Below, in pieces: positions 1 through 64,000 of a DNA stretch of 64,000 nucleotides (position 1 is the stretch's first letter; each line of letters starts with the position of its first letter). Under the pieces are notes generated by a model. It was not told the origin of the DNA and did no database searches. It saw only the letters and a program-made list of their open reading frames with translations. The position numbers and the translations under genes were made by a program. The DNA is from Armatimonas rosea (GTDB taxonomy: Bacteria > Armatimonadota > Armatimonadia > Armatimonadales > Armatimonadaceae). The DNA lies in the NCBI RefSeq assembly GCF_014202505.1, contig NZ_JACHGW010000004.1, forward strand, positions 372,001 to 436,000, read 5' to 3'.

Positions 1-761
1 CCCACCCCTAAGAGAATCGCGGGAAGGTCGCTCTTGCGCTCTAGGATCACGTCTTTGTTCTCGTGGGGTCCTCGCAGCTGAATCCGCCAGAGGGGCTCGT
101 CGAGCACGATCCCAAGCGCACGCTCCAGCGCGACTCCCTCACTCGTACGCCCCTCACTGCGCGCCCCGTGTGCGCCCATTCCCTGGGAGTAGAGCGCGTG
201 GTCGAAGTGCTCTTCACGGTGCACCTGGCCATCGTGGATATGGATGGTCGGGTAGAAGAGCTTGTCGGGCCAGCGGGTGGGAAACTCAAAGGCGATCGGG
301 TGCGGCGTGCCCCCCAGCTTGGCGAGCTGAAAGACCGCAAACCCGTAGTCGTGGCACTGGGGAAACTGCGCCCAGACACTCTTGGGCAGCGTGAAGCGTG
401 GATCGAGCCGGTCGAAGTCCGCCAGGCTCGGTACAAAGCTCGCCACAAAGTCCCCGACCTCATGGACAGCCAAGGCACTCTTGACTTCTGCCTCTTGTAC
501 CTTGCTACAGCCAATCGAGAAGGTTTGGGGGGTGGGGAACCGTGCGGACAGGTGGGTGAAGAACTCGGGATAGCCCTTCAGGTCCAGCCAGCGGATACTC
601 TCCTCCCGCGCGGGCAAGGCCACGGGTAGCGGCAGGATCATCGCGGTCGGCTGGGCGGCCTGGTAGCGCATCTGATAGACCAGAAACTGGGTGCCGTGCC
701 CCGAGAGGCGGGCAAAGAGATTGGTGTCAAAAACCTCGACATCTCCCACAAAACAACACAT
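1..761 (-). CDS. Hypothetical protein, 3' end cut by window edge
   Basis: An open frame runs from an ATG at 761 down to base 1 without a stop, giving at least 253 codons; the C-terminus lies outside the window. The protein starts MCCFVGDVEVFDTNLFAR and later has SIGCSKVQEAEVKSAL and HDYGFAVFQL. I see no signal peptide, membrane segment or motif that I can tie to a known family. Its start faces that of the kinase-like gene at 825, so the two probably share the short intergenic region. The base composition and GC-rich third positions match the neighbours, which supports it as a real gene over the overlapping frames on the other strand. Confidence 0.75.
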   Translation of the reverse strand, partial: MCCFVGDVEVFDTNLFARLSGHGTQFLVYQMRYQAAQPTAMILPLPVALPAREESIRWLDLKGYPEFFTHLSARFPTPQTFSIGCSKVQEAEVKSALAVHEVGDFVASFVPSLADFDRLDPRFTLPKSVWAQFPQCHDYGFAVFQLAKLGGTPHPIAFEFPTRWPDKLFYPTIHIHDGQVHREEHFDHALYSQGMGAHGARSEGRTSEGVALERALGIVLDEPLWRIQLRGPHENKDVILERKSDLPAILLGV

Positions 762-824
762 CGTCGTTGCTCCTGAGCGTTATTCTTGGCAGGAAGCACT
801 GCCCCCGAGACCGAACCTGGGGCC

Positions 825-1565
825 ATGCACCTAGATCGCATCCTATCATTGGGGCCGCTTGCCTTCCAAGGAGAGAACGCACGCGTGAGCCGTGTGGTTA
901 CGGCAGGCGGTGAGATTTGGATTCTCAAGGCGGGAGGCACGGTGCGCGAGGGCGAGGTTGTCGCGGCACTGGCAGCCCACCAGCCGTTGGTTCCGGCGTT
1001 TTTTGGGGAGAGCGCCCAGGGCCTTCTCTTCTCGGAGCTGCCCGGCCAAAATCTGGCAGAGGTGTTCGCGCAGCCGTCGCGGCACCACGCACGGCTCGCC
1101 CACGCGCTAGGCGAGGCACTGCGACAGATCCACGCCTGGGAGCCGCCCCTCGAAAAGCAAACGACCTCCTGGCGGGAAGCGGCTCTGGCACGGGTGCGGG
1201 CGACCGCACTGGCCCACGCGGGCGAGCGCATCGCCTACAACTTCTCGCCGTTTTCCGGGCACGAGTATGGGGCACTGGCGGCGTGGGTTGAGGCCGAGAG
1301 CGCCAAGACTCCCCCCGCGCTTGCTTTTTGTCACGGCGATGCCTGCTTGCCCAATTTCCTCACCGACGGAGGTACTATCACAGGGATCGTGGACTGGGGC
1401 GACGGCGGCTGGGCCGACCCGCGCTTTGACCTCGCCACCGCCCTCTGGAGCCTGCGCCGCAACGGTGCCCCCGAGTGCCAGGATGATTTCTTGGTAGGCT
1501 ACGGCTGGGAGGGGGGCACGGAGAGCCTGGCGCTCTTTGAGGCCGTCTACACGCTTTGGGAGTAA
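825..1565 (+). CDS. Aminoglycoside phosphotransferase (APH)-family kinase
   Basis: The 246-residue protein has the APH/choline kinase-like catalytic core: HGDACLPN at residues 170-177 (Brenner-type catalytic loop with Asp172) and IVDWGD around residue 190 (metal-binding Asp). The wording HGDACLPN is close to that of APH(3') enzymes, which phosphorylate aminoglycosides with ATP, but many family members act on other small alcohols, so resistance is not proven. The N-terminal lobe (residues 15-40, ending WILKAGG) carries the likely ATP-binding Lys. I chose ATG 825; a TTG at 786 would add 13 residues. The next gene starts 6 bases after its stop, so it may head a transcript with the PhyH gene. Confidence 0.8.
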   Translation: MHLDRILSLGPLAFQGENARVSRVVTAGGEIWILKAGGTVREGEVVAALAAHQPLVPAFFGESAQGLLFSELPGQNLAEVFAQPSRHHARLAHALGEALRQIHAWEPPLEKQTTSWREAALARVRATALAHAGERIAYNFSPFSGHEYGALAAWVEAESAKTPPALAFCHGDACLPNFLTDGGTITGIVDWGDGGWADPRFDLATALWSLRRNGAPECQDDFLVGYGWEGGTESLALFEAVYTLWE

Positions 1566-1571
1566 GAGACA

Positions 1572-2447
1572 ATGAGCTGGATCGACCGAGAGTTTTTTGA
1601 CACCCATGGCTATGTTGTCGCCAAGGGTGTCGTCCCCAAGCCCCTCTGCGCTGCGGTGATCGCGGCGGAGTACGACTTTCTGGGCTTCGATCCCGCCAAC
1701 CCCGCCGGCTGGTACCAGGAGCCGCTCAAGCGCGGCGGGATGCTGGAGCTCTACCAGCATCAGGCGCTCTGGGACACGCGCCAGCACCCCAGTGTCCATG
1801 CAGTCTTTACCGAGCTCTACGGCACCGAGCGGCTCTGGGTGAGTATCGACCGGGTGAACTTCAACCCGCCGGTTCATCCGCAGTTCCCCGAGTACGACCA
1901 CCCCGGCATGATCCACTGGGATATCGACCCCATGCAGGCGCACACCACTCCCCTACGGGTCCAGGGCGTGCTCTACCTCTCAGACACCCCGGTCGAGCGC
2001 GGCGGGTTTTGCTGTGTCCCTGGCCACCACAAGCTCATCACGCGCTGGGCCGAGAGCCGCGAGGCGGTGCCCGGTGCGCCCGACGAAGGCAAGCGGACGC
2101 CGCGGGATAAGAGCGAGATCACGATTGTCCCGATCCCCGCGGAGGCCGGCGATTTAGTCATCTGGGACACGCGGCTCCTGCACGGCAACGGCCGCAATCT
2201 CTCCGACCAGCCCCGCCTGGCGCAGTACATCACGATGTGGCCCGAGCGCTACGAGAACGAGGCCGAGCGCACCGACCGCGTCCTGCGCTGGCAAGAGCGT
2301 CTCAACCCCGATGCCTTCTGGGCACCCGGCGACCCGCGCCGCTGGGAGCAGCTCCACGGCACGACCGCTGTCTTAACCGAGCTAGGAAAGAAGCTCCTGG
2401 GCGCCGAGCCCTGGAGCCCCCCAACCCCCACGACTGGGGGAGAGTAA
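1572..2447 (+). CDS. Phytanoyl-CoA dioxygenase (PhyH) family protein
   Basis: The 291-residue protein shows the Fe(II)/2-oxoglutarate dioxygenase triad of the PhyH family: HWDID with His115 and Asp117, and LLHGNG with His204, followed by an Arg near 215 that would bind 2-oxoglutarate. Members hydroxylate diverse small molecules using O2 and 2-oxoglutarate; the substrate here is unknown. It is cytoplasmic with no signal peptide. It lies 6 bases after the kinase-like gene and 7 bases before the enolase-superfamily gene, so these three probably form one operon. A second, unrelated-looking PhyH gene lies at 38894. Confidence 0.85.
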   Translation: MSWIDREFFDTHGYVVAKGVVPKPLCAAVIAAEYDFLGFDPANPAGWYQEPLKRGGMLELYQHQALWDTRQHPSVHAVFTELYGTERLWVSIDRVNFNPPVHPQFPEYDHPGMIHWDIDPMQAHTTPLRVQGVLYLSDTPVERGGFCCVPGHHKLITRWAESREAVPGAPDEGKRTPRDKSEITIVPIPAEAGDLVIWDTRLLHGNGRNLSDQPRLAQYITMWPERYENEAERTDRVLRWQERLNPDAFWAPGDPRRWEQLHGTTAVLTELGKKLLGAEPWSPPTPTTGGE

Positions 2448-2454
2448 ACGTACC

Positions 2455-3519
2455 ATGACCATCACCACCAACCACATCACGCTAGAGAAGATCACGCCCC
2501 TGCGCATCAGCCGCGGGGTGAGCGGCAACAGTGTCAACCTGATCGTCACGATTGAGCACGAGGGCATCACGGGCCTCGGGGAGCTGGCACCCAACGGGGT
2601 CAGCGGTGACAAGGCAGAGACGGGTGAGCGCGATATCGAGGCGCTCCGTCCTGCACTCGCGGCGCTGGCCCCGTGGGAGCTGGAGCGGGTCGAGGGCGTG
2701 CTCTCGGAGCTGCGCTCGGCGGCGGTGGGCCTGGATGGAGTCGGGAGCGGCGGGGCGATCAAGGCGGCGATCGAGATGGCCTGCCACGACTGGGTCGGCA
2801 AGAAGCTAGGCGTCCCGGTCTGGAAGCTGCTCGGGCTGGACCTGAGCAAGACCGTGGAGACGTCGGTGACCGTGGGGATTCAGTCGCCCGAGGACGCCGC
2901 CACCCAGACCCGCGACTGGCACACCCGCACCGGGGCACGGGTCCTGAAGATCAAGCTGGGGAGCCCTGAGGGAATCGACGCCGACCAGGCGATGTTTGCC
3001 GCGATCCAAGCTGCTGCCCGGCCCGATGCCATCTTCCGGGTCGATGCCAACGGCGGCTGGAGTGTCGCCGAGGCGCAGACCATGATCCCCTGGCTGGCGG
3101 CGCGCGGGGTGGAGTATGTCGAGCAGCCACTCGCCCAAGACAACGAAGACGGCCTCCCCCACCTGCGCCCCGCCCCGATCCCGATCTTCGTGGACGAGAC
3201 CATCCGGGTGGCGAGCGATGTCCCGCGCTTTGCCCATGTGGTCGATGGGGTCAATGTCAAGCTCATGAAGTGCGGCGGCCTGCGCGAGGCATTGCGGATT
3301 GTCGCGGTCGCCAAGGCACACGGCCTCAAGACCATGCTCGGCTGCATGGGCGAGACCAGCCTCGCCATCACCGCCGGTGCCCAGATCGGCGCGGCCTTCG
3401 ACCATCTGGACCTCGATAGCCACCTGAACCTCAAGAACGACCCGTTTATCGGGGCAAGCTGGACGGGCGGGAAAGTCGTCCCCACCGACGCGCCTGGCCT
3501 CGGTGTAGCGCCGGTTTAG
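2455..3519 (+). CDS. Dipeptide epimerase-like enolase-superfamily enzyme (possible DgcA role)
   Basis: The 354-residue protein has the full enolase-superfamily active site of L-Ala-D/L-Glu epimerases: KIK with Lys165 and Lys167, metal ligands Asp197 (VDANGG), Glu223 (YVEQP) and Asp247 (FVDET), Lys269 (VKLMKCGG), and the C-terminal LDLDSHL that contacts the substrate ammonium in the dipeptide epimerases. The enzyme should epimerise or racemise an acidic amino-acid derivative by proton abstraction. Known relatives include YcjG-type Ala-Glu epimerases and DgcA, a racemase of N-acetyl-glutamate. A DgcN-like DUF1611 protein is encoded at 7411, so a role in D-glutamate use is possible. The start is supported by a purine-rich GGGGGAG tract about 12 bases upstream. 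Confidence 0.85.
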   Translation: MTITTNHITLEKITPLRISRGVSGNSVNLIVTIEHEGITGLGELAPNGVSGDKAETGERDIEALRPALAALAPWELERVEGVLSELRSAAVGLDGVGSGGAIKAAIEMACHDWVGKKLGVPVWKLLGLDLSKTVETSVTVGIQSPEDAATQTRDWHTRTGARVLKIKLGSPEGIDADQAMFAAIQAAARPDAIFRVDANGGWSVAEAQTMIPWLAARGVEYVEQPLAQDNEDGLPHLRPAPIPIFVDETIRVASDVPRFAHVVDGVNVKLMKCGGLREALRIVAVAKAHGLKTMLGCMGETSLAITAGAQIGAAFDHLDLDSHLNLKNDPFIGASWTGGKVVPTDAPGLGVAPV

Positions 3520-3536
3520 GGTCGGGGATTAAAGGC

Positions 3537-3651
3537 GGGGATTGGAAATCCCCCGCCTCCGGGTTTAGGAGCGTCCCGAGGACGCGCAGACACCAGCGCT
3601 CTCTGCGCCCACGGGGCGCTCCCTACCGCGAGTCGGGGATTTCCAATCCCC
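3537..3651. repeat. Array of four triloop hairpins with inverted ends
   Basis: Four palindromes follow one another: GGGGATT-GGA-AATCCCC (3537-3553), GCGTCC-CGA-GGACGC (3571-3585), GCGCCC-ACG-GGGCGC (3605-3619) and GGGGATT-TCC-AATCCCC (3635-3651). The first and last are exact reverse complements of each other, so the whole 115 bases can also fold as one large hairpin. The 12-mer GCGTCCCGAGGA occurs directly repeated at 3571 and 3655. It sits between the epimerase and a small membrane-protein gene. No T-run follows, so it is not a simple terminator. Confidence 0.8.
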
Positions 3652-3685
3652 GAAGCGTCCCGAGGAAACAAAGGACAAATTGCCG

Positions 3686-4075
3686 ATGAAAAAGCTATTG
3701 AAGATCTGTCTTGGGATTCTGGCTGCCCTCTACCTTGCGGTAGTCGCCCTTGTCGGGTGGCCGCACTCCCCCGAAGTCAGAGAGCTGGAGGACTCGGACT
3801 CCTACATCTACAAGACCTTCCGCCGGGACTACCAGCTTCTGCCCCTATCACGCTGGAAGTTTGGCAAGGAGCGACACTACAGCGTCGAGGAGTCGGAAGC
3901 CGCTCCCTTCTTCTTCACCACCTCGGATCACCAGCACGGTGCGGACGCCTCGATCAAGTTCCTTGGCTTCTTTGCCGTGGTTGATAAAGCGGTACACATA
4001 GAAGACAATGCACACGATGCGGAGATCAAAGCACTCCAGGAAAAGCGTTCCCGTGCCAGGACGGGGACCCCGTAG
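3686..4075 (+). CDS. Hypothetical membrane-anchored protein
   Basis: The 129-residue product has one N-terminal hydrophobic segment (residues about 3-25, LLKICLGILAALYLAVVAL) followed by a polar domain with no recognised motif. This suggests an inner-membrane anchor or an uncleaved signal with the rest outside. I chose ATG 3686 rather than a TTG two codons upstream. It is followed immediately by a broken small gene and then another small membrane protein, with stop and next start touching at 4075/4076. The function is unknown. Confidence 0.6.
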   Translation: MKKLLKICLGILAALYLAVVALVGWPHSPEVRELEDSDSYIYKTFRRDYQLLPLSRWKFGKERHYSVEESEAAPFFFTTSDHQHGADASIKFLGFFAVVDKAVHIEDNAHDAEIKALQEKRSRARTGTP

Positions 4076-4387
4076 GTGAAGCCGCACACACTAGACGAGT
4101 GGCTCGCACTCTCCCCGGATGAGCAGGAGACGATCCATCTGGACCAGTGGAATGTCTACCAAGGCGAGGGCGCGCAGATTGGGTTGGCGCTATGTGACAA
4201 GTTTGTCCAAGAGCACCTGGGGCAAGTAACCGATGCGGAGCTCTATGTCTACCACGGGGGTGTCTGAATCATCACTGCCTACGTGCGCAAGGCGCTGCTC
4301 CCACACTTTGAAGAGAAGCAGATGGAGATGTACCATGGTTTTCTTGTCAACTATGTGGACGATGTCCACCTGAAGCCCACAGAGTAA
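4076..4387 (+). pseudogene. Small hypothetical gene interrupted by in-frame TGA
   Basis: A GTG directly after the previous stop opens a frame reading VKPHTLDEWLALSPDEQETI, stopped by TGA at 4265-4267. The same frame continues without further stops for 39 codons (IITAYVRKALLPHFEEKQME and on) to TAA at 4385-4387. The downstream part has the same GC-rich third positions and reads like normal protein, so I infer one 103-residue gene broken by a nonsense change. The family is not recognised. Alternatives are a sequencing error, or a true 63-residue protein followed by unused sequence. Confidence 0.6.
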
Positions 4388-4401
4388 ACGGAGGCCCCCC
4401 T

Positions 4402-4704
4402 ATGAAATGGCAACGCACCTTGGCGGTTCTAGGAGTGGTCGGGCTCCTCAATGTCCTGGCAATCGTCGCGGTCGCCCGCCCCTGGCTGCCCTATGAGGAA
4501 CAAGCCCGTCGTCGATCTCACTCAAACATAATCTTTTATACGCGCTACATACGAACATTTTCTTGGGAGCAGTCGCCCCACTGGACATACAGTCGGCGCG
4601 CGTACAGACATTTGGCATGTACGGAAAACTGCCTGACTCTGGGATTCCTCACGGTGACACTCCAGGAACAATTGGTTATAGGCTTAGAGGAGGGCAAGCG
4701 CTAG
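4402..4704 (+). CDS. Small hypothetical membrane protein
   Basis: The 100-residue product starts MKWQRTLAVLGVVGLLNVLA, a single membrane segment or signal anchor, after a clear GGAGG seven bases before the ATG. The C-terminal half (from about residue 45) looks less natural than the overlapping +1 frame at 4617-4730 (FGMYGKLPDSGIPHGDTPGT), so a frameshift near 4600 is possible and the annotated end may be wrong. No family is recognised. It lies in the same direction as the two preceding small genes. Confidence 0.45.
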   Translation: MKWQRTLAVLGVVGLLNVLAIVAVARPWLPYEEQARRRSHSNIIFYTRYIRTFSWEQSPHWTYSRRAYRHLACTENCLTLGFLTVTLQEQLVIGLEEGKR

Positions 4705-4742
4705 TGCGAGCGGGCTTTGAGATAAAGAGATCGCAAACAGAA

Positions 4743-4772
4743 CACCCTCGCCCCTCGCCCCTTCTGAGGGTG
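4743..4772 (+). terminator. Possible hairpin terminator
   Basis: CACCCTC (4743-4749) pairs with GAGGGTG (4766-4772) across a C-rich loop, followed by GGGAGTTTGTTG. The T-run is short, so termination is only a possibility. It separates the small membrane genes from the lacI-type promoter. Confidence 0.35.
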
Positions 4773-4786
4773 GGGAGTTTGTTGCA

Positions 4787-4815
4787 TTGACAAGGGGGAT
4801 TTAAGCGGGTAGAGT
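4787..4815 (+). promoter_or_regulatory. Predicted sigma-70 promoter of the LacI-type gene
   Basis: TTGACA at 4787-4792 and TAGAGT at 4810-4815 are separated by 17 bases. Transcription would start near 4822, inside the operator at 4818-4835. Confidence 0.65.
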
Positions 4816-4817
4816 CT

Positions 4818-4835
4818 TTTGCAATCGTGTGCAAA
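4818..4835. promoter_or_regulatory. Predicted LacI-family operator
   Basis: TTTGCAATCGTGTGCAAA is an 18-bp interrupted palindrome (TTTGCA/TGCAAA) with the central CG typical of LacI-family operators. It overlaps the expected transcription start and lies just before the regulator gene, so repression of its own operon is likely. Confidence 0.65.
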
Positions 4836-4854
4836 GACTGTTTGGGGAGCCACA

Positions 4855-5883
4855 ATGATCACTCTTGAAGATATCGCACGCCAAGCGGGGGTCTCGCACT
4901 CGACGGTCTCGCGGGCGCTGGCCGACAGCCCGCTGGTCAATCCCGAGACCAAGAAGCGCATCCAGCTCCTGGCGAGCGCGGCGGGCTACCAGGTTAACCA
5001 GGTGGCGCGCAACCTCAAGGTGAAGTCCACCCGCACGATTGGTCTGATTGTCCCCGAGGTCTCCAACCCCTACTACCCGACCCTCGTCCAGCTGGTCGCC
5101 GACCACGCGCGGCAGGCGGGCTACAACCTCCAGCTCCAGCTCAGCGGCACGCAGCAGGAGAACGAGGCGCTTTGCGTGGCATCGCTGCGGGAGCAGCGCG
5201 CCGATGGGATTCTCCTCGTGACCGCCGAGCAGGGCCTGGTCGCCCGCGAGCAAGTGACCGCGCTCCGGGCGGCGGGGGTCCCGGTCGTGCTGATGGGCTG
5301 GGTCGAGGGGGCCGACGGCTTTGATCTGGTCACCGGCGACGATGCCCTTGGAGGCTACGCGCTGGCGCGGCATCTGCTGGCACTCGGGCACCAGCGGATC
5401 GCGGTGCTGGGCAAGCCTCCCCACCGGGGCCGCTACGACCGCCTGCACGGCTTCCAGCAAGCCCTCGACGAAGCCGGAGTGGCACTCCCCGATGCGCTTC
5501 ATCTGCCTCTCACCGATGCCGCCGATGTCGAGGATAGGGTCGCGCAGCTCCTGGCACTCCCCAAGCGCCCGACCGCGATCTTTGCCTACCAGGACTCCCT
5601 CGCGGCGCTGGTGATGGGGCAGCTCACGCGGGCGGGGCTCGCCCTTCCCCAGCAGATGACCGTGGTCGGCTACGACAACCTGGACCTAGCCACCTATGTC
5701 TTCCCTCCGCTCACGACAGTTGGGGAGCATATCGGGCCGCTCGCCGACGCCTTCGTGCGCCTCTTGATCGGACGGATTCAGAAGACAGCGCCCGATAGTC
5801 CCCAGCACGTGATTGTCGTGCCGCGGCTCGTGGTGCGCAGCTCCTGCGGGCCGCCCTACAACCAAACCCAAGGAGAGAACTAA
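4855..5883 (+). CDS. LacI-family transcriptional regulator
   Basis: The 342-residue protein opens with ITLEDIARQAGVSHSTVSRA, the LacI helix-turn-helix with the expected VSHSTVSRAL recognition helix. Residues about 60-340 form the periplasmic-binding-protein-like effector domain (TIGLIVPEVSNPYY, then TAIFAYQDSLA and VVGYDNLDLATY). It would bind a sugar or sugar-acid ligand. ATG 4855 has GGGGAG five bases upstream; a longer frame from 4819 would overlap the operator and is rejected. The SDR at 5886 starts 3 bases after its stop with a ribosome site inside the lacI-type gene, so regulator and dehydrogenases are probably one operon controlled by the operator at 4818. Confidence 0.92.
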   Translation: MITLEDIARQAGVSHSTVSRALADSPLVNPETKKRIQLLASAAGYQVNQVARNLKVKSTRTIGLIVPEVSNPYYPTLVQLVADHARQAGYNLQLQLSGTQQENEALCVASLREQRADGILLVTAEQGLVAREQVTALRAAGVPVVLMGWVEGADGFDLVTGDDALGGYALARHLLALGHQRIAVLGKPPHRGRYDRLHGFQQALDEAGVALPDALHLPLTDAADVEDRVAQLLALPKRPTAIFAYQDSLAALVMGQLTRAGLALPQQMTVVGYDNLDLATYVFPPLTTVGEHIGPLADAFVRLLIGRIQKTAPDSPQHVIVVPRLVVRSSCGPPYNQTQGEN

Positions 5884-5885
5884 AG

Positions 5886-6644
5886 ATGGGAAGCCTTCAA
5901 GGAAAACGCGCCCTGGTCACCGGCGGCGGGCAAGGCCTGGGCCGGGCGATTGTCGAGGAGCTGTTGCGCCAAGGCTGCGACGTCGCGATCCACTACCGCA
6001 AGAGCGCCGACGGTGCCGCGGAAGCCGCACAGACCGCCCCACACGGTGTCCGAGCCCAGTGCTTTGCCGCCGATCTGACGAGCACGGTAGACGCACAAGC
6101 GCTGGTCGCGGATGCCGTCGCGTTTCTCGGAGGGCTGGATATCCTGGTCAACAACGCCGGCGATCTGCTCGGGCGGCGCAGGCTGGAGGAGCTGGACACG
6201 GACTTCTGGCAGCAGACCCTGGATGTCAATGTCACCAGCACCCTGCTTGTCACCCAGCACGCCCTCCCCCACCTCGCCCAGTCTGAGCAGAGCAGTATCG
6301 TCAACCTGGCATCGCTGGCCGGGCGCATGGGCGGGCACGCGGGCTCTCTGGCCTACTCGGCGGCCAAGGGGGCGATCCTGACCTGGACACGCTCGCTTGC
6401 CAAGGAGCTCGGAGGACGTGGGATTCGGGTGAATGCGGTCGCGCCGGGCCTGATCCTAGGCACGGCGTTCCACAACACCCACACCACCCCGGAGTCCGCC
6501 GCCGCCACAATCGCAACACTCCCCTTGGGCCGTGCAGGCACCCCCGAGGATGTCGCACGGGCGGTCGCCTTCCTCGCCAGCGAGTACGATGGCTTTATCA
6601 CCGGCGCGACACTCGACATCAACGGGGGTGTCTACGGTTCCTAA
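5886..6644 (+). CDS. Short-chain dehydrogenase/reductase (FabG-like)
   Basis: The 252-residue protein is a classical SDR: TGGGQGLG at residues 12-19 binds the dinucleotide, NNAG follows, and the catalytic set is Ser143, Tyr157 and Lys161 (YSAAK). The C-terminal ITGATLDINGG is typical of FabG-like and sugar dehydrogenase members. It should oxidise or reduce an alcohol/ketone with NAD(P); the substrate is unknown. Position directly behind the LacI gene suggests a sugar or sugar-acid pathway rather than fatty acid synthesis. AGGAG at 5871-5875 serves as ribosome site. Confidence 0.9.
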   Translation: MGSLQGKRALVTGGGQGLGRAIVEELLRQGCDVAIHYRKSADGAAEAAQTAPHGVRAQCFAADLTSTVDAQALVADAVAFLGGLDILVNNAGDLLGRRRLEELDTDFWQQTLDVNVTSTLLVTQHALPHLAQSEQSSIVNLASLAGRMGGHAGSLAYSAAKGAILTWTRSLAKELGGRGIRVNAVAPGLILGTAFHNTHTTPESAAATIATLPLGRAGTPEDVARAVAFLASEYDGFITGATLDINGGVYGS

Positions 6645-6671
6645 GTTTGGAAAGTAAAGGATAGAGATTCT

Positions 6672-7379
6672 ATGCAAAAAGCAGACATTCGGGGCAAGTG
6701 GGCCCTCGTGACCGGTGCGAGCCGGGGGATTGGACGACAGGTCAGCCTGGGGCTGGCAGAGTACGGCTGCAATCTCGTGCTCCATAGCCGTGAGACCGCA
6801 GGCACCGACTCCCTCGCCGCGGAGCTGACCGCCAAGGGCGTCCAGGTGCAACAGGTCGCCGCGGAGCTCTCCGACCAAGCACAAGTCGATGCCATGCTGG
6901 CGAGCGTGCTGTCGTCGACACCGGGGATCGATATTGTCTACAACAACGCCGCAGTCATGACCCCCTACCGCAGCGACTGGAAGCAAGTCCCCGCCGATGA
7001 CTTCCGCCGCAGCTTTGAGGTCAATGTCACGGCCCTGGTGCGCATCTGCCACGGGCTGATCCCCGGCATGGTCGCGCGCGGCTGGGGACGCATTATCAAC
7101 GTGACCTCGGGGATTCAGGACCAACCCGAGCTGATCGCCTACTCGATCTCCAAGGCCGCCGTGGATAAGTTTGTCACCGACACCGCAGGGCACCTCAAAG
7201 ATGCCGGCGTCCTTCTCAACCTGCTCGATCCGGGCTGGCTCCGCACCGACCTGGGTGGCCCCAACGCCCCCAACGCGGTCGAGTCGGTCCTCCCCGGTGC
7301 GCTCGTCCCCGCCCTGCTCGACGACGGCACGACGGGCAAGCTCTTCCGCGCCCAGGACTACGCCGGACAGACCCTCTAA
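6672..7379 (+). CDS. Short-chain dehydrogenase/reductase
   Basis: This 235-residue SDR has TGASRGIG at residues 14-21, NNA in the middle, and the catalytic YSISK with Tyr157 and Lys161. The C-terminal part (LLDPGWLRTDLGGPNAP) matches the common SDR ending around the substrate loop. It differs clearly from the SDR just upstream, so it is not a recent duplicate. It starts 27 bases after that gene with AAGGA ten bases before the ATG, and probably belongs to the same LacI-controlled operon. The substrate is unknown. Confidence 0.9.
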   Translation: MQKADIRGKWALVTGASRGIGRQVSLGLAEYGCNLVLHSRETAGTDSLAAELTAKGVQVQQVAAELSDQAQVDAMLASVLSSTPGIDIVYNNAAVMTPYRSDWKQVPADDFRRSFEVNVTALVRICHGLIPGMVARGWGRIINVTSGIQDQPELIAYSISKAAVDKFVTDTAGHLKDAGVLLNLLDPGWLRTDLGGPNAPNAVESVLPGALVPALLDDGTTGKLFRAQDYAGQTL

Positions 7380-7397
7380 ACGACGGGGCTCTTGTGG

Positions 7398-7403
7398 TAA
7401 GCT
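7398..7403 (+). promoter_or_regulatory. Predicted -10 box for leaderless dgcN-like transcript
   Basis: TAAGCT lies seven bases before ATG 7411, with no Shine-Dalgarno sequence between. No convincing -35 box is seen because the region is inside or just behind the previous gene. Confidence 0.35.
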
Positions 7404-7410
7404 ACCCACT

Positions 7411-8475
7411 ATGCAGCTCTCCTCTGATCGACGACTGGCCCTTCTGATGCACGAGGCGGTCTTGGGAAACGCGGGGAAGATGGGCTTTGGCCTGCTCCGC
7501 TACTCCGACTCCCAGATCGCCTGCGTGATCGACCGCGAGACCGCAGGGCGTGACCTCGTGGCCCTCTGTGGCATTCCCCGCCCCGTTCCCATTGTCGCCA
7601 CCATCGCCGAGGCGCTTGCGCTGGGGGCCGACACGCTTGTCCCCGCCATCGCCCCAGCCGGCGGCATCCTCCCCGACGACTGGCGGCGCGAGATCTGCGA
7701 GGGCCTGCGCGGCGGAATGTCGCTGGTCAATGGCCTGCACGAGCGCATGGCCGAGGCCCCCGACTTCCGCGCCGCCCTCACCCCAAGTGCCTGGATCTGG
7801 GATGTCCGGGTCGAGCCCGATGGCCTCCCCAATGGCCTGGGACGCGCCCGCGAGCTTCCGGCAAAGCGCATTCTCACGGTCGGCACCGACATGGCGATCG
7901 GGAAGATGACCGCGAGCCTGGAGCTGCACAAAGCGGCGCAGCGCCAGGCCCTTCCCAGCGCCTTTGTCGCCACGGGCCAGATCGGCATCTGTATCAGCGG
8001 TGCGGGGATCGCCCTCGATGCCGTGCGCGTGGACTTCGCCTCAGGCGGAGTCGAGTGGGCGGTTCTGGAAGCCACCCACAAGCTCCCCCGCCCGGCAAGG
8101 GCGGGGGGGGCTGGCTTAATCTGGGTCGAGGGCCAGGGCTCGGTGCTCCATCCCGCCTCGACCGCCTGGCTTCCCTTGATCCGCGGCTCTGTCCCGACCC
8201 ACCTGATCCTCTGCCACCGCGCGGGCCAGGAGTCGGTGCTCCGTGCGCCTTGGGTCCGGGTTCCCCCCCTGCGCGAGGTCGCCGCGCTCTACGAGGCGGT
8301 CTGCGCTCCCATTCAGCCTGCACGGGTCGTGGGGATCGCCCTCAACTGCGGACACCTCAGCGCCGACGAAGCCCAAGCGGCGTGCGAGAAGACCGAGGCG
8401 GAGACCGGCCTGCCCACCAGCGATGTCGTGCGCTTCGGCGGCGAGCGCCTGCTGGAGGCCGTGCTCGCCGCATGA
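7411..8475 (+). CDS. DUF1611 protein, DgcN-like (D-glutamate N-acetyltransferase family)
   Basis: The 354-residue protein matches the DUF1611 layout: an N-terminal Rossmann-like domain (LALGADTLVPAIAPAGGILP), then a P-loop-like domain with TVGTDMAIGKMTASLEL near residue 155 and IWVEGQGSVLHP near residue 240. Known members include DgcN, which acetylates D-glutamate so that an enolase-superfamily racemase (DgcA) can convert it to N-acetyl-L-glutamate. A candidate for that second enzyme is at 2455. A GC palindrome at 8081-8112 encodes a short in-frame insert (LPRPARAGGA) just before the WVEG motif. ATG 7411 is preferred over an earlier frame opening at 7171 inside the SDR gene. Confidence 0.82.
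   Translation: MQLSSDRRLALLMHEAVLGNAGKMGFGLLRYSDSQIACVIDRETAGRDLVALCGIPRPVPIVATIAEALALGADTLVPAIAPAGGILPDDWRREICEGLRGGMSLVNGLHERMAEAPDFRAALTPSAWIWDVRVEPDGLPNGLGRARELPAKRILTVGTDMAIGKMTASLELHKAAQRQALPSAFVATGQIGICISGAGIALDAVRVDFASGGVEWAVLEATHKLPRPARAGGAGLIWVEGQGSVLHPASTAWLPLIRGSVPTHLILCHRAGQESVLRAPWVRVPPLREVAALYEAVCAPIQPARVVGIALNCGHLSADEAQAACEKTEAETGLPTSDVVRFGGERLLEAVLAA
8081..8112. repeat. GC palindrome inside the DUF1611 gene
   Basis: CCCCCGCCC (8085-8093), loop GGCAA, GGGCGGGGG (8099-8107) form a perfect 9-bp stem in frame within the coding sequence. It resembles the palindrome in the ABC-F gene at 61121-61145, which also has a GGCAAGGG core. It may be a fragment of the R1 repeat family. Confidence 0.5.
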
Positions 8476-8957
8476 GACCCATCCTTCCCTTACTCGCCGC
8501 CGTGCTGGCCAGTGCCGCCGCGCTCGCGGGGCCGGGCTTGCTCACCACGATCCGGCGGCAAGTGGAGGGGATCGACCGCCGCGCGCGCCGCCTGCCCAGC
8601 ACGAAACTCTCGCTCGATGGCCTCTCGCTCGAAGGGGGCGAGGCCCGTGTCTGGCGCGACAAGCAAGCCACCAAGGCCGATGTCAACCTCTACGGCGAGA
8701 CCGGGCGGCGGGAGCTCTTGGTCTACTGGACGGATCGCAAGCCACTCTTCACCTACGAGCGCACCACCCGCTACCCCAGCCCGCTCGGTACGCCTCGTCC
8801 CCGTGGCGCGACCGACCGCACCACCCAGACCCGCCTCTACTACGACCAAGGCCGCCTGCGCTCCTGCCGCGTCGGCGATAAGCCCCGCCCCCTCAGCGAC
8901 GACACCTGCCAGCAGACCGCGCGGCTGACCGATCTGCTCACCAGACGGGTACAATAG
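8472..8957 (+). CDS. Secreted hypothetical protein
   Basis: The 161-residue product has a signal peptide-like start (MRPILPLLAAVLASAAALA) and a charged mature part without recognised motifs. Two Cys residues lie near the C-terminus (RSCRVG, DTCQQ), which could form a disulfide outside the cytoplasm. Its ATG overlaps the stop of the DUF1611 gene (ATGA), so translation is probably coupled and the two may act together. The family is unknown. Confidence 0.65.
   Translation: MRPILPLLAAVLASAAALAGPGLLTTIRRQVEGIDRRARRLPSTKLSLDGLSLEGGEARVWRDKQATKADVNLYGETGRRELLVYWTDRKPLFTYERTTRYPSPLGTPRPRGATDRTTQTRLYYDQGRLRSCRVGDKPRPLSDDTCQQTARLTDLLTRRVQ
8950..8955 (+). promoter_or_regulatory. Predicted -10 box, leaderless gene at 8963
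   Basis: TACAAT ends seven bases before ATG 8963; CTGACC at 8925-8930 is a weak -35 at 19 bases. There is no ribosome site, so the mRNA would begin at or next to the start codon. Confidence 0.5.
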
Positions 8958-8962
8958 CGCCG

Positions 8963-9775
8963 ATGAAGATACTGGTGACAGGTAGCGCAGGACGGATTGG
9001 AAAGGTGCTCTGCGCCTTGCTGGAAGAGCACGGGCACGCCGTCCGGCCCTTTGACGTGGAGCAGGGCGACCTGCGCGATATCGAGGCGGTCTATGCCGCA
9101 GTTGAGGGTGTCGATGCAGTCGCGCACCTGGGAGCGATCCCCTGGGCGGTTCCCGGCAAGGACTACGACGTGATGTCGGTCAATGTGCAGGGCACGACCA
9201 ATGTCCTGCTCGCCTGTGTCAAGCACGGGGTCAAGCGGGTGGTGGCCTACTCCAGTGTCAATGCCTTCGGCTCCTTTGGCATGGACCGCGCCATTGCCTT
9301 CCTGCCCGGCGCCGACGACTACCCGCACGGCTCGTTCAATATCTACCAGCTCTCCAAGCACCTCAATGAGGAGACCTGCCACTACTTCGCCGAGCGCCAT
9401 GGCATGACCATCCTCTGCCCCCGCCCGGTCTTTGTGAGCAGCGCCGAGCACTACCCCAAGTGGAGCGAGAACACCGGGGATGGCTACCTGGTCGATCTCT
9501 CCAGCTACGTGGACGTCACCGATGTGGCCGAGGCGACCCGACTGGCGCTCACCAAGGAAACTCTGAGCGGCTTCCATGCCTTCCTACTCGCCGCCGACGA
9601 CACCACCTCTGTCCATCCGACCGCGGAGATTGTCGCCCGGCAGCTCCCCGATGTCCCGTGGCGCATCCCTCAGAGCGAGTGGCTTGCAGACAATCCCTAC
9701 TGCGGGCTGATCGACTGCCGAGTCGCAAAAGAGCTGCTCGGGTGGCAACCGAAAGTGAGCTGGCGCACCCTATGA
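8963..9775 (+). CDS. NAD-dependent epimerase/dehydratase (extended SDR)
   Basis: The 270-residue protein begins MKILVTGSAGRIGKVLCALL, the GxxGxxG NAD-binding loop of extended SDRs, and has YSSVNAFG and the catalytic YQLSK (Tyr and Lys) in the middle. Family members act on nucleotide sugars, uronic acids or steroids; the absence of a clear sugar-nucleotide signature leaves the substrate open. Several uronate dehydrogenases have this short form, which would fit a sugar-acid locus. Its stop overlaps the start of the next, related gene (ATGA), so the two are co-translated. Confidence 0.87.
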   Translation: MKILVTGSAGRIGKVLCALLEEHGHAVRPFDVEQGDLRDIEAVYAAVEGVDAVAHLGAIPWAVPGKDYDVMSVNVQGTTNVLLACVKHGVKRVVAYSSVNAFGSFGMDRAIAFLPGADDYPHGSFNIYQLSKHLNEETCHYFAERHGMTILCPRPVFVSSAEHYPKWSENTGDGYLVDLSSYVDVTDVAEATRLALTKETLSGFHAFLLAADDTTSVHPTAEIVARQLPDVPWRIPQSEWLADNPYCGLIDCRVAKELLGWQPKVSWRTL

Positions 9776-10482
9776 AACCCAAACTTCTTGTCATCGGTGG
9801 CTCCGGCCATGTCGGCGGGCTCATCCTGCCGTTTCTCGCGGAGCAGTACACGCTGACGGTCTTCGATCTCAAAGAGCCCACCCTAGGCCACTGGGTTCCC
9901 GGCGATGTGCGCGACTTCGACGCGCTCAAGGCCGCCGGGCAGGGCTGCGCGAAGCTGCTCTACATGGCGATGGGCAACCACGATGGCAGCACGCACCCCA
10001 CCGCGCAGTTCGATGTCAATGTCACCGGGCTCTACCTAGCGCTCCGGGCCGCCCAGGCCGCGGGGATCACGCACGCTGCCCTCACCAGCTCGATGTCGGT
10101 CTATGAGCAGCTCGGCCAGCGCTTCTTCTGGGACGAGGACGCGGAGCCGGACGCCCACCACCACTACGGCCTGACCAAGCGCCTCGGGGAGGAAGTGGCA
10201 CGCTCTGCCTGGCGCCAGTGGGGAATTAGTGTCAATGCGCTTCGTCTCTGCCTCCCCGTGACCGAGGAGACCTGGCAGAGCCTGGCTCAAGAGGGCCGTC
10301 AAGATATCCACACCGAGGCCAGCGATGTCGCCCGCGCCATTCTCGCCGCGCTGGAGTACGCGTTTGGGGGCTACCAGGCCTTCATGATCTCCGGCGACTG
10401 GCAAGAGAAGCGCATGAACATGAGCAAGGCAAAGGCGATGCTCGGCTGGGAGCCCCTGATGCGCGACGATAAACAACCATGA
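9772..10482 (+). CDS. NAD-dependent epimerase/dehydratase family protein
   Basis: This 236-residue protein starts KLLVIGGSGHVGGLILPFL (Rossmann loop GGSGHVGG) and has YGLTK as the likely catalytic Tyr/Lys pair. It is shorter than most extended SDRs. It overlaps the preceding epimerase gene by four bases and the two are distant paralogues, which suggests related or sequential steps on a sugar or sugar-acid substrate. The ATG at 9772 is chosen because of this overlap; an upstream frame opening at 9460 is inside the previous gene. Confidence 0.82.
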   Translation: MKPKLLVIGGSGHVGGLILPFLAEQYTLTVFDLKEPTLGHWVPGDVRDFDALKAAGQGCAKLLYMAMGNHDGSTHPTAQFDVNVTGLYLALRAAQAAGITHAALTSSMSVYEQLGQRFFWDEDAEPDAHHHYGLTKRLGEEVARSAWRQWGISVNALRLCLPVTEETWQSLAQEGRQDIHTEASDVARAILAALEYAFGGYQAFMISGDWQEKRMNMSKAKAMLGWEPLMRDDKQP

Positions 10483-10510
10483 TATCGCCCACATGGAAAT
10501 CATGGGGCTA

Positions 10511-10618
10511 TGGGGCGTCGTTCCTCCGCCGCGCCTTCGGCGGATTTCTACCGACGAGGCACGAGGAGGCGGCCGAAGGCCCGGGTACCCTCTGGGTGAG
10601 CCCGACGTTCACCGTCCG
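10511..10618. repeat. Intergenic hairpin region with shared 18-mer
   Basis: CCGCCG (10526-10531) and CGGCGG (10538-10543) form a small hairpin. CCGGGTACCCTCTGGGTG at 10581-10598 is found again at 17497-17514, inside a repeat behind the pnp gene. No gene is seen between 10483 and 10643. Confidence 0.5.
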
Positions 10619-10643
10619 GGCGATATAAGAAACCAGGATAACC

Positions 10644-11399
10644 ATGACCAACGACGAAACCCTCCAGGCGCTCCTTGCCTGGCTTCCGAGTGAGAACCCG
10701 CGCCCAGAGCTCCCCGAGACCTGGGACGACTCCTGGACCCTGCGCGTGGTCGAGGAAGCCGCGCGCCTAGAGCGAGCCGAGCAGACACGCCGCGGAATCC
10801 CCCCCGAGATCACCGAGGCAACCCTTCAAGACGTGGGAATCTGGAGCCGGCACTGCCAGCGCACGCGCGGCACCGAGGGAATCGCCGATCAGCACCTGGG
10901 CTGGTTCAAGCTCCACGCATCGGGGAGGCTCTGCCGCCTGGGTCGGCTCCAGTTTGCGATCGAGACCTACACCTGGGACGATGTGCCTGGCCTGGAAAAG
11001 GGCGATACGGTTCTGGGAATGCATATTCCCGCCGAGGCACCGCTGGATATCGACGAGTGCAAGAAGTCTATCGCCGCCGCGTTTCCCTTCTTCGACACCT
11101 ACTTCCCGGACTTTCCCCCCGCCAAGGCCATTGTCTGCTCATCGTGGATGCTCGGCGACTGGGTGCCCGAGGCAGCGGGTGTCGGTGGGAGCCTGGACCG
11201 GTTCCAGCAGCTCTTTCACTTACTCCCCAGCGGCAATAGCCCCGGAAGCGCCTGCTACTTTGTCTTTGGCTACCGCGAGGTCGATCCCGCCACCGCCCCC
11301 CGCGACACCCGCCTGCGCCGCAACCTGTTAGACCTGATCGAGGCAGGCAAGCCCGTCAACGCGGGCCGTTGCTACCTGCTCCGCGAGGAAGTGCAGTGA
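10644..11399 (+). CDS. Acyltransferase-domain protein (DUF5596/GNAT C-terminal-like)
   Basis: The 251-residue protein contains features I associate with DUF5596/GNAT-like C-terminal proteins: LCRLGRLQFAIETY, an HIP motif, an FFDTYFP segment and CSSWMLGD. These proteins are annotated as acyltransferases, but the reaction is not well defined. AGGA lies six bases before the ATG. Its TGA overlaps the GTG of the MGH1-like glycosidase gene (GTGA), so they are probably translated together, hinting at carbohydrate processing. Confidence 0.65.
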   Translation: MTNDETLQALLAWLPSENPRPELPETWDDSWTLRVVEEAARLERAEQTRRGIPPEITEATLQDVGIWSRHCQRTRGTEGIADQHLGWFKLHASGRLCRLGRLQFAIETYTWDDVPGLEKGDTVLGMHIPAEAPLDIDECKKSIAAAFPFFDTYFPDFPPAKAIVCSSWMLGDWVPEAAGVGGSLDRFQQLFHLLPSGNSPGSACYFVFGYREVDPATAPRDTRLRRNLLDLIEAGKPVNAGRCYLLREEVQ

Positions 11400-12529
11400 A
11401 CCTCCCCGGAAAGCCGGAGTGGCGCGGGATGCTTGCCTATGTCACAGCGCTCCACGCCCGCAGTGTCCACCCGGCCTCCCACCACTGGCCCCACCCCTGG
11501 GAGGAGATCGGACCGGGCTACTGCTATGCCCCTGCCTTTGGACACTGGGACATTGTCCACCAGGTGCTCGACCAGCTCACCACCCACCCGGAGCACGCCG
11601 CCAACCAGCTCCGCAACCTCCTCGCGGCCCAGCAAGACGATGGCTTTCTCCCGGGCGCGATCTACTTCAAAGACGGCAAGCCCTGGTGGGGAGAGACCTG
11701 GACGCATCCGCCGGTCTGGCCACTTGCGGTCAACATGCTTGGGGACTCCGGACTGAGGACCGAGCTCGCACCCAAGCTCCTGGCACAGATTGCCTGGTTT
11801 GAGCGCAACCGCCGCGCCGACGACGGCATTGGCTTTTTCTACGCAGATGTGACCGAGCGCAAGTGGGAGAGCGGGGTGGATGAGGGCATCCGCTACGACC
11901 ACGCGCCCCGTGAGCGCCGCGCCTGTGTGGATGCCTGCTCCCACCTCTACGCCTGCTACGATGCCGCGTGGCGCTGGACCGGGGACGCGCTCTACCAGCA
12001 AAAAGCCGAGCAGCTCGCAACGTTTATCCAGACGCGCCTCTACGATCCCACGACAGGCTGGTTCCACGACGACTGGCTGGGGCGTCCGCTCTCGTTTGAG
12101 GGAATGTGGCCGCTCGTGACGGGGGCCGCCACGGACGACCAAGCCTGGAGTGTGCTCAACGCGCTCCGTGATCCGGAGAGGTTCTTCGGAGCCCACCCGA
12201 TCCGCACGGTCGCACTGGGCCAGCCGGGACGGGAGCGCCGGATGTGGCGCGGGCCGGCCTGGAACTCCATGACCCTCTGGGCCGCAAGCGGCTGTGTCCG
12301 CCTGGGCCACCCCGAGGCCGCGCGCCCCTTGCTCGAAGGCGCACTGGATCACTCGGCTCTCTGGTTTGAGCGCACGGGAACCATCTGGGAGTTCTACGAC
12401 AGCGAGGGCGGCGACCCGCGCGAGGTCGCCCGCAAGCCGCACACACCGTTCAATCGGCCCTCGCCGGACTACCTGGGCCACAATCCCCTGCTCGCCATGG
12501 CCCGTCTCTGGGAGGAGTGTGAGGAGTAG
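11396..12529 (+). CDS. MGH1-like glycoside hydrolase (trehalase-like fold)
   Basis: The 377-residue protein resembles MGH1/trehalase-like (alpha/alpha)6 glycosidases: GYCYAPAFGHWDIVHQVLD, HPPVWPLAV, and a C-terminal RGPAWNSMTLWA followed by FYDSEGG and FNRPSPDYLGHNP. Members hydrolyse glucosyl- or mannosyl-glycerate and similar compatible solutes or oligosaccharides. There is no signal peptide, so it should act in the cytoplasm. I chose the GTG at 11396, which overlaps the previous stop; ATG 11429 is an alternative. The next gene follows after 18 bases. Confidence 0.72.
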   Translation: MNLPGKPEWRGMLAYVTALHARSVHPASHHWPHPWEEIGPGYCYAPAFGHWDIVHQVLDQLTTHPEHAANQLRNLLAAQQDDGFLPGAIYFKDGKPWWGETWTHPPVWPLAVNMLGDSGLRTELAPKLLAQIAWFERNRRADDGIGFFYADVTERKWESGVDEGIRYDHAPRERRACVDACSHLYACYDAAWRWTGDALYQQKAEQLATFIQTRLYDPTTGWFHDDWLGRPLSFEGMWPLVTGAATDDQAWSVLNALRDPERFFGAHPIRTVALGQPGRERRMWRGPAWNSMTLWAASGCVRLGHPEAARPLLEGALDHSALWFERTGTIWEFYDSEGGDPREVARKPHTPFNRPSPDYLGHNPLLAMARLWEECEE

Positions 12530-12547
12530 CGTGGCGAATCTTACCAC

Positions 12548-13870
12548 ATGCTAACGATTGCCCGCGCCGAGCGCTTTGTGCTCAATGTCCCCTACACCCC
12601 ACGTTGCGAGGAGTGGAACGCCCTGATGGTGCGCCAGTGGCGCATTGTCGAGATCATCAAGGTCACCCTCACCGACGGCACGGTGGGCTGGGGCGAGTCC
12701 TTGCCGCACTACACCTGGGCCAAGGCGAGCGACGCGACCCTGCAAAACATCGTCGGGCAGAACGCGCTTTCCCTCATCCACGACGACAGCCTAGGCGCGG
12801 GGTTGCAGATCGCGCTCCTCGATGTGGCGGGCAAGGCGCTGGGGCTCCCGGTCTGGGCGCTGGTAGGGGGGCCTCTCCTGCGCGAGGAGACCCCGATCGC
12901 CTGGTGGAACACCGAGATGAACCCCGAGGTGCTCGCCGAAGAGGCCCAAGACGCCGTGGCGGCGGGCTACACCTTCCACAAGATCAAGGCCCGCCCATTT
13001 CTGGACACCTTCGCTCAGGTCGAGGCCATCTCCGCGGTCACCCCAAGCCACTTCCGCCTCGACATGGACTTCAACGATCTCTTGCTCCACGCCGGAATCG
13101 CCGCCCCGATCCTGCAGGAGCTGGACACCTACGAGAAAGTCGCGCTCTACGAAGGGCCCATCCCCCAGCGCGATCTGGAGGGCTACCGCAAGCTCCGCGA
13201 GAAGATTGTCAAGCCCATCGCCACCCACGCCGATGTCCCGCCGCTGCCCATCGCGCTCCGGGAGGAGAACTGCGACGGTTTTGTCTTATCCGAGTGCGGC
13301 CTGAGCAACGCCAAGCGGGTCAATGCGCTCTGCGCGGCGTTTGAGAAGCCCTACTGGCTCCAGGGGGTCGGGGTGGGCCTGATGACCGCGTATCTGACGC
13401 ACCTCGGGGCCGTACTCTCCCACGCTCGCTGGCCCGCGGTGACCTGCATGAACAACTACGCCGATGATCTCTTGGTCGAGCCGCTAAAGATCAAAGACGG
13501 CTTCGTGCAAGTGCCCATGACACCCGGCCTTGGGGTGGAGTTCGATGAGAGCGTCCTCGAAAAATACGCCATGGAGCCGCCCTACCACCTCCCCGAGCGC
13601 CGGCATATCGTCACCATCTCCTGGCCATCGGGGCGCCAGATGCACTACGCCTATCTCGTGAACCGCCTCGGCAACCACGCCGCCGTTCCCTTCTCCCACG
13701 CCGCCAATGCGTATCACTTAGACACCAACCGGCAGTGCTGGGAGGACTTTCTGCTCGGCAACCAGCCCATCGAGCCCCGCGGTGTACGGCTCTCGGTCTG
13801 GAAAGAAGACCACACCGACGAGTGGGCCAAGCTCTACGAGCGCTGCTTGCGTGGGCCAGTGCGGGGGTAA
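12548..13870 (+). CDS. Mandelate racemase/muconate lactonizing enzyme family protein
   Basis: The 440-residue protein is an enolase-superfamily member: an N-terminal capping domain to about residue 110, then HKIKARP (likely KxK), RLDMDFN (metal Asp), a Glu/His-containing barrel and a C-terminal extension past residue 360 that is longer than usual. It probably acts on a sugar acid, by dehydration or epimerisation, in line with the glycosidase, epimerase and SDR genes upstream. The barrel motifs are less canonical than in the enzyme at 2455, and I cannot assign all metal ligands with certainty. It ends just before the R1/DUF559 element, which starts at 13871. Confidence 0.78.
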   Translation: MLTIARAERFVLNVPYTPRCEEWNALMVRQWRIVEIIKVTLTDGTVGWGESLPHYTWAKASDATLQNIVGQNALSLIHDDSLGAGLQIALLDVAGKALGLPVWALVGGPLLREETPIAWWNTEMNPEVLAEEAQDAVAAGYTFHKIKARPFLDTFAQVEAISAVTPSHFRLDMDFNDLLLHAGIAAPILQELDTYEKVALYEGPIPQRDLEGYRKLREKIVKPIATHADVPPLPIALREENCDGFVLSECGLSNAKRVNALCAAFEKPYWLQGVGVGLMTAYLTHLGAVLSHARWPAVTCMNNYADDLLVEPLKIKDGFVQVPMTPGLGVEFDESVLEKYAMEPPYHLPERRHIVTISWPSGRQMHYAYLVNRLGNHAAVPFSHAANAYHLDTNRQCWEDFLLGNQPIEPRGVRLSVWKEDHTDEWAKLYERCLRGPVRG

Positions 13871-13955
13871 CCTCCCCCCGTGCTTTTGCCTCCCCCCGTG
13901 CTTTTGCCTCCCCCCGCCGCTTAGACGGCGACCCCCTCCGGCTTCGCGAAGGGGG
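13871..13955 (-). repeat. R1 repeat, left inverted end of DUF559 element
   Basis: Bases 13889-13955 are the exact reverse complement of 14455-14521 (67 bp). Read on the minus strand the unit has CCCCCTTCGCGAAG, a GGGGG arm, hairpin CGCCG-TCTAAG-CGGCG, then GGGGGGAGG tails. The outer 18-mer CCTCCCCCCGTGCTTTTG is present twice in tandem (13871-13888, 13889-13906). Confidence 0.9.
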
Positions 13956-14011
13956 TGTAGTACTGCGCTAGCCTATCACCATAAACCCGCTTCGCAACGG
14001 GGTACGGGCTA

Positions 14012-14389
14012 TCACGGGGCGAGGGGAGGTAATTCGGCAATTTTGCGCCGTACTGCCTGCCGTATCTGATGGGGCGTGGCTTTGAGCACCTCTTCGTTGC
14101 GCAGGCGAATCACCCGTAGACCCCTTGCCTCGAATAACGACTGCGTTCTTTCTGTGTCGTAGCGCTGTGCCTCAGGGCAGTCATGGCTCGTGCCATCAAT
14201 TTCCACCACTAACTTCAGGGTGGGACAGTAGAAATCCGCGATGTACTGATCCAGTATCTCCTGCCGCCGAAAACGTAAGCCGTCGCACTGGTCGCGCCGT
14301 AGCGCCTCCCAAACACGCTTCTCTGCATCTGTCATCTCACACCGTAGGATGCGGGCACGATTTCGCATCACCAAGTAGCTTTCATTCAT
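14012..14389 (-). CDS. DUF559 endonuclease-domain protein
   Basis: The 125-residue protein is a full-length DUF559 protein: ARILRCEMTDAEKRVWEAL, GLRFRRQ, then YIADFYCPTLKLVVEIDGTSH, with Asp52, Glu63 and Asp65 in the positions of the PD-(D/E)xK/Vsr-like active site, and a C-terminal VIRLRNEEVL. The fold is shared with very-short-patch repair endonucleases; the cellular role of DUF559 proteins is not settled. I chose ATG 14389; a GTG at 14410 would add seven residues. It is the only gene between two perfect inverted copies of repeat R1, which suggests that nuclease and repeat are functionally tied. Confidence 0.88.
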   Translation of the reverse strand: MNESYLVMRNRARILRCEMTDAEKRVWEALRRDQCDGLRFRRQEILDQYIADFYCPTLKLVVEIDGTSHDCPEAQRYDTERTQSLFEARGLRVIRLRNEEVLKATPHQIRQAVRRKIAELPPLAP

Positions 14390-14454
14390 ACCCTGAAAAC
14401 GGGTGAGCACCCCCGATTCTTATAAAAAGTCGAGATTTTCTTAAAAATATTCCC

Positions 14455-14521
14455 CCCCCTTCGCGAAGCCGGAGGGGGTCGCCGTCTAAGCGGCGGGGGG
14501 AGGCAAAAGCACGGGGGGAGG
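14455..14521 (+). repeat. R1 repeat, right inverted end of DUF559 element
   Basis: This copy is a perfect reverse complement of 13889-13955. It carries the short form of hairpin 1 (CTTCGCGAAG inside CCCCC/GGGGG arms), hairpin 2 CGCCG-TCTAAG-CGGCG at 14470-14485, and two GGGGGGAGG tails. Confidence 0.9.
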
Positions 14522-14543
14522 CTAAATGCGAGAGTAGCAAAAT

Positions 14544-14572
14544 TTGCACCTGTCTTAACTCTGTGGTATCTT
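14544..14572 (+). promoter_or_regulatory. Predicted promoter of rpsO-pnp
   Basis: TTGCAC at 14544-14549 and TATCTT at 14567-14572 are 17 bases apart. The start would be near 14579, giving a leader of about 100 bases before rpsO. Confidence 0.5.
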
Positions 14573-14578
14573 GTTCAG

Positions 14579-14631
14579 GTTCAGAAGCTTTCGCGCTGAA
14601 CGCAAGCGTGCGGCTCTCCACCGGGGGGTGG
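14579..14631 (+). promoter_or_regulatory. Structured rpsO leader, possible S15 autoregulation site
   Basis: Two hairpins lie in the leader: GTTCAG (14579-14584) with CTGAAC (14596-14601), and CCACC-GGGG-GGTGG (14618-14631). Ribosomal protein S15 represses its own mRNA through leader structures in several phyla, and these structures differ between lineages. That this one binds S15 is an inference from position. Confidence 0.4.
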
Positions 14632-14678
14632 AAGCGCAGGCAAATTTTAATAAACCCGTTGAGGAGTCAGTAACCCCC

Positions 14679-14954
14679 ATGCCCCTATCGTTAAACAAGA
14701 CAGCAGATGTGATCGGTGAGTACAAGGTCCACGAGAGCGACACCGGCTCTCCTGAGGTTCAGATTGCCCTGATGTCGGCGCGTATCACGCAGCTGACCGA
14801 GCACCTGAAGGTCAACAAGAAAGACCACCACTCCCGCCGTGGAATGTTCCTGCTGATTGGCCGCCGCAAGCGAATGCTGGCCTATCTTGCCAAGACCGAT
14901 ATCGAGCGCTACCGCAGCCTCTGCCAGCGACTCGGAATCCGCACAAAAATTTAA
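14679..14954 (+). CDS. rpsO: 30S ribosomal protein S15
   Basis: The 91-residue protein is a typical S15: [22 protein letters not shown], then [24 protein letters not shown] and the ending [11 protein letters not shown]. It binds 16S rRNA and helps assemble the small-subunit platform. ATG 14679 gives the usual length and first residues ([15 protein letters not shown]); an upstream extension from 14571 lies in the leader. GAGGAG at 14661-14666 is slightly far (12 bases) but is the only Shine-Dalgarno-like site. It is followed by pnp, the widely conserved order. Confidence 0.98.
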
Positions 14955-14980
14955 GGGCCGCGAGAGCGACCCGAGCATAG

Positions 14981-15015
14981 AGGGCGCACCGCGAGAGACA
15001 TGCGGCGCGCCCTTT
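14981..15015 (+). terminator. Hairpin terminator or attenuator between rpsO and pnp
   Basis: AGGGCGC (14981-14987) pairs with GCGCCCT (15007-15013), extended by CCGC/GCGG, and is followed by a short T-run. It may reduce read-through into pnp. Confidence 0.55.
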
Positions 15016-15024
15016 GTGCATTCC

Positions 15025-15059
15025 TGCCCTTATTGGGCACCTACCGCCCCTCATCGGGC
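15025..15059 (+). promoter_or_regulatory. Tandem hairpins in the pnp leader
   Basis: TGCCC-TTATT-GGGCA (15025-15039) and GCCC-CTCATC-GGGC (15046-15059) lie 40 to 75 bases before the pnp start. PNPase in other bacteria controls its own mRNA through a leader hairpin, so a similar role is possible here. Confidence 0.4.
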
Positions 15060-15101
15060 AAATCTAGCGTTATTGCGTTGTAAGAAAAGAGTAATAAATT
15101 T

Positions 15102-17468
<2,367 letters not shown>

Positions 17469-17476
17469 TCGTAACA

Positions 17477-17539
17477 CGGGCGGCTAAAGCGGCCCGCCGG
17501 GTACCCTCTGGGTGGTCGGCAAGACCCCTGAAGGGGCCT
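17477..17539 (+). repeat. R2 two-hairpin repeat, variant with 18-mer insert
   Basis: Hairpin 1 CGGGCGGCTAAAGCGGCCCG (17477-17496) and hairpin 2 CCCC-TGAA-GGGG (17525-17536) flank a linker in which the usual GCTGTTGC is replaced by the 18-mer at 17497-17514, also found at 10581. GGCAAGA before hairpin 2 is retained. Confidence 0.8.
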
Positions 17540-17541
17540 GC

Positions 17542-17585
17542 GCCCTCCTCCCCGACCTTGGGAGGAGGGCATTTCTGTTATTTTT
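17542..17585 (+). terminator. Rho-independent terminator after pnp
   Basis: GCCCTCCTCCC (17542-17552) pairs perfectly with GGGAGGAGGGC (17560-17570), followed by ATTTCTGTTATTTTT. This is the strongest terminator in the region and ends the rpsO-pnp transcript. Confidence 0.85.
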
Positions 17586-17586
17586 G

Positions 17587-17616
17587 CCCCCTCTCGCCAA
17601 ACCGACCGAGAGGGGG
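17587..17616 (+). promoter_or_regulatory. Hairpin overlapping the ribosome site of the next gene
   Basis: CCCCCTCTCG (17587-17596) pairs with CGAGAGGGGG (17607-17616). The 3' arm AGAGGGGG is the only Shine-Dalgarno-like stretch before ATG 17629, so folding would hide it. The arms resemble hairpin 1 of repeat R1. Confidence 0.5.
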
Positions 17617-17628
17617 TATTATTTTCCT

Positions 17629-18156
17629 ATGAAATCGCTCCTCTGCGCCGCGCTGCTTGGCGCTCTTGCTCTTCCGGTCTCCGCCCAGTCCAATCCCCGC
17701 TTCAGTGCGAGCGCGGGCTCCTTTTTCCCGGGAGGCAAGGCCGGCGACCGCTACTCCAACACGAGCTTTACCTACCAGCCGCGGCTCAAGGCTCTCAGCC
17801 TAGGGCTGCCCGTCTCCACGACCTACTATCTCGACACCACGCGGCGCAAGCTGACCACCGGCACGGGGACCTCTGCCGTCACGACCACGCAGTGGATGCA
17901 GGGCTTTGGTGTCCTGCTACGGGCACACGTTCTCCCGGTGAATGCTAAGGGGCTCTATGAGACACTTGGTGTCGGCATCTACCAGCGCCACTTCTCCGAT
18001 GGCACCACCAGCACGACCGGCTACGGCCCGGGAGGGAAGATCGGGCTCGGCTACCAGGTGAACTCGATGTTTGTTGAGGCCGACTACACCGCCGTGGCCC
18101 GGATCAAGGGCAACAACCAGAGCGGGTTTGGTATGCGGGTCGGGGTTCGGTTCTAG
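17629..18156 (+). CDS. Secreted beta-barrel-like hypothetical protein
   Basis: The 175-residue product has a signal peptide (MKSLLCAALLGALALPVSAQ) with cleavage likely after residue 19. The rest alternates short hydrophobic and polar stretches (LSLGLPVSTTYYLDT, GFGVLLRAHVLPV, GKIGLGYQVNSMFVEADYTAVA) and ends in GMRVGVRF, with a terminal Phe, as in small outer-membrane barrels. This suggests an outer-membrane or periplasmic barrel, but no named family is recognised. It overlaps the convergent membrane-protein gene by four bases. Confidence 0.65.
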   Translation: MKSLLCAALLGALALPVSAQSNPRFSASAGSFFPGGKAGDRYSNTSFTYQPRLKALSLGLPVSTTYYLDTTRRKLTTGTGTSAVTTTQWMQGFGVLLRAHVLPVNAKGLYETLGVGIYQRHFSDGTTSTTGYGPGGKIGLGYQVNSMFVEADYTAVARIKGNNQSGFGMRVGVRF

Positions 18157-19124
18157 GTTTCCAGCGCCGCGAGAAGCCTCTCCGGCGCATCCACAAAGAG
18201 CGCGAGCTGGGTAATCTGCTTCTGCTTACCCAGCAGCCCTTTCACCGCGACGGGCTCTGAGAAGGTCAACAGGAGCTTGGGCTCGTCGCCGAAGGCTGCC
18301 CGAAGCACGGTTTTGTCGTCGGGCATTGCCTTGATCGGCGCGACGGAGGCGAGCTGGGCACGGGGAATCTCCGCGGTCCAGAGTAGGCTGTAGCGAAAGA
18401 CGAGGCTGTTTGCGGTCACGACCACGGGGCGCAGGCGGGCTGCTTGGTACGCGGCGGCCAGCCAGACGAGCGTGTAGGCATGGAGTCCACTGAAGACCCA
18501 GCCTGCTGCGGGACGCCACTGCCGCAGCAGGAAGTGCACCACCAGCCCCTCCACCACCGTGACAAAGCCCAAGGCAAAGAGTAGCCCCCCGAGACCGCTT
18601 TTCTCCGTGTAGGAAAACTCGCTTGCCGCCAGGGTGCGACGAACCCGCGGCCCGACCAGCGCGTAGTACCCCACCACCAGCTCCAGCCCCACGATCCGAA
18701 GCCAGCGCTCCGGGATTGCCTCCAGGCGTAAGAGAGGATCGTCGATCCCGCCCGCCGTCTTGAAGCGCCGCGCCGCTGCGCTGAGTTTCTGCCAGAGGAG
18801 AGCAAAGACCGCAACCTCGGCCGCAATCCCCACCCAGAGCACCACCGGTCCCAGGTGCGGCGCACGCGCCAGTAAGACCGCCGCCACCAGCGAGCCGGTC
18901 GTGGCAACCGGCGCAGCCTCTAGGAGAGCGCGCTTCTCGGGGCGTAGCACGAGCGCATAGAAGACCAGTGGGAGCACCAGAACCAGATCGGCGAGCACGG
19001 CATAGGGAACCAAGCGCGTGTGCGAGAGCGCCGCAGAGTGTGCGACAATCCCCTCCACCACCAAGATGGCGACGGCAAGCGTGGCAAAGACGGGAAGACG
19101 GCGGGGTTTGGTTAGGGTCATCAT
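18153..19124 (-). CDS. Integral membrane protein, function unknown
   Basis: The 323-residue protein has about six hydrophobic segments (near residues 13-32, 38-60, 75-110, 145-160, 180-200 and 212-235) and a C-terminal soluble part from about 240, with LVFRYSLLWTAEIPRAQLASVAP and a terminal amphipathic stretch. The soluble part resembles a PH-like domain found behind membrane helices in some bacterial proteins, but this is a weak impression. AGGAGAG lies ten bases before ATG 19124. It is transcribed away from the pseudopilin gene. Confidence 0.65.
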   Translation of the reverse strand: MMTLTKPRRLPVFATLAVAILVVEGIVAHSAALSHTRLVPYAVLADLVLVLPLVFYALVLRPEKRALLEAAPVATTGSLVAAVLLARAPHLGPVVLWVGIAAEVAVFALLWQKLSAAARRFKTAGGIDDPLLRLEAIPERWLRIVGLELVVGYYALVGPRVRRTLAASEFSYTEKSGLGGLLFALGFVTVVEGLVVHFLLRQWRPAAGWVFSGLHAYTLVWLAAAYQAARLRPVVVTANSLVFRYSLLWTAEIPRAQLASVAPIKAMPDDKTVLRAAFGDEPKLLLTFSEPVAVKGLLGKQKQITQLALFVDAPERLLAALET

Positions 19125-19187
19125 GGCCTACAGTCTCTCCTATTCTACCGACTCCTGGCTTTCCCTAGAGAAAATAAACGTAGCGTC

Positions 19188-19206
19188 ATATTAAGACAGT
19201 ATGATA
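19188..19206. promoter_or_regulatory. Small inverted repeat in divergent promoter region
   Basis: TCATA-N9-TATGA lies in an AT-rich stretch between the divergent membrane-protein and pseudopilin genes. It could be a regulator site or part of a promoter; nothing else supports either. Confidence 0.25.
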
Positions 19207-19291
19207 TATTGCACACATCCCCAACGAATTCTCCACGGGGACCTCCTCTCGAAACCTACCACGCCTCTTCACGCGTACCTTTTTGCTTCAC

Positions 19292-19306
19292 ATAGGAAAC
19301 TCCTAT
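19292..19306 (+). promoter_or_regulatory. Hairpin covering the pseudopilin ribosome site
   Basis: ATAGGA-AAC-TCCTAT is a perfect palindrome ending one base before ATG 19308. Its 5' arm holds AGGA, the only Shine-Dalgarno-like sequence, so the fold would block ribosome binding. Confidence 0.5.
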
Positions 19307-19307
19307 C

Positions 19308-20219
19308 ATGAATTTGGCTGTTCGCCGTCCTCGCGGCTTTACGTTGATCGAGCTTCTTGTTGTTATTGCGATCATTGCAATCCTTGCAGCGATCCTCTTC
19401 CCCGTCTTTGCCCAGGCACGTGAGAAAGCGCGCGCCACGAGCTGCCTCTCCAACCAGAAGCAGATCGGGCTTGCGTTTATGCAGTACATCCAGGACTACG
19501 ACGAGGCCATGCCTCTTGCCGTGGGCTCGACCACCGTCGGGGCGGCTACCGTGGCGACCAACTGGGCCGTGGACTTGATCGGGGGGACCAATGTCTCCAC
19601 CGCCATCGTCCCCGCCGGCACCACCGCAGCTGGCCTCCTCTCCCCCTACATGAAGAACAACCAGATCGTCGTCTGCCCGTCGGCATCGGTGCGCGCCTCG
19701 ACCACCTCCGCCGCGATCTCCTACCTCTACAACGACCTCGCTGTCGCCCAGTCCCAGGCCACGTTTACGGCGGTCGCGCAGACCATCGTGATGAGTGAGA
19801 GTAGCAGCGCCTCCGGTGCGATGGTAGGGGCAGCATCCCCGCTCCGCCTCGGTGTCGGCCATGCGGTGGTGCGTGCGATCTCCTACACCAGTGGAACCGC
19901 GCCCGCCGCCATCCCCACGACCCTCAATGTGGTCCCGGCCACCCAGCCGGTGACCAGTGTGGTGATGGACCAGGTCAGCCTCACCGATGTCACCCGGCAC
20001 TCCGGCGGCGGCAACTTCCTCTACGCCGACGGCCACGCAAAGTGGGCCAAGGTGACCACGGGACCGACCGGCATCCCCGCGACGATCTACTTCCCCCCTG
20101 CCAATGTCGTCCGCACCAGCGCGATCAACAACGGCGGCGCTACTATAGTCGAGGGAACCAACGAGCCCCAGCCCGGCGGTAACATGCTCGGCTACTCTGG
20201 GACGTTCTTTCTCAACTAA
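19308..20219 (+). CDS. Type IV pilin-like/pseudopilin protein (prepilin N-terminal motif, H-X9-DG type)
   Basis: The 303-residue protein has the prepilin signature [20 protein letters not shown] at residues 10-29, cleaved after Gly10 by a prepilin peptidase, with Glu5 of the mature helix. It continues [16 protein letters not shown] and ends with LYADGHAKW, the H-X9-DG type C-terminal motif of the large DUF1559-like families in Armatimonadota and Planctomycetota. It is probably exported and assembled or anchored in the envelope; a specific role is unknown. The N-terminal wording is the best taxonomic clue in the window. Confidence 0.9.
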
Positions 20220-20321
20220 CCCCACACGATCGGCGACAGTGTAGTCGCCCTTTGTTTTTCACTTTTTCTGCTTCTCCCCCAACTTTTCCCAGGGAGTGTG
20301 CTACTACTAGAGCACCACTCT

Positions 20322-20858
20322 ATGGATATACAGGACCTGCCCGAGCCCGACGATGACGCGATCCGCCGCGGCGATCCCGATGCGTTCACGGCCCTCTATA
20401 TCCGCTATGCACCCCGTGTCTTGGGCTACTTGCTACGGCTAGGGGTCGCGCGGCAGGATGCGGAAGACCTCACCCAGGAGACATTTCTTGCGGCACTCCG
20501 TGGCAGTGGGAGGTTCGGGGGACGCTCGCGGCCCCTCGCTTGGCTCCTGGGAATCGCGGTGCGGCGCTGGCGCGACGGCAACCGGCGTGGCCCCGCCCCC
20601 AAGCAAGTGAGTGTCGAGCCAGGCCCCGATACGGCCAAGCAAGCCCTGCGTAAGGTCACCCTAGAGCACTCCCTACTCCAGCTCGACGAGCCCTTGCGCG
20701 AGGCGCTCCTGCTTGTTGTGGTGCAGGGGCTCTCGTATGCAGAGGCCGCGGGCGCTCTGGCGATTCCCCTGGGAACCCTCAAGTGGCGCCTCCACGAAGC
20801 AACCCGCCGCATGCGTAGACTTTTATCGGAGGGAGAGGAGCTGCCCCATGAACCATGA
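20322..20858 (+). CDS. ECF-type RNA polymerase sigma factor
   Basis: The 178-residue protein has sigma region 2 (FTALYIRYAPRVLGYLLRLG ... DAEDLTQETFLAALRG) and region 4 (LLQLDEPLREALLLVVVQGL, SYAEAAGALAIPLGTLKWRL), so it is a group IV (ECF) sigma factor. I chose ATG 20322; a frame opening at 20298 adds eight residues. Its 3' end overlaps the next gene by 11 bases, which strongly suggests that the large membrane protein behind it is its regulator, as is usual for ECF sigma/anti-sigma pairs. Confidence 0.9.
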   Translation: MDIQDLPEPDDDAIRRGDPDAFTALYIRYAPRVLGYLLRLGVARQDAEDLTQETFLAALRGSGRFGGRSRPLAWLLGIAVRRWRDGNRRGPAPKQVSVEPGPDTAKQALRKVTLEHSLLQLDEPLREALLLVVVQGLSYAEAAGALAIPLGTLKWRLHEATRRMRRLLSEGEELPHEP

Positions 20859-22848
20859 GAAACATGAGAAACACGAGACTGACCTGATCGATATCGCGAC
20901 CGGTGAGCGGCGCGGCCTCCGTCGCTGGCTCACCCGCCGTCGCCTGACGCCCCCCGAGCAAGAGGCGCTCACCCAGACCCAAGCCCTCTTTGCCGAGCTG
21001 GGGGCGCTTGCCACCGACGCCCCACCCGAGCTCCCCGACTTCATGACCGAAGCCGCCCGGCTCCCCAGAAAGGCTCCCTTAATGAAAAAGCTCCTCCTGC
21101 CTGGCCTCGCGGCCCTTGCCCTCCTGACCATCAGCGCCCTCCCCCTCACCCGGCCGCTGGTACAGGCCCATGGCAAGCTGATCTTTGGGGGCATGCCAAC
21201 CCTGATCGCGCGGCAACAGACATCGGCAAACGGCATGGACTACCGGATTCAGCTCAGCAACGCGCTCTCGAAAGGCTCGTGGAGCAACCCTGCCCCCGTG
21301 CTCCCCGAGCTCCGCACGCTGATCGCCCGCTACCCCGAGAAGCTAGAGCTCCGTGCGCTGGCGCTGAATGTGGTACTGGGTGTCTACCGGGATGCCGCAC
21401 GGCGCGGAAGCGAGGCAACAGCCAAGACCCGCGCCGCTAAAAAGCTCCCCCCCGAGGACCTCGCACTCGCCCTAGCCGATGCCGACGCGGGGGCACGCCT
21501 CGCCCCCGAGAACGCCCTCTTTCCGTTGCTGAAGACCTCGATCTTACTTGCGGCGGGACACGACACGGAAGCGCTCGCGGCCTTTCGTGATGCCATGAAA
21601 ACAACGGGCTGGGACGACTACCGTGCCGAGATTCTCCAAGCCCAGGCCTATGCCAACCAGCAGCGCAACCCCGACTTTGGTGGAGCAAATTTCCTGGCGA
21701 GTATCAATGCGGTCACCGCAAATGACCACCATGAGTTTGGTCTTACCGCCATGCTCTTTCCCAGCACGTTTGTGGTCGAGCACGTGGCGGCTCTGGAGCA
21801 GGCCCACAAAAACGCCGAGGGCTGGGCGCTCCGGGACGGCCTCTTCGCCCTGGGAACGCGTCTCCAAAAGCAGGCCACCAGCTATCTCGGGAGCTCCATG
21901 GGGGCCAGTATGGCGCTCCGCGCCCTGAGCCGCCCGGGCGGGGCTCCAAGTGTCGCGCAGAAGTTCACCGGGGAGGATGTCTGGCGGCAGCGTGCCGAGG
22001 CTGCGGTGACGCGCTTCCAGCCCTACGCCATCGCCCAGGGACACCCCGAGCGGCTCAACCAAGCCAGTACCGTGATCGTGCTGAACCTAGAACACCAGAG
22101 GCTCTTCCGGCATACCGACTATCTCTCTCGCTCCGTGGTCGCACTGGGCTGGTGGTGGGGATCGCTGGTGGTGCTTTTCTGGACCCTCTGGCTGATCCTC
22201 TTTGGAGGGCTCACCTACGGCCTGAACCAGACCCGCCGGGTGCGGGAGGGCAAGCCGCTCCACCCGGCAGTCGCATGGGGAGTCGTGCTCTCTCTGGTCG
22301 GCCCGTTCCTCGTGGGACAGAGCCTCACTGATACCAAGACCGAGGCAATTCTCTTCCCGATCGCGGCACTTGCCCTACTCGCGCTGATGGGCATCCACCT
22401 CTACAAAACGAAAAAGGGCTCCCCGACACGGGGCGGCAATCTTGTGGTGCTGGGGGTCTCGCTGCTTGTCGCGCTGGGGATTCAGGCGACGGCGGGCTAT
22501 CTCTTGGCGGGGCCCCTGTTCTTCTCGCCGCTCAATGGGAGCGTATCGGGTGCCAACACGCTTGCGGTCGCGGGTGTGGTGGCGGCGGGGGTGGCGCTTG
22601 CCTTTCCGCTGATCATGGCGCTCGTGTTTGCGCTGCTCAGTCGGAAGCGCCGCCTCCCCGCATCGGTGGGGATCGTGCGGGGAATCCGGCGCCATGCAGT
22701 CCCCCTCGCCTGCGTCCTCGTGCTGGTCTACGCCGCCCTGACCCCGTTTGTCGCCGCTCTGGATGCGCAACAAGCCGACGAGCTCGCGCTCTATCTCAAG
22801 CACGAGGGCCAGTTCTATGCTCGCCTAGCCGGAGCCCGCTGGGACTAA
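20848..22848 (+). CDS. Large membrane protein, likely anti-sigma partner
   Basis: The 666-residue protein has a cytoplasmic N-terminus (about 1-85, rich in Arg and Glu, with no zinc-binding HxxxCxxC motif), a first membrane segment at about 88-108, a long helical region with repeats such as LALADADAGARLAPENALFP, then about six membrane segments from residue 435 to the end. The overlap with the sigma gene suggests it controls that factor. It is far larger than normal anti-sigma factors, so it may also sense or transport something. The ATG at 20848 is set by the overlap and by AGGAG at 20836-20840. Confidence 0.65.
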   Translation: MNHEKHEKHETDLIDIATGERRGLRRWLTRRRLTPPEQEALTQTQALFAELGALATDAPPELPDFMTEAARLPRKAPLMKKLLLPGLAALALLTISALPLTRPLVQAHGKLIFGGMPTLIARQQTSANGMDYRIQLSNALSKGSWSNPAPVLPELRTLIARYPEKLELRALALNVVLGVYRDAARRGSEATAKTRAAKKLPPEDLALALADADAGARLAPENALFPLLKTSILLAAGHDTEALAAFRDAMKTTGWDDYRAEILQAQAYANQQRNPDFGGANFLASINAVTANDHHEFGLTAMLFPSTFVVEHVAALEQAHKNAEGWALRDGLFALGTRLQKQATSYLGSSMGASMALRALSRPGGAPSVAQKFTGEDVWRQRAEAAVTRFQPYAIAQGHPERLNQASTVIVLNLEHQRLFRHTDYLSRSVVALGWWWGSLVVLFWTLWLILFGGLTYGLNQTRRVREGKPLHPAVAWGVVLSLVGPFLVGQSLTDTKTEAILFPIAALALLALMGIHLYKTKKGSPTRGGNLVVLGVSLLVALGIQATAGYLLAGPLFFSPLNGSVSGANTLAVAGVVAAGVALAFPLIMALVFALLSRKRRLPASVGIVRGIRRHAVPLACVLVLVYAALTPFVAALDAQQADELALYLKHEGQFYARLAGARWD

Positions 22849-22890
22849 GCCACTGCTCTCAGCTCCAGCCAGAGCGGGCTGCCTTGACTT

Positions 22891-24234
22891 TTATTGGGCC
22901 TTCATGAGAGTTGCGTCGTCGCCGGTGCCGTGGGCATCCACGCCATCGGGGCCGACCGACCAGACCTTGCCGGTTTGGGAGTCGTAGTGAAAACTCTCCT
23001 GCCCAGAGTGGGAGAACGGATCGGTGGGAAGTTTCTTCAGGTAGCCCGCTTTGACCAGCGCCCCTAGCTCCGTCGGAAACGCTCCGCCATGCTCGGCTTG
23101 CCAGGCACGGAGCGCGAGCTCCAGCAAGAGCCGCCGGCCCAGGGTTTCCCGAGAGCAATACGACAAGTACGCTTGGTTGACGGACGGCAGGTCGTTGGTG
23201 CCTAAGAGGGTTGCGGGATCGAAGGGAACCTTCTGCACATGGATTTCTCCCCCCAGCTTCCGGTAGGGTTGCTGTGCCTTCACAACCGCCTGCTGCATCG
23301 CCACTTTGTAGCGTGCCGTGAGGTAGTTATTGGCAAGCTGGACGGCGGGAATCCGCCCGAAGACTGGCTGCTTCACGAGTGACCGCCCCAGATAGCTCAC
23401 ATTTTCTGGCTCAACAACCCGTGTCTCCCCGGCAAGAACCTCGGCAAAGGAGAGCTGCTGCGCCTGGATCGTCTCCATTCTGGCAGTCGCTTCCCGCGCC
23501 TGAGCGGCTGTCAGGTGTGGCACCGCAACCTCCGCAGGGACGCACGCCATCCCCTGGCACAGTGCCCCGATCATCCCACTAACCAGCGCACCCGCATGGC
23601 TCGCCTGGACTCCAAGGGCATAGGCATCCAGGTAGGCCGTCATCGCCCCAGAGTAGTTCCCCTCCAGTTGCTTGAGGTTACCGTCCCGTACGCTCAGCCG
23701 CGCCAGCTCACGCACGTAGATACAATTTAGCAGCGGTGCCTCATAGGGAGTCGAGAAATCCCACGCAACTTCCTGCATGGGAAGCGTCAGCCCTTTCTTC
23801 AGAACCCCAAGGTGCCGCTTGAGCTGATCCCGGTTTTGTCGTGCCTGCTCCAGCGTAGCAAAGCCACTCGGATCTGTCAGTGCCTCGGGGAGCGCACGTG
23901 TCTTTCCCACGGGAGTCTTTTGTGCGATGCGCTCTGCCGCGGCCAGATCCTGCTTGTAGACGCGCGCCTCGGCGTTGTAGAGCGCATTGGCGGTTCCCGT
24001 TGGAGCCGTGAGCTGAGGAGTTGCCTTGAGGGGCATCCACGGGAAGGCAAAGACTCCGAGCAGGGCCAAGGCAATAAAGCGCTTTCGTGGGAGGGTTACT
24101 TCCTTGCGCGCCCGCTGCCGCCATTGCGGCGTCTGTATGACTTTTGGCGGCGCTTCCTGCGTCCGTTGCTGGCTTTGTGGGGGCGCTTGGTAGCGGTAGG
24201 ACGGCGATTGCGGCTCTTGGAGTCTCTGGCGCAT
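22891..24234 (-). CDS. Tandem paralogue 5: membrane-anchored protein with pseudopilin-like C-terminus
   Basis: This is the last and longest (447 residues) of five adjacent minus-strand paralogues. It shares the family plan: N-terminal MRQRLQEPQSP, a basic linker, one membrane segment with FPWMPL, then LYNAEARVY and a helical domain. Its C-terminal 80 residues differ from the others: LRAWQAEHGGAFPTELGALV ... LPTDPFS ... KVWSVGPDGVDAHGTGDD, a form common at the end of pseudopilin-like proteins. The family is not recognised. Separation from the next gene is 3 bases, so all five are surely one operon. Confidence 0.72.
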   Translation of the reverse strand: MRQRLQEPQSPSYRYQAPPQSQQRTQEAPPKVIQTPQWRQRARKEVTLPRKRFIALALLGVFAFPWMPLKATPQLTAPTGTANALYNAEARVYKQDLAAAERIAQKTPVGKTRALPEALTDPSGFATLEQARQNRDQLKRHLGVLKKGLTLPMQEVAWDFSTPYEAPLLNCIYVRELARLSVRDGNLKQLEGNYSGAMTAYLDAYALGVQASHAGALVSGMIGALCQGMACVPAEVAVPHLTAAQAREATARMETIQAQQLSFAEVLAGETRVVEPENVSYLGRSLVKQPVFGRIPAVQLANNYLTARYKVAMQQAVVKAQQPYRKLGGEIHVQKVPFDPATLLGTNDLPSVNQAYLSYCSRETLGRRLLLELALRAWQAEHGGAFPTELGALVKAGYLKKLPTDPFSHSGQESFHYDSQTGKVWSVGPDGVDAHGTGDDATLMKAQ

Positions 24235-24237
24235 CGC

Positions 24238-25407
24238 TTAGCTCCCCGACTTTCCGTCACCCGCCCGCTGATGAAGCTGCTGGAGGACACTCTGGAGCAG
24301 CTCTGTCGTCTTGGTGTAGGACTCGTATTGCTTCTTGATATCCGTGGAGGGCACGAGGCCAGCAAACGGGTTCTTGCTATCGACCTGCTCCCCAAGGAGC
24401 GCGGCGGTGTTTTGTTCTGGGTGCCGGATATGCTCGATATTCTTATCCATCGCGTCTTTGTAGACACTGACGTGGTAGTGGTTCAGTGCCCGCAGGATCG
24501 GCACGCGTGCGAGATCACTGGGACCTGTCCGACTTCCAAAATTCGTCATGTCCCGTACCACTTCGTCGCGCCCCGCCTCAACAAGTGTCAGGAGTGGTGC
24601 CCGCTGCGCCTCAAGCGTCTCTAGGCGCTTCGCCAAGCGTGCTGCCTGCTCCGGGGTCAGGTGGGCAACACTCGCCCCGATCCTCTTCAGGCCCATGGCC
24701 CCCCAGACACTTCCCATCAACCCCGAGAGATGCGTGCCGCCATACCCCAGTTGCACGCCCATCTGCACCACATCCAGGTAGGCCTCGACCGCGGCGACGT
24801 GCTCTCCGTCGATGGCGTGGAGCATCCCCTCCTCTATCCGCAGGTGTGTTATGGAGCGGTGGGGAGAGCGGGAGACACTCCCCAGGAGCTGCGGGTCGGT
24901 GTAGGGCAAGGCGAGTGCCTTTGGCAGGAGCGCGAGCCCCGCCTTGCCTCGTGCGACTCTCTGACGAAGCGCCTCCACCGTGGTATAGCCCGACGGGTCC
25001 TCGAAGTGTGCGGGGAGTGGGGTGCCCTTGAGCGTGTAGAGTGCCTGGTCCGCCTCTTGCGCCTTTATCTCTGCGGGCGTCAGCTGGGAGCGCCGCTTGC
25101 CATCGCCCGGAATCGCCAGGACCTCCCCGATCTGCTTGTAGACCGTCGCGGCGTTTCCCTCACTTGGGACGACGACACGAGCACTCTTAGGCAGCGGGCA
25201 CCAGGGGATAAAGAGAAAGGCAAAGATTCCCGCGATCACCCGGCGCGGGGTAGCGCGAAAGCGCTTCTTGTTTTTCACCTTCAGGGGCGTCCGCTGACGC
25301 GGGGCCACGACAGTGTTCTGGGGCGTGGCAACGACCGCGGCGGCACTCTGGGGGGCCAAGGTGCGCTGTGTGCGCGGGCTCTCTGTGTCACGAAGTTGCT
25401 GGCGCAT
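24238..25407 (-). CDS. Tandem paralogue 4: membrane-anchored helical protein
   Basis: The 389-residue protein starts MRQQLRDTESPRTQRTL, with a Pro/Gln/Ala-rich linker, a membrane segment ending FIPWCPLP near residue 75, and a mainly helical outer domain containing HFEDPSGYTTVEALRQRV. The same plan (MRxxLxxTxSP, linker, PWxP after the membrane segment, then a Gly-Tyr/Leu-x-T-x-E motif) is present in its neighbours. No enzyme motif is seen. It lies 3 bases upstream of paralogue 5 and 6 bases after paralogue 3. Confidence 0.72.
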   Translation of the reverse strand: MRQQLRDTESPRTQRTLAPQSAAAVVATPQNTVVAPRQRTPLKVKNKKRFRATPRRVIAGIFAFLFIPWCPLPKSARVVVPSEGNAATVYKQIGEVLAIPGDGKRRSQLTPAEIKAQEADQALYTLKGTPLPAHFEDPSGYTTVEALRQRVARGKAGLALLPKALALPYTDPQLLGSVSRSPHRSITHLRIEEGMLHAIDGEHVAAVEAYLDVVQMGVQLGYGGTHLSGLMGSVWGAMGLKRIGASVAHLTPEQAARLAKRLETLEAQRAPLLTLVEAGRDEVVRDMTNFGSRTGPSDLARVPILRALNHYHVSVYKDAMDKNIEHIRHPEQNTAALLGEQVDSKNPFAGLVPSTDIKKQYESYTKTTELLQSVLQQLHQRAGDGKSGS

Positions 25408-25413
25408 GGTTGG

Positions 25414-26577
25414 TTACTCTCCTGCCTGTGTCTTGAGGTTCTGGAGCAGGCGGGCGATCCGCGCCGCCTGCGCCTGCTGGTTTTCATAGACCCGATGGAG
25501 CGAAAAGACCGCGATACTCGCCGGGTCGTAGGCGGGTAGCTCCTTGCTTAGCTCCGTCACGGTGTGGGAGTCGGGGTGGGTCACCAGCGCGATCCGGTGG
25601 TTGACCTCCGCCTCGTAGTGGCTCACCACGCCCTGGTTGGCAAGGCGCACCAGGGGGATGCGCGACAGGATATTTCCCTCCGTGCCGGGGTAGCGGTAGA
25701 ACGAGAGCAGGCGGGCGGTCTGGTCGCGCTCCCCGGCCAGTGCCTGCGCGAGGGTCGTGTGCTGAGCGAGCAGTGCCGAAAGCCGCTCGTGTGTCTGCTT
25801 TGCCTGCGCCGGTGTCAGGTGGGCGTAGGTGCGCTCCAGGGTCTGAAGCGCGATCTGGTGGCAAGACTCTCCTAGGAACCAGGACTGCAGGTTCCCCCCC
25901 TTGCCGACCTGCACCCCCAGCTCCACCGACCGAAGCGCGGTCTCCACCGCCTCCGGGTACCTCCCCGCGTGCTCCAGAAGAAAGCCCTGGTGGCTCAGGG
26001 TCACCACAAGATCATGCACCGTGCCTCCGACATAGGTGCGCGTATCGTGGACGCCGCCATTGTCGTACGGCAGGCGCAGCGCCTCGGGGAGCTTTTCGAG
26101 TGCCGCCTGGTTCTTCTGCACCTGGCGCTGGAGTTGCTCGATCGTCCGCAGCCCATCGGGGTCCTGGTAGCTTATTGGCACAGCATGCTCACCGGGCCGC
26201 TCGGCCAGCTCCTTGCTCCATGCCGCCCACGCTGCCTTCCCGATCCCCGGCGGTGGCCTCTTCCCGTGGCCGCGGACATTCCCAGAGAAGACCTGCAGGC
26301 CCTCATAGAGCGCATTGGCCGAAGGGCCGGCGGGAGTGCTCGTGAGTGCAACCGGGGTCAGGGGCGGGCACCAGGGAACGAAGAAAAACGCCAAGATGCC
26401 CGTCAGGAACCAGCGTGGCTTGAGCCGCCACCGCGCCCTAGTCTTCGTCTCAGTCTTGGCCGTGGACTGCACCGCAGGGCTCTCGACCGTCGCGACCGCC
26501 TCGACAGTGGGTGCCTGCGGCTGGCGCTTGGAGACCCAGCCCTCCGTGGTGGTGGGCTTAAGCTGTAGGGATCTCAT
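25414..26577 (-). CDS. Tandem paralogue 3: membrane-anchored helical protein
   Basis: The 387-residue protein starts MRSLQLKPTTTEGWVSKRQP and has a membrane segment ending FVPWCPPL near residue 75, followed by ANALYEGLQVF and YQDPDGLRTIEQLQRQVQKN. This is the family pattern shared with the genes on both sides, although identity away from these motifs is low. It overlaps the upstream paralogue by four bases (26574-26577), so translation is coupled. The function is unknown; the outer domain looks all-helical. Confidence 0.72.
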   Translation of the reverse strand: MRSLQLKPTTTEGWVSKRQPQAPTVEAVATVESPAVQSTAKTETKTRARWRLKPRWFLTGILAFFFVPWCPPLTPVALTSTPAGPSANALYEGLQVFSGNVRGHGKRPPPGIGKAAWAAWSKELAERPGEHAVPISYQDPDGLRTIEQLQRQVQKNQAALEKLPEALRLPYDNGGVHDTRTYVGGTVHDLVVTLSHQGFLLEHAGRYPEAVETALRSVELGVQVGKGGNLQSWFLGESCHQIALQTLERTYAHLTPAQAKQTHERLSALLAQHTTLAQALAGERDQTARLLSFYRYPGTEGNILSRIPLVRLANQGVVSHYEAEVNHRIALVTHPDSHTVTELSKELPAYDPASIAVFSLHRVYENQQAQAARIARLLQNLKTQAGE

Positions 26578-27713
26578 TTACCTTTACCTGCCTGTGCCTT
26601 GAGTTGCTGGAGCACGGTCGCCGCTCGCGCCGTGTTCTGCGTGTACCAGTCAAAATCGCTTGCCGTGTACCCTAGGAGATCGTGGTTAGGGAGCCACTCC
26701 GGGACGGTTGCCCGGAGCTTCTGCACGGTCTGGGCATCGGGGGCCTGTAGCAGCGCGAGCTGCTGCTGAACCACCGCTCCGTAGTGGGCCGCCTGGTAGT
26801 TGGCGATTACCCGCAAAATCGGGACACGGGTCATCCTGTTGATGTTCTCCGACGGCGCAAAGAAGCGTGGGTAGCTCAGGTACTGGGCGTAGTCCTTCCG
26901 CTCTGCTTGCTGTGCCGAGATCTCCGCGATAAAGGCGGGACGCTTTGCCAGGATGCTCTCCAGTCGCAGGGTAGCTGCACGGGCCTCCGTCGGGCTGAGC
27001 TGGGAAGCACTAAAGGCCAGCGCCTCCAGCCCCTGGCGCAGTGCCGTTTCCCGTGCGTAGTGGTTCGCCTGGGTCCCAAGCGCCATTGCATCGAGGTACG
27101 CCGAGACTGCCTCCCCATGTCTCCCCGCTGCCGCGGCAAGCACCCCGTGACGAATCGAAATCACGGTGAGATCACGGGAAGTTACAAAGAAAGAGTGCTG
27201 CTGGCCGTTGCGGTGATCAAAGGTCCGCGCGAGGGCCTGCTGCACCAGGGGGAGGAGCGGTGCCCCCCGCTGGTCGAGCGCCCGGATATCCTCAAGGGCC
27301 TTCACGCCATACGGGTCCTGCAGGCCCTTGGGCAAGCGCGTCTTGCCATGCGACGACTCCCGCTGGCTGTCTCGGAACGGCCGAAAGTCGTTTTTAAGCA
27401 GAGTCTCCGCGCGCGCATAGACCGCGTTAGCACTATCCGGCGCGAGCACCAAGGGCTTGTAGGGCGTGTTCAGGGCGACGAGCTTCTGGTCGGGGGGCAT
27501 CCAGGGAACGACAAAGAACAAGACAAGGCCAAGGACTGCCTGACGGAGCAGGAGCTTCCTCGGGGTGCGTGCCTTCCGCCGCACCGTGCTGGGGAGCGCT
27601 TGCACGGTGCTCACGTCCACGCTCTGTTGTTGCCCACCAACCACCGTGGCAGGGACGGTGACAGGGGCACGGTAGAGCGCCGGGGATGGGGTCTCTTGTA
27701 GCTTTTGACGCAT
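26574..27713 (-). CDS. Tandem paralogue 2: membrane-anchored helical protein
   Basis: The 379-residue protein starts MRQKLQETPSPALYRAPVTV and has a membrane segment ending FVVPWMPPD near residue 75, then SANAVYARAETLL and LQDPYGVKALEDIRALDQRG. The start MRQKLQETPSP is almost the same as in paralogues 4 and 5, which supports the chosen start in all three. The domain after residue 100 is rich in Ala, Gln and Leu and probably helical. No known domain is recognised. Confidence 0.72.
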   Translation of the reverse strand: MRQKLQETPSPALYRAPVTVPATVVGGQQQSVDVSTVQALPSTVRRKARTPRKLLLRQAVLGLVLFFVVPWMPPDQKLVALNTPYKPLVLAPDSANAVYARAETLLKNDFRPFRDSQRESSHGKTRLPKGLQDPYGVKALEDIRALDQRGAPLLPLVQQALARTFDHRNGQQHSFFVTSRDLTVISIRHGVLAAAAGRHGEAVSAYLDAMALGTQANHYARETALRQGLEALAFSASQLSPTEARAATLRLESILAKRPAFIAEISAQQAERKDYAQYLSYPRFFAPSENINRMTRVPILRVIANYQAAHYGAVVQQQLALLQAPDAQTVQKLRATVPEWLPNHDLLGYTASDFDWYTQNTARAATVLQQLKAQAGKGK

Positions 27714-27716
27714 GGG

Positions 27717-28877
27717 CTACTCTCCGGTTTGCTGTATCTTCAGGGCCTTGAGCGCCTCGCGCTGGGCTTCCCAGTCCTGGTGCGCCTTTGCCAAGCGCTC
27801 TAACCCCGTGCCCAGGTCCTCGCTGTGAGGGAGCTTCGGCACGGGAGGAAGCGTGATCTTGGCGGCCGCCTCGGCAGTGGGAGCCAGAGCACGCGCACGG
27901 AGGGCGGTGATATAGGGCGTGTAGGCATCGACCACGCCCTGGGTCCCGTAGCGCAAGATCGCCCCCTGCCGCGCCATGCTCGCCCGTGTCTGCTCCAGCA
28001 AGCTGCCATCGGCGATGTTGTACCAGTTGAGCGGCTTGGCGACCGTGACATCCCCGTACGAGAAGCGTGACACCGTGCCCGTGAGGAGCGACTGCAATAC
28101 CTCAATCGTCTGCCGCTCGCGCTCATTGGCAAGTGTCTCCCAGTCGGGCTCCGCCTGCCGCAGGTCCTCCAAGGCCGCGCGGATTTTCACCGTCTCCGCC
28201 GCCGTGAAGCGATCTTTCTCTAAGATCGGCCGCCACTCGGTATAAGCAACGTTGAGGAACTCGGAGTCGCTTACGGAGCGGACACTTGTGGCATCGAGCT
28301 TAATCATCCCTACCAAGGCCTCAACCGCTTGCGCACGCTTGCCATCGGCGAGCGCCACGGTGTACTCCGCCTCAAGCAAGCGATTCAGTGTCGAGGTGTA
28401 GACCCGCTCGTTGTCAATGAGGCCGATATCCTTGCCTAGCGCTTGGTGCAAGAGTGAGAGCGCGGTCGCATTCACCGCAAGAACATTGCGCTTGTCGGTG
28501 AGTGTCTGCTTATCGAGGTAAAAGAGGCTTGGGGTGCTCAGGTCCGACGCCGCACGAAGATAGGCCTCCCCACCGACCTCTCTCCTAGGCAACCGGACCA
28601 CATGCTTAGCATGGGCTGTCGGCAGAGTCGGGGCCTCGTTGAGGCTGAGGTAGTGCAGGCTTCCTAAAAACAACAAAAAGGCCCCGGAGATCAGCGCCAC
28701 CCGCTTCGGGTGCGCCAGAGGCTTCTTTACCTTCGTGAGCGAGGTCGGCGTGACACTCGCTTCGTAGTCTTCCGTGTGCTCCATCCGCGGACGGGCTTGG
28801 CTTGGGGAAACCTTCGTGGGGGCTGCGACAGCATAGCGCGGAGCGCTTTCCTCGGCGACAACAGTTTTAAGACGCAT
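27717..28877 (-). CDS. Tandem paralogue 1: membrane-anchored helical protein, first in operon
   Basis: The 386-residue protein is the most divergent member and the first gene of the five-gene run. I chose ATG 28877 because MRLKTVVAEESAPRYAV then lines up with the MRxxL start of the paralogues; the longer frame from 28934 is rejected. A membrane segment lies near residues 74-92 (VALISGAFLLFLGSLHYLSL), followed by a helical outer domain. The conserved PWxP of the others is missing. The upstream region (28878-29056) is packed with hairpins and is shared with a divergent Uma2 gene. Confidence 0.68.
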   Translation of the reverse strand: MRLKTVVAEESAPRYAVAAPTKVSPSQARPRMEHTEDYEASVTPTSLTKVKKPLAHPKRVALISGAFLLFLGSLHYLSLNEAPTLPTAHAKHVVRLPRREVGGEAYLRAASDLSTPSLFYLDKQTLTDKRNVLAVNATALSLLHQALGKDIGLIDNERVYTSTLNRLLEAEYTVALADGKRAQAVEALVGMIKLDATSVRSVSDSEFLNVAYTEWRPILEKDRFTAAETVKIRAALEDLRQAEPDWETLANERERQTIEVLQSLLTGTVSRFSYGDVTVAKPLNWYNIADGSLLEQTRASMARQGAILRYGTQGVVDAYTPYITALRARALAPTAEAAAKITLPPVPKLPHSEDLGTGLERLAKAHQDWEAQREALKALKIQQTGE

Positions 28878-28921
28878 ACTAGCATAATCGGCAGGAGTCC
28901 ATTTCGAGGAGAGAGGTTTGT

Positions 28922-29000
28922 GCCCGGACAACATAGAGACCCAGACAACGAGTGTCCGGGCTTGCCCGAAGACTTGTTCTTCGGGAACCCTGTTGGTTCC
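28922..29000. repeat. Cluster of three hairpins between divergent genes
   Basis: GCCCGGACA/TGTCCGGGC (28922-28930, 28953-28961), CCCGAAGA-CTTGT-TCTTCGGG (28965-28985) and GGAACC-CTGTT-GGTTCC (28984-29000) follow one another, all perfect stems; the last two overlap by two bases. Confidence 0.75.
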
Positions 29001-29044
29001 GGTACAACTCGTCCCTCGGGCAATGCGTTCCTCGGAGCAAGCGG

Positions 29045-29050
29045 TACAAT
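29045..29050 (+). promoter_or_regulatory. Predicted -10 box for leaderless Uma2 transcript
   Basis: TACAAT ends six bases before ATG 29057 and no ribosome site lies between. The -35 region is not recognisable. Confidence 0.45.
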
Positions 29051-29056
29051 ACGGCT

Positions 29057-29605
29057 ATGTCTGCCCCCAATACCCGCTGGACAACGGCTGAAGAGCTGGC
29101 GGCATTTCCTGCCCACCTGCACTACTAGCTGATTCGAGGAAAACTACGTAAGATGGCCCCTGCTGGCGATGCGCACGGCGCATACACCATGGACTTGGCC
29201 ACCGAGCTAAACTACTACATTCGTCTTCACGATCTAGGGCGTGGCTACGCCGCGGAGACGGGTTTTCGCCTGTCCCGAAACCCGGATACAGTGCTGGCTC
29301 CTGATTTCGCCTTTGTCGCCAAGGCACGCCTGACCGAGCAACCGGGACCGGGATTTGTGGCACTCGTCCCCGATCTGGTGCTGGAGACCCGCTCGCCCGG
29401 TGATACGTCGAAGGGGATGGCCGATAAGCTGGCGCTCTGGATGGGCTTTGGGGTCCGCCTCGCGCTGCACCTGGAGCCGCGCACGAAACGCCTGACGGTC
29501 CACACGCCGGGCAGCCCGCCGCAGGTGCTCACCGCAGCCGACACGCTCACGGGCGGCGATGTCTTGCCAGGTTTTACGCTTCCCCTCAGCCGACTCTTCG
29601 CGTGA
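29057..29605 (+). pseudogene. Uma2-family (DUF820) endonuclease gene broken by in-frame TAG
   Basis: Read from ATG 29057 the frame gives SAPNTRWTTAEELAAFPAHL, HY, then TAG (29126-29128), then LIRGKLRKMAPAGDAHG and a complete Uma2 body (PDFAFVAKARL, LVPDLVLETRSPGDTSKGMA, DKLALWMGFGVRL). In intact relatives the interrupted spot is the YELIRGE motif, so the stop most simply arose from GAG to TAG. A restart at ATG 29153 would give 150 residues but lacks the first conserved strand and its Glu, so it is probably inactive. Uma2 proteins are PD-(D/E)xK-like nucleases of unclear role that are amplified in many genomes. Confidence 0.75.
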
Positions 29606-29667
29606 TTTGGTACAATGCCTCCTGAGAGCTCGCCGTCGCGAGCAACGAAACTTTTTAGGAGCAAATT

Positions 29668-30822
<1,155 letters not shown>

Positions 30823-30848
30823 TTCCGGGCGTCCGGGCGGATATCCGA

Positions 30849-30897
30849 CGGGCGGCTAAAGCGGCCCGCTGTTGCGGCAAGACCCCTAAAGGGGCCT
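30849..30897 (+). repeat. R2 two-hairpin repeat
   Basis: Hairpin 1 CGGGCGGCTAAAGCGGCCCG (30849-30868), linker CTGTTGCGGCAAGA, hairpin 2 CCCC-TAAA-GGGG (30883-30894). It lies behind the isocitrate dehydrogenase gene and is nearly identical to the copy at 42212-42262 on the other strand. Confidence 0.85.
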
Positions 30898-30933
30898 CGT
30901 TGCGATGGCGGGCCTTCCCATTACGAGACGCAA

Positions 30934-31275
30934 ATGAGTAAAGAGCCAACCCAATACGAGCGGTACGAGCTCCCGGATAGTATAGCCACGGTCCTCAGTG
31001 TGGTTCTCCCGCTGGGGGTGTACTTGGTGCTTCTTGGGCAACCGCTAACACCACTTTGGAAAATAGGCGGACTGGCTCTGTGCTGGGCGCTTACGGTCTT
31101 TGGAGCTGCGCCCTACGTCACGTGGTGGCTCTGGCGGCTTCTTCTAAAAGTCCGTCACAAAACAATCCCTGATTCGGTAAGCCTCCACTCCGAAAATCAC
31201 ACCGTTGTCTCCGCGATCGTTCTCGCAATGGTGGTCGTTGTTATTTTCCAGCTACAGCGTCTTCCGCATCGGTGA
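30934..31275 (+). CDS. Small membrane protein, function unknown
   Basis: The 113-residue protein has three likely membrane segments (residues about 17-35, 43-62 and 90-108) with short charged loops and no known motif. It starts 36 bases behind the R2 repeat and 111 bases after the isocitrate dehydrogenase gene, in the same direction. No family is recognised; the composition is normal for the window. Confidence 0.6.
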   Translation: MSKEPTQYERYELPDSIATVLSVVLPLGVYLVLLGQPLTPLWKIGGLALCWALTVFGAAPYVTWWLWRLLLKVRHKTIPDSVSLHSENHTVVSAIVLAMVVVVIFQLQRLPHR

Positions 31276-31302
31276 GCAAGCCCCGTGGGTCAGGACACCG
31301 CG

Positions 31303-32418
31303 CTACGGTTTCGGGGGCGGAAGCGCGGGGCCGCCGGTGAGGGCGCGAATGGTGTCTTTATCGAGGACGGCTCCAGTCGTAAAGTCAAAGAGATGGCCGG
31401 GGGTGTCCCAGAAGATCGGGGCGATTTTATAGCGGTGCGCGGTCTGGACCACCGTTCGGTTCCAGTACGTGGTCGAGGCGAGGTGCCGCTCCCGCTCGAT
31501 CCCCTTCAGTTCCGGGTTGTTCAGGCGTCGGTCGGCGCGGAACTCTCCGAGAAGCACGGGAATCCCCTTGCGGACAAACTTCTCGTGCATCGACTTGAAG
31601 AGCGCGTCCATCCCCGCCTCGTCGGCGAAGGTCGCATTGCGCTCCGGCAGCGCGGTCGAGCGGTAGTCTTTTCCCCAAAAATAGGCCATCTTGCCCCAGG
31701 ACTCGTCTTTGGACATCAAGCAGAACTGGTACGGCGTGTAGTAGTGCACCTCCACCATCAGCCGGCCCTTGGTGGGGTCCTTGGGCAAGGCATCCATGAG
31801 CTTGTTGGTCTTCTCAATATCGGTACTGGGGCCGGAGACAATCAGCCAGCGCGACGTGTTCTTGCCGCCCGTGGCGCGCACGGAGTCCACAAAGGTCTGG
31901 TAGTAGGTGAGGAGCTCGGCCATCTTGGCGGGGGAATCGACATTGGGCTCGTTGGCACCGGCAAAGAGAAGACGGCTGTCGTAGCCGGCGAAGGCCTGCG
32001 CGATCTGGGTCCAGTACGCCTTCATCTTCGTGTCGATGGCCGGATCGACCGTCCCTGTGAGCTTGTTCTCCAGCCAGCCACCGTCCCAGTGGGCGTTGAT
32101 AATCACGTGCAGGCGCTGCGCCAGGCACCAGTCCACGACTTGCTTCACCTGTGCCAGGTAGCCCGGATCGATCTTGTGGGTCGTCTTGTCGGCGTGGCTG
32201 TCCCAGGCGCAGGGAACCCGCACGGTATTGAACCCCGCCCGCGCCACCGACTGGATCAGCGCCGCGCTCGGCTTGCCTCCCCAGGTTCCGACTCCACTGG
32301 GCGGCTCCATCGTGTTTCCCAGGTTCCACCCGTAGGTGGGCGTGGGAAGCTGCGCGAGTGCACGGACGGGAAGTGTGAGGAGAAAAGCGAGGCTGAGGAG
32401 AGAGAGTTGTCTGTTCAT
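31303..32418 (-). CDS. Secreted glycoside hydrolase family 5 (cellulase-like)
   Basis: The 371-residue protein has a signal peptide (MNRQLSLLSLAFLLTLPVRA) and a GH5 barrel: GWNLGNTMEPP, FNTVRVPCAWDSH, HVIINAHWDGGW, GANEPN with the acid/base Glu157, HYYTPYQF, and LLGEFRA with the nucleophile Glu292. GH5 enzymes cut beta-linked glucans, mannans or xylans by a retaining mechanism; the wording is closest to endoglucanases. It should act outside the cytoplasmic membrane. It is divergent from the CPT-like kinase gene with only 29 bases between starts, so the promoters overlap. Confidence 0.92.
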   Translation of the reverse strand: MNRQLSLLSLAFLLTLPVRALAQLPTPTYGWNLGNTMEPPSGVGTWGGKPSAALIQSVARAGFNTVRVPCAWDSHADKTTHKIDPGYLAQVKQVVDWCLAQRLHVIINAHWDGGWLENKLTGTVDPAIDTKMKAYWTQIAQAFAGYDSRLLFAGANEPNVDSPAKMAELLTYYQTFVDSVRATGGKNTSRWLIVSGPSTDIEKTNKLMDALPKDPTKGRLMVEVHYYTPYQFCLMSKDESWGKMAYFWGKDYRSTALPERNATFADEAGMDALFKSMHEKFVRKGIPVLLGEFRADRRLNNPELKGIERERHLASTTYWNRTVVQTAHRYKIAPIFWDTPGHLFDFTTGAVLDKDTIRALTGGPALPPPKP

Positions 32419-32434
32419 GGGGTGCTTTTACAGG

Positions 32435-32440
32435 TATACC
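32435..32440 (+). promoter_or_regulatory. Predicted -10 box, leaderless CPT-like gene
   Basis: TATACC ends seven bases before ATG 32448 without a ribosome site. The whole promoter would lie within the 5' end of the divergent GH5 gene. Confidence 0.4.
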
Positions 32441-32447
32441 ATACACC

Positions 32448-32984
32448 ATGCAGGGCAAGATAATTCTGGTCAATGGCGCATCGAGCTCCGGCAAGACAAC
32501 CCTCTGCCGGGCGCTCCAAGCCGCGCTCCCCGAGCTGTTCTGGTACCTGAGTCTCGACCACTACCGCGAGCTAGGGATCATCCCCTGGGACCGTGTCCGC
32601 AGCGGTGAGTTCGACCGCCAGACCCTCCGTCCCCAGCTCTTCGAGGGTTTCTACCGGACGCTCCCCGCGCTCGCGGAGGCGGGAAACAATCTCCTTATCG
32701 AGCATATCCTCGCCCCGAATGACTACCCCGAGCGGCTCTTCGAAGTTCTCGCCCCCTTTGAGGTCTTCTTTGTGGGAGTGCACTGCCCGCTCGATGAGCT
32801 AGAGCGCCGGGAGCGCGTCCGCGGCGACCGCCCCCTCGGCGATGCGCGCAAGGACTTCGCCGTCACCCACACCTATTTCCCCTACGATATCGAGATTGAC
32901 TCCACCCAGCCCGCCCCCGAAAACGCCGCCCGTATCATCACCGCTTGGCAGGCACGCCCTGTCCAAGAAAACCCCGAGAGGTAG
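32448..32984 (+). CDS. Chloramphenicol phosphotransferase-like P-loop kinase
   Basis: The 178-residue protein has a Walker A motif GASSSGKT at residues 10-17 and the layout of CPT-like kinases: WYLSLDHY, NNLLIEHIL, FFVGVHCPLDELERRERVRG, and a C-terminal DIEIDSTQPAPENAARII. The reference enzyme phosphorylates chloramphenicol, but most relatives have unknown substrates, so resistance should not be assumed. It is cytoplasmic. The next gene starts 7 bases behind it. Confidence 0.82.
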   Translation: MQGKIILVNGASSSGKTTLCRALQAALPELFWYLSLDHYRELGIIPWDRVRSGEFDRQTLRPQLFEGFYRTLPALAEAGNNLLIEHILAPNDYPERLFEVLAPFEVFFVGVHCPLDELERRERVRGDRPLGDARKDFAVTHTYFPYDIEIDSTQPAPENAARIITAWQARPVQENPER

Positions 32985-32991
32985 TCCTTTG

Positions 32992-33585
32992 ATGCTCCAA
33001 GCACCTTTTCCCTGGGAGACGCCTTTGTCACCCGTTTCACAACGAATCACAGAGTTATTTCAGACAGATCGAGAGAGTGCCTTACGCCTCGGGGACAAAT
33101 TGCAAACCGTGAAAGAGGAGCTCGGTGTCGATATCAGGAACCTCTACGAAAATCTCTATCTCATGACCGAGAAGCCCCGGTACTTTCGTCGGCGCACGAT
33201 CCTAGAGGAAGGATACTGTGCCGCAGTCTCACTTTGGACAAGGGCCCACGGCTACCATTTCGAATACCTCCTGCTGTTTCCCGACGAACACACCTGCCAC
33301 TGGTCGCGCTCCGATGACCTCTCCGATCCCGAACAGAGAGTGCGTACCGATATCCCCCTCGATATTGCCAGCCTGCAAAAATTCTCCCGACTCCTCTACG
33401 ACGGTGAGTTTCCCGACTTCAACCGTGGCATCGAACGTGGCTATCTTCTGCACTTCTGCCACTATGATTTCTCCGCGTTTTGTGGCTTCTACGACAATCC
33501 CCAATGCGAGGAATGGCTAGAATCTCGGGGGCTCCATGCGATCTACAAAATGATCCACACTACAATACATACCAACCCATCATAG
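32992..33585 (+). CDS. Hypothetical protein
   Basis: The 197-residue protein has no membrane segment or signal peptide. It is rich in Tyr, His, Phe and Cys towards the C-terminus (YLLHFCHYDFSAFCGFYDN), with the ending LESRGLHAIYKMIH. I do not recognise the family. ATG 32992 lies 7 bases after the kinase stop; an earlier frame opening within the kinase gene is rejected. Codon use is somewhat less GC-rich than that of its neighbours. Confidence 0.6.
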   Translation: MLQAPFPWETPLSPVSQRITELFQTDRESALRLGDKLQTVKEELGVDIRNLYENLYLMTEKPRYFRRRTILEEGYCAAVSLWTRAHGYHFEYLLLFPDEHTCHWSRSDDLSDPEQRVRTDIPLDIASLQKFSRLLYDGEFPDFNRGIERGYLLHFCHYDFSAFCGFYDNPQCEEWLESRGLHAIYKMIHTTIHTNPS

Positions 33586-33600
33586 ATCATCACACCCCTC

Positions 33601-33650
33601 AGGCCGATTTATCGGTCTTGCCGCACCAGCGGGCCCATTTATGCGCCCGG
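33601..33650 (-). repeat. R2 two-hairpin repeat, divergent copy
   Basis: On the minus strand: hairpin 1 CGGGCGCATAAATGGGCCCG (33630-33649), linker TGCGGCAAGA, hairpin 2 CCGA-TAAA-TCGG (33604-33615). Both stems differ from the other copies by paired changes while the TAAA loops stay the same. Confidence 0.8.
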
Positions 33651-34229
33651 ATGAAAAACGATGAAAACGCCGAAAATCACCCCATGAAACCAACGGACAA
33701 ACCACCCAAACAGCTTGTCAGGACCGTGATCCTAACCATTCTGATGGTAGTCCCGCTCTTAATTTCGCTTCAAGTATTCCCCGTCGCGCTCATTCAAGTT
33801 ATCTATATAGCGTCGCTTCTTGCATTCCCCTTGGCGCTCTTGCTCGGCGTTTGGCTACTGAACGGAGCGTGCCACAAGCGCTGGTTTGGACTGTTTTTGG
33901 CGCTGATCGTCTTCATGCCAATCGGTTTCTTCGGCACGATGATCTGGGAATCTGGCGATGAGATGTGCCACAAAGCCGCGCGAAATGGCAGTGTGGAGTG
34001 GCTCCGCACGGTGCTCACAGGCGGCCCGGATGTCGTCGATACTCATGGCAACTCCCTTCTCATGAAGGCAGCGCAGTACGGCCATACGGAGATGGTGCGC
34101 GAGCTTCTGCGACGTGGCGCACGGACGGGCTACCGCGACGGCGACGGAGACACAGCGCTCTCGGTGGCGATCCGCTACAAGCACGATGACTGCGTTCGCC
34201 TATTGCGTGAGGCCGGAGCCCGCTGGTGA
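33651..34229 (+). CDS. Membrane protein with ankyrin repeats
   Basis: The 192-residue protein has two or three hydrophobic segments (about residues 24-45, 48-70 and 80-98) followed by about three ankyrin repeats from residue 105 to the end (HKAARNGSVEWLRTVL, NSLLMKAAQYGHTEMVRELL, DTALSVAIRYKHDDCVRLL). The repeats would face one side of the membrane and bind a partner protein. ATG 33651 directly follows the R2 repeat; ATG 33684 is an alternative. No linked enzyme gene points to a function. Confidence 0.72.
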   Translation: MKNDENAENHPMKPTDKPPKQLVRTVILTILMVVPLLISLQVFPVALIQVIYIASLLAFPLALLLGVWLLNGACHKRWFGLFLALIVFMPIGFFGTMIWESGDEMCHKAARNGSVEWLRTVLTGGPDVVDTHGNSLLMKAAQYGHTEMVRELLRRGARTGYRDGDGDTALSVAIRYKHDDCVRLLREAGARW

Positions 34230-34234
34230 CCTCT

Positions 34235-34316
34235 CCCCCTTCGTCCCTCGGAACGAGGGTTTCAAGCGAAGGGGGTCGCGAGCCGTGCGAGCGGGGGGAT
34301 GTCCGCCGGGGGGATG
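34235..34316 (+). repeat. R1 repeat, long form
   Basis: Outer arms CCCCCTTCG/CGAAGGGGG enclose inner hairpin CCCTCG-GAA-CGAGGG (34245-34259) and TTTCAAG; hairpin 2 is CGC-GA-GC-CGT-GC-GA-GCG with facing GA steps, followed by two GGGGGGATG tails (ending 34316). Confidence 0.85.
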
Positions 34317-34330
34317 CGATGCCTGTCAGG

Positions 34331-34336
34331 TAGAAT
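34331..34336 (+). promoter_or_regulatory. Predicted -10 box, leaderless esterase gene
   Basis: TAGAAT ends six bases before ATG 34343 with no ribosome site. The -35 position falls into the G-rich tail of the R1 repeat, so no -35 box is seen. Confidence 0.5.
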
Positions 34337-34342
34337 AACCAC

Positions 34343-35077
34343 ATGGCATTTCTCGACTACCACTACTTCTCGCAGGCACTCGGCAAGCAGACGGCGGCCT
34401 ATGTCTTGCTACCCGAGACCGGCGTCGGTCCCTTCCCCGTGCTCTATCTCCTCCACGGCCTCTCCGACAACCACACGATCTGGCTACGGCGCACGGCGAT
34501 CGAGCGCTATGTCGCCAACCTCCCGCTGATCGTGGTCATGCCCGATGGTGGCCGGGGCTTCTACGCCGATGCCGCGGAGGGCTACGCCTACGGAAAAGCA
34601 ATCGGCGAGGAGCTGGTGGACCGGATCGACAAGACCTTCCCGACCCAAGCCACCCGCGACGGTCGCGTGATCGCGGGGCTCTCGATGGGCGGCTACGGGG
34701 CGGCGCGGCTGGCACTGGCCTACCCGGAGCGCTTCCGGGCGGCGCATAGCCTCTCGGGCGCGGTGGGCTTTGGGCACAAGGACCCGAACTGGGACGATGC
34801 CCGAACCCCGGAGTTCAAGCGGATTGTCGGGGACGACTACAAGGGCGGCGACTGCGATCTCTACGCCCTCGCCGAGAAGAACCAGGCCGCGGGGACACTC
34901 CCCCAGCTTCGGATCGACTGCGGCACCGAGGATTTCTTACTGGAGGACAACCGCGCCTTCACCAAGTTCCTGACCGAGCAGGGCATCCCCCACGAGTACG
35001 AGGAGTTCCCCGGCGCACACACCTGGGAGTACTGGGACCTCCACATCCAAGACGCGCTCAAGTTCTTCTTTCCGTAG
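34343..35077 (+). CDS. Alpha/beta-hydrolase esterase (S-formylglutathione hydrolase/EstA-like)
   Basis: The 244-residue protein has an esterase D-like fold: LLHGLSDNHTIW, VVMPDGGRGFY, nucleophile Ser114 in GLSMGG, Asp197 in CGTEDFLL, and His226 in GAHTWEYW. This Ser-Asp-His set and the length match tributyrin esterases and S-formylglutathione hydrolases. It should be cytoplasmic and cut short-chain esters; which one is not clear. No glutathione-dependent formaldehyde dehydrogenase gene is near, so a general esterase role is more likely. Confidence 0.9.
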   Translation: MAFLDYHYFSQALGKQTAAYVLLPETGVGPFPVLYLLHGLSDNHTIWLRRTAIERYVANLPLIVVMPDGGRGFYADAAEGYAYGKAIGEELVDRIDKTFPTQATRDGRVIAGLSMGGYGAARLALAYPERFRAAHSLSGAVGFGHKDPNWDDARTPEFKRIVGDDYKGGDCDLYALAEKNQAAGTLPQLRIDCGTEDFLLEDNRAFTKFLTEQGIPHEYEEFPGAHTWEYWDLHIQDALKFFFP

Positions 35078-35105
35078 AACTCCGTGAGATCGCCGCGGTT
35101 GGAGC

Positions 35106-35224
35106 GGGGCGTCTTGCAGTCCTCGTGCCTCGGACACAAAGGGCTTCGCCCATAATCCTGAGTTTATTCGGGGGTATGGCCGGAGGCCTTCGTGTCGGAG
35201 CCTGCGACGATAGCAAGACGCCCC
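35106..35224. repeat. 119-base imperfect palindrome
   Basis: GGGGCGTCTTGC (35106-35117) is the exact reverse complement of 35213-35224; inside it CTCGGACAC (35129-35137) pairs with GTGTCGGAG (35192-35200) with one mismatch, and GGGC-TTC-GCCC (35141-35151) is a further hairpin. Confidence 0.75.
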
Positions 35225-35263
35225 CCTCCCACGGGGGCGATCCAACTGGGGCGGATCAGGCGG

Positions 35264-35269
35264 TAAAAT
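35264..35269 (+). promoter_or_regulatory. Predicted -10 box, near-leaderless transglutaminase gene
   Basis: TAAAAT ends five bases before ATG 35275; no ribosome site is present. Confidence 0.45.
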
Positions 35270-35274
35270 AGCGC

Positions 35275-36768
35275 ATGCACCGATTTGTCGCGGCTCTTTT
35301 TGCTCTCTTGCTCACCCTGCCCAGCCTGGCACAGGCGCCCCGCCCGACCGAGACAGGCGGCGGACTCTACTTCGGAATCTTCCTCAAAGACACCAAGCTA
35401 GGCCACCTGCACCAGGAGCTCGACAGCAAGGCACGCTACAAAGGCAAGCCCTCCACCAAGCTCACGGCGCGCTCGGCGATGAACATCAAGATGCTGGGCG
35501 CGAACGGCAATATCACCACGTCGGAGGTGGTCTACCTCGACCCCAAGACCGGCGCGACCCTCGCGGAGGAGACCCGCACCGAGGCATCAGGGCGCGTGAC
35601 CGAGGTCAAGGCGACCTACACCAAGGACTCCGTGAGCTTTACCGCCGAGATCCAGGGCACCAAGAAGTCCGGGACCCTGCGCCTCAAGCCCGGCGAGGTC
35701 TTCCTCCGCGACCCCTCCGACATGCCCGGAAGCAAGCCGGTTCCTGGCACCCGCTCCAAGGGCAAGACCTTCTCCCCCGACACCCAGACCCTCGTGGACA
35801 TGGAGACCGTGGTTGGGGAGAAAGAGCCGATTGTCGTGGCGAACCGGACGGTCTCAGCTTACAAGATTCAGGCGGTTGGTCCCGTTCCGTCCACGGTCTA
35901 TGTCGATGACGAAGGGGAGATCTTACTGGCCCAGGTCGCGCTGGGGATCGAGATTCGGCGGCTTCCCAAAGAGGCCGCGCTCGCCCCGGAGGGCAAGAGT
36001 GTCGACTTGGCAGACAGTATCGGCACACGCCCCACGGGAGTATCGCTGGAGAAGGTTGCCCGCACCTCCCACCACGCGGTCTACGAGCTGGGGCACGTAA
36101 CTCGCCCGCTGCCCCCCAGTGACTCGGTCCAGCGCTGGGAGGAGCTCCCGGTCGCCGGAGCGGAGAAGGGCGAGAAGACCCTCAAGGTGACGGTCACGCC
36201 CCCGCTCTTGCCCACGACACCGACCGTGAAGCTCTTTGCCCAGCCCAGCCAGGCACCCGAGCGGCTCCGGCGCTATCTCAAGGCGACCGAGTACGTCCCC
36301 AGCGAGGACGCGTCGTTTGTGGCCCTTGCCCGCAAGGTGATCGGGAGCCAGACCGATGCCGCTCGCGTGGCGCAGCTCCTCGCCGAGCACACCTACAAGA
36401 CCATCAAGGCCGACCCGAGCATCCTCGCGGTCCGCACCGCCAACGACATTCGCAAGGACCCGCGCGGGGTCTGCCGGGACTACACCACCTACTTCACCAC
36501 ACTCGCCCGTGCCGTGGGGCTCCCGACCAAGCAGTGCACCGGAGTCGCCTATGCCAATGGGCTCTTTCTCTACCACGCCTGGCCCGAGGTCTGGGTGGGC
36601 ACGGATGCAAGCGGCAACGACCTCTGGGTGGCGCTGGAGGTGACCTGGGGTGCGCCCTTTGCCGATGCCACGCACCTCAAGCTCACCGAGGGCGAGATCA
36701 CCGATGTGAGCAGTATCGCCGCGGATATGGGCCGCTACAGCATCAAGGTCGTTGAGGTGCGCGAGTGA
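35275..36768 (+). CDS. Secreted transglutaminase-like protein
   Basis: The 497-residue protein has a signal peptide (MHRFVAALFALLLTLPSLAQ) and a C-terminal transglutaminase-like domain: Cys400 in GVCRDYT and His434 in YHAWPEVWV. The third catalytic position, normally Asp in DPTWG, is Glu455 here (LEVTWG). The region 30-300 is a beta-rich domain of unknown type. Such proteins may act as proteases or cross-linking enzymes outside the cytoplasm, but bacterial members are poorly characterised. Its TGA overlaps the GTG of aroE. Confidence 0.82.
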   Translation: MHRFVAALFALLLTLPSLAQAPRPTETGGGLYFGIFLKDTKLGHLHQELDSKARYKGKPSTKLTARSAMNIKMLGANGNITTSEVVYLDPKTGATLAEETRTEASGRVTEVKATYTKDSVSFTAEIQGTKKSGTLRLKPGEVFLRDPSDMPGSKPVPGTRSKGKTFSPDTQTLVDMETVVGEKEPIVVANRTVSAYKIQAVGPVPSTVYVDDEGEILLAQVALGIEIRRLPKEAALAPEGKSVDLADSIGTRPTGVSLEKVARTSHHAVYELGHVTRPLPPSDSVQRWEELPVAGAEKGEKTLKVTVTPPLLPTTPTVKLFAQPSQAPERLRRYLKATEYVPSEDASFVALARKVIGSQTDAARVAQLLAEHTYKTIKADPSILAVRTANDIRKDPRGVCRDYTTYFTTLARAVGLPTKQCTGVAYANGLFLYHAWPEVWVGTDASGNDLWVALEVTWGAPFADATHLKLTEGEITDVSSIAADMGRYSIKVVEVRE

Positions 36769-37601
36769 CCCTCCACGGGACAACCAAGGTCTGTGCAGTC
36801 TGGGGGTGGCCGGTCAAGCACTCTGCGTCGCCCGCCATGCACAACGCCGCCTTCCAGGCCCTGGAGCTGGACTATGTCTATGTCCCCTTCGCGGTCGCCC
36901 CGGACGATCTAAAAGCGGCGGTCGCGGGGGTGCGTGCGCTGGGGCTCGTGGGGGTCAATGTGACAGTCCCCCATAAAGAGAAGGTCGGGGAGTTCCTCGA
37001 TGGCCTCACCGAGCGGGCCGCACGCCTAGGGGCGGTCAACACGCTCTTCTGGAACGACGGCCAGCTCTGGGGAGACTCAACCGACGGTCCTGGCTTTCTT
37101 GAAGCGCTTCCCTCCTCCCCCGAGCCTGGCAGTGAGGCGGTCGTGCTGGGCGCGGGGGGCAGTGCACGGGCAGTCGTGGATGCCCTGGTCCAGAGCGGGG
37201 TGCGCGTCTCCATCGCCAACCGGACCCTGGCACGCGCCGAGGAGCTCGCTGAGCGCTTCGGTGCCCACGCAGTCTTGCCTCTGGAAGAGACGCCCCTCCG
37301 CACCGCCCTGAAGAGCGCCTCCCTCCTGGTCAATACCACCAGTATCGGGATGTATCCCAACGACAGCGACTGTCCGCCGCTCACCGACGACTCCTTCCAC
37401 CGTGGGCTCTCGGTGATGGACTTGATCTACAACCCACGCCAGACCCAGCTCCTAAGACGCGCCAACCGCTGGGGCTGCGACACCCAGAATGGCCTTGAGA
37501 TGCTGGTCCAGCAAGGTGCCATCTCGTTTCGTCGGTGGACCGGCTACGATCCCCCCACCGAGATCATGCGCAAGGCTGTGCAGCTCCAATACCAACGATG
37601 A
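36765..37601 (+). CDS. aroE: Shikimate dehydrogenase
   Basis: The 278-residue protein is a typical AroE: WPVKHSASPAMHNAAFQALE at the shikimate site, NVTVPHKEKV with catalytic Lys71, STDGPGF with Asp107, and the NADP loop GAGGSARAV followed by ANRTLARAEEL. It reduces 3-dehydroshikimate to shikimate in aromatic amino acid synthesis. The GTG start overlaps the preceding stop (GTGA), so expression is coupled to the transglutaminase-like gene, which looks accidental in function. The gene behind it overlaps by four bases. Confidence 0.95.
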   Translation: MTLHGTTKVCAVWGWPVKHSASPAMHNAAFQALELDYVYVPFAVAPDDLKAAVAGVRALGLVGVNVTVPHKEKVGEFLDGLTERAARLGAVNTLFWNDGQLWGDSTDGPGFLEALPSSPEPGSEAVVLGAGGSARAVVDALVQSGVRVSIANRTLARAEELAERFGAHAVLPLEETPLRTALKSASLLVNTTSIGMYPNDSDCPPLTDDSFHRGLSVMDLIYNPRQTQLLRRANRWGCDTQNGLEMLVQQGAISFRRWTGYDPPTEIMRKAVQLQYQR

Positions 37602-38266
37602 ACAACCTCAACGATCGCTTTCTGACCTTTCTCGACGACGAAAAACATGTCCCGGATCGCCGACCTGTCTGGGGGATGCTGGCTATCGTCGGTGGCCTCC
37701 TAACACTGCTCCTGGGGGTGGCCACCGCGCTCCTCTGGCGGCGGCTGTTCGCTGCGCCGCTTTTTCCCTTGGGGATCTGGCTGGGGTGCTGGGGGTGCTG
37801 GCAGCTCCTCACGCGCCAGCGCGACCGGTGGCTCGCACGGCGTGTCCGGGAGATCGCCGAGACCGGCCAGCGCGTCAACGGCTATCTCGTCCGTGCCAGC
37901 GACTCGCTCTACCGCCCCGGCTCCCAGGCGCAGCCCTGCCAGGTGCTCATCAGCTTCCAGAACGAGGTTGCCAGCGACGCGGAGTACATGCAGTACCTCG
38001 CCCAGCGCTGGGCGGAGAAGACCCCTAGCCGGGAGCGCAGACGCCGCTACCGCCGTGTCAAGCTCCCGCACTCCCTAACCGACGGCTCGACCGTGTACTG
38101 CTGCGATCTGTTTGTTCACCCGGGCCTTCTAGCATCGGGCTACCTCACCAGCTCGGTGCTCCCCTGCCTAGCCGAGCCCGGCGATCAAGGCGGGCTCGAG
38201 CTGGTTCCCTACTGGCTCCTCTTTCCCTATGTTGAGGTTCCGCAGGGCCAGCGCCAGCGGCTCTAG
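37598..38266 (+). CDS. Hypothetical membrane protein
   Basis: The 222-residue protein has two close hydrophobic segments (about residues 27-50 and 52-70), then a soluble domain from residue 75 with RVNGYLVRASDSLYRPG and QVLISFQNEVASDAEYMQ. The ATG overlaps the aroE stop (ATGA). The soluble part reads like a small beta-barrel behind a membrane anchor, but I recognise no family. It converges with the YcxB-like gene, only 5 bases apart. Confidence 0.65.
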   Translation: MNNLNDRFLTFLDDEKHVPDRRPVWGMLAIVGGLLTLLLGVATALLWRRLFAAPLFPLGIWLGCWGCWQLLTRQRDRWLARRVREIAETGQRVNGYLVRASDSLYRPGSQAQPCQVLISFQNEVASDAEYMQYLAQRWAEKTPSRERRRRYRRVKLPHSLTDGSTVYCCDLFVHPGLLASGYLTSSVLPCLAEPGDQGGLELVPYWLLFPYVEVPQGQRQRL

Positions 38267-38271
38267 AGCGC

Positions 38272-38742
38272 CTAGCCCACCGCCTGCCGAATCCCCCAGA
38301 CACTGTTGCGGATCAGCTCCTGCCGAAATGCCGCACAGGCCTCCGGGGTCGGGAAGGCACGCCGAGGAATGATCAGCACCCCCTGGGGATCGAAGGGCAG
38401 GTAGAGGTTGTGCTCGTCCTCTTCAAACGGCTGGCAGGCAGCCCAGAAGATCAGCCGTCGGTGGCGCGGTGAGTGCACCCGAATTCCATCGACTTCCAGT
38501 GTCACACTGCGCACTCCCAGCACCTCTTCCGGGATCTTCTTCTCCGGCTGGAGGGCGAGCACCAGTGCTCCCACCGCGAGCCAGAAAAAGAACGCCGGGG
38601 ACTGCCAGGCCCCCAAGCCCGCCGAGAGCGCTCCCGCCGCGACCAGCCACCACCACTTCGACGCGGACTGTGGCCGGGTCCGGTCAACACGCTCGTTCCA
38701 GGTGAGGATATCGTCTTCGCGAAGGCTATAGGTTATCGTCAT
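38272..38742 (-). CDS. YcxB-like membrane protein
   Basis: The 156-residue protein starts MTITYSLREDDILTWNERVD, has two hydrophobic segments (about residues 30-62), and a C-terminal domain ending FDPQGVLIIPRRAFPTPEAC. This matches the YcxB-like plan: two helices and then a small beta-domain ending in an IPRRAF motif. The function of this family is unknown. I chose ATG 38742 over 38763 because family members begin near this methionine. Confidence 0.75.
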   Translation of the reverse strand: MTITYSLREDDILTWNERVDRTRPQSASKWWWLVAAGALSAGLGAWQSPAFFFWLAVGALVLALQPEKKIPEEVLGVRSVTLEVDGIRVHSPRHRRLIFWAACQPFEEDEHNLYLPFDPQGVLIIPRRAFPTPEACAAFRQELIRNSVWGIRQAVG

Positions 38743-38814
38743 TCTGCTAGGTAGCGTTTGCAAGACTCGCGCCAGAGTAGCGAGAAATTTTCGCGGAGCT
38801 CGCGGCGCTCTCTA

Positions 38815-38839
38815 GTCCCCCCGCTCCAACCGGGGGGAC
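38815..38839. terminator. Hairpin between divergent genes
   Basis: GTCCCCCC (38815-38822) and GGGGGGAC (38832-38839) form a perfect 8-bp stem. There is no T-run, and both neighbouring genes start away from it, so its role may be other than termination. Confidence 0.4.
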
Positions 38840-38858
38840 AAACGCCAGGGGAAAAGGC

Positions 38859-38887
38859 TAGACAGACCCGCCAATTTCCTGCATACT
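38859..38887 (+). promoter_or_regulatory. Predicted promoter, leaderless PhyH gene
   Basis: TAGACA (38859-38864) and CATACT (38882-38887) are 17 bases apart. The -10 box ends six bases before ATG 38894, so the transcript should start at the start codon. Confidence 0.55.
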
Positions 38888-38893
38888 AACACC

Positions 38894-39730
38894 ATGCTCA
38901 CTGAAGAACAGGTCGCGTCTTTCCGCGAAAACGGCTACTTGAACTACGGGCTGGTGCTAACCCCGGAGCAGACCGCCGAGCTCCGTGATGCGCTCGCCCG
39001 CTGCAAGGCAGGAAGCTCACCACAGGCCGCCGAGTCCAACCGCAATATTTCCTGGGGGAAAGAGAAGGGCTTCGTGGTCACCCAGATTGTCAATATGTTC
39101 CAGGCGGAGGAGGCGTTTCGGCGGCACCTCTACAACGAGAAGATTGTCCAGATGGTCGCCCAGCTGATCGGGACCGACACCGTGCGGGTCTGGCACGACC
39201 AGATGCAGGAGAAGCCCGCGCTCGTCGGCGGCCCGACCACCTGGCACCAGGACCACCCCTACTGGCCAATCATCCAGCCCGCCGATCTGGTGAGCGCCTG
39301 GGTCGCGCTTGAAGACGCCGACGAGGCCAATGGCTGTATGAGCATGGTGACCGGAAGCCACAAGTGGGGGCCGAAGAACGGCGGCACGATCGGCACCATC
39401 ACCGACGAGAGCGATCCCCATGTCTGGGGCCCGGACTACAAGCCAGAGTGGATCCCCGAGGGTGAGAGCGTCAAGGTGGTCTCCCAGCCCGTGAAGGCCG
39501 GCGGCGTGGTCTTCCACCACTGCCTCACCTGGCACGGCGCGCCGGTCAACCGCACCGAGCGCCCCCGCCCGGCGATTGCGGTCCACTATATGCCCGGCTG
39601 GACCCGCTACGAGAAAGAGCCCGGCCGTGAGCACCTGGTCGAGCACCATATCACGGTCCAGCCCGGCGAGGAGCTCAAGGGCGACTTCTTCCCCACCGTG
39701 ATGGAGAATGGCGTGGTGCTCAAGCCGTAG
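38894..39730 (+). CDS. Phytanoyl-CoA dioxygenase (PhyH) family protein
   Basis: The 278-residue protein starts MLTEEQVASFRENGYLNYGL and has the Fe(II)/2-oxoglutarate site: TWHQDHPYWPI (His and Asp) and FHHCLTWHGAPVNRT (His, then Arg in RPRPAIAVHYM). It is a typical environmental PhyH paralogue with unknown small-molecule substrate. It is transcribed alone from a clear promoter without leader; the R1 copy at 39735 follows directly behind its stop. Confidence 0.9.
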   Translation: MLTEEQVASFRENGYLNYGLVLTPEQTAELRDALARCKAGSSPQAAESNRNISWGKEKGFVVTQIVNMFQAEEAFRRHLYNEKIVQMVAQLIGTDTVRVWHDQMQEKPALVGGPTTWHQDHPYWPIIQPADLVSAWVALEDADEANGCMSMVTGSHKWGPKNGGTIGTITDESDPHVWGPDYKPEWIPEGESVKVVSQPVKAGGVVFHHCLTWHGAPVNRTERPRPAIAVHYMPGWTRYEKEPGREHLVEHHITVQPGEELKGDFFPTVMENGVVLKP

Positions 39731-39734
39731 GTAT

Positions 39735-39806
39735 CCCTCCCCGTATTGGCACCCCCGGGCCCCTCCCTTCGCTTGAAACCCAACTTCGTTGGGACGAAGG
39801 GAGGGG
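39735..39806 (-). repeat. R1 repeat, long form
   Basis: On the minus strand: outer arms CCCTCCCTTCG/CGAAGGGAGGG, inner hairpin CCCAAC-GAA-GTTGGG with TTTCAAG behind it, then GGGGG and GGGGAGGG tails. The inner stem differs from that of 34245 by paired changes, with the GAA loop kept. Confidence 0.8.
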
Positions 39807-39819
39807 AGACGAGGAGAGT

Positions 39820-40620
39820 CTACGGCCAGGTGAAGATATCGAGGGGGTCGGTGAGCTGCCAGGCGACCGTGCGTGCATCGACCCTCTCTACTCCCGTGGC
39901 CTTCGCGAGGCGATCCGCCCGCGCGGAGTAGGCCCACTCCACCGTAACTGTCAGCGGCAGGGGGAGCGCAAAGGAAGGAGCTTCTTTGGCACCTTTCACT
40001 GCCGCAGCAATCTCGCGCCGAATCGCCGCACGCACCTCCTCGACCGCATATAGCTCACAGGTCTCCCAGCCCGTGCCGCGCTTGGTGGGCGTGGTCCGCG
40101 CGTGGGGAAACTGCCGCTTGACTTCCGCGCAGCAAGCCTCGTCGCCGCTGACGTAGACCAAGGGAACCCCAAATGCCCCCGCGTAGAGCGCCAGCTGGCC
40201 TAGCTCGCCGTACTCCACGCCATTCACCGAGAAGCGGCACAGCTCCTTAGGAACCTGCGTGTGGTCGAGAAACCCGTGGAGTGTCCCCGCCATCGCGTGC
40301 TGCCCGACCATCGCGACACAATGGACGCTCGCATCCAGGCCCTCCCAGCGCACCGGCTTGCGGCTCGCGATCCAGCAGCGGGTCGCCCGTGGGTCGAGTG
40401 CCGCCGTGAAGCCCTGGTTGCGGTTGCGCCCATGCCCATCCACGACACGCACCTCAGTCGCGCCCGCATCAAACGCCCCCGCAATCGCCGCGTTGGTGTC
40501 CGCCGTGAGTTGCTCACGACCATAGAGATACTCCGGCGCATTATCATCGGGATGATAGCACTGGTCCCAGTGATCCACCCCCGCGAGCCCCTCCATATCG
40601 GTGCAAATCCAGACAATCAC
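39820..40620 (-). CDS. M55-family D-aminopeptidase (DppA-like)
   Basis: The 266-residue protein matches M55 peptidases, zinc enzymes that free N-terminal D-amino acids such as D-Ala from D-Ala peptides. The likely ligands are Asp8 and Glu10 (TDMEG), His63 (DGHGRN), His108 (GQHAMAG) and Glu136 (NGVEYGELG), at the expected spacing. I chose GTG 40620, which overlaps the upstream stop (GTGA) and puts TDMEG near the N-terminus as usual; the ATG at 40653 would lie in the previous gene. It could recycle murein-derived D-peptides. Confidence 0.87.
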   Translation of the reverse strand: MIVWICTDMEGLAGVDHWDQCYHPDDNAPEYLYGREQLTADTNAAIAGAFDAGATEVRVVDGHGRNRNQGFTAALDPRATRCWIASRKPVRWEGLDASVHCVAMVGQHAMAGTLHGFLDHTQVPKELCRFSVNGVEYGELGQLALYAGAFGVPLVYVSGDEACCAEVKRQFPHARTTPTKRGTGWETCELYAVEEVRAAIRREIAAAVKGAKEAPSFALPLPLTVTVEWAYSARADRLAKATGVERVDARTVAWQLTDPLDIFTWP

Positions 40621-42197
40621 AAAGGCGCACTCCCGTTCGATGGTCTCTCCCACTCCTGAAGCGCTTTCTCTGCCGCCTCCCGAACCATGGGATCGCGATC
40701 CTTCCGTGCCGCTTTCAGAACCGGATACGCACGAGGCTCCCGGACAATGGCTGCAAAGTCAATGGAGGTAGCACGATCCAGCGCTTCCCCCCGTGTGAGG
40801 TCTTTGTAGAGCTGATCCTGAGCCGCCCGATCTCCCAACGCAGCAAGCGCTCCCACAATAGCTCTACCAGTCACGATAGTGTTGTTACCAACCTGCTTCC
40901 AAGCGATTCTTAACGCCGGAGCAAACTCAACACGCTGTTGACGCGCAATCATCTGGTAGGGCTCATCTCCCCAGTACGGATAGACCACCTTCACGCGCTC
41001 GATTAACCAGTGGGTAGCTTTAGGATCACGCGCCGCTGCCAGCTCGGTCTGTGCCTCAGCGTAGTAGCCACACTTCGGATCGAGCGTCCCTCGTCTACAG
41101 ATTGCCAGGAGATCGGCAGGCTGGTACTTAACAAGCCCACGAAAGGCCCAGACTTGGCTGACACTATAGGTGTCTGCGAGTGCTTTCTTGAGGAGAGGGA
41201 TTGCCGGTTTCCCCCCACGCTCCGCAAGGTTACGGATGTATATATACCGCACATCTTCGTTGGAATGATGCAGGAGTTCGGGATGAGCAAGTAAATACGA
41301 AGGCTCCTCCCGTTCACAGAGCGCCTTTAGGGCTTCGTCGTGGATTACTTTATTTTTGTGCTGCTCCAGCTGGTGCCATGCCGCAAGAATCTGCTTCGCT
41401 TCGGGAACCTTTCGGGGTGGGTCTGTGAAAAGATACTCGTCTTTGTCGATACTCTCCAGCGCGGCTAAACACGCGAGTTGCCCCACCTGGGTGTGCTTTG
41501 GCACGAGCTTCAAGACGAGGGGGATGGCCTCCGCTGGCCGAAGCACTGCCAGCGCTCCCAGCGCGGCCGTCTGCTCCTCACCGGTGGTTTGGAGCGCACG
41601 ACGCACCTCGGGAAGAAGCTCCCCCAAGCGGTAGCGACCGATCTGCCAGAGAGCATAGGGGCGCTCTCTGACGTCGGCCAGGCGTCGTCGAGCAACGAAG
41701 ACCAACATACTCCGGAGTGCCTGGAGACGGGGCGGAGTTAGCGGAACAGGCCCTCCCGTCGCAACGGAGTAAACGAACGTCTCCCCCAGCGTGTTGCCGA
41801 CAAAGCCCAAGGTCGCTCCCTGTTCGAGAAACGTGAAGTGCTCGTGGGAGACCCACTGGATCGAGGATATGGAGTGGCCCGCTCTCAGAATCTGGTCTTG
41901 GGTGAGAATCTCCTCCAGCGTGTAGCGCCGTAGGAGCTTCCCTCCTGGTCCCAGAAACGCCAAGACATAGCCATAGCCCGTTCCACCGTGGCAGTCACAG
42001 AGCACGACATACTTACCATCGTCGCGAACCAGCGCCCGGATCGGGGCGGAGCGCTGGGGGCTGGGAATGCTCCACAGACGAACCCCATCACACTGGTGCA
42101 GAGAGAGGACATAGGCATCCTTCCCAGCCTCAACGCGCAAGACAAACCGGCGATTTGCCGACCAGTGTTCCTTTTGTGGCGCCCCCCAACTATCCAT
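40617..42197 (-). CDS. HEAT-repeat protein with beta-propeller-like N-terminus
   Basis: The 526-residue protein has an N-terminal region (1-165) with WD/propeller-like stretches (KYVVLCDCHGGTGYGYVLAF) and a C-terminal region (from about 180) of HEAT-like helical repeats (AIPLLKKALADTYSVSQVWA, YPVLKAARKDRDPMVREAAE). No signal peptide or enzyme motif is seen; it is probably a scaffold. GGAGG precedes ATG 42197. It overlaps the D-aminopeptidase gene by four bases, so both are translated from one mRNA. Confidence 0.72.
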   Translation of the reverse strand: MDSWGAPQKEHWSANRRFVLRVEAGKDAYVLSLHQCDGVRLWSIPSPQRSAPIRALVRDDGKYVVLCDCHGGTGYGYVLAFLGPGGKLLRRYTLEEILTQDQILRAGHSISSIQWVSHEHFTFLEQGATLGFVGNTLGETFVYSVATGGPVPLTPPRLQALRSMLVFVARRRLADVRERPYALWQIGRYRLGELLPEVRRALQTTGEEQTAALGALAVLRPAEAIPLVLKLVPKHTQVGQLACLAALESIDKDEYLFTDPPRKVPEAKQILAAWHQLEQHKNKVIHDEALKALCEREEPSYLLAHPELLHHSNEDVRYIYIRNLAERGGKPAIPLLKKALADTYSVSQVWAFRGLVKYQPADLLAICRRGTLDPKCGYYAEAQTELAAARDPKATHWLIERVKVVYPYWGDEPYQMIARQQRVEFAPALRIAWKQVGNNTIVTGRAIVGALAALGDRAAQDQLYKDLTRGEALDRATSIDFAAIVREPRAYPVLKAARKDRDPMVREAAEKALQEWERPSNGSAPL

Positions 42198-42211
42198 AGG
42201 AACTCCCTCCC

Positions 42212-42262
42212 AGGCCCATTCATGGGTCTTGCCGCAACAGCGGGCCGCTTTAGCCGCCCGTC
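42212..42262 (-). repeat. R2 two-hairpin repeat
   Basis: On the minus strand: hairpin 1 CGGGCGGCTAAAGCGGCCCG (42241-42260), linker CTGTTGCGGCAAGA, hairpin 2 CCCA-TGAA-TGGG (42215-42226). Except for the second stem it equals the copy at 30849. Confidence 0.85.
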
Positions 42263-42278
42263 TGTGAAACGTTGCCCG

Positions 42279-43052
42279 TTATTCCGGCGTGACGTACGCC
42301 GCCGTGATGCCACCGTCCACCAGGAAGGTCGCGCCGGTGGTGAACGACGCCTCGTCGGAGGCGAGGAAGAGGGCGGCGTTGGCGATCTCGACGGCCTCCC
42401 CGAAGCGGCCCATGGGGATGTGCACGAGGCGGCGCTGGCGCTTCTCCTCCGTGTTGAGGTACTTCATCAGCAGCTCGGTGCGGAGCGGGCCGGGGCAGAG
42501 GGCATTGACCCGGATTCCCTCACGGGCATGGATGGTCGCCAGCTCACGGGTCATGGAGAGCACCGCCCCCTTGCTGGCCGTGTAGGCAAGCTGGGGAGTC
42601 GCGGCCCCGAGGACGGCCACAAACGACGCCGTATTGATGATCGAGCCGCCACCCGCCCGCCGGATCGCGGGGATGCCGTACTTGCACCCAAAGAAGACCC
42701 CCTTGACATTCACGTCGAAGGTCAGGTCCCAGACACTCTCCTCGGTCGTCTCCGCGTTGTCGTCGTCGGCGTGGGAGATGCCCGCGTTGTTGAAGAGAAT
42801 GTGGAGCGCCCCGTAGGTCTCCTCAGCGAGGGCGACCATCGCGGCGGAGTCGGCGGCTTTGGAGACATCGGCACGGGTGGCAATCGCCTCCCCGCCTTGC
42901 TTCTTCACCAGTCCGACCGTCTCCTCGGCGGCGGCCAGATTCAGGTCCACCACGACGATCTTCGCGCCCTCTTGGGCAAAACGGAGGGCGGCTTGCCGCC
43001 CAATTCCTGAACCCGCGCCGGTAATCAGCGCTACTTTTCCTGCTAAACGCAT
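42279..43052 (-). CDS. Short-chain dehydrogenase/reductase
   Basis: The 257-residue SDR has TGAGSGIGRQ at residues 11-20, VVDLNL (acidic residue after strand 2, suggesting NAD), NNAGISHAD, and the catalytic YTASK. The end TGATFLVDGGITAAYV is usual for glucose- or polyol-dehydrogenase-like members. It is the last gene of a minus-strand cluster with Gfo/Idh, aldehyde dehydrogenase and glutamine-synthetase-like genes, 147 bases behind the last. The substrate is unknown. Confidence 0.87.
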   Translation of the reverse strand: MRLAGKVALITGAGSGIGRQAALRFAQEGAKIVVVDLNLAAAEETVGLVKKQGGEAIATRADVSKAADSAAMVALAEETYGALHILFNNAGISHADDDNAETTEESVWDLTFDVNVKGVFFGCKYGIPAIRRAGGGSIINTASFVAVLGAATPQLAYTASKGAVLSMTRELATIHAREGIRVNALCPGPLRTELLMKYLNTEEKRQRRLVHIPMGRFGEAVEIANAALFLASDEASFTTGATFLVDGGITAAYVTPE

Positions 43053-43064
43053 CTCTCAAACCTT

Positions 43065-43197
43065 TCTTCCCCGGGCCTCAGGAACGAGGCGGGCTCCGGG
43101 CTTCGCCCTACTGGCCTTTGGCCACAAAGTCGCTCCGCGACATCGTGGCGGGACGCCAGAAGCGAAGCGAGTGCCCCTCGTTCATGAGGGGCTCCGC
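43065..43197. repeat. Intergenic stretch of short palindromes
   Basis: The spacer between the SDR and the GS-like gene is a row of small hairpins, including GGGCTTCGCCC, TGGCCTTTGGCCA, GTCGCTCCGCGAC and CCCCTCGTTCATGAGGGG. No gene is seen. It may hold a terminator for the GS-like gene. Confidence 0.5.
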
Positions 43198-43199
43198 GA

Positions 43200-44513
43200 T
43201 TAAATCCGCTCGAAGAAGCGCTTCTTCTCCCAGTCGGTGACCACCTCATCGAACTTGCGCTGCTCGGTGCGCCAGAAGTGGGAGTAGTGGGTGACGATCT
43301 CCGGGCCAAAGGCGCGGGCGGGGAAGTCACTCTTCTCGAACTCATGGATGGCTTCCCGAAGGTAGGCGGGGACGCGTGGGAGGTCTTGTGCCTCGTAGAC
43401 ATCGCCTTCAAAGAGCGGTGGCGGGGCGATGGAATTGTCCACCCCATCGAGGCCCGCAGCGATCAGGGCGGCGTAGACCAGGTACGGGTTGGCATCGGCA
43501 CCGGGGATGCGGCACTCGATCCGCAGGGACTTGCCCGCGCCGACCACGCGGAAGCCGGCGGTGCGGTTGTCACGGCACCAGGCGATACTGGTCGGGGCAA
43601 ACGAGCCCGCCTGGTAGCGCTTGTAGCTGGCGACATTGGGCGCAAAGAACGCCGTGATCGCCCGCGCGTGGTGCATCATCCCCCCGAGAAAGTTCAGGAA
43701 GAAGGTCTCGTCGGAGAAGGCATTGGTGCCATCCTGGTTCCAGAGCGAGAGGTGAACGTGCATGCTCGAGCCAGCCAGGGTCTCGTCCCACTTGGCCATG
43801 AAGGTCACGGCCTTGCCTTGCTGCCAGGCGATCTCCTTGGCGGCGTGCTTGTAGAGCGCATTGCGGTCCGCCTGCTCCAGCGCCTCACAGAAGAGGAGGT
43901 TGATCTCCTGCTGACCCGGGCCCCACTCGCCCTTGCTGGACTCAATCGGCACCTCGCTGGCATCGAGCGCGCGCCGGATCGCCCCGACCAGCGCCTCTTC
44001 TTTCGTGCCCTGGAAGATATGGTAGTCCTCGATATAGCGTCCCGCTGTCTTGGGGGCGGCGTAGTGCTTCTCCCGGAGCGCGTCGTAGCTCTCGTCGAAG
44101 ACATACAGCTCGATCTCGGTGCCACCCATCGCCTTCAGGCCGCGTGCCTTGAGCTTGTCGATCTGGGCCTGGAGCATGGTCCGGGGAGCGATGCTCGCAT
44201 GGGCATCGCAGAGGACGATGGCAGTCTTCTCCAGCCAGGCGGCGCGACGCAGGGTGCTCAGGTCGGGGTGGACATGCAGGTCGCCGTAGCCGCGCTCCCA
44301 GTTGGTGAAGGCATAGCCCGGAACCGGGTCCATCTCCATATCGCAGGCCAGCAAGTAGTCACAGACATGCATGCCATCGTCGATCACGTGCTCAAGAAAG
44401 TAGTGCCCCGTGAGGCGCTTTCCCAGCAGGCGGCCGTAGAGATCGGGCATCACGGCCAGCACCGTGTCGATCTCGTCGGTCGCGACTTTTCGTTCCAGTT
44501 CTTCTCGTGTCAT
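43200..44513 (-). CDS. Glutamine synthetase-like gamma-glutamyl-amine ligase
   Basis: The 437-residue protein belongs to the GS superfamily: GGTEIELYVFDE and EWGPGQQEINLLF at the metal/Glu sites, FMAKWDETLAGSSMHVHLSL at the ATP site, and RIECRIPGADANPYLVYAAL near the C-terminus. It lacks some type I GS features and resembles GlnT/PuuA-like enzymes that join glutamate to amines. With the aldehyde dehydrogenase encoded just upstream this suggests amine or polyamine breakdown. The start codon is two bases from an R1 copy whose GGGGATG tail lies upstream and may act as ribosome site. Confidence 0.85.
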   Translation of the reverse strand: MTREELERKVATDEIDTVLAVMPDLYGRLLGKRLTGHYFLEHVIDDGMHVCDYLLACDMEMDPVPGYAFTNWERGYGDLHVHPDLSTLRRAAWLEKTAIVLCDAHASIAPRTMLQAQIDKLKARGLKAMGGTEIELYVFDESYDALREKHYAAPKTAGRYIEDYHIFQGTKEEALVGAIRRALDASEVPIESSKGEWGPGQQEINLLFCEALEQADRNALYKHAAKEIAWQQGKAVTFMAKWDETLAGSSMHVHLSLWNQDGTNAFSDETFFLNFLGGMMHHARAITAFFAPNVASYKRYQAGSFAPTSIAWCRDNRTAGFRVVGAGKSLRIECRIPGADANPYLVYAALIAAGLDGVDNSIAPPPLFEGDVYEAQDLPRVPAYLREAIHEFEKSDFPARAFGPEIVTHYSHFWRTEQRKFDEVVTDWEKKRFFERI

Positions 44514-44514
44514 A

Positions 44515-44593
44515 CATCCATCCCCGTCTTTACATCCATCCCCCCGGCCCCCTTCCTTCGATTTTCCGGCGTTCCGCCTACGAAGGAAGGGGG
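44515..44593 (-). repeat. R1 repeat, long form without hairpin 2
   Basis: On the minus strand: arms CCCCCTTCCTTCG/CGAAGGAAGGGGG, inner hairpin GGCG-GAA-CGCC, then GGGGGGATGG and GGGGATGG tails. The second hairpin of other copies is missing. It fills the gap between two genes of the amine cluster. Confidence 0.8.
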
Positions 44594-44599
44594 AGAGCT

Positions 44600-45958
44600 T
44601 TACTGCGCCCAGTAGACGCTTTTTACCTCGCTGTAGGCATCGAGTGCCTGTGGTCCCAGCTCGCGCCCGAGACCGCTCTGGCCGTAGCCGCCGAAGGGCA
44701 GCTCCAGGTGGACACTGCTCGACGAGTTCACGGAGAGCGCTCCGGTTCGCACCGCACGCGCGACCCGCATCGCACGGGCGGCGTCGGTGGTCCAGAGCGA
44801 GCCGGAGAGCCCGTAGAGCGTCCCATTGGCGAGCGCGATCGCCTCGGCTTCATCGGTGAAGGGCAGGATGGTGACGACCGGGCCGAAGACCTCGGCTTGG
44901 GCCAGCTCGGCATCGGGAGCAATTCCGGTGAAGACAGTCGGGCCGTAGAAGCAGCCGGGACCGTCGAGCTTCTCGCCCCCGATCAGCGGCTTGACTCCCG
45001 CGCGCTCCACAAAGCCATGAACCCGCTCCCGGTGCGCGGCGGCGACCAGCGGCCCCAGGTCCGTGCCGTCGGCGAGCGGATCGCCCACGACGAGCTTCTT
45101 GGAGTTCTCGACAAAGCGCTCCACAAACGCGGCGTAGAGGGATTTTTCTACCAGGTAGCGGCTCCGGGCGCAGCAGTCCTGCCCCGTGTTGTCAAAGACA
45201 CTCATCACCGAGCCCGCGGCTTTGTCTAGGTCCGCATCGGCAAAGACAATGCTCGCCGACTTTCCGCCCAGCTCCAACGAAACACGTTTGACAGTCTGTG
45301 CCGCCGACGCCATGATCGTGCGGCCGGTGCTGGTCGAGCCGGTGAAGGAGATTTTTCGAACGCCCGGATGTGCCACGAGCGCCGCGCCCGCCTCGGCGCC
45401 GGTGCCCGTGACCACGTTAAGGACGCCTTCGGGCAAGATATCTTTGGCGAGCTCAGCGAGCTTGAGCACCGTGAGCGGGGTCCACTCCGCGGGCTTGATC
45501 ACGGCGGTATTGCCCATCGCCAGGGCCGGCGCGAGCTTCCAGAGCGTGATGACTAGCGGGAAGTTCCACGGGACAATCAGGCCACAGACCCCGAGCGGCT
45601 CCCGCAGGGTCAGTCCCAGCCCGCCGGAGAGCCCGACCGTCTCGCCGCGTGCCGTAGACGCCAGGCCGGCGTAGTAGTCCAGCACCCGAGCGGCGTAGCC
45701 GATCTCCCCCCGTGCGGAGCCGATAGGCTTGCCGACATTGGCGCACTCCAGCTGCGCCAGCTCCTCGGCGTTCTCACGCATGGCGGCGGCGAGCTTCTGG
45801 AGAGCAGCGGTTCGGTCGCGGGGCACAGACTGCCCCCACGCACCATCGAAGGCGGCTTGCGCACTTTGGACGGCGCGGTCGATGTCTTGGGCCGTTCCGG
45901 CGGGAACCGTGGTGATGGTCTGCCCGGTCGCGGGATTGATAATGGGAAGCGAGGTCAC
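44600..45958 (-). CDS. Aldehyde dehydrogenase
   Basis: The 452-residue protein is a standard NAD(P)-dependent aldehyde dehydrogenase: LIVPWNFPLVITLWKLAPAL, SFTGSTSTGRTI, SLELGGKS with the general-base Glu, NTGQDCCARSR with the catalytic Cys, and FGPVVTILPF. It oxidises an aldehyde to an acid; the neighbouring GS-like gene points to an aminoaldehyde, as in PuuC-type pathways. It starts with GTG directly after the TAA of the Gfo/Idh gene, which shows co-translation. Confidence 0.93.
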   Translation of the reverse strand: MTSLPIINPATGQTITTVPAGTAQDIDRAVQSAQAAFDGAWGQSVPRDRTAALQKLAAAMRENAEELAQLECANVGKPIGSARGEIGYAARVLDYYAGLASTARGETVGLSGGLGLTLREPLGVCGLIVPWNFPLVITLWKLAPALAMGNTAVIKPAEWTPLTVLKLAELAKDILPEGVLNVVTGTGAEAGAALVAHPGVRKISFTGSTSTGRTIMASAAQTVKRVSLELGGKSASIVFADADLDKAAGSVMSVFDNTGQDCCARSRYLVEKSLYAAFVERFVENSKKLVVGDPLADGTDLGPLVAAAHRERVHGFVERAGVKPLIGGEKLDGPGCFYGPTVFTGIAPDAELAQAEVFGPVVTILPFTDEAEAIALANGTLYGLSGSLWTTDAARAMRVARAVRTGALSVNSSSSVHLELPFGGYGQSGLGRELGPQALDAYSEVKSVYWAQ

Positions 45959-46852
45959 TTAGCCTACTTTCTGGAGCTTTGCCCCGAGCGCGGCACTCTT
46001 GTCAGCAGCCTCAATAAAGGCCATGATCTCACGCTGCTCGGCATAGGGAATGGGGAGTTTCTTGGTCTGGAACATGCCGACGATCGCCTTGAGCATCTCG
46101 CGGTAGTACGCCGAGCCGGTGATGGTAAACGGCAGGTTGCCCTTCTCGTAGTGCGCGACAAAGCCAAAGCCGTACTGCCCGGCCCGGATTCCGCGCAGGG
46201 TGGAGAGATGGCCACTTGGCCAGCGGGCCATGAGCACCTCGCCGGGTTCGGTGCGCCAGGATTGTACCTCAGCACAGCCCGGTCCGAGAAGGGTGTAGAG
46301 CATCTCGACCCCATGGATGCCGTAGTGAAGGAGGCCCGGGTTGCCGTCGTGGAGAGCGCACGGCCCCCAGACCTCGACCGAGAGAAGCTTCCCCAGCTCG
46401 GCTTGCTTGGCGAGCGCAGCAGCAATCTGGGGATCGTAGCGCAGCGAGGAGCAGCTCATGAGCGGCGTGTTGTGCTTCTGCGCCAGCGCGAGCAGCGCAT
46501 CGGCCTCCTTCAGGCTCCCGGCAAAGGGCTTGTCCACAAAGGTCGGGATCCCCGCCTCCAGAAACGGCTTGGCGCGGTCCAGGTGCCGCGAGCCCTGCAG
46601 GGACTCGATCATCACCGCGTCGATCTTGCCGATGAGGTCTGTCGGGCGCTCCACCAGCTCGACCCCAAAACTTTTCAGCTTCTCGACATAGCCGGGGATG
46701 CGCTCGGGCATGATCTTGGAGTCACCGGGGCAGCCGGCCACCACTTTCGCGCCGTCCACCCACTCGCTCTCCGCGATTGCGACATGGTTGAGGCGCTGGG
46801 TAAAGGCCTCCACATGCGACGTATCAAAGTCCACAAGGCCAATTCGTATCAT
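45959..46852 (-). CDS. Gfo/Idh/MocA-family oxidoreductase
   Basis: The 297-residue protein has an N-terminal Rossmann fold (MIRIGLVDFDTSHVEAFTQR), the family motif FVDKPFAGS with the EKP-like Lys, and SSLRYDPQ and HYGIHGVEML in the catalytic domain. It should be an NAD(P)-dependent sugar or inositol oxidoreductase. I chose ATG 46852 because the family begins at this point; a longer frame from 46963 runs into the divergent promoter region. It is first in the cluster with aldehyde dehydrogenase and GS-like genes. Confidence 0.85.
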   Translation of the reverse strand: MIRIGLVDFDTSHVEAFTQRLNHVAIAESEWVDGAKVVAGCPGDSKIMPERIPGYVEKLKSFGVELVERPTDLIGKIDAVMIESLQGSRHLDRAKPFLEAGIPTFVDKPFAGSLKEADALLALAQKHNTPLMSCSSLRYDPQIAAALAKQAELGKLLSVEVWGPCALHDGNPGLLHYGIHGVEMLYTLLGPGCAEVQSWRTEPGEVLMARWPSGHLSTLRGIRAGQYGFGFVAHYEKGNLPFTITGSAYYREMLKAIVGMFQTKKLPIPYAEQREIMAFIEAADKSAALGAKLQKVG

Positions 46853-46982
46853 AGCGTTAGATTCACCCCACGCCAGCCGAATCCTTCTGAGGTGGGGGAA
46901 CTTGTAATCCGCCATAGTGTTGATGTGAAAGATGCCCCCCTCCGCAATACTAAGGAGCGTCACTTTTCAAGGAGCATCCCCC

Positions 46983-49604
46983 GTGCATACCCGTCTTCAG
47001 TCCTTTCTCACCCCGTCGTCCGTCGCCGTTATCGGAGCCACCGAGACCCTTGGCAGCGTCGGTCGGACGCTACTTACCAATCTCTTGGCGAGCCCGTTTG
47101 GTGGGCCGGTCTTCCCAGTCAATCCCAAGCGCAGCTCGGTGCTGGGCGTCAAGTCCTACGCCAGCCTCCACGCCGTCCCGGACCCGGTCGAGCTGGCCGT
47201 GATCGCGGTCCCCGCCCCCGGCGTCCCCGAGGTCGTGCGTCAGTGCGGCGCGCTAGGAATCCCTGCAGCCGTCGTGATCTCCGCAGGCTTTCGCGAGGCC
47301 GGCCCCGAGGGGGTTGCGCGGGAGCAAGCACTGCAACACGCGGCGCGGGCGGGGGGCGTGCGGCTGATCGGACCCAACTGCCTCGGGGTGATGGCGCCGC
47401 ATACGGGGCTCAACGCGACGTTTGCGCAGACCATGGCCGCACCAGGGCGGGTCGCCTTTATCAGCCAGTCCGGGGCGCTCCTCACCGCGATCCTAGACCG
47501 GGCGCTCACCGAGAAGATCGGCTTCTCCGCCGTCCTGAGCCTGGGCTCGATGCTCGATATCGGCTGGGCCGATGTGCTCGACTACCTCGCCGAAGACGAT
47601 AAGACCGAGAGTATCGTGCTCTACATGGAGTCTGTGGGCGAGGCGCAGAGCTTTCTGGCGGCGGCGCGGGCGGCGGCGCTCTGCAAGCCGGTGCTGGTGA
47701 TCAAGGCGGGACGCACGGCACAAGGCGCCCAGGCGGCGGCGTCGCACACGGGCGCGCTGACCGGCTCCGATGACGTCCTCGACGCCGCGTTTGACCAAGT
47801 CGGGGTGCTCCGCGTGGAGCGCCTCGCGGATGTCTTCGCCCTCACCGAGACCCTGGCGATGCAGCCGCGGCCCAAGGGACGGCGGCTGACCCTCGTGACC
47901 AACGCGGGCGGACCCGGTGTGCTGGCCACCGATGCGCTGATCGGCGGCGGCGGCGTGCTGGCGCCAGTCTCCCCCGAGATTGAGGCGGGGCTAAGCGCGT
48001 TTCTGCCGCCACACTGGAGCCACGCCAACCCCGTGGATATCCTGGGAGATGCCGGGCCGGAGCGCTATGCCAAGGCGCTGGAGGTAGCCGCGCAAGACCC
48101 GCAGAGCGATGGACTGCTGGTCGTGCTCACCCCCCAGGCCATGACCGCCCCCACCGAGACCGCCGCCGCGCTGGTGCCCTATGCCCAGACGCTCGGTAAG
48201 CCCGTGCTGGCCTCGTGGATGGGCGGCGCGTCGGTGCTGGAGGGCGAGGGGCTCCTCGCTGCCGCTGGCATCCCCACCTTTCCCTACCCCGACCACGCGG
48301 TTCGGGTCTTTAACCATCTCTGGCGCTACAGTGCGAACCTCGAAACCCTCTACGAGACCCCCGAGCGTACGGAGCTCCCCGACGGTGCGGAGGTAGCTGC
48401 CCGTGCGCTTCTGGCAGGGGTCGCGGCCACAGGCCGGACACTGCTCACCGAGGCGGAGTCCAAGGCACTCCTCAGCGCCTACGGCATTCCGACCGTCCCC
48501 ACCTATATCGCCGCGAGCGCCGACGAGGCAGCACGGCAGGCGACCGCGCTGGGCTATCCGGTCGTCCTCAAACTCCACTCGGAGACCATCACCCACAAGA
48601 CGGATGTGGGCGGAGTCGTGCTCAACCTGCAAGACGCCGACTCGGTGCGGACTGCCTTTCTTGGGATCCAGAGTCGGGTTCCCGCCGCGGACTTCCTAGG
48701 GGTGACGGTGCAGCCCATGATCCGCCTCAAAGATGCCTACGAGCTGATTGTTGGGGCATCGTCGGACCCGCAGTTCGGCCCCGTCCTGCTCTTTGGCGCG
48801 GGCGGTCAGCTCGTGGAGGTGCAGCGAGACCACGCGCTCGCCCTGCCGCCGCTCACGACCACGCTGGCCGCGCGCCTGATCGAGAAGCCTCGGATAGCGG
48901 CGGCGCTGAAGGGGGTGCGGGGGCGCGCGCCGGTGGACGAAGCGGCGCTCGCGCAGCTCCTCGTGCGCTTCAGCCGCCTGGTCGCCGACCAGCCGCTCTT
49001 AAAGGAGATCGAGATCAACCCACTCCTGGCATCGCCCGACGGTCTGCTGGCGCTCGATGCTCGTGTGGTGCTGGGGACGCGCCCACCCGTGGCGCTCCGC
49101 TCCTACCCGCATGCCTACGAAACAACCGCCCTGCTCGACCCCCAGACCCTGCTCCGGCTCCGTCCGATTCGCCCCGACGATGAAGCGGCGCTGACGGCGT
49201 TTCACCGCTCCCTCTCAGAGCAGACTCTCCTCCAGCGCTACGGCGAGGCACTCCCGCTGAGCGAGCGCACGGCACGCGAGCGCCTGCGCCATATCCTCTT
49301 CCCCGACTACGACCGGGTCATGGCCCTGGTCGCAGAGGCGGAGCAGACGGGAGAGCTCCTGGGAGTCGCCCGCTACGAGCGCGAGCGCGGTGCCCCGACC
49401 GCCGAGCTACGTCTCGTGGTCGCCGATAGCTGGCAGAGCCGCGGCATGGGCTCACGCCTCTTGGAGAGCCTCATCACGGTTGCCGAAGCCGAGGGAGTCA
49501 CCGCGCTTACCATGCAGTTCCCCCCCGAGAACACCGCCCTCGCCACCCTCGCCGAGCGCTTCGGGTTTGTCGCCACTCCGTCGGGCTACGTCCGGCGGGG
49601 CTAG
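46983..49604 (+). CDS. ADP-forming acyl-CoA synthetase fused to GNAT acetyltransferase
   Basis: The 873-residue protein has a CoA-binding domain ([20 protein letters not shown]), succinyl-CoA-ligase-like domains with [11 protein letters not shown] and [13 protein letters not shown] (phospho-His), an ATP-grasp domain ([20 protein letters not shown], about 505-715), and a C-terminal GNAT domain from about 735 ([20 protein letters not shown] ... [11 protein letters not shown]). This is the architecture of Pat-type protein acetyltransferases and acetate-CoA ligases. GTG 46983 is supported by AAGGAG eight bases upstream; the earlier frame opening at 46932 is less likely. It converges with the heparinase-like gene. 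Confidence 0.9.
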
Positions 49605-49612
49605 GCATCCCC

Positions 49613-52033
49613 CTAGCTCCCTCTCTTCCCGGAGAGCGCATCCCAAGCGTGCACAGTTCCGTCCCGCAGGGTTACCTCGACAGTCTCCCCAACACGGTGA
49701 ATCTGCCGAATCTTTGAGCCGCCTGCGCCCTCATAAGGCTCCAGCACCGAGATAAAGAGCGAGTCGAGCGGGGCGGCACCTTGGCGGCGCACCAAGAGGG
49801 TCGGAATCCACTCGCCGTCGGTGTCGGTGTTGTAGTTTCCGGGCGCCACCCAGCTCTCACAGAGGCCCGCGCTGGCGTTTTCGGTCAGGCTGGTGAGCTT
49901 GAGGTGGACCGTGGGGGCGTCCTTGGGGCGGGTCTTGAAGCGGTCGTCCAGCGCCCAGACGACGCTCCAGCCGCTTTTGGGAGTGGGGTCGGTGCGGAAG
50001 GCGCGGGTCTGGGTCTTGTTGCCGTAGTCAGGGCCGGGCGTGAGGGACAGCCCCTGCGTGCTGACCGTGCCGTAGCCGCTGTGCAGGAAGTAGGCATGGT
50101 CTTGGCCACCTGTCACCCGGAAGAAGTCGACGACATAGAACCCGCCGCCGGGGAGCTCGGCCATCCCGACCGTGCGCTCGTAGCACTCGATCCCGTAGAG
50201 CGCTGCGCCCTCGGCACGAACCGCCTGCCAGGTTTTTTCGCTCCGCCAGAGGGTGGTCTTTCCCGCGGGGAGCCCCTCGTAGCCCGCGCGCTCGGTGATG
50301 GCGGCGCTGACCCGCTTCTGGTCCTTGCCGTCCACGACTACCGTGTTGTGCGCCGCCGCCATCGTGTACCAGAGCGCACGGGGCGCGCCCCAGCCGCCAA
50401 ACTGCACGGGCGGGTAGCCAAAGTCCGGGAGCAAGTCGAGGCCATAGGCAAAGAGCCCGAGATTGAGGCCATCGCTGTGGTGGTGGTAGCCCCCCGAGTC
50501 GTAGTCCAGCCAGAGCGCCCGCTCGTGCTTTCCCGCTCCGCCGCGCAGGATCGCCAGGTGCCACTCTTTTTTATTCACCGACGCCAGCTTGGGTGTCGGG
50601 CCGTACTGGGCGATCACTGCGCTCACCTGCTTCTGAAACGCAGTCGGGCTCTCGGCGAAGAGATCGTGCGGGAGGTTCTCGGTCTTGCGCCCGTTGGCGT
50701 GGTGAAGCGCCTGCACAAACCCGATCTCGCCCGTGGCCGCGTAGAGCCGCCCGAGAAAGTCGAACATCGATGCCCCAACGCCGGGATTGGTCGAGAAGCT
50801 CACACCGCAGTAGGTCGGGCTGGGTGCGGCGAAGGTCCCACAGTCCCCGATCCGTGGGTAGAACTGCCCCAAGCACCAGGTATCCAGCGGGAAGCGGAAC
50901 ATCTCCCCAATCCGCGGGTTGCGCCGCAGGAGGTCCGGCAGGAAGCTCGGGTCGATCCGGGCATAGAGCGCCAGCACGGTCGCGATCCCACTGGTCGCAT
51001 AGACCGAGTAGCCCGTCAGGCCCTTCTCCCCCGTCATGCCATCCACAGCGGTCGCCTTTTCAAGGGTCTTGTCCAGCAGCGCGAGAATCTCCGCGCGGTT
51101 TCCCGGCCAGCCCTCGACGGTCTTGAGGATCGCGACCGTCAGCTCGGTCTGGGGGTAGTTGGAGTAGATCTTATCGAGGTTCTTCTGCGGGTCGCGCAGG
51201 ATGCCGTCCTCAATCTGGCGCAGAACGTCGGCGGGCGCAGGCTTCTTCAAAAACGCCGCCAGCGCCTTGTCTTTGGCCAGCGCCTCACGCACCCTATCGT
51301 AGGCGAGGGCCAGCTCCCGGGTCTCGACACAGGCATCGTGCCAGGTGGAGACATAGCCCGAGCGCGGTGGTCCTTCGTACATGACGCCCTCTTTGCCAAA
51401 GTCGTGGGTCGGGTAGAGCTCCGCCACCCGCGCCAGCAAGACCCCCGCCTGGTGAGCGTAGTGGGTGTCGCCGGTCACCGCGTAGGCCGCTGAGAGCGCG
51501 ACAATCCCGCCGTGAACCGCCTGCTTCCACTGCCCGTAGACTAAGTACGCCCCGATAAAGCGCCAGCGCTTGTCGCCCTCGACATAGCCCTCGCCGTCAT
51601 CCACGCCAAACCCCGGCGGGCCATCGGGGTTGACCAGTAGCTTTCGGTCGGCACGCTTCGGATCAAAGACGCCCTTCTCATCCAGGCCGGACTTGTAGAA
51701 CGCGCCAAAATCATTCTTGGGGAACGCATCGCTACAGTGCGGACAGCGCACCTTCCACGGCTCTTTAAGCGCGTCCATCTTCCACGTGTACATCGGCACG
51801 GACTTCTTGCAGCTCGGGCAGTAGCCATTGGACCAGACCATCCAGCTCCGCTTGATCGTGTTGCCAAAGAACAGCCCGTAGAGGTGCTCGTCGGTAAGCG
51901 AGCGCCACGGCTGCGCCGCCGCGACAATCTGGTCCCGAATTGCCTTGGCAAAGGGAAACTTCGCCGCATTGGCCTGTGCCCGCCGCACCAGCGCCGCTGG
52001 CAGAAAAACACTTCGCGTGCTTGCTTGCTTCAT
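49613..52033 (-). CDS. Heparinase II/III-like protein
   Basis: The 806-residue protein has an N-terminal part with a CPSCKK ... CPHCSDAF pair (a likely zinc ribbon, residues about 55-90), an alpha/alpha-toroid region (about 150-430) and a beta-sandwich from about 490 with YDSGGYHHHSDGLNLGLFAY, the HHxD-type motif of heparinase II/III-like lyases, then AAHNTVVVDGKDQ. Such enzymes cleave uronate polysaccharides by elimination. No classic signal peptide is visible. ATG 52033 is chosen because further upstream the frame runs into R1 repeats and antisense to an ABC-F gene. Confidence 0.82.
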   Translation of the reverse strand: MKQASTRSVFLPAALVRRAQANAAKFPFAKAIRDQIVAAAQPWRSLTDEHLYGLFFGNTIKRSWMVWSNGYCPSCKKSVPMYTWKMDALKEPWKVRCPHCSDAFPKNDFGAFYKSGLDEKGVFDPKRADRKLLVNPDGPPGFGVDDGEGYVEGDKRWRFIGAYLVYGQWKQAVHGGIVALSAAYAVTGDTHYAHQAGVLLARVAELYPTHDFGKEGVMYEGPPRSGYVSTWHDACVETRELALAYDRVREALAKDKALAAFLKKPAPADVLRQIEDGILRDPQKNLDKIYSNYPQTELTVAILKTVEGWPGNRAEILALLDKTLEKATAVDGMTGEKGLTGYSVYATSGIATVLALYARIDPSFLPDLLRRNPRIGEMFRFPLDTWCLGQFYPRIGDCGTFAAPSPTYCGVSFSTNPGVGASMFDFLGRLYAATGEIGFVQALHHANGRKTENLPHDLFAESPTAFQKQVSAVIAQYGPTPKLASVNKKEWHLAILRGGAGKHERALWLDYDSGGYHHHSDGLNLGLFAYGLDLLPDFGYPPVQFGGWGAPRALWYTMAAAHNTVVVDGKDQKRVSAAITERAGYEGLPAGKTTLWRSEKTWQAVRAEGAALYGIECYERTVGMAELPGGGFYVVDFFRVTGGQDHAYFLHSGYGTVSTQGLSLTPGPDYGNKTQTRAFRTDPTPKSGWSVVWALDDRFKTRPKDAPTVHLKLTSLTENASAGLCESWVAPGNYNTDTDGEWIPTLLVRRQGAAPLDSLFISVLEPYEGAGGSKIRQIHRVGETVEVTLRDGTVHAWDALSGKRGS

Positions 52034-52058
52034 GCCGCATTTTACCTGGTCTTGTTTG

Positions 52059-52138
52059 CATCCCCCGGCGTGGCATCCCCCGGCTCGCACCGCTCGCCAC
52101 CCCCTTCGCCATTTTCCTCCTTCGTCGGCGCGAAGGGG
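52059..52138 (-). repeat. R1 repeat, inverted partner of 52156-52250
   Basis: On the minus strand: arms CCCCTTCGC/GCGAAGGGG, hairpin 2 GGC-GA-GC-GGT-GC-GA-GCC, then GGGGGATG tails. It lies head to head with the next copy, 17 bases apart. Confidence 0.85.
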
Positions 52139-52155
52139 ATTAAGGAAGCCCCCAA

Positions 52156-52250
52156 CCCCCTTCGCCCCGCGGAACGCGGGTTTCAGGCGAAGGGGGTCGG
52201 CGGTGGTGCCGCCGGGGGGATGTCCGCCGGGGGATGCCACGCCGGGGATG
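52156..52250 (+). repeat. R1 repeat, long form, head-to-head copy
   Basis: Arms CCCCCTTCGCC/GGCGAAGGGGG, inner hairpin CCCGCG-GAA-CGCGGG with TTTCAGG, hairpin 2 CGGCGG-TGGTG-CCGCCG, then three GGGGATG-type tails with spacers of 6 to 7 bases. Confidence 0.87.
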
Positions 52251-52306
52251 TCCGATTTGCGAATCCCCCACCGTCGGGCGATAATGTTCGGGAGTTTTTT
52301 TGATTC

Positions 52307-54253
52307 ATGAGCATTCTGACAGTCTCTAACCTCGCCAAGAGCTTTGGGGCGGACGTTCTTTTTTCGGACATTACGTTTAGCATCTCCGCGGGCCAGAAGC
52401 TGGGGCTCATCGGGCGCAACGGTGGGGGCAAGACGACCCTGCTCAAGATCCTCCTGGGGCAGGAGCTGGCCGATGCCAGCAGCAACGCACCGCCCAAGAT
52501 CAACCTCGCCAATGGCCGGCGCATGGGCTACCTGCGCCAAGAGGCACCGGTCCATCCCGAGCGCACGATCGCCGAGGAGATCGAGGTCGCGCTGGAGCCC
52601 TACCGCGCAGTTCAGGCACGTATCTCCGAGGCAGAGCACGCCATGAGCGCCGCCACCGACGACGAGACCCTCAGCAAGGCGCTGGAAGACTACACCGAGG
52701 CGCTCGATGAGTTCGAGTCCCGCGGCGGCTGGGAGATCGAGTCCACCAAAGACGCCACCCTCATGCGGCTGGGCTTTGGGCCGGAGACCCTTGAAAAACA
52801 AGTCGGCTCCTGCTCCGGCGGCGAGCAGACCCGCCTCGCACTGGCAAAGCTCGTGCTCACGCGCCCCGACCTGCTGATCCTCGACGAGCCCACCAACCAC
52901 CTGGATATCAACGCGGTCGAGTGGCTGGAGGGCTTCCTGAAAGAGTACACAGGTGCCGTGATCCTCGTCAGCCACGATAGATATTTCTTGGATGCCGTGG
53001 TGGACAGTATCGCCGAGCTGGAGTTCCAGAAGCTGACGATCTACAAGGGCAACTACTCCCACTTCCGGCGGCAGAAAGAGGAGCGGCTCCAGCGCCAGCA
53101 GGACCTCTACGACCAGCAGCAAAAAGAGATCGCCCGTCTGAATGACCTGATTAAGCGCAACATGGGCGCCAATGCCACCATGAGCAATATCCGCCACAAG
53201 ACCCAAGGCAGGATCGAGCGCATGGAGAAAGTCGATGCCGTGCGCCACGACACGACACGGGTCAAGGCCAGAATCGACGATAAAAACGCGGGGCGGATCG
53301 GGCGCGAGGTGCTGAATCTCTCGGGAGTCGCCAAGGCCTATGGCGAGCGCACCCTCTTCTCGGACCTGAACGCGCTGGTCGAGCGCGGCGACCGGGTCGG
53401 CTTTGTCGGGCCCAACGGCGCAGGGAAGACCACCCTGGTAAAGCTGCTTCTCGGGGAGGAAGAGCCGACCGCGGGAAGCATTCAGTGGGGACACAATGTC
53501 CGCATGGCCTACTTCTCCCAGCACGCCACCGATGCCCTGGATGTCGAGAAGACCGTCCTCGATACCCTGCGCGACGAGGCCCCGGCCTGGAATGAGACCC
53601 AGCTTCGGAGCTATTTAGCGCGGTTTCTGTTCACCGGCGACGATGTCTATAAAAAAGTGGTGATGCTCTCCGGCGGCGAGAAGAACAAGCTGGCGCTGGC
53701 GTGCATGCTGCTAGAGCCGTGTAACCTGCTAATCCTCGACGAGCCCACGAACCACCTGGATATCGAGTCCTGCGAGACCCTCGGCCAGATGCTCACCGAC
53801 TACAACGGGACACTCTTCTTGGTCAGCCACGACCGCTACCTGCTCAATGCGGTCACCAATAAAACCCTCGGCCTCACCGGCAAGGGCAGCGCCGAGCTGA
53901 TCGAGGGTAACTACGCTGCTTGGCGTGAGCTACAAAACCCCACCCCAGCACCCACCGCCAAAAACGCCCCCCTTCGCGAAGCCGGAGGGGGTGGCGAGCC
54001 CCAGCGAGCCGGGGGAGGCAAAAATGCGGCGGGAGGAAATAACAAAGCCCGCGCCAAGACCCAAGCAGCCCTCGAAAAGGCCGAAGCCGAGATCGCGAGT
54101 CTGGAAGCACGGCTCGCAGAGCTAGAAGCCAGCCTTGCATCGGGCAAGGGCGATATGGTCGCGCTCGCCACCGAGCACACCCAGACCCAGGAGCAGCTCA
54201 CCGCCACCCTCACGGAGTGGGAGCGCTTAAGTGAGGAACTGGTAGATAGGTAG
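52307..54253 (+). CDS. ABC-F family ATPase with repeat-derived linker segment
   Basis: The 648-residue soluble protein has two ABC domains in tandem: Walker A GRNGGGKTT (36-44) with signature SGGEQTRLALAKL, and Walker A GPNGAGKTT (about 366-374) with SGGEKNKLALACML, both with LDEPTNHLD. ABC-F proteins act on ribosomes, in translation or antibiotic protection, and do not transport. The C-terminal coiled coil starts near residue 580 (AALEKAEAEIASLEARLAEL). Residues about 554-576 (PLREAGGGGEPQRAGGG) are encoded by an R1 repeat inserted in frame. Its end overlaps the convergent DUF6785-like gene by 27 bases. Confidence 0.93.
   Translation: MSILTVSNLAKSFGADVLFSDITFSISAGQKLGLIGRNGGGKTTLLKILLGQELADASSNAPPKINLANGRRMGYLRQEAPVHPERTIAEEIEVALEPYRAVQARISEAEHAMSAATDDETLSKALEDYTEALDEFESRGGWEIESTKDATLMRLGFGPETLEKQVGSCSGGEQTRLALAKLVLTRPDLLILDEPTNHLDINAVEWLEGFLKEYTGAVILVSHDRYFLDAVVDSIAELEFQKLTIYKGNYSHFRRQKEERLQRQQDLYDQQQKEIARLNDLIKRNMGANATMSNIRHKTQGRIERMEKVDAVRHDTTRVKARIDDKNAGRIGREVLNLSGVAKAYGERTLFSDLNALVERGDRVGFVGPNGAGKTTLVKLLLGEEEPTAGSIQWGHNVRMAYFSQHATDALDVEKTVLDTLRDEAPAWNETQLRSYLARFLFTGDDVYKKVVMLSGGEKNKLALACMLLEPCNLLILDEPTNHLDIESCETLGQMLTDYNGTLFLVSHDRYLLNAVTNKTLGLTGKGSAELIEGNYAAWRELQNPTPAPTAKNAPLREAGGGGEPQRAGGGKNAAGGNNKARAKTQAALEKAEAEIASLEARLAELEASLASGKGDMVALATEHTQTQEQLTATLTEWERLSEELVDR
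53968..54036 (+). repeat. R1 repeat inside ABC-F coding sequence
   Basis: CCCCCTTCGCGAAGCCGGAG matches the first 20 bases of the element end at 14455. Hairpin 2 is GGC-GA-GC-CCCA-GC-GA-GCC and the tail is GGGGGAGGCAAAAATGC then GGCGGGAGG. The 69 bases (23 codons) keep the reading frame. Confidence 0.85.
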
Positions 54254-56026
54254 GTTGAAGACCCGCCCAAAGAGCGTCCAGAAGGTCTGAATCCCGATAT
54301 CGCCCAGGGTCAGCCCGACAAAGAACCCGAGGGCGGTCTTGTGCGCGACACTCCCGCCGTAGCGCAGGGCGAGGGTCTTGGCGAGCCAGGCAAAGAGAGT
54401 CGGGAGGAAGAACGCGTTCATGGTCAGGGTGGTACCGAGGATATAGCCGACCGGATGCAGCGGAAAGCCCATAAAGCGCACCCGCAGAAACCCCAGCAAG
54501 GCCACGAAGAGCGCCCCAAAGGCCATCCCACCGAGCCCCGCGCGATCAAAGCCCGGTGCCCGGCTGGCGAGCTGGTGCATCTCCTTCATCCCAATCTGGG
54601 TCTTGGTGACCACATAGACATTGCTCTTTGCCGTGGCCGCCCCCAGCTCGTAGAAGTGCGGCAGGGAGAAGAGCCAGCCAAAGGCCAGCGCGGTGAGCGA
54701 GAACACCCCGACCGCACGGAGCAAGAGCCGCGGCGAGACCCCCTGCGCATCCGTGAGCTTGAGCGCCTCCATGAGATACGGCAGAGACTGGCCCCGGATG
54801 TCGATGTGCACCAAGTCGCTCAATCCTAGGGCGGCAAGGCTCCGTGGCTCCAGCCGCGGTGCCCCGGAGAGCTCGAAGGCGACACGGCCCGGTGTCCAGG
54901 TAAGCGGCGCGAAGGTCCAGACGCCCCCCGCCTCCGCACGTGCGCGTGCCCCCGCTAGCACGTAGCCTGCGTAGGCGACCACGGCAAGCAGGGCCATTGT
55001 CGGCGGAGTTCCCATGCCCCAGAGCAGGGCCGCGGCCAGCACCACGCAGACCAGGGCACTGGTCGGTAAGAGCCTGCGCCCCGCCCAGAACGTCATCCCC
55101 GCCGACATCAGCCACGCCCCCGCACTCTGCTCCAGCGGGTAGGGAAAGCGCGCCGCCCCCTGCCCCGCTGCCTCCAGCCCAAAGAAGGTGCCCAGAGGGT
55201 AGGCGAGCCGGATCAGCACCCAGAAGACAAGGCACGAGAGGCTCACACTCGACGGCATGAGATACGCGAGCCCCACCGCCATGGGATAGAAACTCACGCC
55301 AAAGCTGGGGATAGAGCTCCACGGCGGCGACGGAAAGAGCATGTCGCGGTAGTCCGCCACCTTGAGCTGGATCGCGGGGACAGTCGGGTACCACTCGTGG
55401 AGAACCAAGAGGCTCTGGAGCACCACCGGAACACTCACCCCGAGCCAGAACAGCGGCTGCCGCAGGAGCGCGAACTGGCTCTGGCTTAGCTCGAGGGGAA
55501 GGGCAGCCACCGGGAACGTGAGCTTCTCTTCCCGAATCCAGTGCCGGTGCAGCGCCGCCGCCAGCCCCAGCCAGAGGCCGTGTAGCAGGAGCAAGTAGGT
55601 ACTCCAGAACGCAATTGGCACCGCCCAGGCGGACCAAGGAACCGCGCTTCGCCCCTTGAAGAAGCCCTCAATCGCCGCCGGATCGTGAAGCACGGGAAGC
55701 GACGCCAGCACGGGGAGGTAGCTCGCCCACTGGGGCATGGTCGGGGCGGAGTAGGCGAGATAGCCCATGCCAGGGAGCAAGAAGCGCATCCCACCGAAGC
55801 CGACAATGGGCAGGGTTGCGGTGAGCACAGCGTAGCCAAAGAGCCACTCGCGCGTGTCGAGGGCCAGCAAGCGCCGCAGTGCCCCCCCCAGGAGTAGATA
55901 CAGCACGGTCGGCAGCATCAGCGAGTAGCAGAGCAGGTAGACACTCCGGGCGATCTCGCTATCGGCAGTCCACCAGAGCAGCCCCCCCTGCACCATGAGA
56001 ATCATCGCCCAGACACGGGCTCGCAT
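54227..56026 (-). CDS. Large polytopic membrane protein (DUF6785-like)
   Basis: The 599-residue protein has 12 or more hydrophobic segments. The wording around residues 150-180 (HGLWLGLAAALHRHWIREEK LTFPVAALPLEL) matches a group of polytopic proteins, named DUF6785/DUF6784 as far as I recall, that is common in Planctomycetota and Armatimonadota. Function is unknown; transport is possible. It overlaps the end of the ABC-F gene on the other strand by 27 bases and touches the cysteine hydrolase gene upstream (one-base overlap at 56026), so these two are one operon. Confidence 0.72.
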   Translation of the reverse strand: MRARVWAMILMVQGGLLWWTADSEIARSVYLLCYSLMLPTVLYLLLGGALRRLLALDTREWLFGYAVLTATLPIVGFGGMRFLLPGMGYLAYSAPTMPQWASYLPVLASLPVLHDPAAIEGFFKGRSAVPWSAWAVPIAFWSTYLLLLHGLWLGLAAALHRHWIREEKLTFPVAALPLELSQSQFALLRQPLFWLGVSVPVVLQSLLVLHEWYPTVPAIQLKVADYRDMLFPSPPWSSIPSFGVSFYPMAVGLAYLMPSSVSLSCLVFWVLIRLAYPLGTFFGLEAAGQGAARFPYPLEQSAGAWLMSAGMTFWAGRRLLPTSALVCVVLAAALLWGMGTPPTMALLAVVAYAGYVLAGARARAEAGGVWTFAPLTWTPGRVAFELSGAPRLEPRSLAALGLSDLVHIDIRGQSLPYLMEALKLTDAQGVSPRLLLRAVGVFSLTALAFGWLFSLPHFYELGAATAKSNVYVVTKTQIGMKEMHQLASRAPGFDRAGLGGMAFGALFVALLGFLRVRFMGFPLHPVGYILGTTLTMNAFFLPTLFAWLAKTLALRYGGSVAHKTALGFFVGLTLGDIGIQTFWTLFGRVFNLPIYQFLT

Positions 56027-56817
56027 CAGGCAAGCCCTTCCAAGAAATCCGCCAGGTCAAAGACAAACCCAAACGCCAGCGCCACCCGCCAGAGTGCCAG
56101 CGCCTTCGCGGTCTCGGTCCGCGCCGACTCCGCGTTCTCTACCGCCGTAGTCGCCTCACGGATCGTCGAGCACAGATACCCCAAGCGGCTCAGCTCGACC
56201 ATTCCCCCCGGAGATAGCAGCAGGCACCAGTTGAGCGCAAAGCCCACATAGACCAAGTGCGAGACCCCCGCCGCGCTCGCCAGGGCCGCCAGCTGCTCGC
56301 TATCTTCCGCGATCCCCTCCGCGCCTTGGGGACGAGCCTGCTCAGGAAAGTCCAGCCGTGCAAAGCCCGCCCGCACATCCGCCTCGTTGTGCCGCCCCAC
56401 AAAGACATTCTCGGAGCGGAAGCGCAGGAGCTCCTCTATTCCCCCTTCGCGAAGCCGGAGGGGGTCGCGCTCTAAGGCGCGGGGGGAGGTAGAGTGCCTA
56501 GCCTGGTATCCGGGCAGATGTTGGTAGTAATTGCCACCACCCACGACATGGAAGACGGGCCAGCCCGCCGCGCGGACCGCGGCCAGGAGCGGGGGAAAGA
56601 CCTCGCGCAGGATGTGGTCGGCGCGGGGGATGTACTCCACCGCGCGGTGCCAGCCAGGGAACAGCTCGCGTGTCCCCGTGTCCCAGGCGTGCATGACCAC
56701 CAGCGCAGTCTCCTCCTTTCGGATCGGAAGGTCCGCTTGCTTCCAGCCGCCGTAGCCCTCCGCAGGGATCTCCCGCGCAAAGTCCGCATCAAACTGCTGG
56801 TAGTACCACGCTCGCAT
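56026..56817 (-). CDS. Isochorismatase-like cysteine hydrolase with repeat-encoded insert
   Basis: The 263-residue protein resembles the isochorismatase/nicotinamidase fold: Asp46 in VVMHAWD, FHVVGGG, and Cys198 in VGFALNWCLL. The usual cis-peptide and Lys features are less clear, so the reaction (probably amide or ester hydrolysis) is open. Residues about 110-126 (TSPRALERDPLRLREGG) are encoded by an R1 repeat and have no counterpart in the fold. I chose ATG 56817; the frame from 56868 overlaps the divergent redoxin promoter. Confidence 0.78.
   Translation of the reverse strand: MRAWYYQQFDADFAREIPAEGYGGWKQADLPIRKEETALVVMHAWDTGTRELFPGWHRAVEYIPRADHILREVFPPLLAAVRAAGWPVFHVVGGGNYYQHLPGYQARHSTSPRALERDPLRLREGGIEELLRFRSENVFVGRHNEADVRAGFARLDFPEQARPQGAEGIAEDSEQLAALASAAGVSHLVYVGFALNWCLLLSPGGMVELSRLGYLCSTIREATTAVENAESARTETAKALALWRVALAFGFVFDLADFLEGLA
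56441..56489 (+). repeat. R1 repeat inside cysteine hydrolase gene
   Basis: CCCCCTTCGCGAAGCCGGAG is shared exactly with the copies at 14455 and 53968. Hairpin 2 is CGCGC-TCTAAG-GCGCG, against CGCCG-TCTAAG-CGGCG at 14470: two paired changes with the same loop. The tail is GGGGGGAGG. The insert keeps the minus-strand reading frame open. Confidence 0.88.
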
Positions 56818-56869
56818 GCCGCCATTGTAACAAGAAAGCGGGGCAAAGATCGGGTAAACTGTGGACACT

Positions 56870-57364
56870 ATGGCTTTTGGTGGACAATCTCAGCAGCGCT
56901 GGGGCGATAACTCGATCAACACGACGGACTACATCCGCGACTTTCAGCTCACCGACCTGGCAGGACGGGTCTGTCACTCGTTCCCGACCCGAGGACGTGG
57001 CTGGATTCTCTTTGCCTTCTTCGGCCTCGATGGCCAGAGCGCCCAGACTCTCCAGGCCCTGCAAAAGCTCGCCGACGGCTACAAAGAGAGCGGGAAGCTG
57101 ACGGTCTGGGGGATCTCGCAGGAGACCGACCCCGCGGTGGTGAAGTCCTTTGCCGCAGAGCTGGGGATCACCTTCCCGCTGATGCTCGACCACCAGCTCT
57201 ACCACTCGGGGCTCTACGGCATTCCCTATGCGCCGGCGGTCTTTCTGGTCTCCAGCGACGGCAAGGTACAGCGCAAGGCCCTAGGCTACAAGCCTACCGT
57301 CCTGAGCGACATGTCCCAGCGCTACGCCACCTTCGCGGAGCTCCCCGAGCCGGTCGAGCTCTAA
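56870..57364 (+). CDS. Redoxin-like (AhpC/TSA fold) protein without catalytic cysteine
   Basis: The 164-residue protein has the thioredoxin-like redoxin plan (DFQLTDLAGRVCHSFPTRGR, ILFAFFGLDGQSAQTLQALQ, FPLMLDHQLYHSGLYGIPYA, PAVFLVSSDGKV, with the cis-Pro in IPYAPAVFLV). At the place of the normal CxxC or peroxidatic Cys stands FFGLDGQS, so it should not be a redox enzyme of the usual type. It may bind a partner or ligand. TAAACT at 56855-56860 is a possible -10 box. The M50 protease gene follows 6 bases behind. Confidence 0.78.
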   Translation: MAFGGQSQQRWGDNSINTTDYIRDFQLTDLAGRVCHSFPTRGRGWILFAFFGLDGQSAQTLQALQKLADGYKESGKLTVWGISQETDPAVVKSFAAELGITFPLMLDHQLYHSGLYGIPYAPAVFLVSSDGKVQRKALGYKPTVLSDMSQRYATFAELPEPVEL

Positions 57365-57370
57365 CTCACC

Positions 57371-57997
57371 ATGCCCACGAAGTTCGACCTGGGGGACGAG
57401 AGCCTCCAGGTCACGGCAAGGCCCGCACAAGAGCGCCGCATCAAGGTCGCCCCCGATCCTGGCGACGCGGCACGCCTGCGAGCGACCCTGCCCGGCACGC
57501 TCCTCTCGATGGGCTTTACGATCTGGTTCTACGCGCAGATTCTGCACTGGGGCTGGTATGTCGCGGCAGGGCTGGTGTTCTCCATCTTTATCCACGAGTG
57601 CGGCCACGCCCTCGCCGCCCGACGCTATGGCCTGCCCTACATGGGGATGCGCTTCATTCCCTTGGTTGGCGGCGTGGTCTTCCACCAAAAAGGCAACACG
57701 ACGGTCACCGAGGACGCCTTTATCGGGATCATGGGGCCGGTCTTTGGCACCCTGGTCGCCATCGCCTGCACCATCGCCTACCGCCTCACGGGCGAGCCGC
57801 TCTGGCACGGAATCGCGCACCTGAACTACCTGATGAACGCGCTCAACCTGCTCATCCCCGCCCCGCCCCTCGATGGCCACTGGCTCGCCGCGGTCTTCTC
57901 CGGCCGCTCCCGCGCGACCAAGCAAGAGAAGCTCAAGTGGGCCCTCGCCTGGGCCGGCCTCGGGGCCTTTCTAATCGCCGGAATTCTCTTGGTGTAA
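57371..57997 (+). CDS. M50-family (site-2 protease-like) metalloprotease
   Basis: The 208-residue membrane protein has the zinc motif HECGH (His75, Glu76, His79) in a membrane helix and the third-ligand motif PPLDGHW with Asp168, together with about four hydrophobic segments. M50 proteases cut membrane proteins, often anti-sigma factors or other regulators. It has no PDZ or CBS domain, so it belongs to the minimal type. It follows the redoxin-like gene after 6 bases in the same direction. Confidence 0.88.
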   Translation: MPTKFDLGDESLQVTARPAQERRIKVAPDPGDAARLRATLPGTLLSMGFTIWFYAQILHWGWYVAAGLVFSIFIHECGHALAARRYGLPYMGMRFIPLVGGVVFHQKGNTTVTEDAFIGIMGPVFGTLVAIACTIAYRLTGEPLWHGIAHLNYLMNALNLLIPAPPLDGHWLAAVFSGRSRATKQEKLKWALAWAGLGAFLIAGILLV

Positions 57998-58012
57998 GCA
58001 AGCACTTTCCGA

Positions 58013-58018
58013 TAGAAT
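58013..58018 (+). promoter_or_regulatory. Predicted -10 box, leaderless gene at 58025
   Basis: TAGAAT ends six bases before ATG 58025; TTGGTG at 57989-57994 is a possible -35 box at 18 bases. No ribosome site is present. Confidence 0.5.
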
Positions 58019-58024
58019 GCCCGC

Positions 58025-58297
58025 ATGGACTTGGAATGGCATTCGTTTGCAATGGTCTTAAGCCTCCCCCACGGGCGCGAGACCGACTGGGAGTCGCTCC
58101 TCAAGGCAGCATCCCCGCCCACCGGCATCCAGTGCACACGCCGTAGCGCAACCCTTCTCTTGTTCTGTGTCGAGGCCGAGATGGAGTTTCTCGCTATCGA
58201 GAAAGCCGAGACCTGGCTCCACTCCCTCGCCGCCCGCGCAACACCGCCGTTCCCCATCGGCCTCAACCCCCAACCCGCCAACGAAATCGACGTCTGA
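58025..58297 (+). CDS. Small hypothetical protein
   Basis: The 90-residue product reads DLEWHSFAMVLSLPHGRETD and later EAEMEFLAIEKAETWLHSLA. It is soluble, with no recognised motif. It has a plausible own promoter and the usual GC-rich codon use. It lies directly before the repeat array that precedes the DUF4062 gene. Possible links to that gene are speculative. Confidence 0.5.
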   Translation: MDLEWHSFAMVLSLPHGRETDWESLLKAASPPTGIQCTRRSATLLLFCVEAEMEFLAIEKAETWLHSLAARATPPFPIGLNPQPANEIDV

Positions 58298-58344
58298 AGC
58301 CCCGCCGCAAATACCCTCAGCGAGTCAGTGTCGATCCCCCCTCC

Positions 58345-58493
58345 TATAAAGAAGACCTGCGCCAGACTACAAAAGACCAACCGAGCCTCTAAGAAGCACC
58401 TGCGCAGGTCGGCCTTGACCCACGCCACATTTTAAAAGACTTGGGGAGGTTCTAAAAACACCTGCGCCGGGTCTAAAAATACCTCCCCAGGTC
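58345..58493 (+). repeat. Four copies of a 22-23-bp degenerate repeat
   Basis: Units at 58345, 58388, 58451 and 58472 follow TCTAAAAANCACCTGCGCNG with a GTC end. Each holds ACCTGCGC (or ACCTCCCC in the last); the second contains the perfect palindrome ACCTGCGCAGGT. Spacing is 43, 63 and 21 bases. Confidence 0.65.
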
Positions 58494-58517
58494 TTTTTAG
58501 GTCTCCCCCAAGTCTTT
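58435..58517 (+). repeat. Long hairpin before the DUF4062 gene
   Basis: Arms 58435-58458 (AAAGACTTGGGG ... CTAAAAA) and 58494-58517 pair at 20 of 24 positions, with two of the four mismatches G-U compatible in RNA. ACCTG and CAGGT inside allow a second fold. Confidence 0.7.
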
Positions 58518-58589
58518 CTCCCCCTCGGCCAGCCCCCCAAAAATGCGGTACAATTCCGCGTCAAATTCCCACCAACAGGCCGCCTCCTC

Positions 58590-59519
58590 ATGGACAAGAA
58601 GTACCAGATATTCGTCAGCTCCACCTACGTCGATCTCATTGAAGAACGCCAGCAGGTCATGCGTGCCATCCTCGAAATGGGCCATATCCCCGTCGGCATG
58701 GAGCAGTTCAGCGCCGCCGATGAGGAACAATGGAAGATCATCCAGCGCCAGATCGACCAGAGCGACTACTATGTCGTCCTTATCGCCCACCGCTACGGCT
58801 CCACGATTCCTGGAAGCGGGATTAGCTACACTGAAAAAGAATACGACTACGCCCTAGAAAAAAATATTCCTACTCTCGGATTTGTGATTGATTCCAGTGT
58901 CAAAGATTGGCCGCACGAACGATATGATGATGATCTCAAAAAACAAAAAGCTCTTGAGAAATTTAAGAAAAAAGTCAAAAATAAACCTTGCGGCTTCTGG
59001 AAATCTTCCAATGAACTGCATGGTATGATTGCAATTGCTTTAGGAAAAAGTTTCAACACTCAACCACGCATAGGTTGGGTTCGTGCGGATTCTGGAGTGG
59101 GGCCAGAAGTTGCAGAGGAAATTGCGAGATTAAGCAAAGAGAATCATGACATGTCAGAGTCTCTAAAATTAATTAACAAAGACGATAATCTAATAAACCT
59201 AAACCTAAATTTTCCCATTTTTGTCACATATCAAAAAGAAATTAATTATCGAGAATTTGCCGAATTCAACATAACAATACTCGAGATCTTAACCAGTTAC
59301 AGAAATAATATTTTCGATCCAGTAAATTACACTATGCCATTGTCATGGCTAGAATCTTTGATTAGTAACCAACTCCCCAAATCCATCATCCAGAAAATAT
59401 CTCTAATCAAAATAAAAGATATCATGACCCTATATTCTATAATAGACAGAAATGATATCGAAGATGAATGGCATTTGACAGATTATGGCCGAAAAATACT
59501 ATCTAAGATCCCATTATGA
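58590..59519 (+). CDS. DUF4062-domain protein with AT-rich, unassigned C-terminal part
   Basis: The 309-residue protein has a complete DUF4062 domain at residues 2-95: KYQIFVSSTYVDLIEERQQV, GHIPVGMEQFSAADEEQWKI, SDYYVVLIAHRYGS, SYTEKEYDYAL. This TIR-related domain is found at the N-terminus of many NTPases and effector proteins, some in phage defence. The rest (residues 120-309) has no motif I recognise. The DNA switches from normal GC content to very AT-rich at about 58830 and back at 59516, which suggests foreign origin of the body. The stop overlaps the start of the next ABC-F gene. Confidence 0.85.
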   Translation: MDKKYQIFVSSTYVDLIEERQQVMRAILEMGHIPVGMEQFSAADEEQWKIIQRQIDQSDYYVVLIAHRYGSTIPGSGISYTEKEYDYALEKNIPTLGFVIDSSVKDWPHERYDDDLKKQKALEKFKKKVKNKPCGFWKSSNELHGMIAIALGKSFNTQPRIGWVRADSGVGPEVAEEIARLSKENHDMSESLKLINKDDNLINLNLNFPIFVTYQKEINYREFAEFNITILEILTSYRNNIFDPVNYTMPLSWLESLISNQLPKSIIQKISLIKIKDIMTLYSIIDRNDIEDEWHLTDYGRKILSKIPL

Positions 59520-61396
59520 GCCTCATTACGATCACCGACCTCGGAAAAGACTACGGCCCCGACACGATTCTCGATGGCATCTCGCTGCGCCTAGCGCGGG
59601 GGGAGAAAGTGGGAATAGTCGGGAAGAACGGCGGCGGGAAGACAACCCTGCTACGAATGCTTCTGGGGATTGAAGAGCCCACACGCGGCAAGATCGGGGT
59701 GGCGCGGGGCGTCCGGATTGGCTACCTCTCCCAGATCGCGCGCCTCGACGAGACCAAGACCATCCTGGAAGAGGCGGAGACAGCACTGGCGAGTGTGGCC
59801 GATGCGGAGGCGCGGCTACGTGAGGCGGAGCTAGCGCTGGCAGCGGAGCCGGAGAGTGAGGACCTGCTTGATGCGTACGGCGCGGCGCAGGACCGCTACG
59901 AGTTTTCCGGCGGCGAGGCGGCGCGGGCCTCACTCCTTGCCTCGCTGGAGGCCATGGGGCTCCCCGAGAGAGACTGGGACAAGCCGGTTGCCGTGCTCTC
60001 CGGCGGCGAGAAGACCCGGCTCTCGATGGCAAAGCTCCTGGCCACGACACCCGATGTGCTGGCGCTCGACGAGCCCACCAACCACCTGGATATCCGCGCC
60101 GTGGAGTGGCTGGAGGGGTTCTTGCAGCGCTTCCCCGGAGCCGTCTTGCTGGTCTCCCACGACCGGCGCTTTCTGGAGAACACCGCCAACGCCATCTGGG
60201 ATGTCGAGGCAACGGGCGTCACCCCCTACTCCGGCGGCTATGCCTTCTATAAAGAGAAGCGCGAGCGGGTACGCGCCGAGCAGCTCGAGCTCTACCTCCG
60301 CCAGCAAGCCGAGATCGCCCGCACCGAGGAGTTTATCCGTCGCAACAAGGCCGGCCAGAACACCCGAATCGCCATGGGGCGGCAGAAGCGGCTTGATCGA
60401 CTGGAGCGGCTAGAGCGCCCGGACTCCGACCCGCAGGGCGTGAAAGCGCGGCTCGCCAGCTCGGGGCGGAGCGGCGAGAATGTGGTCGTGGCGGAGAAGG
60501 CGAACAAGAGATTCGGCGACAAGGCGATCCTAAGCAATGTCGACTTCATCCTGCGCCGCGACCAGAAGATCGGCATTGTCGGCCCCAACGGCACCGGCAA
60601 GACCACGATGCTCGAAGTGCTCCTCGGGGAGCAGCCGCTGGACTCGGGCTTTCTGAAGCTCGGGCATGGAGTGACCGTGGCGGTGCACCGGCAGGACGAA
60701 GACGATTTCGAGCGCGAGGAGACCGTTCTGGAGGCCTTCTACGAGCGCTCTGGGCAGACTATCGCCGAGGCACGGAGCCACCTGGCGAAGTTTCTCTTCA
60801 CCGGCGACGATGTCTTTAAGCCGATCTCCGCCCTCTCCGGCGGCGAGCGCAGCAAGCTCCGCATGGCGCTGATGGTGCTCTCGCCTGCCAACCTGCTGAT
60901 CCTCGACGAACCCACCAACCACTTGGATGTCTGGAGCTGCGATGCGCTCACCGATGCTCTCAAGTCCTTCCCCAGCACGCTGCTGGTTGTCAGCCACGAC
61001 CGCGCCCTGCTCGATGCAGTCACGGACCACACGCTAGCCTTTGAGGGCGAGGGCAAGGTCACCCTCCACGAGGGCAGCTACGCGGTCTACCGGGCGGCAA
61101 AGAGCCAACCTCTCGCCCCAGCCCCTTCACCTAAAGGCAAGGGGGAGCCAGCGGGGGTGAAGCCCAACGCCTTTCAGCTCTCCAAAGAACGCGCCCGGCT
61201 CCAGAAACGTGTGGCGACCATCGAGGACGAGATCAGCAAGCTGGAGACCGAGCTCGCGCAAGTCGAGGCCGCGCTTGCTTCCGGCGAGGGCGACGCAATA
61301 GCGCAGGCCGCAGCCCACACCCGTGTCAGCGAGGCGCTCGACGCCAAGCTCGCCGAGTGGGAGCAAGCCGCCGCCGATGCCGAAGCTGCAGGCTAG
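59516..61396 (+). CDS. ABC-F family ATPase
   Basis: The 626-residue protein has two ABC domains: Walker A GKNGGGKTT (36-44) with SGGEKTRLSMAKL and LDEPTNHLDI, and Walker A GPNGTGKTT near residue 360 with SGGERSKLRMALM and LDEPTNHLDV. A C-terminal coiled coil follows (RLQKRVATIEDEISKLETEL). It should act at the ribosome. It is a different subfamily member from the gene at 52307. A GC palindrome at 61111-61158 encodes part of the linker (about residues 533-548). The ATG overlaps the DUF4062 stop, although the two genes differ sharply in base composition. Confidence 0.93.
   Translation: MSLITITDLGKDYGPDTILDGISLRLARGEKVGIVGKNGGGKTTLLRMLLGIEEPTRGKIGVARGVRIGYLSQIARLDETKTILEEAETALASVADAEARLREAELALAAEPESEDLLDAYGAAQDRYEFSGGEAARASLLASLEAMGLPERDWDKPVAVLSGGEKTRLSMAKLLATTPDVLALDEPTNHLDIRAVEWLEGFLQRFPGAVLLVSHDRRFLENTANAIWDVEATGVTPYSGGYAFYKEKRERVRAEQLELYLRQQAEIARTEEFIRRNKAGQNTRIAMGRQKRLDRLERLERPDSDPQGVKARLASSGRSGENVVVAEKANKRFGDKAILSNVDFILRRDQKIGIVGPNGTGKTTMLEVLLGEQPLDSGFLKLGHGVTVAVHRQDEDDFEREETVLEAFYERSGQTIAEARSHLAKFLFTGDDVFKPISALSGGERSKLRMALMVLSPANLLILDEPTNHLDVWSCDALTDALKSFPSTLLVVSHDRALLDAVTDHTLAFEGEGKVTLHEGSYAVYRAAKSQPLAPAPSPKGKGEPAGVKPNAFQLSKERARLQKRVATIEDEISKLETELAQVEAALASGEGDAIAQAAAHTRVSEALDAKLAEWEQAAADAEAAG
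61111..61158. repeat. GC palindrome in the linker of the second ABC-F gene
   Basis: CCCCTT (61122-61127) pairs with AAGGGG (61139-61144) around CACCTAAAGGC, with flanking CGCCCCA and GCGGGGGTG. It is in frame and lies at the same linker position as the R1 repeat in the other ABC-F gene, but is not a clear R1 copy. Confidence 0.5.
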
Positions 61397-61407
61397 AGAG
61401 AATTCAT

Positions 61408-61542
61408 GCGCCCCCGGGGCGCTCCTCCCCTCTGCCGGGTAATTTATTGCCCGGTTTAGCAAGCGCCCCTTCACCGGCGATAGAGAAGCAATGGTTCAGA
61501 GAATACACCGAGAGATACGCATTGGGCAGATTATTTGCCCAA
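61408..61542 (+). repeat. Palindromes with TTTA-type loops between ABC-F and tRNA genes
   Basis: GCGCCCC-C-GGGGCGC (61408-61422), CCGGGTAATTTATTGCCCGG (61435-61454) and TTGGGCA-GATTATT-TGCCCAA (61522-61542). The second has a TTTA loop like the R2 hairpins read on the other strand. No gene is seen between 61397 and 61652. Confidence 0.6.
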
Positions 61543-61595
61543 GCACCGTAGCCTCGCCTCTCTGGACCTAATTCTCCGTTCTCTAGATTCACTCT

Positions 61596-61636
61596 AAAGC
61601 GGTGGTTCCCCGAAAGGTGGAACCACCGCTTTTTTT
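61596..61636 (+). terminator. Rho-independent terminator
   Basis: AAAGCGGTGGTTCC (61596-61609) pairs perfectly with 61619-61632, followed by a run of T to 61636. It probably ends transcription from the ABC-F side just before the tRNA genes. Confidence 0.9.
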
Positions 61637-61652
61637 GTACCCCTTTTTTTGT

Positions 61653-61723
61653 ACCCCTGTAGCTCAGTGGAAGAGCGCCCGCTTGATAAGCGGAAGAGGA
61701 GAGTTCGATTCTCTCCAGGGGTA
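61653..61723 (+). tRNA. tRNA-Ile (GAT)
   Basis: Acceptor ACCCCTG/CAGGGGT, D stem GCTC/GAGC, anticodon loop TTGATAA (GAT), T arm GAGAG-TTCGATT-CTCTC, discriminator A. The first anticodon-stem pair is a C-A mismatch. CCA is not encoded. Confidence 0.93.
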
Positions 61724-61726
61724 TCG

Positions 61727-61799
61727 GTCCTTGTAGCTTAGCGGTTAAAGCGACGGCCTCATAAGCCGTGGAGCGGGAGTTCGAATCTCCCCAGGGACA
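61727..61799 (+). tRNA. tRNA-Met (CAT)
   Basis: Acceptor GTCCTTG/CAGGGAC (one G-T pair), D stem GCTT/AAGC, anticodon arm ACGGC-CTCATAA-GCCGT, T arm GGGAG-TTCGAAT-CTCCC, discriminator A. No CCA. It lies three bases behind tRNA-Ile. The fully paired acceptor rules out an initiator; a CAT-type tRNA-Ile with lysidine is possible but less likely. Confidence 0.88.
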
Positions 61800-61833
61800 T
61801 ACCAGATAAGCCAAGCCACGTGGCGCGTGCCAG

Positions 61834-61962
61834 GGCCTGAAAGTCCCTGGCTAGGCCGCTACGTTCGTTCCTCACTTCGCGAAGCGGCCCGAGGCCGCGC
61901 AGAATTCCTCGCGGGCTCGGCCCGCTTCGCGCTTGCGCGGCCTAGAGGTGGACTTTCAGGCC
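61834..61962. repeat. 129-base nested inverted repeat behind tRNA-Met
   Basis: GGCCTGAAAGTCC (61834-61846) matches 61950-61962, CTAGGCCGC (61851-61859) matches 61937-61945, both perfectly; GCGAAGCGGCCCGAG pairs with CTCGGCCCGCTTCGC further in, with one mismatch. The right end repeats TTCAGGCCACCA directly. No integrase gene is near. Confidence 0.8.
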
Positions 61963-61985
61963 ACCAGCGTTCAGGCCACCAATTC

Positions 61986-62684
61986 CTAGTACGGTGTGGT
62001 CAGCCGCTGGACGAGCCGCTCCCGGACTTGGGGGCCGATCGCGCCGGGGGCATGGCGTAGGATCGCAAAGGCGGTGGTCTCCCCCTGACGAGAGAACGCG
62101 CCGACATACCAGCCCAGCGAGCGGCCGTCCTTGCCCTTCCCTGAGCTGCCCGTCTTTCCCCAGAGGGTGACATTGCTATCGACCGAATAGGCCAGGCACT
62201 TCTTAACCGTGTTCTGAAGCTCCAGCGGAAACGGCCAGGTTCCCGCACTCAGGCGCTGCATGAGCAGGACATGCTCCACCGGCGAGATCGTGATTGTCCC
62301 ATCGTGCCAGGCGAGCGCGGGGTCCTTGCCACTCCAACCACTGCCATAGCCGATCTTCTTCACCCCCGCACGCAGCCGCTCCGCTCCCAGCTTTCGCGCC
62401 ACCTGCTGAAAGTACCACTCCGCCGACGTCTCCAGCGCCGTTCGGAGGCTCAGATCACGGTCCCACTCCTTGCGCCCCGACTTCTTCCCCGTAAACTTCC
62501 AGAGCTCGTCTGGCCCCTTGACCAGCTTCGCCTCCAGCGCGAGGTGCGCCAAGACAATCTTAAACGTGGAGCAGGGCACAACCCGCTGGTCCAGCCCCAC
62601 CCCAAAGCGGGCGATATGGCTCCCCACCACAGTCACAGCGCCTCCCCCCTCACCGGGAAAGTTCTTATCGAAAAGCTCACTCAT
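61986..62684 (-). CDS. Class D beta-lactamase-like serine hydrolase
   Basis: The 232-residue protein has the class D (OXA-type) plan: Ser39-Thr-Phe-Lys42 in PCSTFK, WDRDLSLRTALETSAEWYFQ, IGYGSGW, and KTGSSG with Lys177. In place of the usual SxV it has Ser87-Ala-Glu89, and YGS replaces YGN. These are changes around the active site. No signal peptide is seen, while real beta-lactamases act in the periplasm. It may be a cytoplasmic relative with another substrate, or the true start may have been missed. It could also derive from a BlaR-type sensor domain. Confidence 0.78.
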   Translation of the reverse strand: MSELFDKNFPGEGGGAVTVVGSHIARFGVGLDQRVVPCSTFKIVLAHLALEAKLVKGPDELWKFTGKKSGRKEWDRDLSLRTALETSAEWYFQQVARKLGAERLRAGVKKIGYGSGWSGKDPALAWHDGTITISPVEHVLLMQRLSAGTWPFPLELQNTVKKCLAYSVDSNVTLWGKTGSSGKGKDGRSLGWYVGAFSRQGETTAFAILRHAPGAIGPQVRERLVQRLTTPY

Positions 62685-62753
62685 TGTTTCGTTTCCTTCC
62701 GCACCTAGGGTACGGCGACGTGTGGGTGGTCTGCCTCGGGCACGGGCGGAGGT

Positions 62754-63641
62754 TTATCTACTCCCAAGCAGTAGCTGGCGCACCCCGCTCCGGCCGCCCG
62801 CATCGAGTTTCTTAATCAGATTTGCCGCGTGGGTCTTGACGGTCTTCTCTGTGATGCCGAGCCTCTCTCCCAGCTCACGGTAGGTCAGCTCGCCTGCCAG
62901 GAGCAGCGCGATCTCCCGCTCGCGCTCCGTGAGCCCTAGGAGAGGATCGCTCTGGGCAGCCCGGGCAATCAAGAGCTCCGCGGTCTCGGTCTGGGCTTGG
63001 GCGATGGTCTGGCAGAGCGGTTCTAGGGCGTAGGCGAGCTCGGGATGCGCCGCGCGAAGCTGCTCGGTCTGGCGGCGGAGGCGACGCAGGGTCTGGGTGA
63101 CGGGCGGCTCGCCAGGCTCTGCTGCGCCAAAGCGGGCGCGGCGCTCCCGGTCCTCGTGCTCCCGGGCCAGCGCGGTCACGAGAATCTCCGCCAGCCCTTC
63201 CAGGAACTGGCACGTGGTCGGGTCGTAGACCCCTTCCGTGTAGGAGAGTAGCGCAAGCACCCCGATCACGCGGCGGTTCTCTAAGAGCGGCGTGACAATC
63301 GCCTCGGCGGAGCGGCGGCTCGTGTCGCCAAACGCGCGGCCTCGGTGCAAGAGCAGCGCTCTATCGGTCTGGGACCAGTAGGTCTTTTTGTGCTTCACGA
63401 TCCACGCCGTCAGCCCCTCGGGCGAGAACGTGTTCACATTGGGATCGTCGATCTCGTGGCCGTCCCAGTTGTACGGGTAGACAATCGCGCTCTCCCCCTG
63501 GCGAAACCCGATATAGAACGAGTCCACGGGCACCAGCTCCGCTGCCGTGGTGCGTGTGAGGTGGTAGAGCAGGTAGCGGCTCACCCGCGCTGCCGCAAGC
63601 AGGCGTGTATCGGCTTGCTGGAGTACAGAGGAAACAGTCAC
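62754..63641 (-). CDS. GAF-domain LuxR-type transcriptional regulator
   Basis: The 295-residue protein has a GAF-like sensor domain (about 20-165, with IGFRQGESAIVYPYNWDGHE, AIVTPLLENRRVIGVLALLS) and a C-terminal LuxR helix-turn-helix (LTEREREIALLLAGELTYRE, LGITEKTVKTHAANLIKKL). A short coiled segment joins them. It should bind a small ligand or respond to a signal through GAF and control genes through the HTH. GTG 63641 is my start; TTG 63653 is an alternative. It is transcribed toward the beta-lactamase-like gene, which might be its target. Confidence 0.85.
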   Translation of the reverse strand: MTVSSVLQQADTRLLAAARVSRYLLYHLTRTTAAELVPVDSFYIGFRQGESAIVYPYNWDGHEIDDPNVNTFSPEGLTAWIVKHKKTYWSQTDRALLLHRGRAFGDTSRRSAEAIVTPLLENRRVIGVLALLSYTEGVYDPTTCQFLEGLAEILVTALAREHEDRERRARFGAAEPGEPPVTQTLRRLRRQTEQLRAAHPELAYALEPLCQTIAQAQTETAELLIARAAQSDPLLGLTEREREIALLLAGELTYRELGERLGITEKTVKTHAANLIKKLDAGGRSGVRQLLLGSR

Positions 63642-63645
63642 GGAT

Positions 63646-63680
63646 ATAAACAAAGCCGCCCCCCGGGCCTGGGGGGCGGC
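63646..63680 (-). terminator. Rho-independent terminator for the isomerase gene
   Basis: GCCGCCCCCC (63655-63664) and GGGGGGCGGC (63671-63680) form a 10-bp stem; on the minus strand it is followed by TTTGTTTAT. Confidence 0.8.
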
Positions 63681-63689
63681 GCATCGAAG

Positions 63690-64000
63690 CTAGTCCTTGG
63701 CCCAGAACATGGGGCCGGGCTTCTCGGCGATCACGGAGCGCTTGAGGACATCGAGTGCCTTGTGGAGGCCCTCGGCGCTGGACATCAGGCCGTCCTCGTG
63801 CTCGATGGAGAGGACGTAGTCGTAGCCGACCGTGCGCAGGACACTGACAAAGTCCTTCCACCAGGCTTCGTCATGGCCGTAGCCCACCGAGCGGAAGACC
63901 CACGAGCGGTTGGCGATATCGCCGTAGCTCTGGGTGTCCAGGTTACCGTTGCGGCCCGAGTTCTGCGGGTCGATCCGGGTATCCTTGGCGTGGCAGTGGA
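63690..64000 (-). CDS. Sugar phosphate isomerase/epimerase-like protein, 5' end cut by window edge
   Basis: The last 103 codons of a TIM-barrel protein of the xylose-isomerase-like family are present: HCHAKDTRIDP at the metal site, then SYGDIANRSWVFRSVGYGHD, YDYVLSIEHEDGLM with the metal-binding Glu in SIEHED, and the ending KPGPMFWAKD. Members isomerise or epimerise sugars or act on inositol derivatives. The N-terminal half lies outside the window. A good terminator follows its stop. Confidence 0.85.
   Translation of the reverse strand, partial: HCHAKDTRIDPQNSGRNGNLDTQSYGDIANRSWVFRSVGYGHDEAWWKDFVSVLRTVGYDYVLSIEHEDGLMSSAEGLHKALDVLKRSVIAEKPGPMFWAKD

Follow-up and report, generated by a model that had tools for sequence, protein, structure and literature searches.

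A DUF559 nuclease gene lies between exact inverted copies of a dispersed repeat

The window, a stretch of 64,000 nucleotides of Armatimonas rosea (C4:372001-436000; genome surveyed: 6.33 Mb, 19 contigs), contains a compact block in which one gene is enclosed by two inverted arms of a repeat, R1, whose further copies in the window lie inside other genes. The features are as follows.

13871-13955, + strand: left arm (R1 repeat), head outward, from sequence reading and repeat comparison
Starts at 13871, 13889 and 13907: tandem heads CCTCCCCCCG of the left arm
Around 13917-13927: small hairpin of the left arm
13931-13955: C-rich hairpin ACCCCCTCCGGCTTCGCGAAGGGGG of the left arm
14012-14410, - strand: DUF559 (PF04480) nuclease gene, from profile match and conserved residues
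14390-14454, - strand: A/T-rich leader upstream of the DUF559 gene, with a CACCCGTT..AGGG element, from comparison by eye
14455-14524, - strand: right arm (R1 repeat, inverted), head outward
13879-14539: block absent from the congener G001, boundaries good to ~12 bp, from congener comparison
53968-54023 (pieces 53968-53992 and 54011-54023), - strand: dispersed R1 copy in an ABC-F-like ATPase ORF (52307-54253)
56441-56489, - strand: dispersed R1 copy in a hydrolase-like ORF (56026-56868, - strand)

Direct comparison bore out the exact inverted 67-bp copies of the original prediction: the reverse complement of 14455-14521 equals 13889-13955 letter for letter, and the arms agree exactly over 68 bp and at 99% identity over 72 nt, both carrying tandem copies of the head CCTCCCCCCG. 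The sole gene between them is, again as predicted, a complete DUF559 ORF, encoding 132 aa from GTG at 14410 or 125 aa from ATG at 14389. Its product matches PF04480 with 105 bits, against a curated cut-off of 20.6, and has the conserved E, D and ExDG..H residues in the alignment columns; no Pfam domain besides DUF559 was found in it, neither Y1_Tnp nor a transposase domain. We saw no methylase among the immediate neighbours of the gene. By eye, the CACCCGTT..AGGG leader element is common in outline to the genome's other DUF559 genes, and the leaders of the DUF559 genes L001-L005 of this genome have TTTATCAGA and CACCCGTTATAGGGGC-like elements in common, perhaps a promoter or regulatory site.

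R1 is dispersed, with at least 46 matches in the genome, several of them close inverted pairs with heads outward, 16-60 bp apart and with no gene between. Its predicted recurrence in the window, also within genes, holds at 53968-54023 and 56441-56489, where both ORFs stay open across the repeat; the R1 stretches there encode PLREAGGGG and ERDPLRLREGG. No Rfam family matched the R1-type repeat.

The protein resembles homing and Vsr-type nucleases

DUF559 is a very common protein family whose function is unsettled. An AlphaFold2 model of the window protein (pLDDT 87.5) has as its nearest fold the gonococcal DUF559 protein NGO0050; the EDxHD homing endonuclease I-Bth0305I comes next, and the likeness to Vsr is weaker. 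TM-scores by query length are 0.58 for 3r3p_B (I-Bth0305I) and 0.56 for 1vsr (Vsr); profile similarity to I-Bth0305I is weak (E 1.3e-4). Although model comparison thus suggests a similar fold, the window protein differs from these enzymes in being single-domain and not intron-encoded. We know of no strand-joining activity in a lone nuclease of the Vsr/EDxHD fold, and would not expect the DUF559 enzyme itself to join strands. The E. coli family member YcjD has been assigned to the PD-(D/E)XK superfamily (PMC1189080).

The arms share a plan that resembles the BoxC/PIT/TM motif

Across DUF559 loci, the arms have a C-rich head outside and a C-rich hairpin beside the gene, with heads of the CCTNACCCC type found in many genomes. 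Among 162 distinct head-hairpin copies, relatedness kept in, AA heads go with TT stems and CA heads with TCT stems, nearly without exception, and the arms fold better than shuffled sequences (mean z -2.2). Judging from sequence, these repeats resemble the BoxC/PIT motif, for which an intrastrand triplex has been reported in E. coli (PMC4666352): both are three-block sequences with a C-rich hairpin and a mirror-like C-rich head, occur as close inverted pairs and are widely distributed, and by eye the window arms likewise combine a C-rich stem-loop with a mirror-like third block. BoxC/TM repeats, known from hundreds of bacterial genomes, mark unstable regions, and neither an origin nor a mobility gene is known for them (PMC4666352). 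That study reports no association with mobility genes, whereas here the repeats are linked to a family of genes. Among the hits of full-text searches in an open-access library, we found no title or abstract that links the DUF559 family to BoxC-type repeats.

Inverted flanks accompany DUF559 genes far above controls

We applied one scoring rule for flanking inverted repeats to DUF559 loci of the phylum and to controls. Such flanks were found at 50 of 93 loci, compared with 1 in 394 randomly placed intervals on the contigs concerned (repeats as strong as those of the window locus occurring in ~0.25% of these) and 1.3% of mismatched flank pairs; ~46% of the phylum loci had none by the same test. 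In a second set, mostly from Cyanobacteria, Chloroflexota and other phyla and including some Armatimonadota loci that overlap the first, the counts were 30/74 for DUF559 and 0/551 for random intervals. C-rich hairpins stood on both sides of the gene at 32/93 phylum loci, 47/72 loci of the second set and 4/12 loci of a plasmid set, as against 1/1019 random intervals. Because the phylum loci were the highest-scoring entries of a ranked list, and some loci of each set are related to one another, these figures are strong contrasts and not exact probabilities; read in this way, the sequences make the association of DUF559 with inverted repeats well supported.

The repeats could instead be unstable sites that collect small mobile genes, DUF559 being a Vsr-like repair nuclease that persists there. 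BoxC/TM sites are indeed variable regions in E. coli (PMC4666352), and the Caulobacter DUF559-domain protein VsrA (CCNA_02930), for which there are in vivo data, causes DNA-damage signalling in cells without a methylase and is proposed to be a Vsr-like mismatch repair nuclease, a reading made without discussion of repeat context in the portions of that paper considered here (PMC12907096). PIN toxin genes, however, which are also small and patchy, had inverted flanks at 0/29 loci and two-sided hairpins at 0/23 (size-matched ORFs: 4/290 with inverted flanks), and a hot spot alone predicts neither inverted, head-out arms on both sides nor covariation of arms with protein; we regard this explanation as improbable.

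Some loci depart from the usual arrangement. Two DUF559 genes of one genome (L085 and L115, G179) have a complete repeat pair upstream only, and at L121 and L221 a short ORF ~210-250 bp from the DUF559 gene lies within a 49-scoring inverted repeat, the adjoining DUF559 gene's own flanks scoring low.

RAYT-type genes carry other repeats

A gene between two inverted palindromic repeats is also the arrangement of RAYT/REP systems, of which E. coli yafM with its BIMEs is an example (PMC2817692). The likeness extends to the single nuclease-type gene, the outward-facing heads and the dispersed, gene-less inverted pairs, as in REPINs. The enzymes differ, DUF559 being PD-(D/E)XK/Vsr-like and RAYT a Y1 HUH transposase, as do the heads, which are C-rich here (CCTNACCCC type generally, CCTCCCCCCG in the window block) and of GTAG type in RAYT/REP; moreover, the DUF559-repeat pairing was found here in many phyla.

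This genome has seven Y1_Tnp matches, at loci separate from DUF559, and the repeats might in principle be moved by these RAYT-type transposases or by IS elements, with DUF559 irrelevant. Inverted flanks were present at 14 of the 20 RAYT-type loci with enough flank, but these repeats differ from the DUF559 type: a C-rich hairpin stood on both sides at 0/20, and R1 was found within 1.5 kb of none of the six own-genome Y1 loci tested. Nor did we see IS-type terminal repeats around the window block. A RAYT or IS element as the mover of R1-type repeats is therefore unsupported here, and we consider it highly improbable. Like IS-derived MITEs, the gene-less pairs would be small inverted-repeat elements that are not autonomous but have an autonomous relative; the window site differs in having no DDE transposase and no target duplication.

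An IS-linked case was found in G183, a motif-rich genome (358 pattern matches) in which no DUF559 was detected. There (L285, L292, L296) a BoxC-type pair has been spread as part of a miniature element of IS type, which is bounded by terminal repeats GAGGGTGTTCGA and by what look like target duplications of 9-10 bp; this speaks for IS movement of that pair. We set this genome aside as a counterexample to the DUF559 association, since the three copies examined sit in the miniature element and it says little either way.

Paralogous DUF559 genes have inverted flanks of their own

The genome has five DUF559 matches, one of them a remnant. R1 flanks were found at none of the other four loci, so that R1 is rejected as the common flank of every DUF559 gene. 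Inverted repeats other than R1, of similar architecture, nevertheless enclose three of these four: L001 (31 bp, perfect), L003 (112 bp at 95%) and the remnant L005 (35 bp at 89%), L004 having none. The L003 and L001 arms are also dispersed, with ~20-25 genome matches each, whereas at the same threshold the L005 arm matched its own locus only. In G001, inverted flanks likewise stand at three of four DUF559 genes. Because arms differ between paralogs of the same genome, any specificity for cognate repeats has to be either broad or quick to evolve.

The original prediction had named two signs of a chance association, namely other DUF559 genes bare of R1 and R1 equally frequent in relatives that lack DUF559, and the outcome is mixed. 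No other DUF559 gene here is flanked by R1, and R1 copies stay frequent in G001 although no R1-flanked DUF559 occurs there; on the other side, G001 does have other DUF559 genes, and the paralogs have inverted repeats of their own.

Paralogs whose arms differ while gene and leader are alike, together with abundant R1 in G001, favour a different view, in which a selfish homing DUF559 gene cuts gene-less repeat pairs and is copied between their arms by recombination, the repeats spreading by other means. The closest characterised fold of the modelled protein, that of a homing endonuclease, also points this way. Such a homing gene entering existing repeat pairs is the main alternative to an element that moves with its own arms, and on the evidence of the next section we think it rather unlikely.

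Gene and arms are gained or lost together

In G001, the sequences flanking the window block are contiguous and ~660 bp, comprising both arms and the gene, are absent. The presence/absence comparison that the original prediction proposed thus finds arms and gene missing as one block, and sequence comparison makes it well supported that the block is a unit, gained here or lost in G001. The homing view is at odds with an empty site that is also without arms. Neither the G001 empty site nor, by eye, the Anabaena sites showed a target-site duplication. A lone R1 copy also differs between the two genomes: comparison of L011 with L360 revealed an in-frame copy in a menaquinone-pathway-like gene, with a net gain of ~39 bp, that is absent in G001.

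In six genomes of the Anabaena/Dolichospermum group, DUF559 genes whose proteins are 84-96% identical have similar flanking repeats, each flanking unit being a whole repeat pair, and most of the sites they occupy are unrelated. The copies cease to be homologous at the outer heads ACCTAACC and GGGGGAGAGGTC, except that L168, L172 and L188 share some outer-flank sequence; in L183, part of the left repeat is lost. That near-identical copies of gene and arms end at these heads, and that most of their sites are unrelated, indicates that the arms travel with the gene, which argues against homing into existing pairs. So does the finding that, at non-homologous sites, the more alike two proteins are, the more alike are their arms.

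According to annotated records, inverted-flank DUF559 genes also interrupt operons: in Sphingomonas one lies between sufB and sufC (L279), and in two Deinococcus species they occupy different junctions of one hpa operon (L274, L281).

Repeats and DUF559 co-occur across genomes, including E. coli

Of 291 phylum genomes, 66 contained a strict CCTNACCCC-type pattern, which misses this genome's own repeats; the reversed control gave almost no matches. Phylum genomes with at least three pattern matches are enriched for DUF559 (40/165 vs 10/126, p=2.6e-4, relatedness ignored), with exceptions both ways. Among these are motif-rich genomes in which no DUF559 was detected (G158, G165, G182, G185), a point in favour of the homing view.

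The DUF559 gene ycjD of E. coli (L342 2178-2531) has sapF and fabI as its neighbours. The 3' end of ycjD extends into a BoxC-like repeat, and a canonical copy precedes fabI. The C-terminal codons of some DUF559 genes seem to come from the flanking repeat, as in RRSPSP of YcjD and PPRPSPVEGEG of L150. In a sample of E. coli records spaced evenly along the ranking, each of the 37 genomes with ycjD had 13-32 matching places, whilst 12 of 22 ycjD-negative records had 2-4; ycjD-negative strains such as O157 still had 11-20. Since ycjD distribution tracks phylogroup (PMC12817139), this difference amounts to one or a few contrasts, confounded by phylogroup. The sapF-fabI interval was rejected as an empty site for ycjD because it is not clean, other E. 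coli lineages having an efflux operon there (PMC12817139).

A probable RAYT/REPIN-like element with a different nuclease

By comparison, the data show an association with DUF559 that is specific relative to RAYT-type genes and an architecture that the loci have in common; the block is present or absent as a whole, and near-identical gene and arms recur at mostly unrelated sites. The window block is probably one copy of a widespread mobile element, made up of a single-domain DUF559 nuclease between inverted BoxC/TM-type repeats, and is best read as RAYT/REPIN-like, its likely mobiliser being a nuclease of the Vsr/homing type. For the RAYT-like role that the original prediction gave to DUF559, as a nuclease that moves or copies hairpin repeats, the inverted flanks at three of four paralogs, the cross-phylum association above controls and the gain or loss of the whole block speak in favour; the part that did not stand is R1 as a repeat shared by the paralogs. 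That DUF559 itself catalyses the movement or copying of repeats is what we infer.

In the RAYT/REPIN-like reading, the nuclease would recognise its own type of repeat when this is extruded as a hairpin or triplex, and would nick or cut at the repeat or at a target resembling the head. Recombination or replication by the host would then copy the DNA bounded by the repeats into the break. Such cutting would also drive conversion between repeat copies and in this way explain why the arms are identical. The gene-less close inverted pairs would be to the element what REPINs are to RAYTs, its small relatives that are not autonomous. We propose more tentatively, as a possibility that we do not yet favour outright, that DUF559 nucleases are cognate mobilisers of BoxC/PIT/TM triplex repeats across bacteria, spreading by nicking and without transposase strand transfer.

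The DUF559-repeat pairing gives a testable role both to a common nuclease family and to a widespread repeat, for which E. coli K-12, with ycjD and roughly 20 BoxC copies, is a ready laboratory system. Found in distant bacteria including E. coli, the same pairing makes DUF559 a candidate spreader of a very common repeat family.
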